DNA of 64,000 nt from Rugalucina vietnamica (lineage: Eukaryota > Mollusca > Bivalvia > Lucinida > Lucinidae): NCBI GenBank assembly GCA_964017185.1, contig OZ024874.1:55283356-55347355 (forward strand). The letters are read 5' to 3'. How positions within the stretch are numbered: position 1 is the stretch's first letter; the number at the start of each line of letters is the position of its first letter. Positions 1-64,000 of the stretch are shown here, in pieces. The notes beneath the pieces are model-generated. The model was not told the DNA's origin and ran no database searches. It saw only the letters and a list, made by a program, of their open reading frames with translations. Made by a program: the position numbers and the translations under genes.

Positions 1-1227
1 TTTTGTTTTATGTCTTGGTGTTTAAAATTTTTTGTGCTGTTGGCGCCTTATGTATGTTTTCATATTTTTAGTTAAGTTAAGGTAACTAAGTGGCCACCTA
101 TTGGGAAAATAGCTGCTCACTCGGCTTACGATATGTTTCATGGTATAAAGTACCTGATTGTTAGTTTGGTTTTTTCCCACCTTGGTTTTTGGAGTGGGAA
201 TCTTTTTCTGATTGCGCCTTTTCCTGATCTTTGCCTACTTGTACCTTTGGATGCTGAGATATAAACAACTGTGCTGGTATTCTCCATTTTCTGTGATTTT
301 AGTCTAATACATAAAGTTTTCATTAATATTCGAACACCAGAAAGTCAGTTTGATAATTATATCTTATTACATAGTTATATAGCATTGCAAAAGCAATCAT
401 TTGATACCTATGTCTGCTTTCTATGTCTATCAGTAGCCAAGATACATGTGGTAATATAAGTGTACCATCTTACTATCTGCGCTTATTAGGGGTGGTGTTG
501 AACACAAATGGTGACACAAATGGGCATTAAAGTGATCCTCTGACCAAACTGGCACCCTTGAGCATTTATTCTAACGGTTCAGATTACATCCTATAACCCA
601 AACCAAACCCTTCAAATGGCAATATGATTATTTTCCCTTTGTAAATCCTGATTTTCGTCATTTTCATTAATATTCATGAAAATGCAAATGAGATGATTTT
701 CATTTAGGCCCATGGCATCAACAAATTTGTCAAATAGAATAATTGATACAATAACAAGGAGCCACAATGATAGTTTAGGCCTGAAATTAGTTTTTATGGG
801 ATAATTGATATTTAACTGTTTTTTTTTTTGTTTTTTTTTTGTTTTTTTTTTTTTTGTTTTTTTTTTTTTTCATTTTAATGTTTTAATGAAAATTCATGAA
901 TATGCAAGTGAGATAATTTCCATTACTTATCATATGATAAAAGGGATATGTCTAAGCTTTAAAATGAGACAAAGTTCAATGGTCTAGGATAAAAAAAAAA
1001 CAATTTAGATATTTTCAATTTTCTATGTGTAACCCCATTATTGACGCAAAAATTGAATGTTTAGAGTAATTTAATAAAACATAGCGTAAAACGCAAACGC
1101 CTCGACTTTCAGAAGGAAGAAAATAGGATTTGATAGCTTTTTCAATGTACTTTTAGAGAATAATAAAGTAGAAATTTCCTTTGGGGAGGAAAGGGGGATA
1201 TGGATAGCTAGAAGACTATTCCCTACC

Positions 1228-1265
<38 letters not shown>

Positions 1266-1960
1266 TGACGTTGTTGTTTTTTTAATTATGGGGTATCGTA
1301 AATAACGTGTCGTTTCACCATTAAAGCTACCAGCAATGCAAGTCCCCCCAATTTTTTTAAAAGTCTACAAACATGAAAGTCATAAAGGGATTTGTTCAGG
1401 CCAGATAAATTTACGGTATTGGCTCATGGACCAAAACCAAACTAACAATAAGGTCCTAAGACCATGAATACACTTAGTAAGCCGAATGAGCTGCTATTTC
1501 ACAATAGGTGGCCACTCAGTTACCTGAACATAACTAAAATATGATAACATACATAAGGCGCCAACAGCACAAAAAATTAAACACCAAGACATAAAACAAT
1601 AAGAACCACAACAGAAGTATCGCCTTGGAACTATCAGTAATATAAAATTACTGGCGGGCTTAAACCGGTTTTACAGGATCCTAACCTCACCCTCAGCTTC
1701 TGCAGTGGTTCATATCATTTAGTTAGTTGTTCGGTCCTCGTAGTGAATCTCTGACTAGTCAATGAATCATCATGGACAAACAAATAAATCATGATAAATT
1801 CCATGATGAATCAAAAACGAGGACTCACAGAATGAGTAAGCTGCCCGACGATGGAGATCCGTGGGCGCCCAATAACTTACTAACTCTGGAGCAAAAGAAA
1901 ACTACCAGTTGAACCCCGGTGGTCGAGCAACAGACAAACAGCTCCGGCCCCAACCAACTA
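1..1960. repeat. Composite repeat debris, no gene
   Basis: Bases 1-250 are an inverted copy of sequence found at about 1430-1615 and again at 56275-56530, which is the tail flanking the reverse-transcriptase remnant. Bases about 270-1215 match the right half of the 4-kb element at 41.3-45.3 kb, including one satellite-type unit and the G-rich end near 1180. Poly-T runs at about 820-870 and 1230-1260 look like length-variable homopolymers. Nothing here reads as a host gene. Confidence 0.7.
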
Positions 1961-1972
1961 AAATGAATAGCT

Positions 1973-3401
1973 TTATGTCGGGGCCATCATAGAGTCTGAC
2001 GCCCGACCCACCGGCGTGCAATTAAAGAAGGCAGCATAGTTATCAACCGTGATTGGGTTAAAAACTAAGCATGCAGACTGTCGCATAACATTTAAGTTAT
2101 ATCCTATACGTCTGTAACGCGTAATGATTTTTCTGAATTGAAAAGAAAAATCATTACTTGCAATAAGTTTCTTAAATTTGTAAACCAAGTCACCATAAAA
2201 TTCTGGTTCCGAAAGGCCCTCACGTAAAAGGGTCTTTAGCCCAACATTAAATTTGGATATCAGTTCATAGTGTCTGCGATAAAATTTAGAAAAGGTTTTT
2301 CGAAGTTTATGATACCTATAGCCCTGCTGAAGAAGTTTGGCTGTTAAACATTTATTTCGTGCATTGAAGTCCGCAACATGATTGCAGACTCTAGCAAACC
2401 TAATAAGTTGTGAAATGTATACGCCATAAGAAGCACGGCGAGGAACGTCACCATCCAAAAACGTAAAGTTTACTATATCAAAATCAAAGTCATCACGTTT
2501 ATCATAAATTTTAGAAGAAACGAATCCATTTGCAATAGAAAGATGTAGAAATGGGGCTTCGGTATCTGTGTTGTTTGCTTTATTCATCTGTAGTTCAGGG
2601 GGATAAATTTGTTTGACCATGCCTTCAAAATAAGGATTGTCAATGTTCAAAAGGTCATCGAGGTACCTAGGAAGTCGAATTAAAGGCCTCGATAACATCA
2701 GCTTGATTGTCATGGTTAAGAGAATCCATGAAGTCTCTTTCGTAGCAGTATAAAAATAGATCAGCTACGAGAGGGGCGCAATTGGTACCCATCGGGATTC
2801 CAACAATTTGTCTGTATAACTTGGTCCCAAATCTAATATAAATATTATCCAGGAGATAGGATAAGGCATCGCATACATTCTGACATGACCAAAGTGTATA
2901 TCGACTTTGGTCAGAGGAAGTAAAAAAATTCTTTTTCTATCATTACAGGCCAAATAAAGTGAGCCGTAGTTTTTAAATGCTCTTTTGAATGTCCACTCTA
3001 TCAAATCGAGTACTTTTTCTTTAATCAGATTTTGTGGCAATATGGTATACAGAGTAGAGAAATCGTGTGGACAAGCTCGTCGCACGGAACCCTCTACACT
3101 TCAATTTACTGAGCACCTCGTCAGAATTTCTTATTGACCAAAACCAATTTTTATTTGAAGTTTCATACACCGTCTCACAGTATCGTATGACATGAGATTT
3201 GATAGCAGTAAGACAGGAAGTTAATAATTTAGAAAGTTCAGTGGTAGTACAAGAACTAGAATTAGCAATAAATCTAGCTTTGTATGGTCTTTTGTGAAGC
3301 TTAGATAACCAATACATCGTAGGAAGTTTGTCTTGACCTTCATTGACACAAACAGAAAACTTAACAGGTAATTCATTTAAGTGAGCATTAACTACAGACA
3401 T
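1973..3401 (-). pseudogene. Broken reverse transcriptase, Penelope-like or related
   Basis: Three overlapping or adjacent open frames (3401-3021, 3085-2765, 2713-1973) read as consecutive parts of one reverse transcriptase, broken by at least two frame changes. The first carries an LP-T-YWL-KLHK segment, seen in Penelope-like and related RT fingers. The last begins near a YLDD catalytic motif and runs to the end of the ORF in a basic, Tyr/Arg-rich tail. The N-terminal half and any endonuclease are missing. The same 3' segment recurs in pieces at 56.15-57.27 kb. It is not functional as it stands. Class assignment (Penelope-like versus another non-LTR class) is from memory of family appearance and is uncertain. 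Confidence 0.7.
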
Positions 3402-5154
3402 TTCATCAGTATCTGCCTCCTGATAAGCCCTGGTACCATCAACATGATAAAGTCATGCCAAAATGATGTGAAAATGCATTGATCTCAACTAGAACACCAT
3501 GATGAAAAATTACGCTTTACATACTGGAGAGAAACCCAGGCTATTTTTCAAATTTTCGTCACGGTTAAGAATAATGTTAAAGCTTTAAATTGTATGTTCG
3601 TGACATGCTAATTAGGAAAAGAAATAGGCCATATTTTGTATTTAAGTTTTTATAATGGGCTCGGCGTAAATTATTTCAGACTGGTGTGATAGTTACACAT
3701 AAATGACTTTGAATTCTGGAATGGAAAGGAAACAACAAAATACGCTAGTATATTTTCTCTTTATTTTCTTATAGTCGTACATCCACATTATGAAAAAACA
3801 ATTTTGAAAATCATATTGATATTTTTTTTTCTATGGGGATCGTTCTAAAACACAGTTTTTGTAATTCACATTCAGTTTAATCTCAGTCTGATTTTTTTCT
3901 ATGGAGACCCTTCTACAACACAGTTTTTTTTAATACACATTCACATTTGGCGTGTCAGTTGACTATTCAGATTCAGTAATCTCAGTCTCTATCACTATTT
4001 CAGTCTCTCATGTTCACTAACGGCTTGTACTTCGTCGAGATCTGTTTCAGCAGGCCAGTTGCTGTAACCTCTCCCCTGCTGTACCGGTTCAAGAGCCCTG
4101 CATGGTTCGGTGGTCATCTGGAGTTCTGTCACCAGCGTCACGTTTGATCTATTAGTATTTCCAATACGGATTATTTGTAAGCTGGCAACCAGCAGATAAC
4201 GCAAAAATGGTGAATATACCCGATTAACGTTTTGCACCTTAACAGTATACCACGGTTAGATGGTTCTATCTAGTCGTCAAGGTTCGGCTGGGTTGCTGCT
4301 TTCATAACCCATCTTTTTCTAACATTTTCCAAGGGAGGTAATTTCATAAAAAGATATCATAAAAAGGTCAACAAACGATTGTTTTACACATTATCGTAAA
4401 TGACAACTGTGATAGAAATGCCATTAATTTCCCAATATATTAAGTGCATTAGAACATAATAAAAACGATGCCATAAGATAAAACATGGACCCTGTACGGT
4501 CACCACCATTCGTGTTGAATACTACTGACAGTAGTGTACAAGTTCAAGCTTTTCCAAACAGCTTTTAGCCCCACTTTCAGTGTACGTTATCCTGCTGTGC
4601 TAAATGTCTATACACCGTATCAGAATCAGAATCAGAATAGTTTACTGGTGAAACGTCAAACTGACAATACTACACCGTAGCTAGTGGTCAGTCCTGATAG
4701 CGGTGTTTTCACATACAGGCACTGATCTATCAAGCAAATTTTGATACCAGTAGAGAATGACCTGAGGTGATGATCAGAAATTGATCGACTCAGTATCAGT
4801 ACAGTAGATAGATAGAGAATGATCGCAGCAATGTCACAATGCATCGGAATGATTACTCCCATAACATGAGAGTCCGGTATTTCTGATATTTACTATTATG
4901 ATGTTCTTATCGAAAGTCAGCAACAAATGCCAACAGTGTCCCAATATCAACGTTGACTGCCTAGAATGTCCGAGGGCGTATGGCAGTATACGAAGATAGA
5001 TAGATAGACTGCCACACGATTTATGTCTGTATGATCTACGGAATGATGTCATAGGTCATTCAAACGAGGTGAAATATTTGGTGTTTATTTTGACAGCGTT
5101 AAGCTAACGAAGTTTTGAGCAACTGAACCGTAGTTTTCAAACCTGATCAACTGT
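3402..5154. other. No gene seen
   Basis: AT-rich sequence with only short chance frames. Bases about 4140-4215 resemble one end of the inverted-repeat insert at 57.59-57.76 kb. Bases about 5090-5135 match one end of MITE family C (12149, 27167, 50531). Confidence 0.5.
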
Positions 5155-5362
5155 TGTAACGGGATACCGATAGTCTCCCTTGTAGAATACGTTGGTGCAA
5201 CGTATTAGTGGCATATTAGCGGGTAGTAATATGCAAATTAGAAACTCGAAACTTTGTGATTAGAGTAAGTGTTAGGTATATAGCGCAGTAAACCACCCTT
5301 GGTGGATGAGCATGCTTTTCCACCGACAGGGTTTCTGTGGCTTGCCTCGGCTGTTCGTTACA
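5155..5362. repeat. Left LTR of the TRIM
   Basis: 208 bp. It carries a 6-bp insertion near its start relative to the right LTR. Ends form the TG...CA inverted dinucleotides expected of LTRs. Confidence 0.8.
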
Positions 5363-5459
5363 TTTGATGGCAGCAGAAAGTGTTGCCAGAATGGAGTTGC
5401 CTTACCCATGTAGTCCCCAGGCCAAGACTCGGGGCGAGTCTTCTCGGAGGGGGAAGTAA

Positions 5460-5661
5460 TGTAACGGGATAGTCTCCCTTGTAGAATACGTTGGTGCAAC
5501 GTATTAGCGGCATATTAGCGGGTAGTAATATGCAAATTAGAAACTCGAGACTTTGTGATTAGAGTAAGTGTTAGGTATATAGCACAGTAAACCACCCTTG
5601 GTGGATGAGCATGCTTTTCCACCGACGGGGTTTCTGTGGCTTGGCTCGGCTGTTCGTTACA
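5460..5661. repeat. Right LTR of the TRIM
   Basis: 202 bp, about 97% identical to the left copy outside the indel, and preceded by a polypurine tract. Confidence 0.8.
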
Positions 5662-5734
5662 CTGTTATATGCATCCATTCCTGCTTAGGAACATGTCCAC
5701 ATAAAATGTTTGGGAAAAACATATCCATATTTAG

Positions 5735-5900
5735 CCACTCTATTCACAGGTGCTTGAAGTTATAATAATAAATCATTAAATTATGCCCTAAAATGATAGT
5801 GTCTACACGGCAATACCGTATTGGCATGTAGACACTTATATGAAGCATTATTTTTATGATTTATGGCTATAACTTCAAGCGCCTGTGCTCTGTTGTGACT
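5735..5900. repeat. Inverted-repeat MITE
   Basis: Arms of roughly 30 bp around a short centre: one end reads CAGGTGCTTGAAGTTATA and the other is its near complement. The inner arms also pair (TGTCTACA / TGTAGACA). Confidence 0.6.
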
Positions 5901-6169
5901 AGATCAGCTGGCTAGCCTTCACTCTGCTCCACTTCGGTACCTCGTTCCACTTTCGCTAGACGGCTTAGCTTAAGTTGCCTTTAAACTAATGTCGAACAAA
6001 TTATGGATTTTGTAAGCAAACTTTAGTTGCTTTATTTGACGATGCTTGTATAAGAAATGTATATGTATATGTACCAGAGGTAATTATCTACAGCTGACAC
6101 TAATCATGCATTTTGAAACTACACGGAAACAGAAAATATCGACTTTATTTATTTCTGCTTTCAGTTTGA

Positions 6170-6345
6170 TGTGTTCTGTTTCAGAATCAAGATGTTCTGG
6201 GTTTGATCCCCACACAGGGCGTCATGTTTTTTCCTTGAGCAAGACACATTACCTCCCCAGAATACTGCTTAATAGTAATACCCAGGAAGCAGTTGTTCCA
6301 TCCCGACATGGCTGAAAAATTGTTGAATGTGATGATCAACCTCAA
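6170..6345 (+). repeat. SINE-like repeat (family 1)
   Basis: Contains a tRNA B-box-like GGGTTTGATCCCC followed by a conserved body (CCTTGAGCAAGACA ... CATGGCTGAAAAATTG). The body recurs at 17.3-17.5 kb and 38.95-39.08 kb. Confidence 0.6.
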
Positions 6346-6527
6346 AACAGACAAACATAGATTGTGGGTACTGGCTAGAATTGCCTTTCCAAGGCCGGAT
6401 TCTAACTATATTATGTTTGTGGCAAAAATAAGAAATGTGTCAACAATTTTTAGCTGAAAATTTTCAGTTTTATTACCTCTATCAGAAAAATCTGTACAAT
6501 GCATGGCCATGTTTTTATACTGTTAAT

Positions 6528-6770
6528 TGTCACTCAACAAAAACATGTCCATGAAATATACAGAGATTTTTTAACTCTATAAAAAATGAAAATTTCTGTT
6601 GAAAAAATTTGACATTTTTGTTATTTTTGCTCAAATCAAACCACACTGGGACCTCAGAATCTATGTTTTGGATCAAAAGTAAGAAAAATAGTACCCTGTG
6701 AACCCCTGTTTAACTATATAAAAGTGGAATTTAAAGGGGTATAGTATTCATGGACATGTTATCCTGATGT
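6528..6770. mobile_element. MITE family B, diverged copy
   Basis: Starts with ACATGTCCATGAAATATACAG and ends GGACATGTTATCCTGATG, matching other B copies. It ends 14 bp before the first PHYH-like coding exon. Confidence 0.65.
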
Positions 6771-6792
6771 TTGACTTTTGCAGGCTACCAAC

Positions 6793-9700
6793 ATGGCGGA
6801 GGTGAAAACTGTTAAGTTAGGAACTCAGATGGTGAAGTTTCCCAGTCCGGAGTTACAGCTCTTAGAAGATTGCAATCATCTCCTAGGCAATAGGGAAGCA
6901 CTGCTTAAAGAATTAGATGAAAAGGGGTAAGTAAAGGGCAACATAGTTAGAATTGTTATAATTGTGTTGGCACCATATTACGCAAACTTGCCCATGCAAT
7001 ATACAGAGATTTTTTTATGTTGTAAAAAAAAATGAAAATTTTTATGATACTTTTCTTATTTTTGTTCAAAACATAGTTTGTGGGTACTCGAGGCATTTTT
7101 AACGAGTGCCCACAATCTATGTTTTGGAGCAAAAATAAGAAACATAGATATACCCCTGCATACCCCAGTTTTAAAGTCTGGTATAAGGGGGTATACATTT
7201 CAAAGACATGTTTTCCTGATGGTGAGTCTTGTCAGATGCCCAGACTCAGTTTAAGCTTGCAGAATAAATAGAGGATCTTACACGAGTGGTCACTTCATAT
7301 GAAATTTAAATGGGCAATGTGAAATGAATTTCATTTGAAATGACCACAAGTGTAGGATTACGTTTATATCATAATGACCTCTGAAATGGGATTTTATTGC
7401 CTAAACTGAATAACAGGGACATCCTATGATAAATTCCTCATTTAAGTTAAGTACTGTAAGTTCAGAAATGTGAGAACTTTATTTTCACGAATATTCGCGA
7501 ATTTGATGCCTGGCAAATTCAAGGTTCTCACTAATTATTAAAGAATCCCTATAAGCCATAAAGACTTCAAGAAAACTTGTTTGCCATTTCAAGACCGCGC
7601 AAACAATTTTGGGAAGAAAATTCACGAAATTAAAGAGGCAAAATTTTTCCAAATTTTACAGTATTGAGGCTTGTTTAGGGTATTTTGGGATACGGGATAT
7701 TCACCCATTTTTATTTTGCAATATGGGATATTGACCCTATTTATTTTGGGATATGGGATATTCAGGAATTTTGGGATATGGGATATTGGAATGTATTTAT
7801 TTATTTATTTATTTAATTTTTTTTTCAGTTTTACGTCCCTTTCAAGATTATTTCAGCTCATATGAGATGGGCCAATCAATAGGTGGGGCAAAAACGGGAA
7901 AACCCTGAGAAAAACCCATCTGGCACACCCGCAAGCAGAACTTGGCTTGTCTCACGTGGCCAGAGCAGGGCTCGAACCCACACCAGACACAGCGGTGAGA
8001 TGATCAAGTGATTAAGAAACAGCGCTCTTAACCGCTCGACACGGGGGCCGCCGGAATTTATTTTGGGATACAAGTTAAATTAATTTTGGGATATGGGATA
8101 TTTTGGACGGTTTATTTTGGGATATTGCCAACCTTACTATTAAAACATTAATATTAGTAATTGTATGACCAAATCAGCCCGCATCATATGGATGGCAAAC
8201 TGGGCCAATACGAGAAAAACAGGGCCAATACGAGAAAAACAAGGCCAATATGAAAATGACGTCATTCGACATTCTTTTTCAAAAGAAAATGGCAGCCATG
8301 TTTTCCTCCGTTTCGCCGCTTAAAAACTGCAGTTGTATTTATAACATAAGCTTACACTGCAGTTGCATTTATAGAAGTAGAAATAATCGTCAACAGTTAT
8401 CGCTAATAAAAAGGAAAAACAGAATTCAGACGACAAGCTTGGTTTATTTTGTAGATCTAGATCTAGTCAATCTTATATGAAAACACAAGGTTTGTAGGCA
8501 TTTTACTCCGGCTCGCCAAGTCTCAAAGGCGTTTGTTGACTTTGTTATTTATTTATTTATTTGTTTAATATTTATTTATTTATTTTTACTTTAGGTAAAT
8601 AGTTAAAATACATTGTTATTATGTTCATTTGCCTTCTTCCTCCTCAAGTGTCGACTCGCTATCACGAATTTCGCAGTGTTTCGATGAGACTGGATCGAGC
8701 ATGCAGTGGCCTGCATTCGAGATTTTATCAGAAAATTCTCTGTAGTTTATAGGCCTCTACTCGTGGCTTCAGTGTTTAAAGCAGAAGAGGACGGTTGTTA
8801 TATTTTTGTGCATGTACATGCATGTGTCTAATATTTTTATCCATTGCGTTGTGCATTTTGTCAAAGAGCACAATTCAGATAGAAAAGTTAATTAATAAAA
8901 TTGTCATTAATCAAGTAATTTCGTATTGGCCCAGTTACAGGTCCTCGGCCAGCTGTATTGGCCCTCGGCTCCGCCTGGGGCCAATACAGCAGACCTCGGA
9001 CATGTAACTGGGCCAATACGAAATTACTTGATTAATAACATTATAGTAACAATAGTGGGAGCTGCATATATGACCCTTCATTACGAAAACTTGTCCATGC
9101 AATATACAGAGATTATTAAAATTGTAAAAAAAATGAAAATTTTCAGTAGAAAAAATTTGATATTTTTCTTATTTTTGCTCAAAAAGTAGATTGTGGGTAC
9201 ACGTTAGAACCACCTCGCCAAGGCGGTTCTAACGAGTACCCACAATCTATATTTTTAAGCAAAAATAAGGAAAATAGGTATACCCCAGGATACCCCAGTT
9301 TTGCTATATGAAAGTGGGATATAAGGGGGTACATATTATACGAACATGTTTTCCTGATGTTGTGTTCACAGGTACCTGTACATAAAAGGACTTCATGATA
9401 GGGAGGAGGTTCTAGCTGCCCGACTAGCAGTATTAGACTATATCCTGAATACAGGGCAGGGGAAACTTGATTTAGAGAAGGCGTGGGAGGCCGGGGTGTT
9501 AGATGTCAGGTGTGGGAGGGGTTGTCTTCCTTTTATGGAGGTACCAGTCAATATTTGAGCTGCGTCATGAGAAAACCAACATCCCGCATATGCAAAAACA
9601 AAGGCCAAGATCAGCTTCGCAGTAACTGCAAAGCTGATCAGCGCCTTTGTTTTCGCTACACTGATAGTACAATTCCTATACTTTCTAAATCTAAAATTTC

Positions 9701-12700
9701 CGGTCTCTAGGCATCTACTTTGTCTGTACAGCTCGGTTTGTGTTGGACCTGTTCAAAAACCACATTATTGGTTTTCTCAAGCTGGGGCTCATTTTCTATA
9801 TCATACTAACATGTCCATGTAACTTTGACCCCTTAAACCCTTCTTTTATCTATTCGTTTTGCAGGGTGTTTATTCTTATTGCTCTTGTTTGCTATATTTC
9901 TTTTTTATGCTCTATAATTTGTTTTTGGGTACTCATTAGAACCTACAAATTATGTCTCGAGGGAAACAGGGAAACATTGTTTTTTGTTGCTTACTAATAT
10001 AGAAGTCTATTCTTGAGGGGTCTCAACAACATGGGCTTATTTGTATGATATTGTGTCAGTGTTGTGTGCTCGTTTTATGAGAATCTCAATGGGGTACCTC
10101 TGAAATCGCTACTCAGTATAATTTTGGCCCAAAAATGGATAATCAGTAAAATTTTGGCAAAAAAATCGCTAATCAGTAAAAAGTTTTAGCCTAAAAATTG
10201 CTAATCGTTAAAAAATGGCCAAAAATTGCTAATAAGTAAACCCCATTGAGACCCTCTTTTATTGTTTTCATCAACATTCTTGGTAACCTTTGCTCACGGA
10301 GCTTCACTACCTTTTTCACAACATGTATTCAAGTATTTATTTCATTATTATATATATGCACAGGTATATCTGTCTACGAGGTTTCTTCAACCGTAATGAC
10401 ATACTTGAGGCTCGCCTAGCTGTAATAAAACACATGAAAACATTAGACTACAAGATATTTGATGAGAGTTATCCTCTAGAACAAGGAAAATCAGACAAAT
10501 CCTGCTCTTATATCCCACCTCTGCAGGTGGGTACTAAGGCTTTCAATAAGTTCTAAATAAATACATGTAGATTATAAAGTAACATAATTCAAAATTTTGA
10601 AACAGACAAAAGATATTTGGTGTTTGTTGTATATTTTTTAATTAAAATCACAATTTTAACTGTATGATTTAATGTGTCAGGTTTATCAAATTATCACATT
10701 GTTCAATATTTCAATGGAAATAACTCTTAAAGCTCCTTGTTAGTTACCTCGCTCTTCATGTGTGTTGTTAAATTTTTTAGTGTCTTGCATTGTTCTTTCT
10801 TTATTACTACTTGGCTCTTTGGGTTGAGATTTTGAATTTTAATGCACCTGGACCTTCTAATAATTCTTTCCTACTTTTCAGTGTGTATCTAGCACTAGCA
10901 TAGTTAGATTCTAACAAAAATGTGTGTTATTTTATGTTATAATGCCCTGAATGATCAGACTAACATTTTACAAAATTAGGACAGGTATGGTAATTTTAAG
11001 TTTTTGAAATGTTTCAGGGGAAGAACAATATCACACACTCCGATGCTGCCTCAAAGATACTGGAAGGACCAAGACGTAAGTTTGTAGACATGTTGTATGT
11101 ACCTGTCTGAGCAAAGCTGGATATAAAAAATAATATTGGATAAAAATTTGTATTAAAGGGAATGCCACAAAAAAGCTGAAAATTATTTCATTTATTTGAG
11201 CTTTGAGACAGTGAATCAGAAAGAAAACCTTTCACAAAGTTCTGCATGATACTGTTGAGTTTTGATGATTGGTAAAAACATATAAGCATCCCTTTGAATA
11301 CAGCTTGCCACTTGGAATACATGAGCTTGCCTAATAATTAAGATGTTGTCCTTGTATTACTTACATTCTTATTTATTTTTTTTTACTATACTAAACTTGG
11401 TTTTTGCATTTTCATTTCAGCTTATGCATTTTTCAAGACCTTATTTGGTAAAGATGCAAGAACATTTGACTACAAATGGTTAAGGTAAAATATTGTTCAA
11501 TTTATTTACAAGTGTGCAGACATTTGATTGAAAGAAAAATCCAAGATTTTATAGATCAAACCTCTATTCTGTCCATTAACCTTCTAGTTGGCCTAATGTT
11601 TAGGCTACTGGATTAAGGTAGTCATTGTGTACTGTCAACTTATTGTGCGGGTCATGAAAATATCTTTTATCCTATCTAATCAAAAGAGGGACTGTTTGGA
11701 TATCTTGTTTGTTGTGTTTACACCCATTAATTTGACCTTTATACCCTTCCAAGATTTAGGCCAGCACCATAGCATGGCATCAGCCTTGGTCGCCTTCTCA
11801 GCCTGTCCACTTAAAAGATAACCAAACGCCAAAATGTTCCCCCCTGATCAGACTGGGCAGATACAAAGGTTGATCTCATCTTTGCGTGGAGACGTGAGTT
11901 ATAAAACTGTTATGATCCAGCTTAATTTTTCAGAGCAGTAAACAGACAGGAGTTTACCGGAGCACACGTGGACAATGTGTATATGAGTCGTGGTACAGAG
12001 AATCTTCTCACAATGTGGACACCATTTGGTGATGTGGACCCAGAGATTGGATGTTTGGCAGTTTGTGAGGCTTCAAACAGACTCCCAGGGTATGGCTACT
12101 TTTAAAGCATTTTGTTGATAAGCTTTTGAGTAGCATAGTAGCCATTCTGGGGCCAGTTGTTCAAAAAATTTTACTGATGTCTTTAGTCAACGATTCGTTA
12201 AAATTCTAAATGGCAGTATTACAAATACGGTACACTGTTATTTCTTGTTGGAAAACATGTGAGAATTCTTTGCATTGCAAAGGATTCTCACATTTTTTTC
12301 AACAAAAAATGACGGTGTATTTGCTTTTAAAGTCGATACATAGTTTACAAATTGAGGTCTTAATGACAGCGTTAAGCTAACGAAGCTTTGAACAACTGAT
12401 CAGCACTTTAAATAACTGTGCAGATCAGCATTTTTGCTTTCATAACATGAATACTGTAAGTTTGGAAATTTTTGCAAGACTTTTATTTCGCGAATTTTCC
12501 ATTTCTGAATTATTAGGGAGTTCTTGAATTCGCGAGCATGTACTCGTGCAGTCTATAAAGCTTGTACATGTAGTAATTACTTTTTAGCAAGAAGTTTATT
12601 TTCGGGAGGCAACGAATTTGCAAATATTGGTGAACATTTCCTAATTTACAGTAATTAAATCCTTCCTTGATCTGCATTTTCATACTGGAGCCATCTTTGT

Positions 12701-15700
12701 TGGTTCAGTTTGGTTTAGGCTGTCATCCTAGTCAACAATTTTTCAGTCATGTATATGAAATCATCATAAAGTGTAGGAGCTTATTCGTGTAGGGCACAGA
12801 ACTATGGATGTGACATTTATATGGAATATGCATATGGAGAAGTGAACCAAAAATAAGATTGAAACAAGAATATTAGAATGCACAGACACAAAACTATTCT
12901 AGAAAAAATATCTGCAATGCTTGATTACATTTCTATTTCTTTTGGATATGCATGTTCATTTCTCTGTTATTGTTTCAGATTCAAGAAATTACATGAAACT
13001 TATTCTGTATTGGATATAGAATCTGCTAATCTCAGTGGTAAAGTTTTCGTATTACATGTACTTGTCAAAAAGTGTAAATTCAGGTCAGCACCACTTATAA
13101 GCAGCTTGATAATTACACATGTAGACAAAACGACTTACCCTTTGGGTCGGTACTCGAAATCATCCCTAAATGCTTACATTAATCAGAAGGTGCATGTTGT
13201 ATTCTTAAAACTAACATAAATCTATAGTCCCTTTGATATGTTGTGTTTTTCTATACAGCATCAACACGATTAAAAATGAAAAATCCAAAATTTATTTACT
13301 GGTCACCGCCATATTTTGTCTCCAGTAAATCAGCGTAAATACCCGCAAACCATTGTAAACACTGCAAATCGACGTATAGGTTGACCAGTGTGCATATTAA
13401 AGGTTCTTTTCTGTATAGTATAAATAGAGGTACAGATCAGCTGCCCAGTTACCACCCAACTGATCTGTGCCTATTTCATTGTACATTATCTGCAAAACAT
13501 AACTAGTTTTATGTTTCAGTTTAAATTAAGAGTTCTTGGCACACATTAAAATCATTTTTTTTTTCTTCAACTAAAATAATTAAAACATAAATCTATTTTA
13601 CAGTGCTCAATACAACACATGAATGAGTTTCGCTTTCAATTCAGTATGAACATAAATGTATGATTTTATGAATAATCTTGCTTTCTAATTAAAGGTACAG
13701 GATGGTTCACAACAGATCCCTTTGAAATTACCAAGAAGTTTGGTGGACAGTGGAAAACCAGTCACTTCAGAGCTGGGGATGTCTTGATTTTCTCAATGAA
13801 GTAGGTTAAACAACTAGTTAAACTTTAATAAATAGTGTAAAACTACAGCAACATGGCCATGCTTAAAATGAATCGGATTTCATGTTTTTGTCTCAATACT
13901 ACAGCAGTGACATAGTTTTAAACAGGTTTTCAACTACACTGTAACACAGAACTATAAGTTGTGCAAATAATATTGAGAATGTGTAATGGACCATCTCATT
14001 TGCACCTATTGCTTATGCAATAAGGAAAGCCTGCATGCTTAAAAAAATGTAAATTTTGGATACATTGTGCAGGCCTGTCTATTTAACAATATTAGCATCA
14101 TTACAGTATTTCCTGTATGTTTACAGGACAGTTCACATGTCGACAGCCAACCTCACAGATCTAGTCAGAATCAGTTGTGATACAAGGTAGTAGAAGTTTG
14201 ATTGTTAAGAAACTTTATTGTATAGATAGGTGACTCAGTTTAGAGGACATTCATGAGAACATTGTCTTGTATTATTGCATAAATACCCATGTCACATGAT
14301 ATTAATAGCCGTTTGTCAATGAAGAGAAAGTCATGTATTAATACTGCAATTCACGTGTGCACGTGCTGTTTATACATGGCTTTTACTTATGCTTTTTACC
14401 GGGCATGATGCAAAGCACATGCTAATAATGAGAAACTCAAGTTCGCCCGCAACGAGCATAAAAATGAAAGCTTTTACGCATAGGAAAATGTGATGAGGCT
14501 GTTAAATATAGTGCACCATGCAATAATAGCGATCAAAAATGATTTTGTCATTCATTAGCATTGGCTAGGTCCCTCGGGGCGTGTTGAATACCCCAGGCTA
14601 CGCCCTCGGTTTTTAACACTCCCCTCGGAACCTAGCGAATGTTTGATAACACTCCCCTCGGAACCTAGCGAATGTTTGATCCGTATATTCATATGGTCAC
14701 TGATTGTTGGCAATAGACTTTTTTCATTGATTCTGCTGCCCCTCAGATCTGGTCTAAATGGAGCGGGCGCATGCAAGGACAACTTGTCTGAAAAGTTCTG
14801 TAGAGGAAAACAGACTACTGGTATGAAATGGATATTTTGCTGATGCCTGGTCAATCAAGAAAGTTGAAAACAATAGAATGGCATGTGCATCTCTTATGGC
14901 ATAGTTACAACTGCGCAAATACCAGCTTAGCAATTCACAAGTTTTAAACATTGCCAAATCAGTTGTCATAGACAAGAAATTGACAGTCCTCAACAGTCAG
15001 CCAGGTGCAATTCAAATGCAGAAAAAAGTTGTTCATTTTTTTTTTAAAAATAGCCAAAAGCTGTCAAACAATCACCTTGGTCTGTTTCTTTATTTTCAAA
15101 CAACCAATGAAATGTTTGAAAAGAGAAATCAACATCTGTCAATTCCATCTTACTGTGACCAATCAGAGATATTTTAGGTGGTATTGTACATTTCAAGGTT
15201 GATACAAATATTGGACAGGAAATGTCAATTTCATGTTTTTGACAACTACTTAAGAGATGCTTGAAACACCTGGATTGCTAAGCTGCTATTTGTGTGGTTG
15301 TAATATTCACTGCATAGTGTGCTCTTGTGAGTTTGTCATTTAAGCCATTGTATATTTGATCCATATCTGTATGAGCAATCTAACAATGTTAAAACCAGTT
15401 GCAACGTATTCTCCACACATCTTTCCACTTCGATGATGTAGTGCAAAAGGCAATACTTAGAAATATGAGCCGTGACGCGAGGAATCTGGTCTTCGGGGTT
15501 CTGGACCAGGTCAAAGCCAAACCGGCATGTGCAGCCACAGAAGATGGCTAGAAGCTTGAAATTTCGAATTTAAGATGAAGAGGAATTGTACTATCTTTGT
15601 AGCGAAAACAAAGGCACTGATCAGCTGTGCAGTTACTGCACAGCTGATCTGCGGCTTGGTTTTCGCATAGGTGAAAATCTGTTTTTCTTATGTCGCGACT

Positions 15701-15869
15701 CATATGGTCCCCGTTTTACAGATGGCAGCCCGCAGATGAGCCAGCCGATCCCAGGTACGTGGGAGAGTTTAAGAGACCAGAACAGCTGTATGGTCTATAC
15801 CACGAGGGAGGGAAACAGCCGACGCAAGTTACTATAGAGGAACTAAAGGAACAGTGGGGATTACAGTAG
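6793..15869 (+). CDS. Phytanoyl-CoA dioxygenase (PhyH) family protein
   Basis: Spliced gene, 317 aa (315 with the alternative exon). Exons: 6793-6926, then 9372-9540 or 10364-10526, 11018-11075, 11421-11484, 11934-12089, 12979-13037, 13695-13800, 14127-14186, 15722-15869 (stop TAG). All junctions are GT/AG and in frame. The product is a predicted Fe(II)/2-oxoglutarate-dependent dioxygenase with a double-stranded beta-helix fold. In the 317-aa form the metal triad reads as H153-x-D155 and H252, and R263 lies 11 residues after H252, the spacing of human PHYH His264/Arg275 (2-oxoglutarate binding). The C-terminus has the family-typical RWQPADEPADPRYVG. The start is the first ATG of an exon that opens with an acceptor at 6783, so an untranslated upstream exon is likely. 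There is no obvious peroxisomal signal (C-terminus WGLQ) or signal peptide. The substrate is unknown. Introns are full of MITEs. Confidence 0.93.
6955..7225. mobile_element. MITE family B
   Basis: Good copy with the central palindrome (ATAGTTTGTGGGTACTCG ... CGAGTGCCCACAATCTAT). It lies in PHYH-like intron 1, about 30-50 bp after the donor, in the same orientation as the copy upstream of exon 1. Confidence 0.75.
7675..8130. repeat. GGGATATGGGATATT tandem repeat, interrupted
   Basis: Short diverged units of TTTTGGGATATGGGATATT occur at 7675-7796 and resume at 8053-8130. A SINE has been inserted between the two blocks. Confidence 0.65.
7797..8052 (-). mobile_element. tRNA-derived SINE
   Basis: On the minus strand the head reads like a Leu/Ser-type tRNA: an A-box-like GTCGAGCGGTTAAGAG and a B-box GGGTTCGAGCCC. 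It is followed by a body and an (AAAT)n tail at 7797-7826. Flanks share GGAAT on both sides, a probable target duplication. It splits the GGGATAT repeat. Confidence 0.7.
8906..9036. repeat. Long near-perfect palindrome
   Basis: Arms of about 35-40 bp (ATTAATCAAGTAATTTCG ... and its exact complement) flank a GC-rich centre containing GGCCAATACAG. It probably folds as a hairpin and is likely a MITE. Lies in PHYH-like intron 1. Related GGGCCAATACGAGAAAAAC units occur three times at 8210-8250. Confidence 0.7.
9070..9360. mobile_element. MITE family B
   Basis: Well preserved, with a central palindrome around CGCCAAGGCG. It ends 11 bp before alternative exon 2a, so its right end lies in the polypyrimidine/branch-point zone. 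Confidence 0.8.
9372..9540 (+). CDS. PHYH-like alternative exon 2a
   Basis: 169 nt, acceptor TTCACAG, donor GTACCA. It enters in phase 2 (completing the GG of exon 1) and leaves in phase 0. It encodes 56 residues after the shared Gly, starting YLYIKGLHDREEVLAARLAV and ending GRGCLPFME. This joins to GKNNITHSDA of the next exon and gives the usual PhyH order for this region. It is homologous to exon 2b. Joining 2a to 2b would hit a stop about 11 codons into 2b. Confidence 0.85.
9556..9790. mobile_element. MITE family A
   Basis: Palindromic element with ends GAGCTGCGTCATGAGAAAACC and GGTTTTCTCA...GGGCTCA. It begins 16 bp after the donor of exon 2a. Family A is about 235 bp with a central palindrome (GCAGATCAGCTTCGCGG and complement). 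Other copies are listed separately. Confidence 0.8.
10084..10251. repeat. Small inverted-repeat element
   Basis: Flanked by TCTCAATGGGGT and its complement ACCCCATTGAGA. The inside has four diverged copies of an AAAAATCGCTAATCAGTAAA unit. Lies between the two alternative exons. Confidence 0.6.
10364..10526 (+). CDS. PHYH-like alternative exon 2b
   Basis: 163 nt, acceptor TGCACAG, donor GTGGGT. The phase pattern is the same as 2a (2 in, 0 out). It encodes 54 residues beginning YICLRGFFNRNDILEARLAV. The first half aligns with 2a (Y-x3-[KR]G-x2-[DN]R-x2-[VI]L-x-ARLAV); the second half is divergent and ends SYIPPLQ where 2a ends GCLPFME. An uninterrupted frame, good splice sites and conserved residues argue against a dead duplicate. 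Expression is not proven. Confidence 0.8.
12149..12400. mobile_element. MITE family C
   Basis: Ends GGGCCAGTTGTTCAAAA and TTTGAACAACTG, with an internal hairpin of GTGAGAATTCTTTGC and its near complement. Sister copies lie at 27167-27410 and 50531-50772. Confidence 0.75.
14559..14700. repeat. Palindromic repeat
   Basis: CATTGGCTAGGTCCCTCGG on the left pairs with CCTCGGAACCTAGCGAATG. The latter half is present twice in tandem (14615-14640 and 14650-14680). Lies in the last PHYH-like intron. Confidence 0.6.
15465..15703. mobile_element. MITE family A
   Basis: Full-length, with ends GAGCCGTGACGCGAGGAA and TGTCGCGACTCA. It ends 18 bp before the last PHYH-like exon (15722), so it borders the splice acceptor. 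Confidence 0.75.
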
Positions 15870-15879
15870 CCTATCTCAA

Positions 15880-16150
15880 TAACATGTCCTTGAAACGTAT
15901 ACACCCTTAAACCCCACTTTTATATAGTAAAACTGGGGTTTACGGGGATATTCATTTTTTCTTATTTTTGATCCAAAACAAAGTTTGTTGGTACTCCTTA
16001 GAACCATCTCGGTGAGGCAGATCTAACATGTACCCACAATCAATATTTTGTGCAAGTTCATGTATATGAAAAATATCAAAATTTATCTATTAATGAAATT
16101 TTAAATTTTTACAGCTGAAAAATGCATGGACATTGTCTATTTGTAATGGG
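15880..16150. mobile_element. MITE family B, reverse orientation
   Basis: Starts AACATGTCCTTGAAACGTATAC about 10 bp after the PHYH-like stop codon, so it probably forms part of the 3' UTR. The centre is ACAAAGTTTGTTGGTACTC. Confidence 0.7.
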
Positions 16151-17075
16151 GTTCACAGAGGCTATGAAATTTTTTATGCTCAACTTTTCAGAGCATGAAT
16201 TTCACTATTAATGTTTAAAACTATAGAATGGTGAAGCCCGGGCATTAGACTGTAGATTTTCATGCTCACCTTTATGCTGTGTAGTTTCATTACAGCATGC
16301 TTTGTCATAAATTGGGTTGGGAAATGTCATGAATTGGGTTAGCAAGTGTCATAAATTTGGTTAGGAAGCGTCATAAATTGGGTCAGGAAAAATTGCTCTT
16401 CACATAATTTAACTCAGTGATTATATTTCCAAGATTGTGTTCATAATCTCAGGTATGATTAAATGTCTTTATGAATCTGATTGCTTTTGATCATGATATA
16501 AATAATTCAAGCCATCATTTACATGTATATAGTATTAACGAAATTTGCAAAACGGTGCCAATTAATGTTTCCAACTAAGGGCTGGTTCATGAGAAAACTT
16601 AATATAAAATGGTTGCTGAAGACCCATGTGGTCTATTGTCTTAAGTTAGAAAATAGTAATTGACAGATGCCACCAGTTAGTCACTTACCAGTAAATTTGT
16701 CACAAAAATCGACAACCTTATGCATATGGCCAATTATGAAAACTTGAGGCAATACCCTCATAAAATCTCGGGCAGATCAGCAGTTGACATAGCATAGTAA
16801 CTGGGTTTTCTCATGATGCAGCTCATGATCTTGTATACTGTTCATGTCTAATGTGTTTTATTAGTACATCTATTAATACAATTTTTTTCTAGCCATTTTA
16901 GCATTTTGTGTTTCATTTATTGCTGAAGCCATATACTTGAATGAATTGTGTATATTTGCACATAAGTGCTGCTTTTAAAAATTATCAGTATAAATAAATA
17001 GTATGCTTTTCTGACTGTGTCCAACACAAACCTCACTGTGTAGTCATGTCAAAAGACAAGAAGATATAAGTAGAT
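16151..17075. other. No gene seen
   Basis: AT-rich. Short diverged repeats of GTCATAAATTGGGTTAGGAA lie at 16310-16390. Possible polyadenylation hexamers near 16990 (ATAAATAAATAG) are not assigned. Confidence 0.5.
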
Positions 17076-17216
17076 GAGTGATTGTACTATCCGTGAAGTC
17101 TAAACAAAGGTGCTATCAGCTGTGCAGTTACTTCAGCTGTGCAGTTACTTCACAGCATATCTGCACCTTGTTTTCACATATTCAAAAATCCTTTTTTCTC
17201 ATTATGTGGCTCATTT
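17076..17216. mobile_element. MITE family A, truncated
   Basis: Right part of an A copy. The GCTGTGCAGTTACTTCA segment is duplicated internally and the end reads CATTATGTGGCTCA. Confidence 0.6.
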
Positions 17217-17294
17217 GTCCTCAGAGGACTTGATCATTCTCGAAATCATTTGTATGCAAGCAGCCTGGACTATGTGCAGTTACAACAGTTTTAA

Positions 17295-17500
17295 ATCTTT
17301 TGTCTCAGCGATAGAGTTCAGGACTTTGGAGTGAGAGCTCCTGGGTTCAGTACCTACCTCAGACGTGTTACGGTGTAGTGTCCTTGAGCAAGACTGTCCC
17401 CACCCCCATAATACTGGTTAATACCCAGGAAGCTTTGGCTTAGACTAGACATGACTGAAAAATTGTTTCCTGGGACTTAAGTGATAACCAAACCAAGTTT
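17295..17500 (+). repeat. SINE-like repeat (family 1)
   Basis: Shows a B-box-like CTGGGTTCAGTACC followed by CCTTGAGCAAGACTG ... ACATGACTGAAAAATTG, the same body as at 6.2 kb. Confidence 0.65.
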
Positions 17501-17530
17501 TCCTCTAATCCATTGTCTGTGTGCCATAAT

Positions 17531-17761
17531 TGAGCCGCCTCATGGGAAAACCAACAATCTGCATAGGCGAAAACAAAGGCGCAGATCAGCTTCGCGGTAA
17601 CCGCGAAGCTGATCAGCGCCTTTGTTTTCGCTACTCGGATAGTACAATTCCTCCTCTCCTTAACTCCAAAATTTCAAGCTTCTAGCTCTTTTCTGTGACT
17701 GTACACGAGGGTTTGTGTCGGACCTGTTCGGAAACCACATTGTTTCCCACGAGGCGGCTCA
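17531..17761. mobile_element. MITE family A, best preserved
   Basis: Ends GAGCCGCCTCATGGGAAAACC and CCCACGAGGCGGCTCA. Its centre is a perfect palindrome of about 40 bp around CGCGGTAACCGCG, flanked by GCGAAAACAAAGGCGC and complement. It has no coding capacity. Confidence 0.85.
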
Positions 17762-18067
17762 AATGTTATTTTTGTATGTCTGTGATAATGATTGCAATAT
17801 GATTTTTAAGATGATTCATATATACAATGGAATAAAATTATACACAAAATTTACATAATTGTTCTATTTACTTTTAATGCCATATTTTAGAAAACAATAT
17901 TCTCTCCTTATTCTTGCTTTAATACTCTCTGTTGTGTATTGTGATTGGTGTATAATCCGTGCAATATTTACATGACCTGCATTGTCCTGTTTACATGTTG
18001 GGCTGTTTACATGTTGGGTTAAATGGAAAATGGAATCAAATGTCATCTTTGACACAACAACAATTAA

Positions 18068-18396
18068 CTAGAAAAAGTGCCTTGAGAGGCACGTATACCC
18101 CCGGCTGGTAGCCACCAACCCCGCTCCCTACCCCCTCCCCAACCACCCAGCATATGTTCACCCCTGACACTGAATCTCAAATCCCCAATAAAAGACAGTA
18201 TCCTTATCAAGTACATTTAGAAATGTGCTTTAATAATAAAAGCAATTGGCGGACAAACATGGGGGAGTGCAGTTTTAGAATGACACTACTTTAAAGCAGT
18301 ATACAGAGCTGACTTGTATACTCAATCTAGGACTTAATCGTGGACATTGCGGGTCAGGTCCTCAGTCCTAGATGGAAATGATAAAAGAATGTCATT

Positions 18397-18428
<32 letters not shown>

Positions 18429-19379
18429 CCGGTGTCCCGGATCTTGACCTTTAGCCCCACCCCCAGCCTTGGTCCCTAGGGTCCAAACCCTACATGGTAC
18501 CTGTGGTCTAAGTATGAATGCTTTCTGACACATGGTTGTCAAGAAATAAACCTATGTACACATAATATTTATCTTGGTGGCTCATATTATACAAATGTGT
18601 CCTACATTTTGACCTCCAGCCCCACCCCTGGGCTTTGGTGCTATGAAAAAAAAGTCAACCTTAAAGGGTATCCATGATCCAAATAGAAATACATTCCTTA
18701 TTTGTTAAGATATTAACGTAGAGAAAGAAAAACACTAGATAGGACATTTCAAGGTGACCTGGATTTTGAACTCTAGCCCCACCCCTGGGCATAGACTCTG
18801 GGGTCCGAACTCACCGAAACAAAGCAAACACTATAGGATACCTAAAGTCCAAATATGAATGATTTCTGATAATTGGATTATGAGATATACACCATTAGAG
18901 AAACTTTAACCAAAACTGACGCAAATTAAAGGTGACCTAGATTTTGAACTCTAGCCCCACCCCCAGGCATGGACCCTGGGGTTCGAACTCATGGAATCAA
19001 AGCAAACCCTATAGGGTACCTTAAGTCTAAATATGAATGATTTCTGATAAATGGTCATTGAGATATACACCATTAGAGAAACTTTAACCAAAACTTTGAC
19101 GCAAATTAAAGATGACCTAGATTTTGAACTCTAGCCCCACCCCCGGGCATGGACCCTGGGGTCCAAACTCATGGAAACAAAGCAAACCCTATAGGGTACC
19201 TATGGTCCAAATATGAATGGTTTCTGACTATAACTGCATGAGATATACACCACTAGAGAAACTTTAACCAAAACTTTCACGCAAATTCTACTGAACTAAC
19301 GAACGAACTAACGAACATACGAACGGACAAACGGAAAAGCGAAAACTATATACCCGTCGGCATAAATGCCGGGGGTATA
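18068..19379 (-). mobile_element. Helentron-like (HINE-type) element, family D
   Basis: Read on the minus strand it begins TTATACCCCCGGCATTTATG and ends with the inverted subterminal repeat GCCGGGGGTATAC. A hairpin follows (GTGCCT-CTCA-AGGCAC, 18077-18092) and then a terminal CTAG followed by T. This is the hairpin plus CTRR end of Helitron/Helentron elements. Inside are about three to four roughly 180-bp tandem units (starts near 18753, 18930, 19110). A second copy lies at 46025-47188. Confidence 0.75.
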
Positions 19380-19589
19380 ATTAAAGGGGAATAAATGCCC
19401 ATCAACAGATAGGTTATCTGAAAAGGGGTCTAAATTGAAAATCTCATTTGAAAGACTGGTATAATCCTGGGATCAAACCCTTCAACTCTTGTTTTGACGC
19501 AAACAAAATGCTGTTACACCATAGAGTAATCTCCCCTATTATGCAAGCCTCTGAACAGTTGAGGAATCACACACCATGATTATAAAGAA

Positions 19590-19790
19590 TTGAGCCTTTG
19601 AGTGAGAAAATCTAGGTTTCTGACCAGGTCTGGCACAAACCAGGCTGTGGAGCCATAGAAAAACACAAGAAGATTGAAATTTCGGATTTAAGAATAGCAA
19701 TTGCACTGTGTAGCAAAAACAACAGTGCTGATAAGCTGTGCCTTTGTTTTTGCCTATACATGTAGTTGATTTTCCTATGTGATGGCTCAT
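19590..19790. mobile_element. MITE family A, diverged
   Basis: Starts GAGCCTTTGAGTGAGAAAAT and ends TGATGGCTCA. Confidence 0.65.
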
Positions 19791-19943
19791 TCGTAGCAAA
19801 TTTGGAATGCCAGCTTGGCAAAGGGAATCACAGTTTAAAGGTCAGGGTCAGGGATGGAAGAATACAAGTAACAATTTCTCAGGTACTTCATGTTTTATTG
19901 TGCAAAGTGCCAATACTTGCTTATCCTGAAATTAAATGGATAA

Positions 19944-20149
19944 ATGAGCCTTCGCAGGAGAAAAACAACAATTTGGTTTTCCGACCAGGTCCATCATAAA
20001 CCAGGCTGTGCAGCCACAGAAAATAGTTGGAAGATTGAAATTTTGGATTTAAGAAGAAGAAGTGATTGTTCTATTCGTGTAACTGCACAGCTGATCTGCG
20101 TCTTTGGTTTCGCATATGCAGATTGTTGGTTTTCTCATGCATTGGCTCA
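19944..20149. mobile_element. MITE family A, diverged
   Basis: Starts GAGCCTTCGCAGGAGAAAAAC and ends TTGGTTTTCTCATGCATTGGCTCA. Confidence 0.65.
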
Positions 20150-20987
20150 AATTTCTGATTCTCTTAAGACAAGCCTTATAATGAAATTCATTTATGTTTA
20201 ATGGAAGTGATAAGGAACAAATTGGAGCATTGAAACCTGTCTGTGTGTCTCATAATTTCTAAGACATAATTCATTGTATGCTGAAAGTGAAACAGGATTT
20301 TCTTGATGGGAATGAAAGGTAAATAAATACAAACTCAATGCAATTATGTGCTTTGCCGAATTTTATAATGTACAAAATGAAATGATTTTCATCTTACTAC
20401 TTGTTCATTGCAATAGATCAACAACAGAGTGTAAACGCTCATAATGGAATAATTTGAAAAGAGGAAAAGTGTAATCACCGGAGGTAAATGGTAAATCAAA
20501 TATTACTACCTGTGCTGTCGATCAGTCAGTCGTATACAATAACATGAAAACATACAGCAAACCAATCATATCAACAATAAAATCACTAGTATCATATTTG
20601 GTTTATTATGGTAGTTATTATACTTTGTACAGCAGGTTTTTGCATGGTATGGTGTAGGACTGTCTCGGTCAACAGCACATATCATTTATCCCTATGATAA
20701 TTTTAGCTGTAAACTTTTTATAAAATCAACATCATTGAGTCTTACATAGTGTAATTCTACACTTCTGGTTGGTTCCTATAAGTTTTTTTTAAGTTTCTAA
20801 GAAAAACAAAGTACATTATAATATATTCTATAGTCTAAAACCTTGACTGTGATAATGGTTTTTCACAGAAAAGTTTTGTGTGGAAGACAATGAAAAATTG
20901 TTTTCATGTCAAAATCTTGATCTAAGTTTGTCCTAGTAAGACCTGCAAAAAAATTTAAAATCGGTGAGGGAGTGGATAAAGCAAATA
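20150..20987. other. No gene seen
   Basis: AT-rich, with no supported exon, RNA gene or repeat structure. Confidence 0.5.
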
Positions 20988-21915
20988 AGAGCTGTCGCAG
21001 GACAGCGTAGCTCGCCTGACTTGTGCTTTGTCACTAGTAAATCTATTAAATCTATGACCAAAGACATTGACTTCATTGTCACTCAGGTGGGTTGTGATGG
21101 TACAGCATAAAACTTCAGACCAATATCTACCAACATGCTAAGTTCAACTTGATCCATCTACATATTTGATATAGACTTATAACCTAAAATCTAAGTCTGT
21201 GACCTTGACCACAGGTGAGTCAAGATGCTACAGCATAATAAAAGAATAATATCTAACAGCAAAGTATCAACTAGATCCATCCATCTGTTCCAGCAATATA
21301 CAGTTCAAAACACTTTAAGCAAAAGCTTTAACATAAAATTTCAAAGTCTGTGACCTTGAACTCAAGGTCACCCAGGTGGGTCATGATGGTACAGCATAAA
21401 ACTTCAGACCAATATCTACCAACATGCAAAGTATCAACTTGATCCCTCTACATATTCAAGAGATATAGACTTATAAAAACTTTAACCAAAAACACTAACA
21501 CAAAATTTCTAAGTCCGTAACCTTGACCTCAAAGTCACCCAGGTGGGTCATGATGGTACAGAATAAAATGTCAGGCCAATATGTACCAACATGCAAAGTA
21601 TCAACCTGATCCATCAACAACTTCAAGAGATATAGACTTATAAAAACTTTAACCAAAAACTTTAACAAAAAATTTCTAAGTCCGTGACCTTGGCCTCAAG
21701 GTCACCCAGGTGGGTCATGATGGTACAGCATAAAACTTCAGACCAATATCTACCAACATGCAAAGTATCAACTTGATCCATCAACAACTTCAAGAGATAT
21801 AGACTCATAAAAACTTTAACCAAAAACTTTAACATTTTGAGCAACGCCGACGCTAACGCCGACGCCGACGTGACTGCAATAGCTCTTCCTGTACTTTTGT
21901 ACAGGCGAGCTAAAA
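20988..21915 (-). mobile_element. Helentron-like (HINE-type) element, second family
   Basis: Left end has hairpin GCTGTC-GCAG-GACAGC (20991-21006) next to the subterminal repeat GTAGCTCGCCTG. The right end has the inverted partner CAGGCGAGCTA (21902-21912). The interior has about four units of roughly 180 bp, each with GTGACCTTGACCTCAAGGTC and CAGGTGGGTCATGATGGTAC. Confidence 0.7.
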
Positions 21916-22049
21916 ACCATTATCAGACACTAGGAATCATGCTTTAATATTATCAGCCCCCTTGTCAGTAGCACATTTGTTCTATTGTTATCACAGTATC
22001 TCTCAGTGTGGTGTTGAAGTTCTCTCGTTAACAGCATAGTTCCACATGC

Positions 22050-25000
22050 TCAGTTAAACTTGCACTTCGAGAAATCCATCTCCGGGTGGGCCTTCATAAA
22101 CCTGTAATCACAGTATAGAAATTAGAAATTAAAACAGTGTTTTCTGAGGAAAACTATGTTCCCCCCAACTGTTTAGTAATTGAAGTGTAGTTACCTTGTG
22201 ATATGAAGTTTTTTTATGGAAGACACCATGCCCATCTTGTTCTGTATGGTGTGGTAGTTTAAACATGTTTTGGACCCTGTCTAAAATTAGGTCACGATCA
22301 CCAAATTCTTATAAACTCACAACAATGCTTCTGTGCAAGTTTGGTTAAAATCCATCAATTGGTTTACAAGTTATCGCGTCCGAAAGGCTTATTTCAACAG
22401 TTATTAACTAGTGACCTTGGAAATTAGGTCAAGGTCACCAAAATCTTATCAACTCTAAGCCTCCTCCCAACAATGCTTCTGTGCAAGTTTGGTCAAAATC
22501 CATCAATTAGTTTACAAGATATCGCGTTAGAAAGACTAATTTCAACAGTTTTTGACTAGTGACCTTGGAAATTAGGTCAAGATCACCAAAATCTTATCAA
22601 CTCTGAGCCTCCTCCCAACAATGTTTCTGTGCAAGTTTGGTCAAAATCCATCAATTAGTTTACCGTTTATCGTATCGGAAAAACTAATTTCAACAGTTTT
22701 TATGGACTTGTGACCTTGAAAATTAGGTCAAGGTCATCCAAATCTAACCAACTCTGAGTCTCCTCCCAACAATGCTTCTGTGCAAGTTTGGTCAAAATCC
22801 ATCAATTGGTTTACAAGATATTGCATTGGAAAGACTAATTTCATCATTTTTTATGGACTCATGACCTTGAAAATTAGGTCAAGGTCATCAAAATCTAATC
22901 AACTCTGAGACTCCTCCCAACAATGCTTCTGTGCAAGTTCGGTCAAAATCTATCAATTGGTTTACAAGATATTGCGTTGGAAAGACTAATTTCAACATTT
23001 TTTATGGACTTGTGACCTTGAAAATTAGGTCAAGGTCACCAAAATCTAATCAACTCTGAGACTCCTCCCAACAATGCTTCTGTGCAAGTTCGGTCAAAAT
23101 CCTTCAATTGGTTTACAAGATATTGCGTTGGAAAGACTAATTTCAACAGTTTTTATGAACTCGTGACCTTGAAAATTAGGTCAAGGTCACCAAAATCTAA
23201 TCAACTCTGAGCCTCCTCCCAACAATGCTCTTGTGCAAGTTTGGTCAAAATCCATTCATTTGTTCAGAAGATATCGCGTCGGAAATCCTAATTTGATCTG
23301 TTTTCATGGGCTGGTGACCTTGAAAATGAGGTCAAGGTCACCAAAATCTAATCAACTCCTCCTCCCAACCATGTATCTATGCAAGTTTGGTCAAAATCCA
23401 TCCACTGATTCAAAAGAAATCGCGTCGGAAAGAAGCTACGCGGACGCTGATGCCGACGCCGACGGGATCCGCACCAAAAAACAATAAACACCTTCGGTTG
23501 GGGGACATAATTCCAGCTTTTAGGTTATTAAACCCTTTTCATGCTCAACTCTACTATTTTACTCATCATAAATGCTGCAATCCCAACAATAAATGGCACT
23601 AATATTTACGGGCAGGAATAATACTTGAAGTCCATTCAAATAAACCTTGAAAGAGAATTTTCTGAACAGAAATGGAATCTGCAAACTCATAAGTGTTAGT
23701 TTGATCTGTATTAAATGATCTGTGTTGTGAGAAAGCAAACAATGTAGTTTCCGAACAAGTCCAGCACAAACCCAGCTGTACAAGCATAGAAGATGGCTAG
23801 AGACAGAAAATTTTGGATTTAGAAAGTTGAGGTACTATCCGCGTAGCGAAAACAAAGGCGCTGCACCTTTGTTTTTGCATATGCAAAATGTTGGTTTTCT
23901 CATGATTTCTGCAAAAACTTTACTAACAAAATTAGAAGCCACATTACATGCTTTTCCCTCTATTCTAGTAAAACTGATACTCTGACTGCCGTTTTGAAAC
24001 TATAGGAGTTGAAACAGAAGCTTGGAAAATGATTTTTTTTTTTCAGGCTTATACACTAAACCAAACCACTACTAGCATTGAAAATCATTCCCAAAATACA
24101 CATGCAAGATGAATTGCATCTAGAAAACTTAAAACAGAAGAAAAGGCAAAGATGATACAAATCAGGCTGACTATAGGTCAAGCTTAGTAAGCATAGGCAT
24201 ATCTCAGATTTACCATTACAGAATAAATACCTGCATCTAATTGATTGTATTATGTTATTGACAATTTTGTTACAGTCAGCCATAACTGAATTATATCTAT
24301 AAATTGGATATCAAAACTCTGATTAAGCATGCATTTTAGAAGATAAACGGGAGGCTAAACTGAAACAGATTAAGCCAAGCATGCAGGGTAGTTACAACAG
24401 CCCGTCTTACTTATCCATCATCTCTTGCTTTTTCATATCATCTGAGGTCGGCAAACCCTGCTCTTTCCGTCGCTGGTCGTACATCATTTTCTCAACCATA
24501 GATCTTGTCTCCCCGTCAAGGTCAGATAACTGATAAATCATGATAGTGGTTAAAACAGTAAGAGTAAGCAAAAGCTAGTGCACACTCTGACCTTCACCTT
24601 GAAGACAGGGTCAAGGCCTGTTGCTCAAGAACTTACAGAAGGTGGGTCAAAATTCATTTTCTTCCATCTTTTCATTTTTTTTTTCCAAAAGTTCATCACA
24701 TTTTTTATAATATTATCAAATTCAAAGATATTTACTTTTCTATCAAAATTCAAATGTATACAAATATTCTTTTCTGCATTTTAAAGACTAGCAGACTAAG
24801 TATCCAAAAATAGCAGTACTGTTCTTCAGTTCTTGAGCAACATGTTCATAGCAACACGAAAGCAAAGTCAGGGTCAGCTAAAGTAAGTCAAGGTCACAGC
24901 AAGGTCAGTGTATGTCTTACTTTTCCATCATCTCTTTTTTCTTCTTGTCCTCTGATGTGGGAAGTCCCATTTCTCGCTGTCGTTGATCGTACATCATCTT

Positions 25001-28000
25001 TTCGACAATGCCACGAGTTTCCCCATCAAGGTCAGATAACTTTAAAATTATTGTAGTACTTAAGATTAGCTGAAATCTTATTGACTTAAGTTTTGTCTTA
25101 ATTTGCTAGCTGAAAAATATTATGTCAACTTTCTTCAGATTCATGTTCAAATACACAGCTTTCAAAACAAAGCATAGTTCACAATGTCTTTCAAAGATTT
25201 TATCCTTCAGGCTGATATGAAGGCCTTTGTTTCTCTTTGCTTCTGTAGTGTATGCTTGCCAGGTTCTAAATCCAAAGCAAAAGTTGTTACTATGTATCTT
25301 CAATGGCTGTACATTGTGGTTTTTGTCTGACCTGGTCCAAGATCAGGATTACAGATTTTTTCCTGCAAGTTTCATACATATATGAGCTACCGCATAAGAA
25401 AATCAACAATCTGCACATGCAAAAACAAAGCCGCAGATCAGCTGTGCAGTGACTGTACAGCTGAACAGCGCCTTTGTTTTTGCTACATGAATAGTACAAT
25501 CCCTCTTCTCAATAAATCCAAACTTTCAAGCTTCTAGCCTGCTTCTGTGACTGTACATGCCGATTTGAGTGGGGCCGGGTCAGAAACCAAAATTGTTGGT
25601 TTTCTCATGCAGAGGCTCATACTTTACCTGTAAATCCTGAAAAAGGTTATGCTCATATTACTTCCATACAAAGCATACGTACCTTGGAATTTTCTGGTTG
25701 GACTTTCTTGGTGTTAATCTCGGGATCTGTTGTGACTATTTTACTCCACCACTCCATCTTGTTTACCTGTGTGAAGCAATTTACTGCGCTATCAATGATT
25801 CACACATCAGGGGCAGATACAGGATTTCTGAATAGGGGGTTCCAATGTAGAAAAGGTGGGTTTGTTAGCCTTATTTTACACAAATTTCTTGAAATTCTTC
25901 ATGAAAAATGAAATAATTTGGGCCCAGATGGCGGTTCAAGTGAACCCCCACTAACTCTGCCAGTCCACCACAGAACATTGTACAAGACTCGCTGACCTTT
26001 TATAGCATCGCCATATTCCACTTAAGACTAGAATTCGATGACTATAACAGGATTAATAGAGACATTTTAAATAATATGAAACTTGATGCAAATCTCAGCA
26101 CCCTGCACTTCATGATCATCAACCCATATGGAGACCGCTAGACAATGGCCAGTAAATACTGTTATTACTCATTAATTGTAAATGAGCAGCGTCATGAGAA
26201 AACCAACATTTTGCATATGAGAAAACAAAGGTGCACATCAGCTTTGCAGTGACTGCGAAGCTGATCAGCGCCTTTGTTTTCACTATGTGGATAGTACAAT
26301 TCCTCTACTTGCTAAATCCAAAATGTTCAACTCTAGCCATCTTTTGTGCTTGTACAGCCTGATTTATGTCGGACCTGGTTGGAAACCACATTGTTGGTTT
26401 TCTCATGAGGGGGCTCTAATAAAATTTGTTTAAAATGCAACTTAACAACCCTGTTGAATACTTTCAACTGATCATATCCATTATATTTCTACTGGAAATT
26501 CAAATTAGAAATTCTGTTCAGATACCTTCTGTATGGCTATTTGTACAATTTTCCTATCTTCTATGGTCCATGTTGATTCTTCTACTTTGATATCATGTTG
26601 CAAATCACCATCTATGATAGGTGGGTGGCCCTTTAAACCAGCTTTTAATCGCTGAAAATGGTTAACATTGAAAATTCTCACTTTGTTCCTGTTTATTCAT
26701 ATGATTTGTTGCAAGTTTATCAGTAATCAGGTGGTCAGCCAGGTGGTTATAAGCTTTGCCTGGAGGCACAAGCAGCCATCTGTTAATAACGGCCCAAATG
26801 TGCAGGGGCCTGGTATAATGAGACATCCTCATTTGCCAGTTAGTATGCACATTCACTACATCTGATCAGCTCTCTTGATATTTGCCTCCTAGATAGTGCC
26901 TGTGGCTTTGTGTTGTTAAAACTTGTCAGAAGCTGCATATAAACTTAAATTCTAGGATGAAATTGATTTGTCTCTCTTACCTTCTTTTCTAAGCTTATCA
27001 CCAGGTCTTTGCTTTTGATTGGAAATGATACATTGAATGGAATTCTGATCTGAAAGACAAGATAGGAAAATACTGGTAACACAGTAATTGTTGAAGGTTA
27101 CTGGTCAAAACCAAATAAGCACTCTTAAACTATAATTGAGCCTTCAAATGAGAAAACCAACAATCTGGGGCCAGTTGTTCAAAACTAACGACGTCGTTAG
27201 TTAACGATTCGTTAAAATTTCAAACATTAATACTACAAATACACTGTCATTTTTTGTTGAAAAAATGTGAGAATCCTTTGCTCTGCAAAGGATTCTCACA
27301 TTTTTTCAACAAAAAATAACAGTGTATTTGTTACTTTAGCTGATATTTGCTTGACAAATTTATGTCTTAACGATATCGTTAAGCTAACGATGCTTTGAAC
27401 AACTGGGCCCTGGGTATCTGTCCCAGTCCAACAAAAAACAAGTTGTACACCCAAATGGCAAAGAAGCAGGCTAGAAGCTTGAAATTTCTTATTTAGAAAG
27501 ATGAGACATTGTAGTATCAATGGATGATCTATGGGTGCCTTTGCTTTTTCCTATGCATATTGTTGGGTGGCTTAATTAGAATTGCTTTCAGGTAACCATC
27601 AACTCTAAAAAGATGGAAACGCAAACATTGTGTCTGATATCTTAATGGAATAACCTGCATATGAGCCGCGCCATGAGAAAACCAGATTTTTGCCTAGGCG
27701 AAAACAAAGGCGCAGATCAGCTTCGCAGTAACTTTGTTTTCGCTTCACAGATAGTACAATTAGTCTTCTTCTTAAATTCGAAATTTCAAGCTTCAAACCT
27801 GTTTCTGTGACTGTACATGCTGGTTTGTGTCAGACCTGGTCGGAAACTTGGAAGACCATTTTTTCTCGCGTCACGGCTCATTATCTTAATGGAACTGACA
27901 TCACTTGAAATGTAATTCAACTGAAATAGCGTAGACTAGTAAAGACAGTAAAACAATACCTCAATTTCTTCTAGTGTTTGCGTCCAGCTATAGTTTTCAT

Positions 28001-28081
28001 AATCAGCTCCGTTACCAGAGTTAGGTTTTAGCTTTCCTTTGTCCGCTTCATCCTCTTCTTCATCAGACTATATATATAAAA

Positions 28082-28115
<34 letters not shown>

Positions 28116-31100
28116 AGAGAAAAATGACCTATGGTTTCATCTACCAAGAGATTTCTATCTGAAAACTTAGCATCATACAATAATAAGCATTTCTGATCAA
28201 GCTTATTTTGAAATTTTACCACGGCCATCTTTCTTATTACTATTTCGAAACCGTTTTCAACTGTCCCTTAAAAACCTTTCTCTTTGGATCATTAAAAGAG
28301 GAGGAATGTTCATTAAAAGAGGAGGAATGTTCATTAAAAGAGGAGGAATGTTCATTAAAAGAGGAGGAATGTTCATTAAAATATTTCACATGGAGATGTT
28401 ACCATGATGGTTTTCTATACCTTTGATCCCTTGTCATCCTTTGCATCACCATTACTGACAGCTGGTTCTGGTTCTTTGACTGGTTCTGATGGTTTCTGTT
28501 TCTTCTGAAACCAAATTATATCATGAATAAGACTCAGGAGTGAGGGGCTAAGGGAACCTGCTGCCTCCATATTTTGATATATCCTTTATAATGAGATGTA
28601 TAATGATACTTACTCATTTAACTAGCAAAGTTCCTTGGAATTTGGAAGCATACATGACTAAAAAACTGTTGGCTTCGACATTAAACACTGTCTTACATGA
28701 AATCGTATAAACACAGTCTTCTGCCCAACCCTTGCATAAATTAATTCTAAGGATGGGTAAACTTCCTGCTCTTACAGTGGTCTACAGTGTTTTATAAAAC
28801 AGAACTTTAGAAAAGCTATGTAAAGCATGGCACTTGAGACAAATTTCAGTATTCATTACGAAAACATGCCCATGCAATAAACAGAGATTTTTTGAGCTTT
28901 AAAAATTGAAAATTTTCAGCTGAAAAGTTTTCATATTTTTCTTATTTTTGCTCAAAACATAGATTGTGGGTACACGTTAGAACCGCCTTGCCGAGGACAT
29001 ACCCCTGCATACCCCAGTTTTTCTATATAAAAGTGGGGTTCAAGGGGGTATTCATTGCACGGACATGTTTTCCTGATGATTTCCTTAGTCACAAAAATAG
29101 ATATCACCTCATCAATTTGTTTCTGTAATTTCTCCGCCTCTTCATCTGTCAATTCCTTGATCTTTGGTTCATTCTTTGCTGCTTCTTCTTCTGCCTTCTT
29201 CTTCGCCAGTCTCTCTTTTCTCTTCCTCTCTTCTTCTTCTCTCTCCTCCTGCAGCTGACGATGCTTCTCCAGGGCTATAGATTCATGCTTCTTGAACTTC
29301 TCTAAGATTAACTGAAAAAGATTATGACAATTTTTGTCTTCTCAGAAAAAGCAACAGGATTGAAATTTTATGCGATGCACATAAAATAAATCACATCTAC
29401 CCAGTTTTACTAGTCCTTGTTGGTGACACATTGTTAGGTGTCAACAGTTACTGTGAAAACTCTTGAAAATCAAATCGGACTGAAATGGTTTTGTTTCTTG
29501 AACATATGTATTGTCTAGTCTTTTGTCAACAGAATACATGTATAGTCTAAGCCACCTACCCTCTGTGCTTTTCCCTTTTCTCCTCCGGTGTAGAAGTCTG
29601 TCTTTCTTGCCAGAAAACTGAATATCGTGTCTAGAAGCTGGAAGATAAAACAGTATTGTCTTTAGAAAACTTTTTTTTTTTACTGCAATGATTTAAAAGT
29701 TCCATCAGCTTGTGAGCTTTATGCACATTTTTGCACGCAAAAAACAGATTCACTCGTATTCAAAAGGGCACAATGGCAGAACATGTTCCAACTGCATTTT
29801 TGTCTAGTCTAAGTGCTATCAGGAAATATCCAATACTGCTAAATCCCCTTAAAATCCTCTTCTTCACCTGAGCCGAAGGCTCACAAGGTGAGCTTATAGG
29901 ATGGCCATGCTCTGTCGTCCGTCCGTCCATCCTCTGTCCACAATTTCAAAGATCTTCTCCTCTGAAACCGCTTGGCCAATCAAAGCCAAACTTCATGTGG
30001 AGCATTCTTAGGAAGGGGGAACAAAAGGTTATATAAATGGTACAGGTCACATGACCAAGATGGCCGCCATGGCTATAAATAGCAAAACCTTTAAAAATCT
30101 TCTTCTCCAGAACCAGTGGGCTGATTTCCACGAAACTTGGTATGTAGCATCGGGGAGGTGGGCCCATCATAGTTTATATAAATCATGACCCTAGGATGAC
30201 CTTGACCTATTTTACGGCAAGGTCAACTTAGGTCGCCAATGCATTTGAATGGGGAAAAAATGGTAAAATGCTATTTAATGGGTAAAACTTAGTGGGAATA
30301 GGCAAATGGACAGAAGATTAATGTTAATGGAAAATTTTAGCCCCTGGGGGTTGTCTGCCCCTGCCCCGGGGCTATATACATGTATATTTCCATAATAATG
30401 AAACATCTCCCCTGAAACCGCTTGGCCAATCAAAGCCAAACGTCATATGGAGCATCCTTGGGAAGGGGGAAAGAAAGTTTATATAAATGGTCAAGATCAC
30501 ATGACCAAGATGGCCGCCATGGCTGTAAATAGACAAAATCTTTGAAAATCTTCTTCTCAAGAACCAGAAGGCCTATGATTTTGAAACTTGGCATGAAGCA
30601 TCAGGCAATAAAGCTCTACAAAGTTTGTATAAATCATGACCCTGGGATGACCTTGACCTTTTTTACAGCAAGGTCAACTTAGGCCGCCCATGCATTTGAA
30701 TGGGAAAAAATAGGAAAATGTCATTTAATGGCTAAAAACTTGCTAAGAATGAGCAAATGGACAGAAGATTTATGTTTATGAAAATATTTTGGGCCCAGAG
30801 GGTTGTCTGCCCCTGCCCCGGGGCTATATACATGTGTATGACCATAATATTCAAACATCTTCTCTGAAACCGCTTGGCCAATCTAAGCAAAACTTTATGT
30901 GGAGCATTCTTAGGAAGAGTGAATGAAAGTTTATATAAATGGTCAAGGTCACATGACCAAGATGGCCGCAATGGCTATAAATAGCAAAAACTTTTAAAAA
31001 TCTTCTTCTCCAGAACCAGAAGGCCTATGATTTTGAAACTTGGCATGAAGCACCAGGCAATGAAGCTCTCCAAAGTTTGTATTTAAATCATGACCCTGGG

Positions 31101-34100
31101 ATGACCTTGACCTTTTTGACGGCAATGTCAACTTAGGTTGCCCACGCATTTGAATGGGGAAAATTGTTACAATGTCATTTGAAGTGCAAAACTTGCAGTA
31201 AATTGGCAAATGGACTGAATCTTTATGATTTAAAAAAGAAATTGACTCCAGAGGTTGCTCTGACCCTGCCCTGGGGTTATATACATGTATAGTCAAACAA
31301 GTTTATTGGTATATATCTCGGGTCTCAGGTGAGCGTTTACAGGACCATTGGTCCTCTGGTTTGTTGCACCCGGTCCATATGGTTTAACTGTGTAACAGGC
31401 TTGACTAGGCTTCTCCAGTCTTTAACCAATGGCACATGACAATTTTCTAGCACATACTGCTGATGAGACTGGTGATGCATAATGTGACCTAGTGTATGGC
31501 AAGCCAAATGCACATTAATCCTTTAAACCTAGGTTTGAACTTCAAACTGGGGTTTGAAAATTTCTAACCTCGGTTTGAAAACATTAAACATTGGCTAGTT
31601 GAACCACCAAGTTTCAAACTTGTGCATTTGGCCAGCTTAAAACAGTTTGAAACTATAATCAACCCTGGTTTAAAGAATTATTGTGTGCTTTGAATTTCAA
31701 ACCTTGGTTTAAAGTTTTCAAACCTTGATTTAAAGAAATAATGTGCACTTGGTTTGCCATACTAGTGCATTACATACAGCTGAATCTCACCTTTGTTCAC
31801 TGCATCTAGATGTAGACTAAGAGTGACAATTAGAGCACTCACTGGAACTCATTCAACTTTGAAGCCTTATGCTCAAGACATTTACATTAATAACCAGTTA
31901 TGAACTTCCCCATTTTTTATTATCATTTGGGAGTCCACTTTCATTTTAAGGGACATAAGGAGTGATAAAACACATGTATAAATTGACAAAATTTGTCCAA
32001 GCAAACAGAATAGCCCTAGATGGGACACTGTATCACATCTGAGACTATACTGTTTGCCTTTGTTCCATAAACAGGCTCATATGAGCCAAAAGGCAGGCAA
32101 AACATAATGGCTGTTTATTCTGTAGGCCAGTTTATTTTGTGCTAATCTTTGATTTGGTTGATGCTAGCTGGATGGCTACCTTACTGGGAAAGAGCTAGTC
32201 ATGTGTTACTAAAACTTTTGTACTCTCTTGTCTTGTCTTAACTTTCCCACCAGGTGTTTTGGTTAGAATTTTGAATTTAATTGTATCAGTTCCTAGATCT
32301 TCTATTCTCGTTCTCTATTTATTTATCTTTTTTATCCACATTTGAGCTGCTTCATGAGAAAACCAACAATCTGGGTTTCCAGTGGGTCTGTCACAAACCG
32401 GTCTGTACAGTCATAGAAGAAAACTAGACGCTTAAAACTTTGGATGTATATAAGTAGAAGAATTGTAGTATCCATGTGGCGAAAACAAAGGCGCTGTAAC
32501 TGCACAAAGCTTAAAACTTTGGATATAAGTAGAAGAATTGTACTATCCATGTGGCGAAAACAAAGGTAAAGGTGCAGTAACTGCACAGCTGATCTGCGCT
32601 TTTGTTTTCGCAAAATATGGTTTTCTCATTACACAGCTGTTTTTATTGATTCTATTTTTATCCATATTTATAACCGCGACATCTGTTGTTCGACAAAAAC
32701 TGGGCTTTATAGCGTGTAGTCTCAAAAGCTAGCAAGACGCTTAAGTTTTCTGCCATTTCCGATTTAAGCAGATGGATTATACTATATAAGCGAACACAAA
32801 GGCACACATCAGTTTGGTAGCTACCAAGCCCGTCTTTCAACAAGCAAATGCTTGCTCCTCATTTCATTATGACCATTTAGTTCACATAAGGGCATAGGCC
32901 AGGAAGAAAAAGTAAACAAACTTTACATTAATTTTATTCACAGAAACATGAAAATTTTATTTAGTTTTCTGTTTACTAAGGCAAGAAAAAATAGTAGAGT
33001 TGCTTATGTAACGAAAAATGCTCCCGTGGACTTTTCTTGTTAATCAGGGTTTTTATATACAAAAATGTTCATTAGCATGTGTAGGTTTCAAAAATGTTTC
33101 CTGCCATTTTTTCTAATAACTTTCAAGGTCAAGGTCAAAGGTCAAAGGTCACGGCTAAGGCTTAATGGTGTGACTTACAATATCCTTAATTATGACCAAG
33201 ATAATGTTTTTGAAAAGTACAAAACTAGTGTAATTGATAGTAAACACATTTCGACAATTTTTGATGCCACTTTCAATTGACCTTGAATATCCAATTCTAA
33301 AGGTCAAAGGTCATTTATGCCAAATTTGTAAGAAAAATTACAGACATACGGCTTATTTATCGGCGCATTACAAAGTCAGCAGTATATAGGATGAATCTTT
33401 GACATAGATGGTATCTTAAATATTTGTAGGTTTGGTATACATTAGTTATTTGCACCTCCATGTCACAAACAGTTGCCATAGCAACAACACTTTATGGTAG
33501 CCTTAGCGTGAATTTTGAATGATTTTAATAGCTCATTTAAATGATTAATCATTGAATTATCTATTAGTGTTGTAGTGGTTTTGAATCAACATGGGGATTA
33601 ATGAAAATGTTTTAATGCATTTATTACTTGCATAAACAATCCCCACAACTTTAATCTTACAGTTAAACGTCAAGGTCAAATGATAATGGTCGAATGATAC
33701 AACGAACACCCCGTCCATGACCCCCTTTTAAAATAGCGCGGAAACGGGGATATATATATATACAAGATTAATCATATGTCAGCAACAACTTGCCTTAAAT
33801 CATTGAATGTTTTATCAAAGCAAAGATAAACCCCTTTCATCTCATGGTAACATTTGCAAATTATCTAATTTGCATATTCATGAATATTAATGAAAACATA
33901 TAAAAATCACTGAAAAACCAAACAAACAAGAAAACCACCGTGGTATTCCTGGAGCTAATTTGACCTACCTTGCGCCCCAGGATGATTTTTAATGGGTGCA
34001 AAATCGTTCATTGGGACCCCAGAAATGCTTTTGTTAATAGAGATAAATTTTTTGCACTATGAAAAAATGCATGGTTTCCATAGCAACCATTAACACGATT

Positions 34101-37100
34101 TTTGAGCATGGGCATGTGCATACAAAATTGTTCATATATCCGCTATTATTTATCCTAGACCACTGAATCAGATCTCATTTTAAAGCTTAGACATTGTCCT
34201 TTTATCCTATGGTACGTAGTAACAGAGTCAGTGATCAGTGTTCAATTCCTCATGTATTGTATTGTATACAGTTTGAGAGAAATAAAGTTATATTATGTTA
34301 TGTTATGTTATGTTATGTTATGTTATGTTATGTTATGTTATGTTATGTCATATACATGATCTCGTGTAGAGTTGTTTGGTACCCGTGTCGATCGTTTCAA
34401 GATGGCCGCGAGTCAAACAAGGAATTTGTAAGTCGCCTTTCTTTTGTAAAAATATTAGTTATTTTCAATGCTAGGGGTCCATCTCAGACACTGGCAGGAT
34501 AGGAGAAAATCAGATTTTACGATTTTGATATTGCCATTTCGCTGTCTGGCAAGAATTTGGCCGGAATGAGTAGGTGACTTACGTGATTTTAAATCCAAGC
34601 GGAGATCAATAAGGCTGTGGGGACGTTTTGTCTTTTAAACATTCTATTAGCCAAGACCCCCAAACACTTACCCTAGCCCTGGTAACACACAGAAACTTTC
34701 CTGGTAGAAAAAAAAATGAGCTTGATTTTACCAGTCAGGCTACTGTGTAGAGACCATCAAAATTTTTAGCCAGCACCCGTGTAGACACAGGTAAATTTTG
34801 ACTATTATGTAACTGTATAGATGCAGATTTTGGATACTGTGTATCCGGTCGGGTATATCTACCTCGTACCTGTTTCAATTGCTAGTGGTAAGTTGCAACT
34901 GCGGAATTTGGCGAGTACGCAGATTATAAACGAGTATTTTGTTTATATGATTGTAGAACATTGTCACAGCAATCATTTGATACCAATTATAGCTCTATAT
35001 GTCTATCAGAAGCCAAGATACATTTTATTTTCTATGTATACCGCCTTATTTTTTCGTAATTTTCCTGTGAATTCGAAAGGTTTGGTTAATACTCTTAAAA
35101 CAAAAGTCAAATGACTTATATATTGTAGTACAGGATGATATAATTTTGCCCTAGCAACCATTTGATGCCATTTTCAGCATGTTAGAGCTTTTGGTTGTAG
35201 GTTTACTCGTTTAATTTTCCCACTTTTTCATTACTATTTATGAAGTTTTCATTAAAATTCATGAAATTAAAAATCAGATCATTCTTGTATGTGACTTAAG
35301 TGTCATAGTACACTGCAATAGCATTCAATTGATACTTCTTTCAGCATACTGGGTATGTAAACAGCTATGGCACAAGTGATTTTGTGCGTATACCCCATAT
35401 TTTTCCAAGATTTTTTTCTCCAATTTTTGTGTGTTTTATTAATTTTCATGAGTATGCAAATTCAATGATTTGTGTAATAGGTATTAAGGTTAAACTGCTA
35501 GGTCCATGCTTCACTATCAGACCAATTTAAGTATTGTAGAGCATGCTATTGTTGGTATTTGAATATTTTTGTGAGTACAACCTAGTCTTTAGAATCACAC
35601 TAGGGGTGGGTGTGGAAACTATGTAATGTTGCATCATGCAAATGTGTTCATTGTTAAGGACAACCTTTATGGCATTAAGGAGGTCCCTCTGACCACACTG
35701 GCAACCATGAAAATTGGTTTCAGGGATATAATTATGGATATTATAACTCACCCAAAACCTTGTAATGGCTATAGTTTTCCCTCGTTTATCCTCGATTTTC
35801 GATTTTTTGTTAATATTCATGACAATGTAAATGAGATTGTTTTCATTTTGGGCCCACAACATCAATAAATATATCATATGATATGGTTCTATAATAAAGT
35901 GTCACAATGATAATTTGATGGTTTGGGCCTGAAATTAGTTTATTTATGGATTGTTAACGATTTTTTTCTGTCATTTATTAATGTTTTCATTAAAATTCAA
36001 GAATATGTAAATTAGATAACTTGCATTACTTACAAAAGTTCAAAGGGCAATGTCTAAGTATTTGTATTTACTACCATATAACGATATATACACTGAATTG
36101 TAGCCGCATGATAACCAATGATATAAACGCTGGTATAATATTTTGAGGTTGTGACCTTTGATCTTGACCTATAGTGATCAAAGCAAAATAGACAGAAATC
36201 ATTTTTGAAACTATTATTTTGTAATACCTTAGTCATGCTTGTAATAAATCCATCGAATTCGACTAAAATCTTGTCGAAATATTTATTCAAAACCCATATT
36301 ATTTTGTTAATAAAAGTCTTGGTTGCTATGACAACACAATTAGAATAAAGATAAAAGTGAGATTTATATTACAGCCATCAAAATACAAAACATAATTGGT
36401 CGCTGTAAGTTATCTTATCTTGCTCTGGCTCTGTAATCACGTTGTAAAATGAGATTCTTGCGTATATTTTCGACACACGTGAGCGAAATGACATTGACCT
36501 TTCAAATAAATAGTTCAAGGTGATATGAGAGTGACATAAGAATTACGGTCAGGTATGTGCTAAAGAATTTAGCTAGTTAAAGAGCAGTTTCAAAACAAAT
36601 GGCCCCAAAGTGTGACATTGGATTAAAACACTAAAAGTGTTATTTTGCAGACAAATCTGGCCTTATTTGTACCGTTATACCACTAAATTTAAAATTTTGA
36701 ATAGAATCAATAAAATATGAAGAATGGTTCTTAAAAATGATGGCGTTTCTTCAAATGTTTAGCTGTAAAGTGGAAAAAATCTTACACTCCTTACTTTCTA
36801 AGCAAACACTCATAAAAATGTAAAAAAGTGACAGAGCTAAACCAATTGTTATGTTAACTGAATTGGGGCCTGAGATTAGTATAAACAGTAAGAAAATAAA
36901 TGACAACCACAAGTATTAAACATTTGCTGACCAATAATTATGAAATCTAATACTCCTTACTTTTAGATCCCCAGTGAATTTCCGTGCGGTGATATAAAAA
37001 TCCGAAACTACCAGAGTGGTGATGCTGTTCATTATTTTTTTTTTATCTATATATTCATATGTTTCATATTTTGTATCTCTTCAATTTATATTCCTTAATT

Positions 37101-40100
37101 TGATGCAGTATGATAGCTTTCAAATTTGACTTCATTGAAAAATGTCACACTAAAATCTTAAACACCATACATCAAATATCTGCATAACTTTTTTTATTTA
37201 TAAAGTTACATAGTAGGAATTTTGTCAGATCAAGCCTGTCTGAGCGCTTGTATAATTTTGGCATATCACTTGATAATTTCCATGCATACAGTACAGTCTC
37301 ACTGGGGTCTAAAGCCTCAAAATGGACTGGGGCCATTTTTTAAACTGTCCTAATATCAAATATACGCAGAGAAGCAACCACGAATGATAATATTTTTGTC
37401 GGTCCCATAAATTCTAGAACCGTGACATTTGACTTTGATCTTAAGATGTGTGCAGAAAAATGGCAGGAACCATTTCTGAAATCTAAGTGTATTTTGGTAT
37501 ATTACAATCATGATTGTCTTAAAGTTTATATGTTTATTAAACAAGATAAGCAACTTAACCATTTTCCTTAATTATGCACAGCATTCAAAGGTCATACCAT
37601 GTCCTGTCATTAATCTTCGTTGCTATGGCAACTCATTTGGTGGATTGCTGCAACTTACTATATATTTAACCTTACAAGAATACCTACCATATAAAAGGTC
37701 TTGAATTCAACCTCCCTCATGCCTGTCATAGCACACGCGTAGTTATTTTGCGAATTTTGCGTTCTTTTTGGGCAAATTTTGGATAAATGACCTTGACCTT
37801 TCAAATGGAGGGGTCAAGGTCATTTGGAAATGCTAAAATGTATTTACTTTCGATATTTTCCAGTTTGCAGCAGATTCACATGGAAGATCAGCCATAGATT
37901 TAGAGATAGTCATATGCCCTATGTATTTAATAGCCGTGACCTTTGACCTTGACCTTGAAAGTCAACAGAAAAAATGACAGGAAACATTTTTGAAATCTAA
38001 AAGATAAAACAAACACTTTGGTATATTACAATCATGATTGTCTTAAAATTCATTGAACAATATAAGCAACTCGAAAACTTAACCATTTTCCTTAAATATG
38101 TACAGCACTCAAAGGTCATACCATGTCCTGTCATTAACCTTCGTTGCTATGGCAACTCATTTGGACGAACGCTGCAACTTACACACATATCGAACCCTAC
38201 AAGAATACCTACCATATTAAAGGTCTTGAATTCAACCTCCCTCATGCCTATTGTAGCACGCGCGCAGTTATTTTGCGTATTTTGCGTTCTTTTTGGGCAA
38301 ATTTTGGGTAAATGACCTTGACCTGTCAAATGGAGGGGTCAAGGTCATTTGGAAATTGCACTCGCCAATTGCTAAAATGTATTTACTTTCGATATTTTCC
38401 AGTTTGCAGCAGATTCACATGGAAGATCGGCCATAAATTAAGATATAGTCATATGCCCTATATATTTAATAGCCGTGACCTTTGACCTTTGACCTTGACC
38501 TTAAATGTCAACAGAAAAAATGGCAGGACACATTTTTGAAATCTACTCATCAAACCGAACATTTTGGTATATAGAAACCCTGATTAACAAAAAGTGGCCA
38601 CGGGATTACATAAGCAACTCTACTAAAATGAGAACTTGAAATTCTAAAAGGAGTTGCCTATTGAAGGGTGTATCCTACATTCAAATCTCACATCAGGAGA
38701 ACATTTCCATGAAGTGTATACCCCCTTGAATCATGAAACTAAGGTATACAGTGGTATACAATTTTTTTTATTTTTGCTCCAAAACATAGATTGTAGGTAC
38801 TCGTTAGAACCACCTCGGCAAGGTACCCACAATCTATGTTTTGGGCAAAAATATTGAAAATATCAAATTTTTTCCACTGGAATTTTTCAATTTTTACAGC
38901 TTCAGAAAATCTGTATATTGCATGGGCATGTTTACATAATGATTATGCTGAATTGTGCCCTTGAGCAAAAGTTCTTAATACCCCAAGGTACTCGTAAATA
39001 CCAAGAAAGCAGTGCCTAACACCAGCTTGACTGAAAAATACAGTTGTTGACAAGGATATTAAACCAAAATACAATACACTGAAAATTCTAAAATCTTAAA
39101 CAATAGAAATTCTAAAATCTAGAACAACAGAACATGCTCAGATTTACAAATCTACATATGAGACACTTAAAATCTGAGCCACTGCAAGAGAAAAGCAAGA
39201 ATTTGCGTATGCGAAACTCTTTTCTTCTAAAATCCAAAATTTCAAGCTTCTAGCCTGATTCTATGACTGTATAGGCCTCACTGTCGGGAAACAAACGCCT
39301 TGTAAGCTATCATTTGCACACAAAACGGTGACCTCACAGGTAAATTTAACAATTCGGACTAAACCTAAGTGAGGAAAAATTGAGATGCCGTTTGCGTAAG
39401 GTATTTGTGAAATATTTTACCTTGTCTATCATATGCAGCACACATTATTGATTGTATAACTGCAAAAACTTTCATGTCTTCATCTGGTTGCTGAGAATAC
39501 TTCGGAATTTTTAAACTAAGCGTTGACAAAATTAATGTTTCAAAGAAAGAAAATATTGCTAAATAATGTCCATAATATGCCGCATATGATAAGATATGTG
39601 CAAAACATTCTCCTTAAATAAAGAAATAGCAGTGCGTGATTTCCGAAATTATGTGCAGTACGAATGCGCTGTCTATCGTAAGACGTATACACAAATGATA
39701 GCAAACACAGACTTTGTTTCCCGACACTGAGGCCTGTTTCTGTTTGTCCACCTGGTTGGAAACCCAAATTGTTGGTTTTCTCATGCAAAGGCTCATCTTT
39801 TTAAGGATGAGAAATTACATGTACTTTCACTTAATGAGCCGCATCGTGAGAAAACCGGATTTTTGCCTATGTGAAAACAAAGGCGCAGATCAGCTTCGCG
39901 GTAACCGCGAAGCTGATCAGCGCCTTTGTTTTCGCTACTCGGAGAGTACAATTCCTCTTCTACTTAAATCCGAAATTTCAAGCTTCTAGCTCTTTTCTGA
40001 GCGTGTACAGGCCGGTTTGTGTCGGACCTGGTCGGAAACCCCGAAGACCGGTTTTCTCGCGTCGAGGCTCACTTGATAATCAATGACTAACTTTCATGAT

Positions 40101-43100
40101 TGTTTTTCTGTTATTCTGACCTTTAAACAGATACAACTTTTTGCAAAATTCTGTAAACTTTTAAAGATACTACATGATGAAATTCAATCCCATGAAATTC
40201 AATAAAGAATACTATAATACCTTAAAAACAATAACAACTGTACATTCATGAGTAACTACAACACAACATACCCAACAACAATTAAGCTATAACAGTGGCT
40301 CTAATACAGTCTACAATGTACAACATCAGGAAAACATGTCTGTGTAAGTATACGCTCTTGAACCCCACTTATATATAGCAGGGGTATACCTATTTTTCTT
40401 ATTTTTGCTCCAAAACATGGATTGTGGGTACTCATTAGAACTGCCTTGGCAAAATATCAAAATTTCGCTTCTGAAAATTTTCAAATTTTACAACTTTGGA
40501 AAAATCTGTATATCACATTCTGTTTATCACATGGGCATGTTTTCGTAATGAACAGTTCAACCTCATTATAACACTATCTTTCGGGTCCTTAGAAGCAGAC
40601 CATGTTATAAAAGAAACCATGTTCTAATGAGATTACCAGTATTGACCATAGACATATAGCAAAACTTGGGGGCTATAACATGGCTGTGTTATATTGAAAA
40701 CCACACTATAATGTGTCATGTTCAAATGAGGCTGAAGTGTACAATGGTTGATGTTTTAGGCATGTCAGATTTTCTCATGGGCTAGCTCATATGAGCGCAT
40801 AAGAAAAACCAACAAAATGCATAGGTGAACACAATGAAGCTGATCAGCTGTGCAGTTACTGCTGTTACAGCGTCTCTGTTTTCGCTACATGGATAGTACA
40901 ATCCAAAATTCCAAGCTTTTAGCCTGCTTCTTTGTCTGTACAGGCCAGTTTGTGTCGAACCTGGTCCGAAACAAAATTGTTGGTTTTCTCATGGGATAGA
41001 TCATAATAGATGGGCTTGCACGTTTTAACTATTGTGAATGCATGTGCATGTAAACGAATCCAACAATCTCAAGACTAAAGATGTTATCCAAAATGTTTAC
41101 ATTAAATGGCATTATTTACACATGGTGGTGATGAAAAACAATCGCCCTCTCTCCAGTGGCCATGCATACTTGATCTGGATTATTTTATCATAAAATCATC
41201 AAACTGTTATTTTCACCAGTTATTATCACAGAAATAACATCATTCATTGCTCTATTTGATCCACTGCTGACAGTAAGTTACCTTTCATCTGTTAGGCTAA
41301 TGGCCAGCAGGGCAAACCCTCCCCCCCCAGGGGGAATTTTCTGCACCATGATTTTCTGAAAGAGTAGTGAAAAAGCTATCAAATCCTGTTTTCTGCCATC
41401 TGGAAGTGGAAGCGTTTGCGTTTTACGCTACGTTTTATTATATGACCTGATACCATCTTTTGTATAGAAATAATGGGGGTAGGCGTGGAAAATCGATTAT
41501 ACCTCTGCTGTTACTGATCCTAGACCATTGAACTTGGTCTTTTTTTAAAGCTTAGACATAGCCCTTTCATTCTATGATAAGTAATGCAAAATATCTACTT
41601 TGCATATTCATGAATATTAATGAAAACATGAAAATTGTAGAAAATCATTAAAAACCCATAAATTAACTCATTTCAGGCCTAAACTATAGTTATGACACAT
41701 TTATATTGCACCATTTAGACATATTTCATAAATGTATTGTTGTCATGAGCCTATGCGAAAATTATCTCATTTGTATATTCATGAATATTAATTAAAAAGT
41801 AAAAAAATCCTGGAAAATAGGGTGTAAACAACTATATAGTATCATTTGTACCTGGGCTGTTGATAAACATGGAACACTAATGTGGAATCAAATGAATGCT
41901 ATGGCCATGTTCTATCACCCTTAAACATATAATACATGTGTTTAAGGATATAAAGCTCATCTATTTTTTCATGAATATTAATGAAAAGTAGAAATCGCAG
42001 AGAAATAATGAAAAAATGTACTGGTATACCTACAGAATGACTTTTATCTGATTATTTCTGTTATTTTCATATTTTTTGTGTATAGAATATGATCCTATCA
42101 ATCAATTATTATTATCCTAAAACTATGTATCTATATTAATGAAATTCTAAAAATTAAAGATAATACAATATATTAGCTCCAATAACGTGAATGGGATTTT
42201 GTTTAAACACAACTCCATATAGTTGCATTGTAATATGTATGTTTTGTATTGTGGGCCGGTGGCCTTTATTTACTCAATAAGATTCTTGTTCTATTTAATT
42301 GATGCCAATTTCAGTTCTCTAAAGCTTTTGGTTGCTGAGATACTGTCAATTCTATTGGTATATTCCCTTCATCTGTCTATGTTTTTCTCTTATATCTAAA
42401 GTTTTCTTAAATTTTGGCCACAAGATAGTCAACTTTTTCCTATATCTTATTATATAATTGAGTCCTCCGACAAACCACCCATCATTAATATTCATTTTAT
42501 ATTGACCATTCAAATCTGCACATTAGCTAACGGTCAATGACGGTTAGACAACACGTGGGTTAGACAAACAAACCAACACGTGCTTTTTACAGGTAAATAT
42601 AGGTGCAAAAACACAATGTTTGTCTAAGGAAATAAGGGTGGGCGTGGCTATACCTTGCTGGCGGAGGAGTCAATTATAAATAATTGTCATATCTATCATT
42701 TGATACCAATTTCAGCTCTCTAGGTTTTTTTTGTTGTTGAGATATAAACGTTTCCGTTGGTATACCCCCTCTATTTTTCTGTGTTTTTATCTAATTTTTA
42801 AAGTTCTTGTCAATATTCGAACAATAAGAAAGTTTAAGTATTCATTAATCATATTATATGATTATAAAACATTAGCATAGCAATAATTTGATACCAATTT
42901 CAGCTCTCTACAGCTTTTGGTTGCTGAGTTATTAACCTTTTCATTGGTATACCCCCACCATTTTTCTGTGATTTTTCCCTTAAATTTAAAGTTTTATCAA
43001 TATTCGAAAAAAACAAGAAAGTCAGAATGTTTGTGTTTCTTACCGCATGGTTACAGAACATAATCCTAGCAATGATTTGATACCAATTTCAGCTCTCTAA

Positions 43101-46100
43101 AGCTACTGGTCACTGAGATATTAGCAATTTTATTGGCATACCTCCTTCCTTTGGCAGTGATTTTTCTGCTATAACTTATGTTTTCTTAAATATTTGAGCA
43201 ACAAGAAAGTAAGCTTGTTTATATGTTTTATTACATGATTGTAGAATATTGTCATAGCAATCATTTGATACCAATTTCAGCTCTCTAAGACATCGGGTTG
43301 CCGAGATATAAACATTTATATTGGTATACCCCCTCCGTTTTTCTTTGAGTTTTATCTAATATTAAAAGTTCTCATCAATATTTAAACAACAAAAAAGTTT
43401 GATTATTTATACTTCTTATCACATGGTTATAGAACATTATCATACCAATCATTTGATACCAATTTCAGCTCTCTAAAGCTATTGGTCACCAAGATATTAG
43501 CAATTTTACTGGTATACCTCCTTCCTTTGGCAGTGATTTTTCTGCTATATCTTATGTTTTCTTAAATATTTGAGCAACAAGAACGTAAGCTTGTTTATAT
43601 ATCTTATTACATGGTTATAGAATATTGTCAAAGAAATCATTTGATACCCATTTCAGCACTCTAGGACATTTGGTTGCTGAGATATAAACGTTTATATTGG
43701 TATAACCCCTCCATTTTTCTTTGATTTTTATCTAATATTTAAAGTTCTTATCAATATTCGAACAACAAGAAAGTTAGATTATTTATTTGTCTAATTACAC
43801 AATTATAGAACATTATGATACCAATCATTTGATACCAATTTCAACTCTCTAGAGCGATTGGTCACTGAGATATTAGCAATTTTATTGGTATACCCCCTTC
43901 CTTTGACAGTGATTTTTCTCTTATATCTTAAGATTTCTTGAATGTTTGAGCAACAAAAAAGTCAGCTTGTTTATATATCTTATTACAAGTTTATAGAATA
44001 TTGTCAACGCAATCATTTGACACCAATTTCTGCTCTCTATGGCTTTTGGTTGCTGAGATATAAACATTTCCATAGGTATACCCCCACCAATTTCTGTGAT
44101 TTTTCTACTATATTTATTGATTTCATCAATAGCAAAACAGCAGAAAAGTCTGATTGTAAATGTATCTTATTTCAGGGTTTTAGAATGTTATCATAGCAAT
44201 CATTTGTTATAAGTTTCAGCTCTTTATGGCTTTTGGTAGCCGAGATATAAACATATCTGTAGGTATACCCCCTCCATTGTTCTGTGATTTTTCTCTTCTA
44301 TTGAAAGTTCTTATCAATATTTGAACATCAAGAAAGTCAGATTCTTTCTGCATCTTATCACATGATTATAGAACATTATCACAACAATCATTTGATACAC
44401 ATTTCAGCTCTCTTAGAGTTTTTTGTCACTGAGATATTAGCAATTTTGTATGGTATACCCCCTTCCTTTATCTGTTTCTTTTCTAATATCTGAACTTCTT
44501 TTTAATATTTGAGCATTAAGATAGCCAGTTGTTTATATATCCTATTATATGATTATAAAACATTGCCAAAGCAATCATTCGATACCTATTTCAGCTCTCT
44601 ATGTCTATCAGTAGCCAAGATACATGTGGTAATAGAGGTGTACCACATTATTTCCTCTGCTTATTAGGGGTGGGGGTGATCACTCAAATGGACATTAAAG
44701 TGATCCTCTGACCAAATTGGCACCCATAAGGTTGCAAGGTACATCTTACAACCCACTCAAACCCTTAAATGGCAATAGAGTAAATTTTGATTTTCATCAT
44801 TTTCATTAATATTCATGAAAATGCAAATGAGAGAATTTTCATTAAGGTCCATGGCATCAACAAATTTGTCAAATAGCATTATTGGTACAATAACAATGAG
44901 CCACAATGATAGTTTAGGCCTGAAATTAGTTTTTACGGGGATAATTAATTTTTAAATGTTTCGTTTTTCATTTTAATGTATTAATGAAAATTCATGAATA
45001 AGCAAACTAGATATTTTCCATTACTTATTATTGAATCGAAGGGCTATGTATAAGGATTAAAATGAGACCAAGTTCAATGGTCTAGGATAAGAAACAACTG
45101 AGATATCTTCATTTTTGTATGTGTACCCCCATTATTAAAACGCAAAAAATGAATATTTAGGGTAATATAATGAAACATGGCATAAAACGCAAACGCTTCC
45201 ACTTCCAGATGGCAGAAAACAGGGTTAGATAGCTTTTTCAATGTACTTTTAGAAAACCATAGTGTAGAAAATTCCCCCTGGGGGGGGGAGGGGGGGGTAT
45301 AGGTAGCTAGAAGACTATGTAGTGTAATTGCCTTTCCTTATTCTAGAAGCCTCAGTTGCTATGTTGTTAAGCCACTCCCTGAGGCCCTGAGGTTATAAAA
45401 CTTTTTTCACGCTCAGATCAGCTGAGAATAAAATTCATCCTGCTGATAAATGTTAAAATGCCACAAAATGTTGGCATTTTAACATTTATCAGCAGAATAA
45501 ATTACTGTTTCATGAGATTTATGCCAGAATTTTCAACTGATTTGGGCTATTTTAGTATTTATGAGCTATTGAAAATTCATGCTCAGCTGAGTTGAGCATG
45601 AAAAAAGTTTTATAATCTCAGGGACAGGGGTTGTGGGTATGATCCCCAATTCTAGGCTTCTCCAGTCTATCAGGTGAGGCTTAAAATCAAGGTAAGGTTC
45701 TGTCTCCATGTTTATAGCTGTTGAGTGGGATGTTAATCACAAAATCAGCCAACTTAGTGTCATTCAAAAGTATGGTTGAGAAGTAAATGAGCCATGACGT
45801 GAGAAAACCAACAATGTGGTTTCCGAACAAGTCCAACACAAACCTGCCTGTAGAGTCACAGATGCAGGCTAGAAACTCCAAATTTTGGATTTAGAAAGTG
45901 GAGGAATTCTACTATCCGAGGAGCGAAAACAAAGGCGCTATCAGCTTTGTGATAACTGTGAAACTGGTCTGCGCCTTTGTTTTTGCATATGCAGATTGTT
46001 GGTTTTCTCATGATGCAGCTTAAACTAGAAAAAGTGCCTTGAGAGGCACGTATACCCCCGGCTGGTAGCTCCCTCCAACGCCCCCACCACTCAGCCCACC

Positions 46101-49100
46101 GCCACCAATCCAGACATGCTCATTGACAGTGACACATTAAACCTCAATTCCTGATGAAAGAGAGTGCCCTCAACAAGTAAATCTTATAAATTTGTATTTG
46201 CAAAAAAACACTGTCTAAAACCATGGGGAGGGGGGGGGGGGTGTAGTAGAATGACAGACCTATTTTAGAGCAGTATACAGAGCTGACTTGTATACTCAAT
46301 CTAGGACTTGATCGCGGACATTGAGGGTCAGGTCCTCGGTCCTAGATGTAAAGCAGAATGTCATTCTTCAATAATATTAAATAAAAAAAAAAAAAAAAAA
46401 AAAATGTCCTATATTTTGACCTCCAGCCCCACCCTCAGGGCACGGACCCTAGAGTCTAATGTCATTATGAACAGGGCAAACCTTATAGTGTACCTTTGGT
46501 GCAAGTACGAATCATTTCTGAACATGGTGGTAAAGAAAAGTAAAGAAATACATTTTTTTAAAGAAGTTCTAGATTTTGACCTCTAGCCCCACCCCCCGCA
46601 CATGGACCCTAGTGTCTGAACCTTACATGGTACCTATGGTCTAAGTATGAATGCTTTCTGATAAAACTTTGTGGATGTCAAGAAAATAGACTTACAGAAA
46701 ATATTTATTATGATATTTATCATATTATAAATAAGTCCTAGATTTTGACCTATAGCCTCACCCCACTGGAGATCATACCGAGCATGGAGTATGAAAGCAA
46801 ACCCTATAGGGTATCTATGAACTAAATAAGAATACATCCCTATGATTGTTTGTTAAGATATGGACTTATAGAAGAAATTGTAAACAGCATATTTTAAAGG
46901 TGACCTAGATTTTGACCTCCAGCCCTATCCCTGGGGATGGGCCCTGGGGTCCGAACTCATGGAAACAAAGCAAACCCTATAGGGTACCTATGGTCCAAAT
47001 ATGAATGGCTTCTGACCATTGGTTCATGAGATATACACCTCTAGAGAAACTTTAACCAAAACTTTGACGTAAATTCCACGAACGTTCCGGAATTACGAAC
47101 GAAGAAATGAACTAACTAACTAACATACGAACGGACGAACGGAAAAGCGAAAGCTATATACCCGTCGGCATAAATGCCGGGGGTATAATGATGAAGTGGA
47201 GATTAAAAGTTTAATGCATTGAACAAAAACATCCATTTATAGACATTATTTCTAAAGCTATATACATTAATGCATGTGCATGTACTACAAACAGCTCAAC
47301 CTCATTATAATGCTATCTTTGGGGTCCATGGAAACAGACCCTGTTCAAAGTAAAACCTTGTTATAATGAGGTTATTCAAAATCGACATATGACAAAATAA
47401 TCAATTTGGGAGCCATTGCATGGCCAAACTGCACTATAGACTATAGTGAGTAACGTTAAAATGAAGTTGAACTGTAACTGTATGTGTATATTCAGTGACA
47501 ATAAAAGCACTGTAGGTGCAAAATACTGCAAATACATTTTTATAAGAAAAATAATAATAATACTCATTTATTTACAGGCTGAAATACACAGTGACATGTA
47601 AGGCAACTCTAAGAAAAAAAACATAGTTTTGCAACACATGTATGCAATCATATCATGGTAATGTATGAAGTTACTATCATTTTTCTTTCTTGTATTGACA
47701 CAATTTGACTTGGTTGAACACCTTGAAAATACTTCCTCCGGCCTATGAGGCCCAAATTTCTGTTTTTAACATTGCTCTAAGGCTTTGCTCAGAGTGAAAC
47801 TGACAATGCACCTATCAGTATTTTCCTCCAGAGGGGGAGTAATGGAAATATTGAGGAGATTACAATTTTACTGTTATAACAGAGTATATAGCAAAGATGG
47901 CCAACCTTTGGGATAATTTTAACCTATATGAGGAGAATTAGACCCTAGTTTTTCAAAATTATCTAAATCCCTTTGGTAATTCCATCCCTTCCCCTCTGCA
48001 GAAAAATATGCAAGATCATAAACTTGCAATTACAAATCAACAATTCTTAGTAATATGTTGTGGGCTTGATGTTTCTCTAAATGTGTCTTACACCCATTTC
48101 AAGTTATTCATCTTCTTGGTGGCAAGGGCAGTGAAAAATATCATGTCTCCTCAGTGCCTTCACATCGCAACAATATTTGAGATGTGTCCAGTGCTCACAC
48201 TCTGGGTAATCACACTTGCCCCAAGTTGCAAATTCAATAATATATCCCCCAGCTACAGCTTTCTCTGGGTGGTATTGCTTACACACACAGCAAACTTCCT
48301 GCATTGGCACTTCCTCTTCAACAACAGTTTCAACCACCGCAGGTATAACCCCATGTGGTTCTTGTTTTACAGACTTTTTACCAGCCTTTCCCTCTTTTTC
48401 TTCTGATTCTGCCACAGCTTCCTCTTGCTGTTCTACATTATCTTGTTGTTGTTGATCTACCTGTTGATCTGCACCCTCCTGTTCATTACTTATACTTTCA
48501 ATTTGCTCCTCTACAACTTGATCCTCCACTACCTGCTCTTCCACAATCTGCTGTTCAACTCTGCTAGTATTGATTATATTTCCTGACTCATCAATCTGAA
48601 CAGTCATGACAGTTTGGTAGGGATACTGATCTGCAGTCTCATGCTGCTCTTGCACTGCCTGTGAATGTCCTGGTTGTTCATGAACGAGCATTTCATATGA
48701 ATGTTCTTTCACTGGAGAGTCAACCAGTTTGAACTTCTTTTGATTATACTCAAAGTACAGTCTTGATGTTTCAAGTTCTTCCCTTAAGGATGACTCAAAC
48801 TGAAGTCTACTCGTCTGTGCTTCATAATCATCTATATCATGTTCATCACTAGATAACATTTCATCAATTTCTGAGTCAGTACTCTCTGATTCATACTCTG
48901 ACGATTCCTCTGTAGATGAATCCCTTTTTCTTGACCGCCTACCCCGTTTTGATTTTTTCTCTTTCTCCTTCTTCTGTTTCTTAACTTTCAGCCTCATTGT
49001 TGGTGGTGCTCTGTAAGAAGTACTCGGCAAAGCTGGTTCAACTTTCTGCTTCTTTACTTTAGGTGTTGTTGACTTCCTACGATTACTGTAATTGTATCTG

Positions 49101-52100
49101 TACACTGTCTTTTCTTTCTTTCGTTTCTTTGTCTTGCCTCCAAATGCTTCTGATTCCATGTCTTCAAAGTCATCATCATCTTGATCCGATATCTCTTGAC
49201 GAGGTTTGACAACTTTTCTTCTCACTTGGTGTCGAGGAGACTGCCACTTTACCGCAATTGTCTCTTTTGGTTTCTTAACTGGGATATTCCTCTTTGGGAA
49301 CAGCACTGGTTTAGACAGATCAATTCTTGAATCCATTTCCGTTGGGCAAAAAGGATAGATTCCTACATTTTTGAAGAAGGCCTTCAACACTGTTGAGTTG
49401 ATTGCTCTCTTGTAAGCCTTACAAGCAACAACACAGACACTTGAATGAATAGACTTGTCCAGTTCACTTTCCAGAAAATCGTCGCTTTCTTCATTGAACC
49501 TGGGAACAAAGTCCTTGAATATTCCAAAGCTCATGTCGGCCGTAGCTTGTGACACATTGGGTGGAAGTGGGAACATATGGACATACTGCTTCTTATACAG
49601 CTCAATCATTGCGGGGGAAATGTGTGTACGATGTCCATCATACAGTAACAGAATAGGCTGTGCCTCCTCTTTCCTTTCAATGAACTTCAGAAAGTGGTTT
49701 TCAAGATACAGTTGAAACACACTACTGTTGGTGGTGCCTTCATCGCTACACGTCGCCCCAGTTCCTGGAGAACAGTCCTCAATTGATTCCGAGCTGACCG
49801 TTTTCCCTGGAAACACAAAAAATCCTGGAAGTCGGGCACCTGTAGAGTTCCCACAAACAATCATTGTTAACGTTGGTCCAATAACCTTATTGTTCTTGTC
49901 ACATCTAACATCTTTCCAGGAGATAACTTCTGGAGGGGATTTGTCAGTGTTTATACATACTTCTTCAATTACAAACAAAGAGTCAGGGCTTTTTGTTAGG
50001 TTATATTTCTTCAACGTGCTTTGAAGTTGGTGGTAATATGTTGTCAAGGCCTCAATTGTGGTAGCCTTTGACGAATGTGATCTTGCCCCAGCTAACCTTC
50101 TAGACACTAAACCTGGCCACCTTGACATAAAACTATAATACCACTGATGGGTAAACGTATCTGATGGATCTCTTTTCCCAAGAACAACAGCAAAATCTGT
50201 GGCCAGATTGATAACATCCGCTCGAGAAAAGCTGTACCCAAAGTCAGTCAACAGTTGCAGATATTCCACTAATTTATTCTCCTCCTTCATTCCTAGCACT
50301 GGGGCGGGACCAGAGCGTGTTTTCTGCAGCCCAACTTTTCCCTTGATTCTGTCCCGTAGTGTTGATTCGGGCACTCCATATTCCCGAGCAGCTCTCTGTA
50401 CTGGAGTATTCTTTTCCTTGACAGCTTTGAAGGCTTTGGCAAGATTTTCTTGTGAGTATCCGCGGTATTTCTTTCCTGGACTATAGGGCATCTGAAACAA
50501 GGGTATATAATTTTAAGAGTATAGCAATATGGGGCCAGTTGTTCAGAATTAACGATGTCGTTAGATAACTATTCGTTAAAATTTCAAATGGCAATAATAC
50601 AAATACACTGTTATTTTTTGTTGAAAAAATGTGAGAATCCTTTGCAATGCAAAGGATTCTCACATTTTATCAACAACAAAAAACAGTGTATTTGTTATGT
50701 AGTTGGCATTTACTTAACGGGTTGAGATCTTAACAATGACGTTAAGCTAATAAAGTTTTGAACAACTGGCCCATGATGTATAATATAAACACATACAAGA
50801 ACAGTTCTTGATGTGAAGGATTGAGGCATTTAAAAATGGCTCAAATAATGATTTTGTAAAAATAGCAAAGTACATCATACATATCAATGACACTATCTTA
50901 AAATCATACGCCACGATGATGAAACATGCAAAAGTTTTTTTTTCACATTTCAAAATGTTTTATGTCAGCTGAACAGGTACAGATAGATTACTTTACAAAG
51001 TACATGTAAGTTGACGTAATTACTAAAATTTTATACTATTCTATCAAACTTGTTGAATGGACACAAAAAATTGGAATTACTAAACTTGAGAAACTGAAAA
51101 TTTCAACAATCTTGGCCAACTGACAAATACATTAACAATAAATTGCTTTCAACATATTTTTTCTCCAATAGTGTAGTAGAGGATCACTTACCTAGATAAA
51201 ATTTTAAGGGTCTGTGATCTTCTAAGACACTGCCAGCTGACATCAAAAACAAATTGAAGATGCGATTTTTTAAAACATCGAACCAAATCCTGCTCAGCAA
51301 GAACATGAAAGGTATTATTTTTCATTATTTCAATATTACTCATCAATAGCACATCACTATTTGAGCTGTCACATGAGAAAACAAATAATTTGCATCTGCA
51401 AAAACAAAGGCGCAGGACCAGCCTCGCGGTAACTGCGAAGCCGATCAGCGCCATTGTTTTCACTACACAAATAGTGCAATCCATGTTCTTCTTAAGTCCC
51501 AAATTTCAAGCTTCTAGCTGTCTTCTATGACTGTACAGCCTGGTTTGTGTCAGACCTGGTCGGAAACCCAAATTGTTGGTTTTCTCATGCACAGGCTCAT
51601 TTGTTTTTCTCTAACTGCAATTCAGCTGGGTTACATATTCAGAGCAAATTGTTTGTTTTTTGCATTGCTGATTAATATCAACTGATAAGCCCTATTTATA
51701 ACTAAACAACTATGATCCCTGTCTGCTGCAACTGCTTATCAGCATGAAACGTGTTATAGACCAATGCAACTACTGTGCTCTTTACTTAGATATTTACTTT
51801 CTCCACTGGACCAGAAAATCTCCCCTGACAGTTGCGTGCAAAATTGTGCTTTTCTTTCTTCAGATACTGAGTAGATCAATTTCTGATCATCATCCTAGGT
51901 ATGAGGTGGGTTGCTAAATTTTAAATTTAGCAAAATGGAGGAAAAACATTTGGAATGGGCCATTAAAACAATTTACAAGAAGCTACATAGAGGTAAAGTA
52001 ACTGACGGTACCCACAATGAGCACCCAAGACTGCACAGTCATCCCTGTTCTACCTTGGGTCACCTTTCCAACCACTAACCAAGCTGGACATTGCTTAACT

Positions 52101-52427
52101 TGCAACAATATCCACACACATGCGTCGCTATAAAAGCTACTGTAGCTCGTACAGCAATGCTGTATGTGTCTAATATACCTCTGGGACCCCAGCCACTACA
52201 CCACCCCCTCCTTTTTCCTTACTGAGTGTCCAATTGAACTTTTTTTTAAATCTAGTACTTGTAAATATTTGGTACCCCACCCATTAAGTTACATACAACC
52301 GTAATTGAGGCCTCGAAAACACATTACAATGACAAATTAACGTGTTAAAACGTACTTCTGGAACTCCCCCTTCCAACTGTGTGGCCATATTCAACAACAC
52401 TCCATCAAATTTTTCAGGATCTGACAT
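22050..52427 (-). CDS. NUDC: NUDC, nuclear distribution protein C
   Basis: Complete spliced gene, 331 aa, the length of human NUDC. Coding exons: 52427-52356, 29637-29560, 29311-29108, 28504-28421, 28067-27960, 27049-26981, 26651-26526, 25766-25683, then 25039-24921 or 24529-24411, then 22101-22050 (TGA). All introns are GT/AG and joins are in frame. Residues 1-50 form the N-terminal helical domain ([19 protein letters not shown]). Residues 51-118 are a charged coiled coil ending [13 protein letters not shown]. About 172-258 is the CS/p23-like domain ([12 protein letters not shown] ... [11 protein letters not shown]). The C-terminus is [16 protein letters not shown]. The known family role is HSP90-linked co-chaperone action and dynein/LIS1 regulation in nuclear migration and mitosis. 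Intron 1 is about 22.7 kb, full of transposons, and contains a nested transposase-derived ORF on the same strand. Confidence 0.96.
22130..23510 (-). mobile_element. Helentron-like (HINE-type) element, third family
   Basis: Hairpin GTTTTC-TGAG-GAAAAC (22139-22154) sits beside ATGTTCCCCCCAAC. The other end carries the inverted GTTGGGGGACAT (23497-23508). Inside are eight tandem units of 148-151 bp (ACAATGCTTCTGTGCAAG near 22321, 22469, 22618, 22768, 22919, 23070, 23221, 23369), most carrying AGGTCAAGGTCA. It lies in the last NUDC intron, about 30 bp upstream of the last exon. Confidence 0.75.
23725..23912. mobile_element. MITE family A, truncated
   Basis: Retains the body and right end (GTTGGTTTTCTCATGA). 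The left terminus is lost and the central palindrome is shortened. Confidence 0.6.
24411..24529 (-). CDS. NUDC alternative exon 9b
   Basis: 119 nt, acceptor TTATCAG, donor GTAAGA, phase 0 in and 2 out. It encodes [20 protein letters not shown] then [20 protein letters not shown] (the last K is completed by the final exon). It is closer to vertebrate NUDC at [11 protein letters not shown] than exon 9a is. Confidence 0.9.
24921..25039 (-). CDS. NUDC alternative exon 9a
   Basis: 119 nt, acceptor TTTTAAAG, donor GTAAGA, the same phases and length as 9b. It encodes [20 protein letters not shown] then [20 protein letters not shown], identical to 9b at 31 of 40 residues. Including both exons creates a TGA in 9b after about 15 codons; skipping both also shifts the frame. 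The differences are conservative or charge changes in the C-terminal helical segment. Confidence 0.9.
25382..25620. mobile_element. MITE family A
   Basis: Full length, with centre CAGATCAGCTGTGCAGTGAC and complement. Lies in the NUDC intron between exons 8 and 9a. Confidence 0.75.
26183..26416. mobile_element. MITE family A
   Basis: Starts GAGCAGCGTCATGAGAAAACC and ends TTTTCTCATGAGGGGGCTC. Lies in a NUDC intron. Confidence 0.75.
27137..27575. mobile_element. MITE family A split by a family C copy
   Basis: Left piece GAGCCTTCAAATGAGAAAACC ends at CAATCTGG. The A body resumes after 27410 with GGGTATCTGTCCCAGTCC. The intervening 27167-27410 is a C-family element, so C inserted into an older A copy. 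Confidence 0.7.
27167..27410. mobile_element. MITE family C, nested
   Basis: Ends GGGGCCAGTTGTTCAAAAC and GAACAACTGGGCCC. Internal hairpin GTGAGAATCCTTTGC / GCAAAGGATTCTCAC. The target duplication cannot be resolved because the ends and target share G runs. Confidence 0.8.
27661..27880. mobile_element. MITE family A, shortened centre
   Basis: Ends GAGCCGCGCCATGAGAAAACC and CTCGCGTCACGGCTCA. The right half of the central palindrome is missing. Lies in a NUDC intron. Confidence 0.75.
28083..28111. repeat. Poly-A tract
   Basis: About 28 A residues close to the acceptor of NUDC exon 5. On the coding strand this is a poly-T run upstream of the exon. Confidence 0.8.
28290..28380. repeat. 21-bp minisatellite
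   Basis: Four tandem copies of a 21-bp unit containing CATTAAAAGAGGAGGAATG, plus a partial fifth. It lies in the NUDC intron between exons 4 and 5. The open reading frame across it is a by-product of the 21-bp period. Confidence 0.85.
28858..29080. mobile_element. MITE family B
   Basis: Starts ACGAAAACATGCCCATGCAAT and ends GGACATGTTTTCCTGATG. It lies 28 bp from the donor of NUDC exon 3. Confidence 0.75.
29864..31359 (+). mobile_element. Helentron-like (HINE-type) element, fourth family
   Basis: Begins TCACCTGAGCCGAAGGCTCA and ends with the inverted CTCAGGTGAGCG, hairpin AGGACC-ATT-GGTCCT (31341-31355) and CTGG followed by T. Inside are three tandem units of about 450 bp (CCGCTTGGCCAATC near 29968, 30418, 30870), each carrying AAGATGGCCGC and GATGACCTTGACC. 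It lies in NUDC intron 1, and a relative lies at 52.57-53.58 kb. Confidence 0.75.
31494..31762. mobile_element. MITE with TAGT target duplication
   Basis: Terminal repeats GTATGGCAAGCCAAATGCAC and complement, flanked on both sides by TAGT. The interior has repeated inverted TTTAAACCTAGGTTTGAA-like motifs. Confidence 0.75.
31770..32340. other. No gene seen
   Basis: NUDC intron 1 sequence without recognisable structure. Confidence 0.5.
32343..32640. mobile_element. MITE family A with internal duplication
   Basis: The segment from AAAACTTTGGAT to CAAAGG is present twice (about 32435-32495 and 32510-32570). Ends are GAGCTGCTTCATGAGAAAACC and GGTTTTCTCATTACACAGCT. Confidence 0.7.
34283..34347. 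repeat. (TTATG)n microsatellite
   Basis: About twelve uninterrupted 5-bp units, following an AATAAAG-like motif. Confidence 0.9.
37500..38560. repeat. 524-bp tandem duplication
   Basis: Two copies beginning TATTACAATCATGATTGTCTT (37500 and 38024). Each contains CATGTCCTGTCATTAA, GTTGCTATGGCAACTC and a run of TGACCTTTGACCTTGACCTT. Differences are scattered substitutions and small indels. Confidence 0.8.
38686..38945. mobile_element. MITE family B, reverse orientation
   Basis: Starts CATCAGGAGAACATTTCCATG, with centre ACATAGATTGTAGGTACTCG and complement, and ends GCATGGGCATGTTTACATAAT. Confidence 0.75.
38946..39075 (+). repeat. SINE-like repeat (family 1), 3' part
   Basis: CCCTTGAGCAAAAGTTCTTA ... 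AGCTTGACTGAAAAATACAG, matching the bodies at 6.2 and 17.4 kb. Confidence 0.55.
39175..39794. mobile_element. MITE family A split by another element
   Basis: The A body is interrupted at CTGTATAGGCCT (39278) and resumes after 39729 with AGGCCTGTTTCTG. It ends GTTGGTTTTCTCATGCAAAGGCTCA. Confidence 0.7.
39279..39729. mobile_element. 451-bp TIR element nested in family A
   Basis: Terminal repeats CACTGTCGGGAAACAAA and its near-exact complement TTTGTTTCCCGACACTG, extended by shared GCTATCATTTG. Flanked both sides by AGGCCT, a probable 6-bp duplication. There is no ORF. The ends are faintly hAT-like, but the superfamily is not assigned. Confidence 0.7.
39835..40071. mobile_element. MITE family A, full length
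   Basis: Ends GAGCCGCATCGTGAGAAAACC and GGTTTTCTCGCGTCGAGGCTC. The central palindrome is perfect, as in the 17531 copy. Confidence 0.85.
40316..40552. mobile_element. MITE family B
   Basis: Starts ACATCAGGAAAACATGTCTG and ends GCATGTTTTCGTAATGA. The central palindrome is partly lost. Confidence 0.7.
40554..40740. mobile_element. MITE family G
   Basis: Ends ACAGTTCAACCTCATTATAA and a diverged inverted copy. It abuts the family B copy directly. A sister copy lies at 47291-47475. Confidence 0.6.
40787..41005. mobile_element. MITE family A, diverged
   Basis: Starts GAGCGCATAAGAAAAACC and ends TTGTTGGTTTTCTCATGGGA. Confidence 0.65.
42298..44640. repeat. 188-bp satellite array with alternating monomers
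   Basis: Units begin near GATACCAATTTCAGCTCTC at about 42699, 42890, 43079, 43268, 43455, 43645, 43831, 44019, 44206, 44393 and 44580, plus a diverged copy near 42301. Spacing is 186-191 bp. Two monomer types alternate over much of the array: GAGATATAAAC-type and GAGATATTAGCAATTTTA-type, giving a dimer period of about 376 bp. Confidence 0.85.
42455..42678. mobile_element. MITE inserted in the satellite array
   Basis: Ends AATTGAGTCCTCCG and CGGAGGAGTCAATT enclose GC-richer sequence containing paired ACACGTG motifs. It separates the first satellite unit from the rest. Confidence 0.6.
45386..45622. mobile_element. Hairpin MITE
   Basis: Ends CCTGAGGTTATAAAACTTTT and its complement; the inner palindrome is GATAAATGTTAAAATGCCA and complement. 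A diverged fragment lies at about 62190-62290. Confidence 0.75.
45789..46021. mobile_element. MITE family A
   Basis: Starts GAGCCATGACGTGAGAAAACC and ends GGTTTTCTCATGATGCAGCTT. It directly abuts the next element. Confidence 0.75.
46025..47188 (-). mobile_element. Helentron-like (HINE-type) family D, second copy
   Basis: Same CTAG, hairpin and GTATACCCCCGGC end at the left and GCCGGGGGTATAA at the right as the 18068 copy. Contains poly-A (46382-46404), poly-G and about four diverged tandem units (CTCCAGCCCCACC / GGACCCTGGGGTC). Confidence 0.75.
47291..47475. mobile_element. MITE family G
   Basis: Ends ACAGCTCAACCTCATTATAA and AAATGAAGTTGAACTGT. Confidence 0.65.
47480..48103. other. No gene seen; 3' flank of transposase-derived gene
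   Basis: AT-rich. It would include the 3' UTR of the minus-strand ORF that stops at 48104. No clear polyadenylation signal is called. Confidence 0.4.
48104..50491 (-). CDS. Pogo/Tigger-type transposase-derived protein, probably domesticated
   Basis: Single uninterrupted ORF of 795 aa. An N-terminal Psq-type helix-turn-helix ([15 protein letters not shown] ... [13 protein letters not shown]) leads to a CENP-B-like second DNA-binding region and a DDE domain (about 170-335). Catalytic positions look altered: FVIEE where families have N-x-DE (D to E); LLYDGHRTH keeps the second Asp; [16 protein letters not shown] has Ser where the third Asp of QPLD is expected. A long charged, low-complexity stretch with KKRK-rich blocks follows. 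The C-terminus is a PHD-like Cys/His module (VCCVCKQYH ... [11 protein letters not shown] ... CPCH). The ATG directly follows an acceptor-like TTGTTTCAG. The intact frame with lost catalytic residues suggests selection for a non-transposition role (inference). It lies in NUDC intron 1, same strand. Confidence 0.88.
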   Translation of the reverse strand: MPYSPGKKYRGYSQENLAKAFKAVKEKNTPVQRAAREYGVPESTLRDRIKGKVGLQKTRSGPAPVLGMKEENKLVEYLQLLTDFGYSFSRADVINLATDFAVVLGKRDPSDTFTHQWYYSFMSRWPGLVSRRLAGARSHSSKATTIEALTTYYHQLQSTLKKYNLTKSPDSLFVIEEVCINTDKSPPEVISWKDVRCDKNNKVIGPTLTMIVCGNSTGARLPGFFVFPGKTVSSESIEDCSPGTGATCSDEGTTNSSVFQLYLENHFLKFIERKEEAQPILLLYDGHRTHISPAMIELYKKQYVHMFPLPPNVSQATADMSFGIFKDFVPRFNEESDDFLESELDKSIHSSVCVVACKAYKRAINSTVLKAFFKNVGIYPFCPTEMDSRIDLSKPVLFPKRNIPVKKPKETIAVKWQSPRHQVRRKVVKPRQEISDQDDDDFEDMESEAFGGKTKKRKKEKTVYRYNYSNRRKSTTPKVKKQKVEPALPSTSYRAPPTMRLKVKKQKKEKEKKSKRGRRSRKRDSSTEESSEYESESTDSEIDEMLSSDEHDIDDYEAQTSRLQFESSLREELETSRLYFEYNQKKFKLVDSPVKEHSYEMLVHEQPGHSQAVQEQHETADQYPYQTVMTVQIDESGNIINTSRVEQQIVEEQVVEDQVVEEQIESISNEQEGADQQVDQQQQDNVEQQEEAVAESEEKEGKAGKKSVKQEPHGVIPAVVETVVEEEVPMQEVCCVCKQYHPEKAVAGGYIIEFATWGKCDYPECEHWTHLKYCCDVKALRRHDIFHCPCHQEDE
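50531..50772. mobile_element. MITE family C
   Basis: Ends GGGGCCAGTTGTTCAGAA and GAACAACTGGCCC, with hairpin GTGAGAATCCTTTGC / GCAAAGGATTCTCAC. It lies about 40 bp upstream of the transposase-derived ATG, so it may sit in its 5' UTR or promoter. Confidence 0.8.
50773..51361. other. No gene seen
   Basis: AT-rich intron 1 sequence without recognised structure. Confidence 0.5.
51362..51600. mobile_element. MITE family A
   Basis: Starts GAGCTGTCACATGAGAAAAC and ends TTGGTTTTCTCATGCACAGGCTCA; the centre retains CTCGCGGTAACTGCGAAG. Confidence 0.75.
51601..52355. other. No gene seen
   Basis: The 5' part of NUDC intron 1, without a supported exon or repeat. Confidence 0.5.
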
Positions 52428-52565
52428 TGTTATTGTGTTTCGAATGTGAAATTTTGCTTTTTCGCAAGTTTGGACACCTTTCACCCGGTAGACTGGTATG
52501 TTTAAGGAATCCTGGTCGTTTCACGCTTTCAAATGACGGCGTGTGCCATTGTCACCCGAATCTTG
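52428..52565 (-). promoter_or_regulatory. NUDC 5' flank (UTR and possible core promoter)
   Basis: Only about 138 bp separate the NUDC ATG from a repeated element starting near 52565. No TATA box is evident. A TGACGGCG motif (CRE-like half site) is at about 52532 on the plus strand. That this stretch contains the promoter is positional inference. Confidence 0.3.
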
Positions 52566-53579
52566 TGCTTCACCATAATATTCGAAGATCTTCCCTGAAA
52601 CCGCTTGGCCAATCAAAGCCAAATTTGACATGAAGCATCTGTAGGAAGGGGGAACCAATGTGCACATAAATAATCCAGGTCACATCCCAGGGGGAGTACT
52701 CTGATGAAATTTTCTGTATACATAGGCGAGGCTGACTTTTTTGGGGTCAAAATTTTGAATTTCCATATTTTTTTTTTTTTTTGGGGGGGGGGGGGGGGGG
52801 TTCAGAAAAACTAGTTATTTTTAGGGTAGTGAGCTTTTTATGGATATTTTTTGGGGTCATGCCTTTTCTGAATTATTTTTGGGGGTCATCTATAATTCTA
52901 AGTAATTTTTAGTGTTTTGCACATTTTTTGGGAAATCTATTTCTATAAAGATAAGAATTTTAAAAAAATTACCAATCATAGTTTAGTGAGACAGCAGCAT
53001 TAGCAGCATTCAGGCTATTATATACTGACTCTATTGTGACGTGTTCTGTTGGTTGGTTGATTTGGGATTTAACGTCCCACCAACAGCTTAGATCATATGG
53101 ATGTGATAAAATTTCATCAATAGGCATAAAAAAGATGAATAATTTTTTTGGGTAAGCTAAAAGTTCAAGTATTTTTTGGGTATGCCTGATAGGACTGGTT
53201 TTTTGGAGGGTGGTCAGTAAATCTCAGTAATTTTTTGGGTTTGGGGGTAGAAGCTGGGGCCTCGTCTATGTATCCATAAAAAATGAGTACCCCCCCCCCC
53301 CCTGGGGTAACATGAATAAGATGGCCGCCATGTCCATATATGGTAAAAACCATTCAAGAATCTTCTTCTCCAGAACCGGTGGACCAATTTCAACAAAACT
53401 TGGCATGTAGCATTGTGGACAAGAGTACTACAATGTATACATAAATTATGAATTGTGATGACATTGACCATTTTACGGCAAGGTTAACATATGTCACACA
53501 TGACCTTAATAGTCAAACAAGATTATTAGTATATATCCCAGATCTCAGGTGAGCGTTTATATGACCATTGGTCCTCTAG
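52565..53579 (+). mobile_element. Helentron-like fourth family, second copy, interrupted
   Basis: Matches the 450-bp unit of the 29.9-31.4 kb element (CTGAAACCGCTTGGCCAATC). It ends with CTCAGGTGAGCG, a GACC-ATT-GGTC hairpin and CTAG followed by T. The 5' end is truncated. A separate element occupies 52688-53309. Confidence 0.7.
52688..53309. mobile_element. Inserted element with CCCAGGGGGAGTACTC ends
   Basis: Left end CCCAGGGGGAGTACTC and right end GAGTACCCCC...CTGGGG are inverted. The interior is rich in TTTTTTGGGGTCA-like repeats, with poly-T/poly-G near 52770-52800 and a GGTTGATTTGGGATTTAACG fragment near 53056. Confidence 0.65.
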
Positions 53580-53634
53580 TCAAATTTCTTAGAGCTTTTT
53601 ATCGGTCATCGAAATAGACCTTTACATAGTTCCA

Positions 53635-54066
53635 TTATTCTACTATATTCTCTGCCACTCTACTTTCAATCATTGGATACTTTTTCATTATACTGTCCTT
53701 TGTGGAAGTTTTATAGTTTCTTGCAATGTCTTGAGCCAGCATTTCTGACAGTCCTGTCTTTAATGATCCTGTGGGTAGGCCAGTTGCTGAATTTTCCATC
53801 TTAAAAAAGTCACATAAAGCTTGTTGAATGCAGTGAACCTGATCATTATCTTTCCCATCTTGTTCTGTTTGAGTGTTTTCTTCTGTGCCAGAGTCAAACT
53901 TCACGTCCGCCAAACAAAAACAACTGTCACAGTCACAAACCTTCTCACAGTTGTCACAACATTCGTGTGGAAACTGAAATTTTTTCTCAACAGATGCACC
54001 AAATATGCTAACAGATGAATTGCCTATGGCATGATTCAGAGCTGCAAAAACTGCGTATGTCATCAT
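53635..54066 (-). CDS. Small Cys-rich ORF, possible helicase-tail fragment
   Basis: 143 aa. The ATG follows an in-frame TGA. Contains FPHECCDNCEKVCDCDSCFC, a zinc-binding-like cluster reminiscent of the C-terminal Cys clusters of RecQ-like helicases and of mobile elements that carry them, then an acidic linker and a helical tail (GLSEMLAQDIARNYK...SIMKKYPMIE). No helicase motifs precede it, so if the resemblance is real it is a fragment. No splice sites are needed to read it. It could be a decayed or captured element gene. The function is unknown. Confidence 0.4.
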   Translation of the reverse strand: MMTYAVFAALNHAIGNSSVSIFGASVEKKFQFPHECCDNCEKVCDCDSCFCLADVKFDSGTEENTQTEQDGKDNDQVHCIQQALCDFFKMENSATGLPTGSLKTGLSEMLAQDIARNYKTSTKDSIMKKYPMIESRVAENIVE

Positions 54067-55037
54067 TCACTTTTGCTGCTGCTGAAATCCGTTATTTACG
54101 AACGAAAACATAAAGTGTGGGTATTCATTTTCTTAGTTAGAACGTTAGGAACAATGTGGTACCAAAATTATTTGTGTTTTCAAAAATTTTTGGTTTTTGC
54201 ATTTTCACCGCCTGCTTTGTGAATAGAAAAATGCCCGTGTATTGTATAAAATAAAAAGAAAATTTACTTTTTATCGGTAAATACCAAATATATTTCATCT
54301 CGTGACTTGCACTCGTGAAAAAGTTTGATGTTTTCAACTCACTCGATGAAATATATTTGGTATTCACCTCAAAAAAGTAAATATCCTCTATATACAGCAC
54401 CCAGCAACCACAGCCGCACTAGATGGAATATTTCCATCGGTATTCCGCTAGACCTCTCCATACCATGTCAGGAAAGTAGAACGAGGTACCGAAGTGGAGC
54501 GGAGTGACAGTTAGCCAGCTGATCTACAGCCGCACATAATCGAATGTGCTGTCAGGCTATACGTAACTATATGCATAAAACCTTTACAGAATTTCTTAGA
54601 GCAATGAACGCACTATATGAAGATAAGTTTTCACCCACGGTTATTGAAAAAGCCATGCATGATTTTGTATTTAAATTGGCTGTTAAAAATCATTTTATTT
54701 AAAACACAAAATGTAAAAACGATAGTGTTTTAAAAGCAAGCGGTTAAAACTGAAACAGTGTGTAAACGACATGACAGTTACATGTAACGGCTCACGTTCT
54801 CATTGCGCCACAACATTCCATAACTAGCATAATGCGCTCGGTTCATTAAAGCCATAATTGAATCACGGTGACTAAGTATATCAGCATTCAATGAACTGTT
54901 GAAAAAATGATCAATGGAGTTTACTTTTCAGCATTGGCTCAATTCAGAAAATTAGATGATTTTAAATGCAAAAACTGAAAATGAGATTAGAAACTATAAG
55001 AAAATAAAACCTGTTCTAAAATAACATTTTAGATACC
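54067..55037. other. No gene; one palindrome at 54262-54380
   Basis: A hairpin of about 40-bp arms (ACCAAATATATTTCATC / GATGAAATATATTTGGT) lies at 54262-54380. The rest is AT-rich without a supported feature. Confidence 0.5.
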
Positions 55038-55040
55038 TCA

Positions 55041-55275
55041 CGTTTAGAAACATACTTCTAAGCAATTTTTTAATTATTGACCCAATTTAGGAATATGTCT
55101 TTGATTTAGACTCCTCGTGTAAATTCTCGAAATTGCAGCACAATTATAGTCTGGCGTTCGTTGCCGGTTTAAAGAGGGCTACTGACGAGGGTTCATTACC
55201 CGAAATTGCGCAATATAGTCCATACTATCTTACTTTGAATGTTTTTACTGCTTCCAAAGGATCAAACCTTTATAT
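55041..55275. repeat. 235-bp direct repeat, copy 1
   Basis: Identical by eye to 55416-55650 from CGTTTAGAAACATACTTC to AACCTTTATAT. Period 375 bp. It contains a short open frame starting MQHNYSLAFVAGL. A third, diverged copy lies at about 55990-56145 and an inverted one at about 58060-58290. Confidence 0.85.
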
Positions 55276-55415
55276 TTTATTTGCTATTACTGCAGCTGGT
55301 GTTGTGCCGTGTGGCGGCCGTAAAAAGTCTCCCCGTACATCATCCATAGTGCAGATTATATTTCATTTCGGTCCTTTGAGATCGGTAAAGATATTCAGAG
55401 TGTTCAAAACACTCA

Positions 55416-55650
55416 CGTTTAGAAACATACTTCTAAGCAATTTTTTAATTATTGACCCAATTTAGGAATATGTCTTTGATTTAGACTCCTCGTGTAAATT
55501 CTCGAAATTGCAGCACAATTATAGTCTGGCGTTCGTTGCCGGTTTAAAGAGGGCTACTGACGAGGGTTCATTACCCGAAATTGCGCAATATAGTCCATAC
55601 TATCTTACTTTGAATGTTTTTACTGCTTCCAAAGGATCAAACCTTTATAT
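55416..55650. repeat. 235-bp direct repeat, copy 2
   Basis: No mismatch seen against copy 1 over 235 bp, so the duplication is recent or homogenised. The segment between copies contains TGCCGTGTGGCGGCCGTAAA. Confidence 0.85.
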
Positions 55651-55989
55651 CTTATTCACAATTATTATAATAAATTTCCCTTCAAGTGGCCCCCTCAAGG
55701 CAAAGACCGATGGCCCCATAATCACTTAGATAAGATAAGCCTTTGATGTGCGCTATGCCTCCTGGACTGTTTATTAGGGGTCATTAGACCAGGCCACCCC
55801 AGGAAAAGAAGCAGCAACCTGTGTCTTCAACTTAAAAAAGTTGGATTATTCTATACTAGGCACAATGCGAAACGCGCAGTTATCATTTGTATTTTAGGCG
55901 AAATATAATGGATTTTGAAAGTCAAATTCTTAAATTGAAAATTATGCTAAGAGAAAGGGATAGGCTTTAGAGATATTCAGAGTGTTCAA

Positions 55990-57270
55990 AACACTTACGT
56001 TTGAAAATATACTTCTAAGCAATGTTTAACTTATTTGACCCCATTTAGGAATATGTCTTTGATTTAGACTTCTCGTGTAAATTTTCGAAATTACAGTACA
56101 ATAGTCTGGCTTTCGTTGCCGGTTGTAAAAGGGCTACTGATGAGGGTTGTAAAAGGGCTTCTGAACAGGGCTATCGGTATCATAAACTTCGAAAAACCTT
56201 TTCTAAATTTTATCGTAGACACTATGAATTGATTTCCAAATATAATGTTGGGTTAAAAAGGTACAAGTAGGCAAAGATCAGGAAAAGGCGCAATCAGAAA
56301 GAGATTCCCACTCCAAAAACCGAGGTGGGAACAAACCAAACTAACAATCAGGCACTTATACCATGAAACATATCGTAAGCCGAATGAGCAGCTATTTTCC
56401 CAATAGGTGGCCACTCAGTTACCTTAACTTAATTAAAAATATGAAAACATACATAAGGCGCCAACAGCACAAAAACTTTTAAACACCAAGACATAAAACA
56501 AAAAGAACCACCACAGAAGTATCGCCTTGGAACGATCATTAACACAAAGTTACTGGCGGGCTTAAACCGGTTTTACAGGATCCTAACCTCACCCTCAGCT
56601 TCTGCAGTGGTTCATAACATTTAGTAAGTTCTTGGGTCCTCGTGGTGAATCTCTAACTAGTCAATGAATCATCAAGAACAAACAAATAAATCATGATAAA
56701 CATCCTGATGAATCAAAAACAAGGACTCACAGATTGAGTAAGCTGCCCGACGATGGAGATCCCTGGGCGCCGAATAACCTACTAACTCCGGAGCAAAAGA
56801 AAAACACCAGTTGGACCCCGGTGGGCCAAACAACAGACAAGAAGCTCCGGTCCCAACCAACTAAAATGAATAGCTTTAAGTCGGGGCCATCATAGAGTCT
56901 GACGCCCGACCCACCGGCGTGCAATTAAAGAAGGCAGCATAGTTATCAACCATGATTGGGTTAAAAACTAAGCATGCAGACTGTCGCATAACATTCAAGT
57001 TATAACCTATACGTCTGTAACGTGTTATGATTTTTCTGAACTGAAAAGAAAAATCATTAATTCCTATAAGTTTCTTAAATTTGTAAACTAAGTCACCATA
57101 AAATTCAGGTTCCGAAAGACGTAAAGACCTTGGTTTTTGGAGTGGGAGTCTTTTCCTGATTGCGCCTTTTCCTGATCTTTGCCTACTTGTACTTTTTTAA
57201 GTGAGGGCCTTTCGGAACCTGAATTTTATGGTGACTTGGTTTACAAATTTAAGAAACTTATAGAAATCAG
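55990..57270. pseudogene. Rearranged fragments of the 2-3.4 kb retroelement
   Basis: Bases 56165-56262 (plus) match the RT tail segment GYRYHKLRKTFSKFYRRHYE. Bases 56330-56530 match 1430-1615. Bases about 56870-57120 (minus) match the RT 3' end and flank at 1973-2220. Bases 57195-57265 (plus) repeat part of it inverted. None can encode a protein. The head-to-head arrangement suggests repeated 5'-truncated or inverted insertions. Confidence 0.65.
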
Positions 57271-57289
57271 GATAAAAACAACTATTTCT

Positions 57290-58041
57290 GGGTCTAAGGT
57301 TTGGGATGTTGCAGCTTACTAACTGCGACCTTGAAGGCCTCAAGGTCTGGTAAGCATCCAACATCTGCAGGGAGGGTATTCCACTGGACAGTGGAAAGAA
57401 GGAGTATTTATAGTAGTTTGTACTTGTTTGTAACTGGCGGAAGGTCATTGAATGGCAGTATCTGGAGATTCTATTCGAAGCTTCAATGTATTCAGGAAGA
57501 CATACAGCAACCAGGCCATGTACTATTTTGAAAAATAGACATAGACGGGCATCTGCCCGTCGTAACTCAAGCGTTCTCCAACCGAGTTTGTCACCATTTT
57601 TGCATTATCCACTGGTTCCCAGCTGTAGAAAAATCAATATTGGAAAAACAGATAACCAGAACCCCCCTGACCTTTGAGGCCAGGGAGTTCTGGTTACCTG
57701 TTTTTCCAATATTGATTTTTTGTAAGCAGGAAACCAGCCGATAATGCAAAAATGGTGACATTCACAGTAGCAGTAGTGCTTGACCGGGTAGTCGAAATTG
57801 CTAGTGGTCCAGCGTGCTGCCCTGCGTTGAACTTTTTCCAGCTGGAGTCTTTTTTTTCTTTAGTGTGGGGGTCCCAAACGGGGGCTGCGTACTCCAGCTG
57901 GGGGCGGACAAGTGTGCTGTAGGCAGTCTCTCATACCTTTTGGGTTTTGGTGTTACGCTGGGTGAAATTTAGCGTCCTGGTGGCATTTTTAGTTATTCTG
58001 TCAATGTGGGGATTCCAGGAAAGGCCACTGGAGATATCAAC
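57290..58041 (-). pseudogene. LINE (CR1/Jockey-like) 3' ORF2 fragment
   Basis: The minus strand reads in pieces as the C-terminal part of a non-LTR retrotransposon polymerase: VDISSGLSWNPHIDRITKNA, then RPQLEYAAPVWDPHTKEK, then LQLEKVQRRAARW, then a C-terminal RTLELRRADARL-like segment and a tail. This is the usual order. It is interrupted by frame breaks and by the inverted-repeat insert at 57590-57759. It lacks the endonuclease and the RT core. Confidence 0.75.
57590..57759. mobile_element. MITE inside the LINE fragment
   Basis: Ends GTCACCATTTTTGCATTATC and GATAATGCAAAAATGGTGAC. Inner arms AATATTGGAAAAACAG and complement pair. A related fragment is at about 4140-4215. Confidence 0.8.
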
Positions 58042-58300
58042 CTTTTTCAACCAGCTACGAAAGCCAGACTATTGTACTGCAATTTGTAATGAATAAATAT
58101 GCAGGTTTGATCCTTTGGAAGCAATAAAAACATTCAAAGGGGGAACTATATTGCGCAATTTCGGGTAATGAACCCTCATCAGTACAAGGAGTTTCTATAC
58201 CTTGGCTTGAAACTCCTTGATCAGTAGCCCTTTTTAAACTGGCAACGAAAGCCAGACTATTAATTTATACTGCATTTCGAAAAATTACACGAGAAGTCTA
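58042..58300. repeat. Inverted copy of the 55-kb direct repeat
   Basis: Contains ATATTGCGCAATTTCGGGTA, GGTAATGAACCCTCATCAG and CGAAAGCCAGACTATT in reverse relative to 55041-55275, with rearranged internal order. Confidence 0.65.
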
Positions 58301-58802
58301 AAATGAACAGGGTTATCGACCAGGTCGGTAGATAGCGACGCACCATCGATCGAAATGTCCCAAACCAAAATAATTGTCGTAACCCGTCCATTGTCACCAG
58401 TGATACACTTCCGTAAACAAACATGTCCGCTTTGGCGCTATCTCAGAATTTTATGAATCCGGATAAAGATTTCGTGCTGCATGGGAGGACAGCATCGTAT
58501 TGGTATTTTCTTTTAAATGCTGTATATTGCATGTGCTCAAAACACATCGAAATAAAAGCAAAGGCATTATATTGAACAAATTTGCTGTGAAATTTAGCAC
58601 TGTTACAAACAAGTTAACGCTTTTAAAAAATCCCATTACTCGGCATTAGTTAAAACAGAGAAGCTGGGGTAGCATATATGGATGCATCATGTTACTGACG
58701 GTTCATTTTAGGCACTGTATTGCAATCAGGCCTTTCTTTGTGATGCCTAACAATAAGTTTGCCCGTCTCTGTCTGGTCCACTGGTGTATGTTCGTCGGCT
58801 GA
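58301..58802. other. No gene seen
   Basis: No supported ORF, RNA or repeat structure. Confidence 0.45.
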
Positions 58803-59529
58803 GGCTATCCGCACGACGGTCATGCCAATAATCGGCGTTATCCGCACGATGGTCGTGCCGATAACCGGCGTTATCGGCCTGACTGTCGTGCGGATAGCCA
58901 ATGCTACAGCTATTGGCTATCGGCACGACAGGAATATAAGATTTTCTAACAAGCTTAAGTATGCATTAAACTTTTAATTTGTCATTAAATAAATTAATTA
59001 TGTGTTTAGCTATTGAAATACATTCAAAATTGACATTTTTGTTAATTATGAATAAGAAAACTAGTTTGACTTGATTAATCCAGCTGATGTAAACTGAATC
59101 AAAGTAGTTTTGTAACAGCGGATAAAAATATAATCATTGCATTTTTTAATTTAATGGGCTGAAATGTTTCCATACTCCATTTTTAAAATCAAAGGCTGTT
59201 TATTCTTTTGGATTACCACATTATTTCATTATTTAGGTAACGATAATTACTGTCTCACGACTGATTTTTTAAAACAGGTAAATTTACAGGTAAGCCAATT
59301 TCAGCAAAATAACAATTTTGTTAATTAAAAAGTAAAAAATCCTGCATGTGTAATATTCTGTTTTAGTTTTGAAGCCAGTGTAATATATTTTTCAACTTAA
59401 AATGTATCAATTTCTAAACATATTTAACATTTGGATATCGATTTTCCTGTCGTGCGGATAACGCCGCTTATCCGCACGACGGTCGTGCCGATAAGTGGCG
59501 TTATCGGCACGACCGTCGTGCGGATAGCC
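58803..59529. mobile_element. Element bounded by palindrome clusters
   Basis: Perfect 19-bp terminal inverted repeats GGCTATCCGCACGACGGTC. Both ends are stacked palindromes of CCGCACGAC / GTCGTGCGG / GTCGTGCCGATAA (58803-58935 and 59448-59529). The middle is AT-rich with no ORF. It resembles a non-autonomous DNA transposon (foldback-like). Confidence 0.75.
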
Positions 59530-61038
59530 AGTGTCATGTTCATCTGGCTCTGGAAACGGCACCACAGAGATTAAACACGATTGACAAACAGCTGAAAAAA
59601 ATGAAACTGTTAAAAAAAGAAGACACAGAATTTTGTGGAGAAAACATGATTGTTAGAAAGTTAATGTGTGTTTCATCAAATAGCGAAGTGTTGGTGAGCA
59701 TTTCTTTGTATAGACCTAGAGCTATCAATGCCAATACACTTCACAAACGTCACACTGCTGGTTCCTTGTAATAGACAGCCCTAGGGCAAGAATTTCCCTA
59801 ATCATGACATCAATTCCCACTTGAAATTATCACTTTTTCTGGGCGTCACCCTTCAAAATTATTTGGCCATTACATTAAAAACATGCAATGCCACAAATGT
59901 ACCTGGAAAAGAATCCTTGAATCCCTTTGCATTGAGAATTTGTTTGTCATTCGCACAGTTGTCTAGTTTCATACTGCCATCTTGTTCCAAACGCGGGAGA
60001 AGGTTGTTTCCTTGTTGTAAACATGAAATGATGCAGTAAATGTTGGAAGCAACGATTTACGTCATGGCGCGTGATTGATGTAAAACACTTTTTGATTGGT
60101 CGATCCATCTGAGCGGTAAGACTAATTGGCCAATGACAACAACGAACTGAATTTGACCAAAACAAACATGGCGGCGCCCGGCGAGTTAAAGCATTAAAAA
60201 CGGGCCTTGAAATTTAGTGATTTTAGGAGTCTTAGATTGCTCTTAGTCCCGGAAATATATGGCGAGTTGCCATAGGGAAAACAAGGAGTTAAACTGCAAA
60301 GTAAAAATGCTGTAGTGCATACAATGAATTGAATTTATGATTACTTTTTTTCGGCTATATGGCGATATTCTTACACTCGCCATATCTTTATATTGCTATT
60401 CTTGTATTAGCATATCCTTATATTGCTATTCTTTGTATGACGAGTCATTTTGGCCCATAGAGATTGTAAACAACAGCTGAGTTGTATGAGTCTAGCATAC
60501 GACCTTCAATCAATACACTAAACATTAGTGTTTTAGCAATTTTTTTTTTTTTACACTTTTCGCCGAAAAAAATCTTTCCCCAGATAAAATCATGGTAAGG
60601 CAATGTATATCGACACAGAATATGTTTGTGTTGTTTTCTTGTCAAAGACGAAATGTTACTCACATGCCACTTAGCGGTTTCATGAAGATAGTGTTCGTTT
60701 ACAAAATACAGAAAGCAGAAATCCTGTACCCTCCAATCTCCTGAGAAAATTGCACATTTATAGCCCAAAATCTACAGTACGCAGTTGAGACCACCACTTC
60801 GAAAATCCAACACCAGTGCAGTGTTTCATTTTTTTGTTTAACGGGTTAATTTGAATCCAGATCATCTCGGCCCAAACAGAGTCCCACTCCATTTTCCGCC
60901 ACACCTCGCTTTAATTATCAATAAGAATGCTTCTTCCAACAGGCAGAGATACAACTACATTTCTTTATGATAAGTTATGATTTAAAGGACAAATACTATC
61001 ATTCATTTTTACAGTTAGATTCTTTTATATCTTTTCAG
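59530..61038. other. No confirmed exon
   Basis: Presumably 5' intron or flank of the following gene, but no convincing upstream exon was found. ATGGCGGCG at about 60168 opens only a very short frame. TATATTGCTATTCTTGTAT-like repeats lie near 60390-60440. Confidence 0.4.
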
Positions 61039-63953
61039 GGAAAAAGCTGGTCATTACAGAAATTCACAACTGACAAATACAACAGCAAGACTGAGCCAAC
61101 ATGCACTTTACGACCCAGATAATTACCGGGTACACGGAACTGAAAGAAAATACGCAAGAAACTTATCAGAGCTGGCAAACAACCTAGAATATGTAAGTGA
61201 TAGAGTGGGAGACACTTTGAAATATGGATGCCCTAAAGAAGTGAGGATTCAATCAGAGGAAACATTGACCAAACCATTAGATACAACTGGAGTGTCCATG
61301 CATGAATGTTTAAGAACAGATATAGCAGATGATGAATTGCTCAAGCTGTATGAGAAAAGTGTTGAAATTTTGGACAAAGAAAACACAGACACATTGGAAA
61401 ACATCGGTGGAAAACCATTGTCTCCTAGAGATTCACAGTGGTTTGTCAATCCAAATCATCTTCCATTAACAGAGGCTCCCACTTTACAAAGTGTTGGTCA
61501 GACATTCAGAAGGTCAGATAGAGTTGCTCAAAATTATTCTGATAGAGACAAGTTTGCTTTAAAGCATTTTCCAATAACGTTGGGCTCAGCGTATGAACTT
61601 TGTGCTGAAGGTTTTCCTGAGTATAAAGCCATGTTGACAAAAGCCCCGCCTTCAGTTAGAATGCAGTGGTCAAGGTCAAGGTCTGCCAGCCCGATGAGGA
61701 AGTCACACATTGCCAGAGTTAGAGACCACTTTGACGAGGAACAAGACCTGGAGAAGCTATACCTGACAACAGCAGAGGCACCTAATATAGGTACATTTAT
61801 ACATGTATACTGTGCAATTCGACACATAAATCACAACACACTAATAAAAAAAATTGGTGCAGTAGAAATCCCCAGTTTCTACTATATCATTTAGTAGTTT
61901 TGAAAACACTGTGTTTAATGTTATGAAATACTCAAAAGCATTTTAATTTTAATATTTGATAATACTTCATCATGAAAACAAACAACAAATCATGCAGTTC
62001 TCTACAAATATGGGGTTATTTGAATCTTAATCAGTTAGAATCTACTCTTATCAAAAACCAGGACATTTAATTCCAAGTTTATACACCTTATTTAAGTTTC
62101 CTTTCAAATATGACTGAAATACACTGCTTGTAAGATGATGCTGGAACTTCAAAGATATGATTTTCTTATGTCAATCATCAGTCATTTTTATGCTGCTCAG
62201 TAATGTTAAAATGCCAACAATTGATGGCACCTTAACATTTATGTGCAGGATACATTCTATGCTGAGCTAAGTCAAGCATGAAAAAAGACAATTTCATTAG
62301 ATATATGAGCCGCGACGCGAGAAAACCGGTCTTCGGGGTTTCCGACCAGGTCCGACACAAACCGGCCTGTACAGTCTCAGAAGCCGGCTAGAAGCTTGAA
62401 ATTTCGGATTTAAGAAGAAGAGAAATAGTACTATCCGTGTAGCGAAAACAAAGGCGCTGATCAGCTTCGCGGTTACCGCGAAGCTGATCTGCGCCTTTGT
62501 TTTCGCATAGGCAAAAATCCGGTTTTCTCACGATGCGGCTCATATAAGAAAGCTGCATCAGGAGAAAACCAACATTGTGCAGTGCGAAAACAGGTGCAGA
62601 TCACTACGATACTACAATTCCTCTTCATTCTACTTCCAAAATTTCCAGCCTCCAGCCAGTTTTTGTGGCTGTACAGACAGGTTTGTGTCTGACCTGGATG
62701 GAAACCACAATGTTGTTTTGCTCATAATGCAGCTCATGTATTTGAGCCGCCCCATGGGGAAAACCAACAATCTGCATAGGCGAAAACAAAGGCGCAGATC
62801 AGCTTCGCGGTAACCGCGAAGCTGATCAGTGCCTTTGTTTTCGCTACACGGATAGTACTATTCCTCCTCTACTTAAATCCAAAATTTCAAGCTTCTAGCT
62901 CTTTTCTGTGCTTGTACAGGTCGGTTTGTGCCAGACCTGTTCGGAAACCACATTGTTGGTTTTTCCACGAGGTGGCTCATTTTTAGGTTCCAGCAGCTTT
63001 GTTCTGACATCCCCATACCAGCTGTCTCTAGGCAAGTTACGACTAGAGAGACTACAGCTTGAGGAGTCTAAGTTACTACAGCTGAAACGACTGGCGGAGC
63101 TGGAGAGAATAAGAGGACCTAAACCTCAATGGTAAGATTGGTTGTTCTGGTGTATACTAAATGAACCACATGAAATGATATGATGTTATTTGCATCTATA
63201 GGAGAAAACAGAATCTCATGATCAGTGCCTTTGCTTTCGCTACATACTCATTATAACCCTGCTATTTTAAAACCTAAAGTTTTACACATCTAGCCATAGT
63301 CAGCCCACTTTGTGCCAGACCTGGTTGGAAACCTGAAATTTTCCCATGACACTGGGTCACACTGCTCAAATAAATCAAGAAATCAAATTTTGCTTTTGAC
63401 TCAGCGTTTGCTGTTCATATTTTAAGTTTTTGTCCACATGAAATGTGGGCATATATCAGAACCTATCACAAATGCTACAAGCTTCAAGCCTTGAAACAAA
63501 GTAGACTGTCACCCCTCGGAGCTGTGGATGACCCAATGAATTGTAGGTCTTGGGCAACAGTTTATCGGGTCATCCACAGCACCTCGTGGTGATAGTTTAG
63601 CTGTTACACAGGAAGGTATGAAATAGTTGTAAACTGTCATTTTCATAACTTCGCTGTTTTATGATGAATACTGAGAGCAGTAAATGATTCTTATCACTGG
63701 TACAGAAGCCCACCATTTATTCTGTACAGAGTAACTGTCATGGAATGGTATTTATTTAGGATACGGCAATAACATGTACCTTTAATGTTACAGGTATTCG
63801 TCTAAGGGCCTGGACTTCCACTATGAGGCTCACAAGAACACTGAGATGATAAAGTGTGAAGAACAGTACCAGGATCTACTCGACTATAGAGAAGATTTGC
63901 TACGATCTTCCTATCTTAACCTTAAGAAACATAACAAAACATTTTCAAAATAA
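61039..63953 (+). CDS. Unrecognised protein, 3' three exons, coiled-coil C-terminus
   Basis: Exons 61039-61790 (acceptor CTTTTCAG, donor GTACAT), 62987-63131 (acceptor TTTTTAG, donor GTAAGA) and 63794-63953 (acceptor TTACAG, stop TAA). All join in frame and give about 351 residues; the N-terminus lies upstream and is not identified. The first exon is hydrophilic with Tyr/Asn-rich and acidic segments and a basic SRSRSASPMRKS patch. The second encodes a strong amphipathic coiled coil (LRLERLQLEESKLLQLKRLA). A GPKPQWY junction follows, then FHYEAHKN and a charged tail. No membrane segment is seen. I do not recognise the family. Composition recalls cytoskeletal or ciliary proteins, but that is only an impression. 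MITEs crowd the second exon on both sides. Confidence 0.8.
62307..62543. mobile_element. MITE family A, full length
   Basis: Reverse orientation relative to 17531. Perfect central palindrome. First of three copies in series in one intron. Confidence 0.85.
62550..62736. mobile_element. MITE family A, centre deleted
   Basis: Starts AGCTGCATCAGGAGAAAACC and ends ATAATGCAGCTCA; most of the palindrome is lost. Confidence 0.7.
62743..62980. mobile_element. MITE family A, full length, next to an exon
   Basis: Ends GAGCCGCCCCATGGGGAAAACC and TTTTTCCACGAGGTGGCTCA. It stops 6 bp before the exon at 62987, so it supplies nearly all of the polypyrimidine and branch-point region. Confidence 0.85.
63190..63350. 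mobile_element. MITE family A, partial
   Basis: Retains GATCAGTGCCTTTGCTTTCG and TGTGCCAGACCTGGTTGGAAA. It lies about 60 bp after the donor of the 62987 exon. Confidence 0.55.
63504..63598. repeat. Short palindrome
   Basis: ACTGTCACCCCTCGGAGCTG and GGATGACCC pair with GGGTCATCCACAGC and CTCGTGGTGATAGT. A probable hairpin MITE in the last intron. Confidence 0.6.
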
Positions 63954-64000
63954 CGGTGCATAATTGCTGATAGGATTTTTGATGATACAGATCATTGTAG

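Follow-up and report, generated by a model that had tools for sequence, protein, structure and literature searches.

Two homologous penultimate exons in NUDC of the bivalve Rugalucina vietnamica, probably used one at a time

The NUDC gene of Rugalucina vietnamica carries two adjacent, homologous versions of its penultimate coding exon, 9a and 9b, on the reverse strand of the window (the whole 64,000-nucleotide stretch of DNA analysed here). One-at-a-time use of the two exons is probably the best explanation of this arrangement: a tandem duplication would have produced two alternative exons, one of which is taken into each productive mRNA. The animal thus very probably makes two NUDC forms. Two isoforms generated by exon choice had been proposed in a preliminary description of the locus. 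That proposal is supported by the equal geometry of the exons, by the frame consequences of their use and by the fact that both copies have long been constrained to code. The gene arrangement is of a known kind, in a gene where it was unexpected. NUDC is a conserved helper of dynein/LIS1 and of Hsp90, and we know of no alternative C-termini described for it.

Geometry and reading frame of the exon pair

Both exons are entered in phase 0 and left in phase 2 through GT-AG borders (Table 1). They are identical at 87 of 119 nucleotides and at 31 of 40 encoded residues, that is, 30 of the 39 full codons plus the common split Lys codon. The coordinates, the lengths of 119 nt each, the phases, the borders and the 31 identities given in the preliminary description were reproduced exactly on recomputation. 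The pair displays the geometry of mutually exclusive exons (MXEs): the two are homologous neighbours, agree in length and phase, and have splice sites that are compatible.

Table 1. Features of the NUDC exon pair and its flanks (positions in the window)
Feature	Position	Strand	Remarks
NUDC exon 8	25683..25766	-	VNKMEWW...PENSK; phase 0 end; donor AAG/gtacgt
NUDC exon 9a	24921..25039	-	119 nt; acceptor aaag/ (A at -3); donor AAA/gtaaga
9a-9b intron	24530..24920	-	391 nt
Inverted repeat arm 1, TGTTGCTCAAGAACT	24828..24842	-	perfect 15-bp repeat; downgraded by genomic control
Inverted repeat arm 2, AGTTCTTGAGCAACA	24619..24633	-	perfect 15-bp repeat; downgraded by genomic control
Docking-like intronic site	24586..24597	-	complements 11/12 of 9b nt 4-15; nearly so the same 9a bases
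NUDC exon 9b	24411..24529	-	119 nt; acceptor tcag/; donor TAA/gtaaga
TGCATG (RBFOX-type motif)	24380..24385	-	26 nt below 9b donor
TGCATG	24328..24333	-	78 nt below 9b donor
TGCATG	24101..24106	-	305 nt below 9b donor
NUDC exon 10, coding part and stop	22050..22101	-	phase 2 input required

Inclusion of either exon alone yields a NUDC of 331 residues, and the protein is broken by joint inclusion as well as by joint skipping. Joining 9a, 9b and exon 10 creates a TGA at nt 44–46 of 9b (about codon 15), as had been predicted. With 73 nt between this stop and the last junction downstream of it, such a message would be an expected target of nonsense-mediated decay. Skipping of both exons misframes the last exon, also in line with the earlier prediction, and leads to an altered tail of 15 residues followed by a stop, with loss of the conserved C-terminus. 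The claim of strictly alternative use thus stands, by frame logic, for the full-length protein rather than for splicing itself. The length of the middle intron and the U2-type borders reveal no hard-wired exclusion besides the frame: a 391-nt intron and GT-AG borders without U12-type donors place the pair outside the steric and the U2/U12-incompatible classes of MXEs.

It is possible, although rather unlikely, that both exons are used and spliced non-exclusively, with abundant double-inclusion mRNAs being cleared by nonsense-mediated decay and perhaps tuning the NUDC level. The position of the double-inclusion stop fits such a scheme, and an intron of this length with ordinary GT-AG borders makes 9a-9b joining physically possible. 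Many similar neighbouring human exons are not spliced in a mutually exclusive manner, according to a human survey in which, however, 294 of 377 clusters have no joining reads (PMC5740500). Sequence alone cannot tell non-exclusive from exclusive splicing. At the protein level, non-exclusive splicing is compatible with one-at-a-time use.

Origin of the pair and selection on both copies

A whole-genome search with 9b recovered 9a with E = 3.6e-11 at the DNA level and 8.9e-14 at the protein level, values that rule out chance similarity. The pair is present at this locus only in whole-genome DNA and protein searches, and it is therefore neither a repeat nor a retrocopy; these searches revealed no retrocopies recording spliced transcripts. 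The middle intron matched itself alone in the genome, and a related gene on contig C3 shows a single strong match to the exon within 10 kb. In an ungapped comparison, the similarity between 9a and 9b extends just ~24–30 nt above and 7–10 nt below the exons. Because similarity is confined to the vicinity of the exons and the introns do not align, an assembly or haplotype duplication was judged unlikely. Homologue searches gave 70 pattern matches in genome_contigs, a set without any other animal genome, and 5 in viral_contigs, none of them confirmed. Alternative polyadenylation after 9a was discarded on the absence of AATAAA and ATTAAA from the 391-nt intron.

The two copies differ at 0.87 of synonymous sites (pS; 18.5 of 21.3 sites, saturated) and at 0.14 of nonsynonymous sites (pN), and their 32 nucleotide differences are distributed 6/5/21 over the three codon positions. 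Neutral drift of one copy was simulated with an assumed transition weight of 2: none of 5000 simulations from either copy remained open with nine or fewer residue changes, and 71–75% of the neutral copies acquired a stop. These values speak for protein-level selection on both copies; the simulation bears on most of the divergence and not on a very recent loss of use. The substitution pattern shows that selection acted at the protein level while synonymous sites and introns diverged. Judged on these data, the pair is an old tandem duplication of the penultimate coding exon of NUDC, with both copies kept coding.

The acceptor of 9a sets it apart. Among the ten acceptors of the gene, eight are CAG and one is TAG, and YAG is missing in 9a alone, which has AAG. 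The pyrimidine fraction of the 9a acceptor, 0.53, is the same as at exons 4 and 8; acceptor strength was judged by eye. Given its non-YAG acceptor, 9a may be little used. Against the human NUDC sequence, 9a matches at 28 and 9b at 31 of 40 residues. Seven of the differing sites can be polarised, and the change falls on the 9a side at five of them and on the 9b side at the other two.

That 9a is a decaying relic, formerly used and recently weakened at its acceptor, with 9b now carrying nearly all NUDC, appears improbable. Its AAG acceptor and the slight excess of changes in 9a fit such a history, and 0.4–1.0% of mammalian genes are associated with pseudogenic exons (PMC2718932). Nevertheless, 9a runs through its 119 nt with no stop, frameshift or border loss, its donor is good, and the distribution of differences over codon positions bears the mark of selection. 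Nor is the AG at -21 of 9a peculiar, as exon 8 has a comparable AG at -19 (four acceptors examined).

Candidate signals for exon choice

One-at-a-time use would have arisen by tandem duplication of an ancestral penultimate NUDC exon, each productive mRNA taking one copy. Exon 9b, with the better acceptor, would be the default, and 9a, with its AAAG acceptor, would be used in particular cells or stages. A weaker part of the proposal, modelled on exons 7a/7b of unc-32, is that the choice might be tipped by a protein of the RBFOX family sitting on the TGCATG sites downstream of 9b. The motif was spotted by eye and later counted across four flanks, as were six further families of motifs. RBFOX-regulated exons have UGCAUG within a few hundred nucleotides, as does 9b (24385, 24333 and 24106), and two further TGCATG lie in intron 8 above 9a (25611 and 25421). 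At least two copies occur in 13 of 15840 overlapping 100-nt single-strand windows across 200 kb; the two close copies below 9b share neighbouring letters and may not be independent. An RBFOX-like RRM has matches at two places on contig C3, the better of which contains a TGA within the aligned stretch, perhaps at an exon end. The one CELF-type pattern counted, TGTNTG, has no match across the four flanks.

A search for docking sequences, suggested in the preliminary description, turned up an inverted repeat of 15 bp and a short complement to the exon start, but neither is convincing. That RNA pairing enforces the choice, either by folding of the middle intron on the repeat or by docking of the intronic site on one exon start at a time, we consider highly doubtful. 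None of 4000 dinucleotide shuffles gave a repeat of 14 or more (spacer at least 3), the repeat arm occurs three times in the genome, twice at NUDC, and the minimum-energy fold joins the 9a donor to a stretch ~28 nt above 9b. The docking-like site can pair with the start of 9b and nearly with that of 9a, and exact complements of 10–11 nt connect the middle intron with intron 9 (for example 24612-24603 with 22282-22273). However, perfect repeats of at least 15 are not rare, being found in 28 of 500 equal-length genomic segments and in 9 of 163 segments of the window (spacer at least 20 in both). Several arms in the control segments recur and resemble interspersed repeats; in at least 6 of the 28 the arm is the same recurrent sequence (GCGAAAACAAAG type or close to it), so the non-repeat share is below 5.6%. 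The case for the inverted repeat as a special device, strong against shuffles, is weakened by the genomic control. The whole-intron fold has a z of only -1.7, and TGACCTTGA-type sequence, as in the docking-like site, is frequent in the region (array 22316-23433). The helix scan was ungapped, thresholded and without control, and its pairs are mainly repeat-like. Two observations were set aside. At two mismatches the repeat arm has 4699 genome matches, versus 1496 for the reversed pattern, and may belong to a diverged repeat family; the reversed count may be low, as the pattern contains CG, which is possibly depleted. The complementary stretches of introns 8 and 9 resemble a palindrome that several control loci also contain. 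In annotated MXE clusters, moreover, internal introns do not pair mutually beyond controls although outer and inner introns do (PMC6071210).

The affected protein segment and known systems

The 9b isoform contains PF14050, PF16273 and PF04969 (the Nudc_N, NuDC and CS domains) above cut-off, which together with the conserved C-terminus identifies the gene as a NUDC orthologue. The 9a and 9b isoforms show nine differences, between residues 285 and 314, and both have Leu at 279. In an alignment with human NUDC, human L279 falls on the fourth residue of exon 9a/9b. A PDB search retrieved NudC chains that cover just the start of the exon segment, the best of them, 1wfi, reaching query residue 36. 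L279 is required for the chaperone function of human NudC; the L279P work concerns a point mutation under overexpression and no isoforms, whereas here Leu is common to both exons (PMC8273881). The Hsp90 co-chaperone core would be common to the two isoforms, whose C-terminal regions would differ and might therefore engage different clients or partners.

Spliced isoforms of the NUDC relative NudCD1 are reportedly the subject of one paper (PMC5636827), and two others, on heat stress in potato and on cold in carp, mention both NUDC and mutually exclusive exons. Duplicated or mutually exclusive NUDC exons are unreported in the titles and abstract openings among the matches listed, a search with most subscription journals outside its scope, and NUDC does not occur in the main texts of PMC9741552 and PMC5740500. 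In these two sources, human tandem duplicated exon substitutions and MXEs resemble the NUDC pair in their similar lengths, same frame, old age and mostly conservative differences, and exon lengths are not divisible by three in 60% of clusters, albeit in another animal lineage. In Crassostrea virginica, AOX exon 10 is likewise a late, tandem-duplicated exon with one more conserved and one variant copy, and its alternative use was shown to be stress-dependent; in AOX it is the terminal exon that is duplicated (3' alternative splicing), whereas the NUDC pair is internal with a common last exon (PMC5589949). Like 9a/9b, exons 7a/7b of C. elegans unc-32 stand in tandem, the upstream exon has weak splice sites, and the intron that follows the second exon contains UGCAUG. 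There, RBFOX activates 7a-8 splicing and the CELF protein UNC-75 plays the principal part, both shown in vivo, in contrast to a regulator and usage that are inferred for NUDC, a different gene (PMC3585155). UGCAUG also influences, through Fox2, the choice between the adjacent exons 8 and 9 of FGFR2, where the site precedes the second exon and has a repressive effect on it, whereas the close NUDC sites lie below 9b (PMC2880598).

We can only tentatively suggest, as a rather unlikely extension of exon choice, an ancient RBFOX-controlled switch, in which one exon would be taken in RBFOX-positive cells (neurons or muscle) and its counterpart elsewhere, and the client surface of the Hsp90/LIS1/dynein co-chaperone would vary by cell type in this lineage. 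One-at-a-time use of 9a and 9b would place a housekeeping co-chaperone among the genes that have duplicated alternative exons, and the two kept versions of the functionally critical L279-containing segment would offer a natural test of the residues that determine the choice of clients.

Structure and products of the duplicated exon

A NUDC gene with ten coding exons, one of them duplicated, spans 52427 to 22050 on the minus strand of the window. Exon borders were set by hand following tblastn with a human sequence as the query. The spliced 9b product has 331 residues, and its Nudc_N, NuDC and CS domains all exceed the Pfam cut-offs. The two homologous penultimate exons, 9a and 9b, lie between exons 8 and 10 with the coordinates, lengths and phases claimed in the preliminary description, and have GT-AG borders. 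The 31 identities per 40 residues claimed there comprise 30 among the 39 full codons and a split Lys common to both exons (DNA identity, 87/119).

Features of the NUDC locus in window coordinates
Feature	Position	Strand	Remark
NUDC exon 8	end at 25683	minus	phase 0
Exon 9a	25039-24921	minus	119 nt, GT-AG borders
Exon 9b	24529-24411	minus	119 nt, GT-AG borders
NUDC exon 10	start at 22101	minus	requires two bases from preceding exon
TAA in 9a donor	24917-24919		in frame (AAG TAA)
TAA in 9b donor	24407-24409		in frame (AAG TAA)
TGCATG	24385		26 nt below 9b donor
TGCATG	24333		78 nt below 9b donor
TGCATG	24106		below 9b, third copy
TGCATG x2	25611, 25421		intron 8
Inverted repeat arms	24842-24828, 24633-24619		middle intron, perfect, 15 bp
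Complementary site	24597-24586		middle intron
Tandem array	22316-23433		intron 9b-exon 10, 151-nt unit, 7.5 copies
AAAACAAAGGCGC-type copies	25410-25483, 23849-23887		introns 8 and 9
Open frame	48104-50512	minus	802 residues, NUDC intron 1

Splicing of 8-9a-10 or 8-9b-10 yields a full-length NUDC in each case, the two forms differing at nine residues (285, 286, 296, 297, 299, 305, 307, 310 and 314). As had been claimed, joining both exons introduces a TGA (nt 44-46 of 9b), and skipping both gives an altered 15-residue tail with a stop in the last exon. Nonsense-mediated decay usually has a limit of 50-55 nt above the last junction; the TGA of the 8-9a-9b-10 message is 73 nt upstream of it, beyond that limit. 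Both donors are gtaaga and hold an in-frame TAA, so that a retained downstream intron would terminate the protein right after 9a or 9b. The middle intron, between 9a and 9b, measures 391 nt, and exclusion is thus enforced by neither steric nor spliceosome incompatibility.

The acceptors were compared by terminal triplet and pyrimidine fraction and, in four cases, by nearby AG. Among the ten, eight end in CAG, one in TAG and one, that of 9a, in AAG. The pyrimidine fraction of the 9a acceptor (0.53) is the lowest in the gene, tied with exons 4 and 8; an upstream AG lies at -21, comparable to one at -19 of exon 8.

The 22.7-kb intron 1 holds an open frame whose C-terminal half is acidic and rich in Lys and whose end is rich in Cys; we take it to resemble a pogo/CENPB-type transposase, possibly a domesticated one.

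Retention of both copies as coding exons

Searching the 1.09-Gb genome with 9b DNA gave two candidates, 9b itself and 9a. The protein query found 9b, 9a, exon 10 and a weak match (E 0.077) on another contig, C3, where a NUDC-related gene (L020:4482-4574) encodes a related segment (45-48% over 31 residues). The 10 kb examined there hold a single strong match, MSDLDQEAQAKIEEMMYNDRQKKMGLPQTHE.

The 32 nucleotide differences between 9a and 9b fall 6/5/21 on codon positions 1/2/3; pS is 0.87 (18.5/21.3 sites), beyond correction, and pN is 0.14. Unconstrained drift of one copy was simulated in 5000 runs from each exon: about 20 residue changes were typical, 71-75% of runs gained stops, and none of the 5000 from either copy remained open with nine or fewer residue changes. 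In the flanks, compared without gaps, similarity reaches no further than about 30 nt upstream of the exons and 10 nt downstream. Together, the third-position bias, the pS and pN values, the simulations and the fading flanks argue that both copies were kept coding through most of a long period.

A very recent loss of use of 9a may have occurred. Identity to human NUDC is 28/40 for 9a and 31/40 for 9b; the seven differing sites that could be polarised against that sequence (five changed in 9a, two in 9b) give no clear sign of decay of 9a.

Both encoded segments begin with LSDLDGETR, and the nine changes are scattered and mostly conservative; the solved chain 1wfi has the same SKLSDLDSETRSMV start. 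Human L279 aligns with position 4 of these segments, which is Leu in 9a and in 9b. Replacement of L279 by proline is reported to impair NudC and Hsp90 chaperone function, and overexpressed L279P NudC to reduce LIS1 and filamin A (PMC8273881). In humans, exon pairs that arose by tandem duplication are described as differing mostly conservatively and giving two working forms (PMC9741552); the NUDC pair resembles them in its mostly conservative differences, and its common start and changes would fit two working forms.

Candidate regulation of exon choice

TGCATG is bound by RBFOX proteins in metazoans (PMC3585155). The two copies nearest the 9b donor share neighbouring letters, and at least two copies occur in 13/15840 100-nt windows (overlapping, both strands, 200 kb of the same genome). 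The motif was first spotted by eye, before seven motif families were counted across four flanks, and the weight of the pair is therefore modest. The CELF-type pattern TGTNTG has no match in the four 150-nt flanks. On C3, RBFOX-like RRM matches occur in two places: one, whose alignment contains a TGA, has 76% over 38 residues, the other 67% over 33.

In the mutually exclusive exons of C. elegans unc-32, 7a is weak, 7b is readily used and UGCAUG lies in the intron downstream of 7b; UNC-75 represses 7b, and UNC-75 with RBFOX proteins activates 7a-8 splicing (PMC3585155). The NUDC pair likewise has an upstream exon with a seemingly weak acceptor and an RBFOX-type motif below the second. By this analogy, 9b would be the default form and 9a the regulated one; direct enhancement of 9b by RBFOX is a possible alternative.

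The preliminary description suggested looking for complementary intronic sequences that could dock the two exons. Candidates exist, namely the 15-bp repeat and the complementary site of the middle intron; RNA structure as the exon-choice device is unproven. None of 4000 dinucleotide shuffles of this intron had a repeat of 14 or longer. Perfect repeats of at least 15 occur in 28/500 genome segments and 9/163 window segments, several with recurrent, repeat-like arms; the present arm has three genome copies, two within the middle intron. The entire intron folds with z = -1.7. In the annotated fly and human clusters covered by PMC6071210, internal-internal intron pairing is not above controls, and outer-internal pairing is present. 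By raw match, the complementary site could pair at 11/12 with nt 4-15 of 9b and nearly as well with 9a; TGACCTTGA-type sequence is frequent in the region. Raw complements of 10-11 nt also link the middle intron and intron 9.

Units of the tandem array contain TGACCTTGA/TCAAGGTCA. The AAAACAAAGGCGC-type copies, which look like interspersed palindromic repeats, are mutually complementary and flank the exon pair; pairing between them might place 9a and 9b together in a loop, removing both, or promote the formation of circular RNA.

A probable case of a known device in NUDC

The pair has the length, frame, similarity and splice-site features by which mutually exclusive exons are predicted (PMC5740500). 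Among molluscs, alternative use of a duplicated exon is reported for oyster AOX (PMC5589949), and NUDC 9a/9b is likewise a duplicated exon in a mollusc. The term 'nudc' is absent from the main text of PMC5740500 and of PMC9741552, and the literature matches listed include no report of duplicated or mutually exclusive NUDC exons, in line with the preliminary description, which knew of none. The NUDC pair is a known type of device in a surprising gene; the animal probably makes two NUDC isoforms, and from the genomic sequence we infer that the exons are used exclusively.
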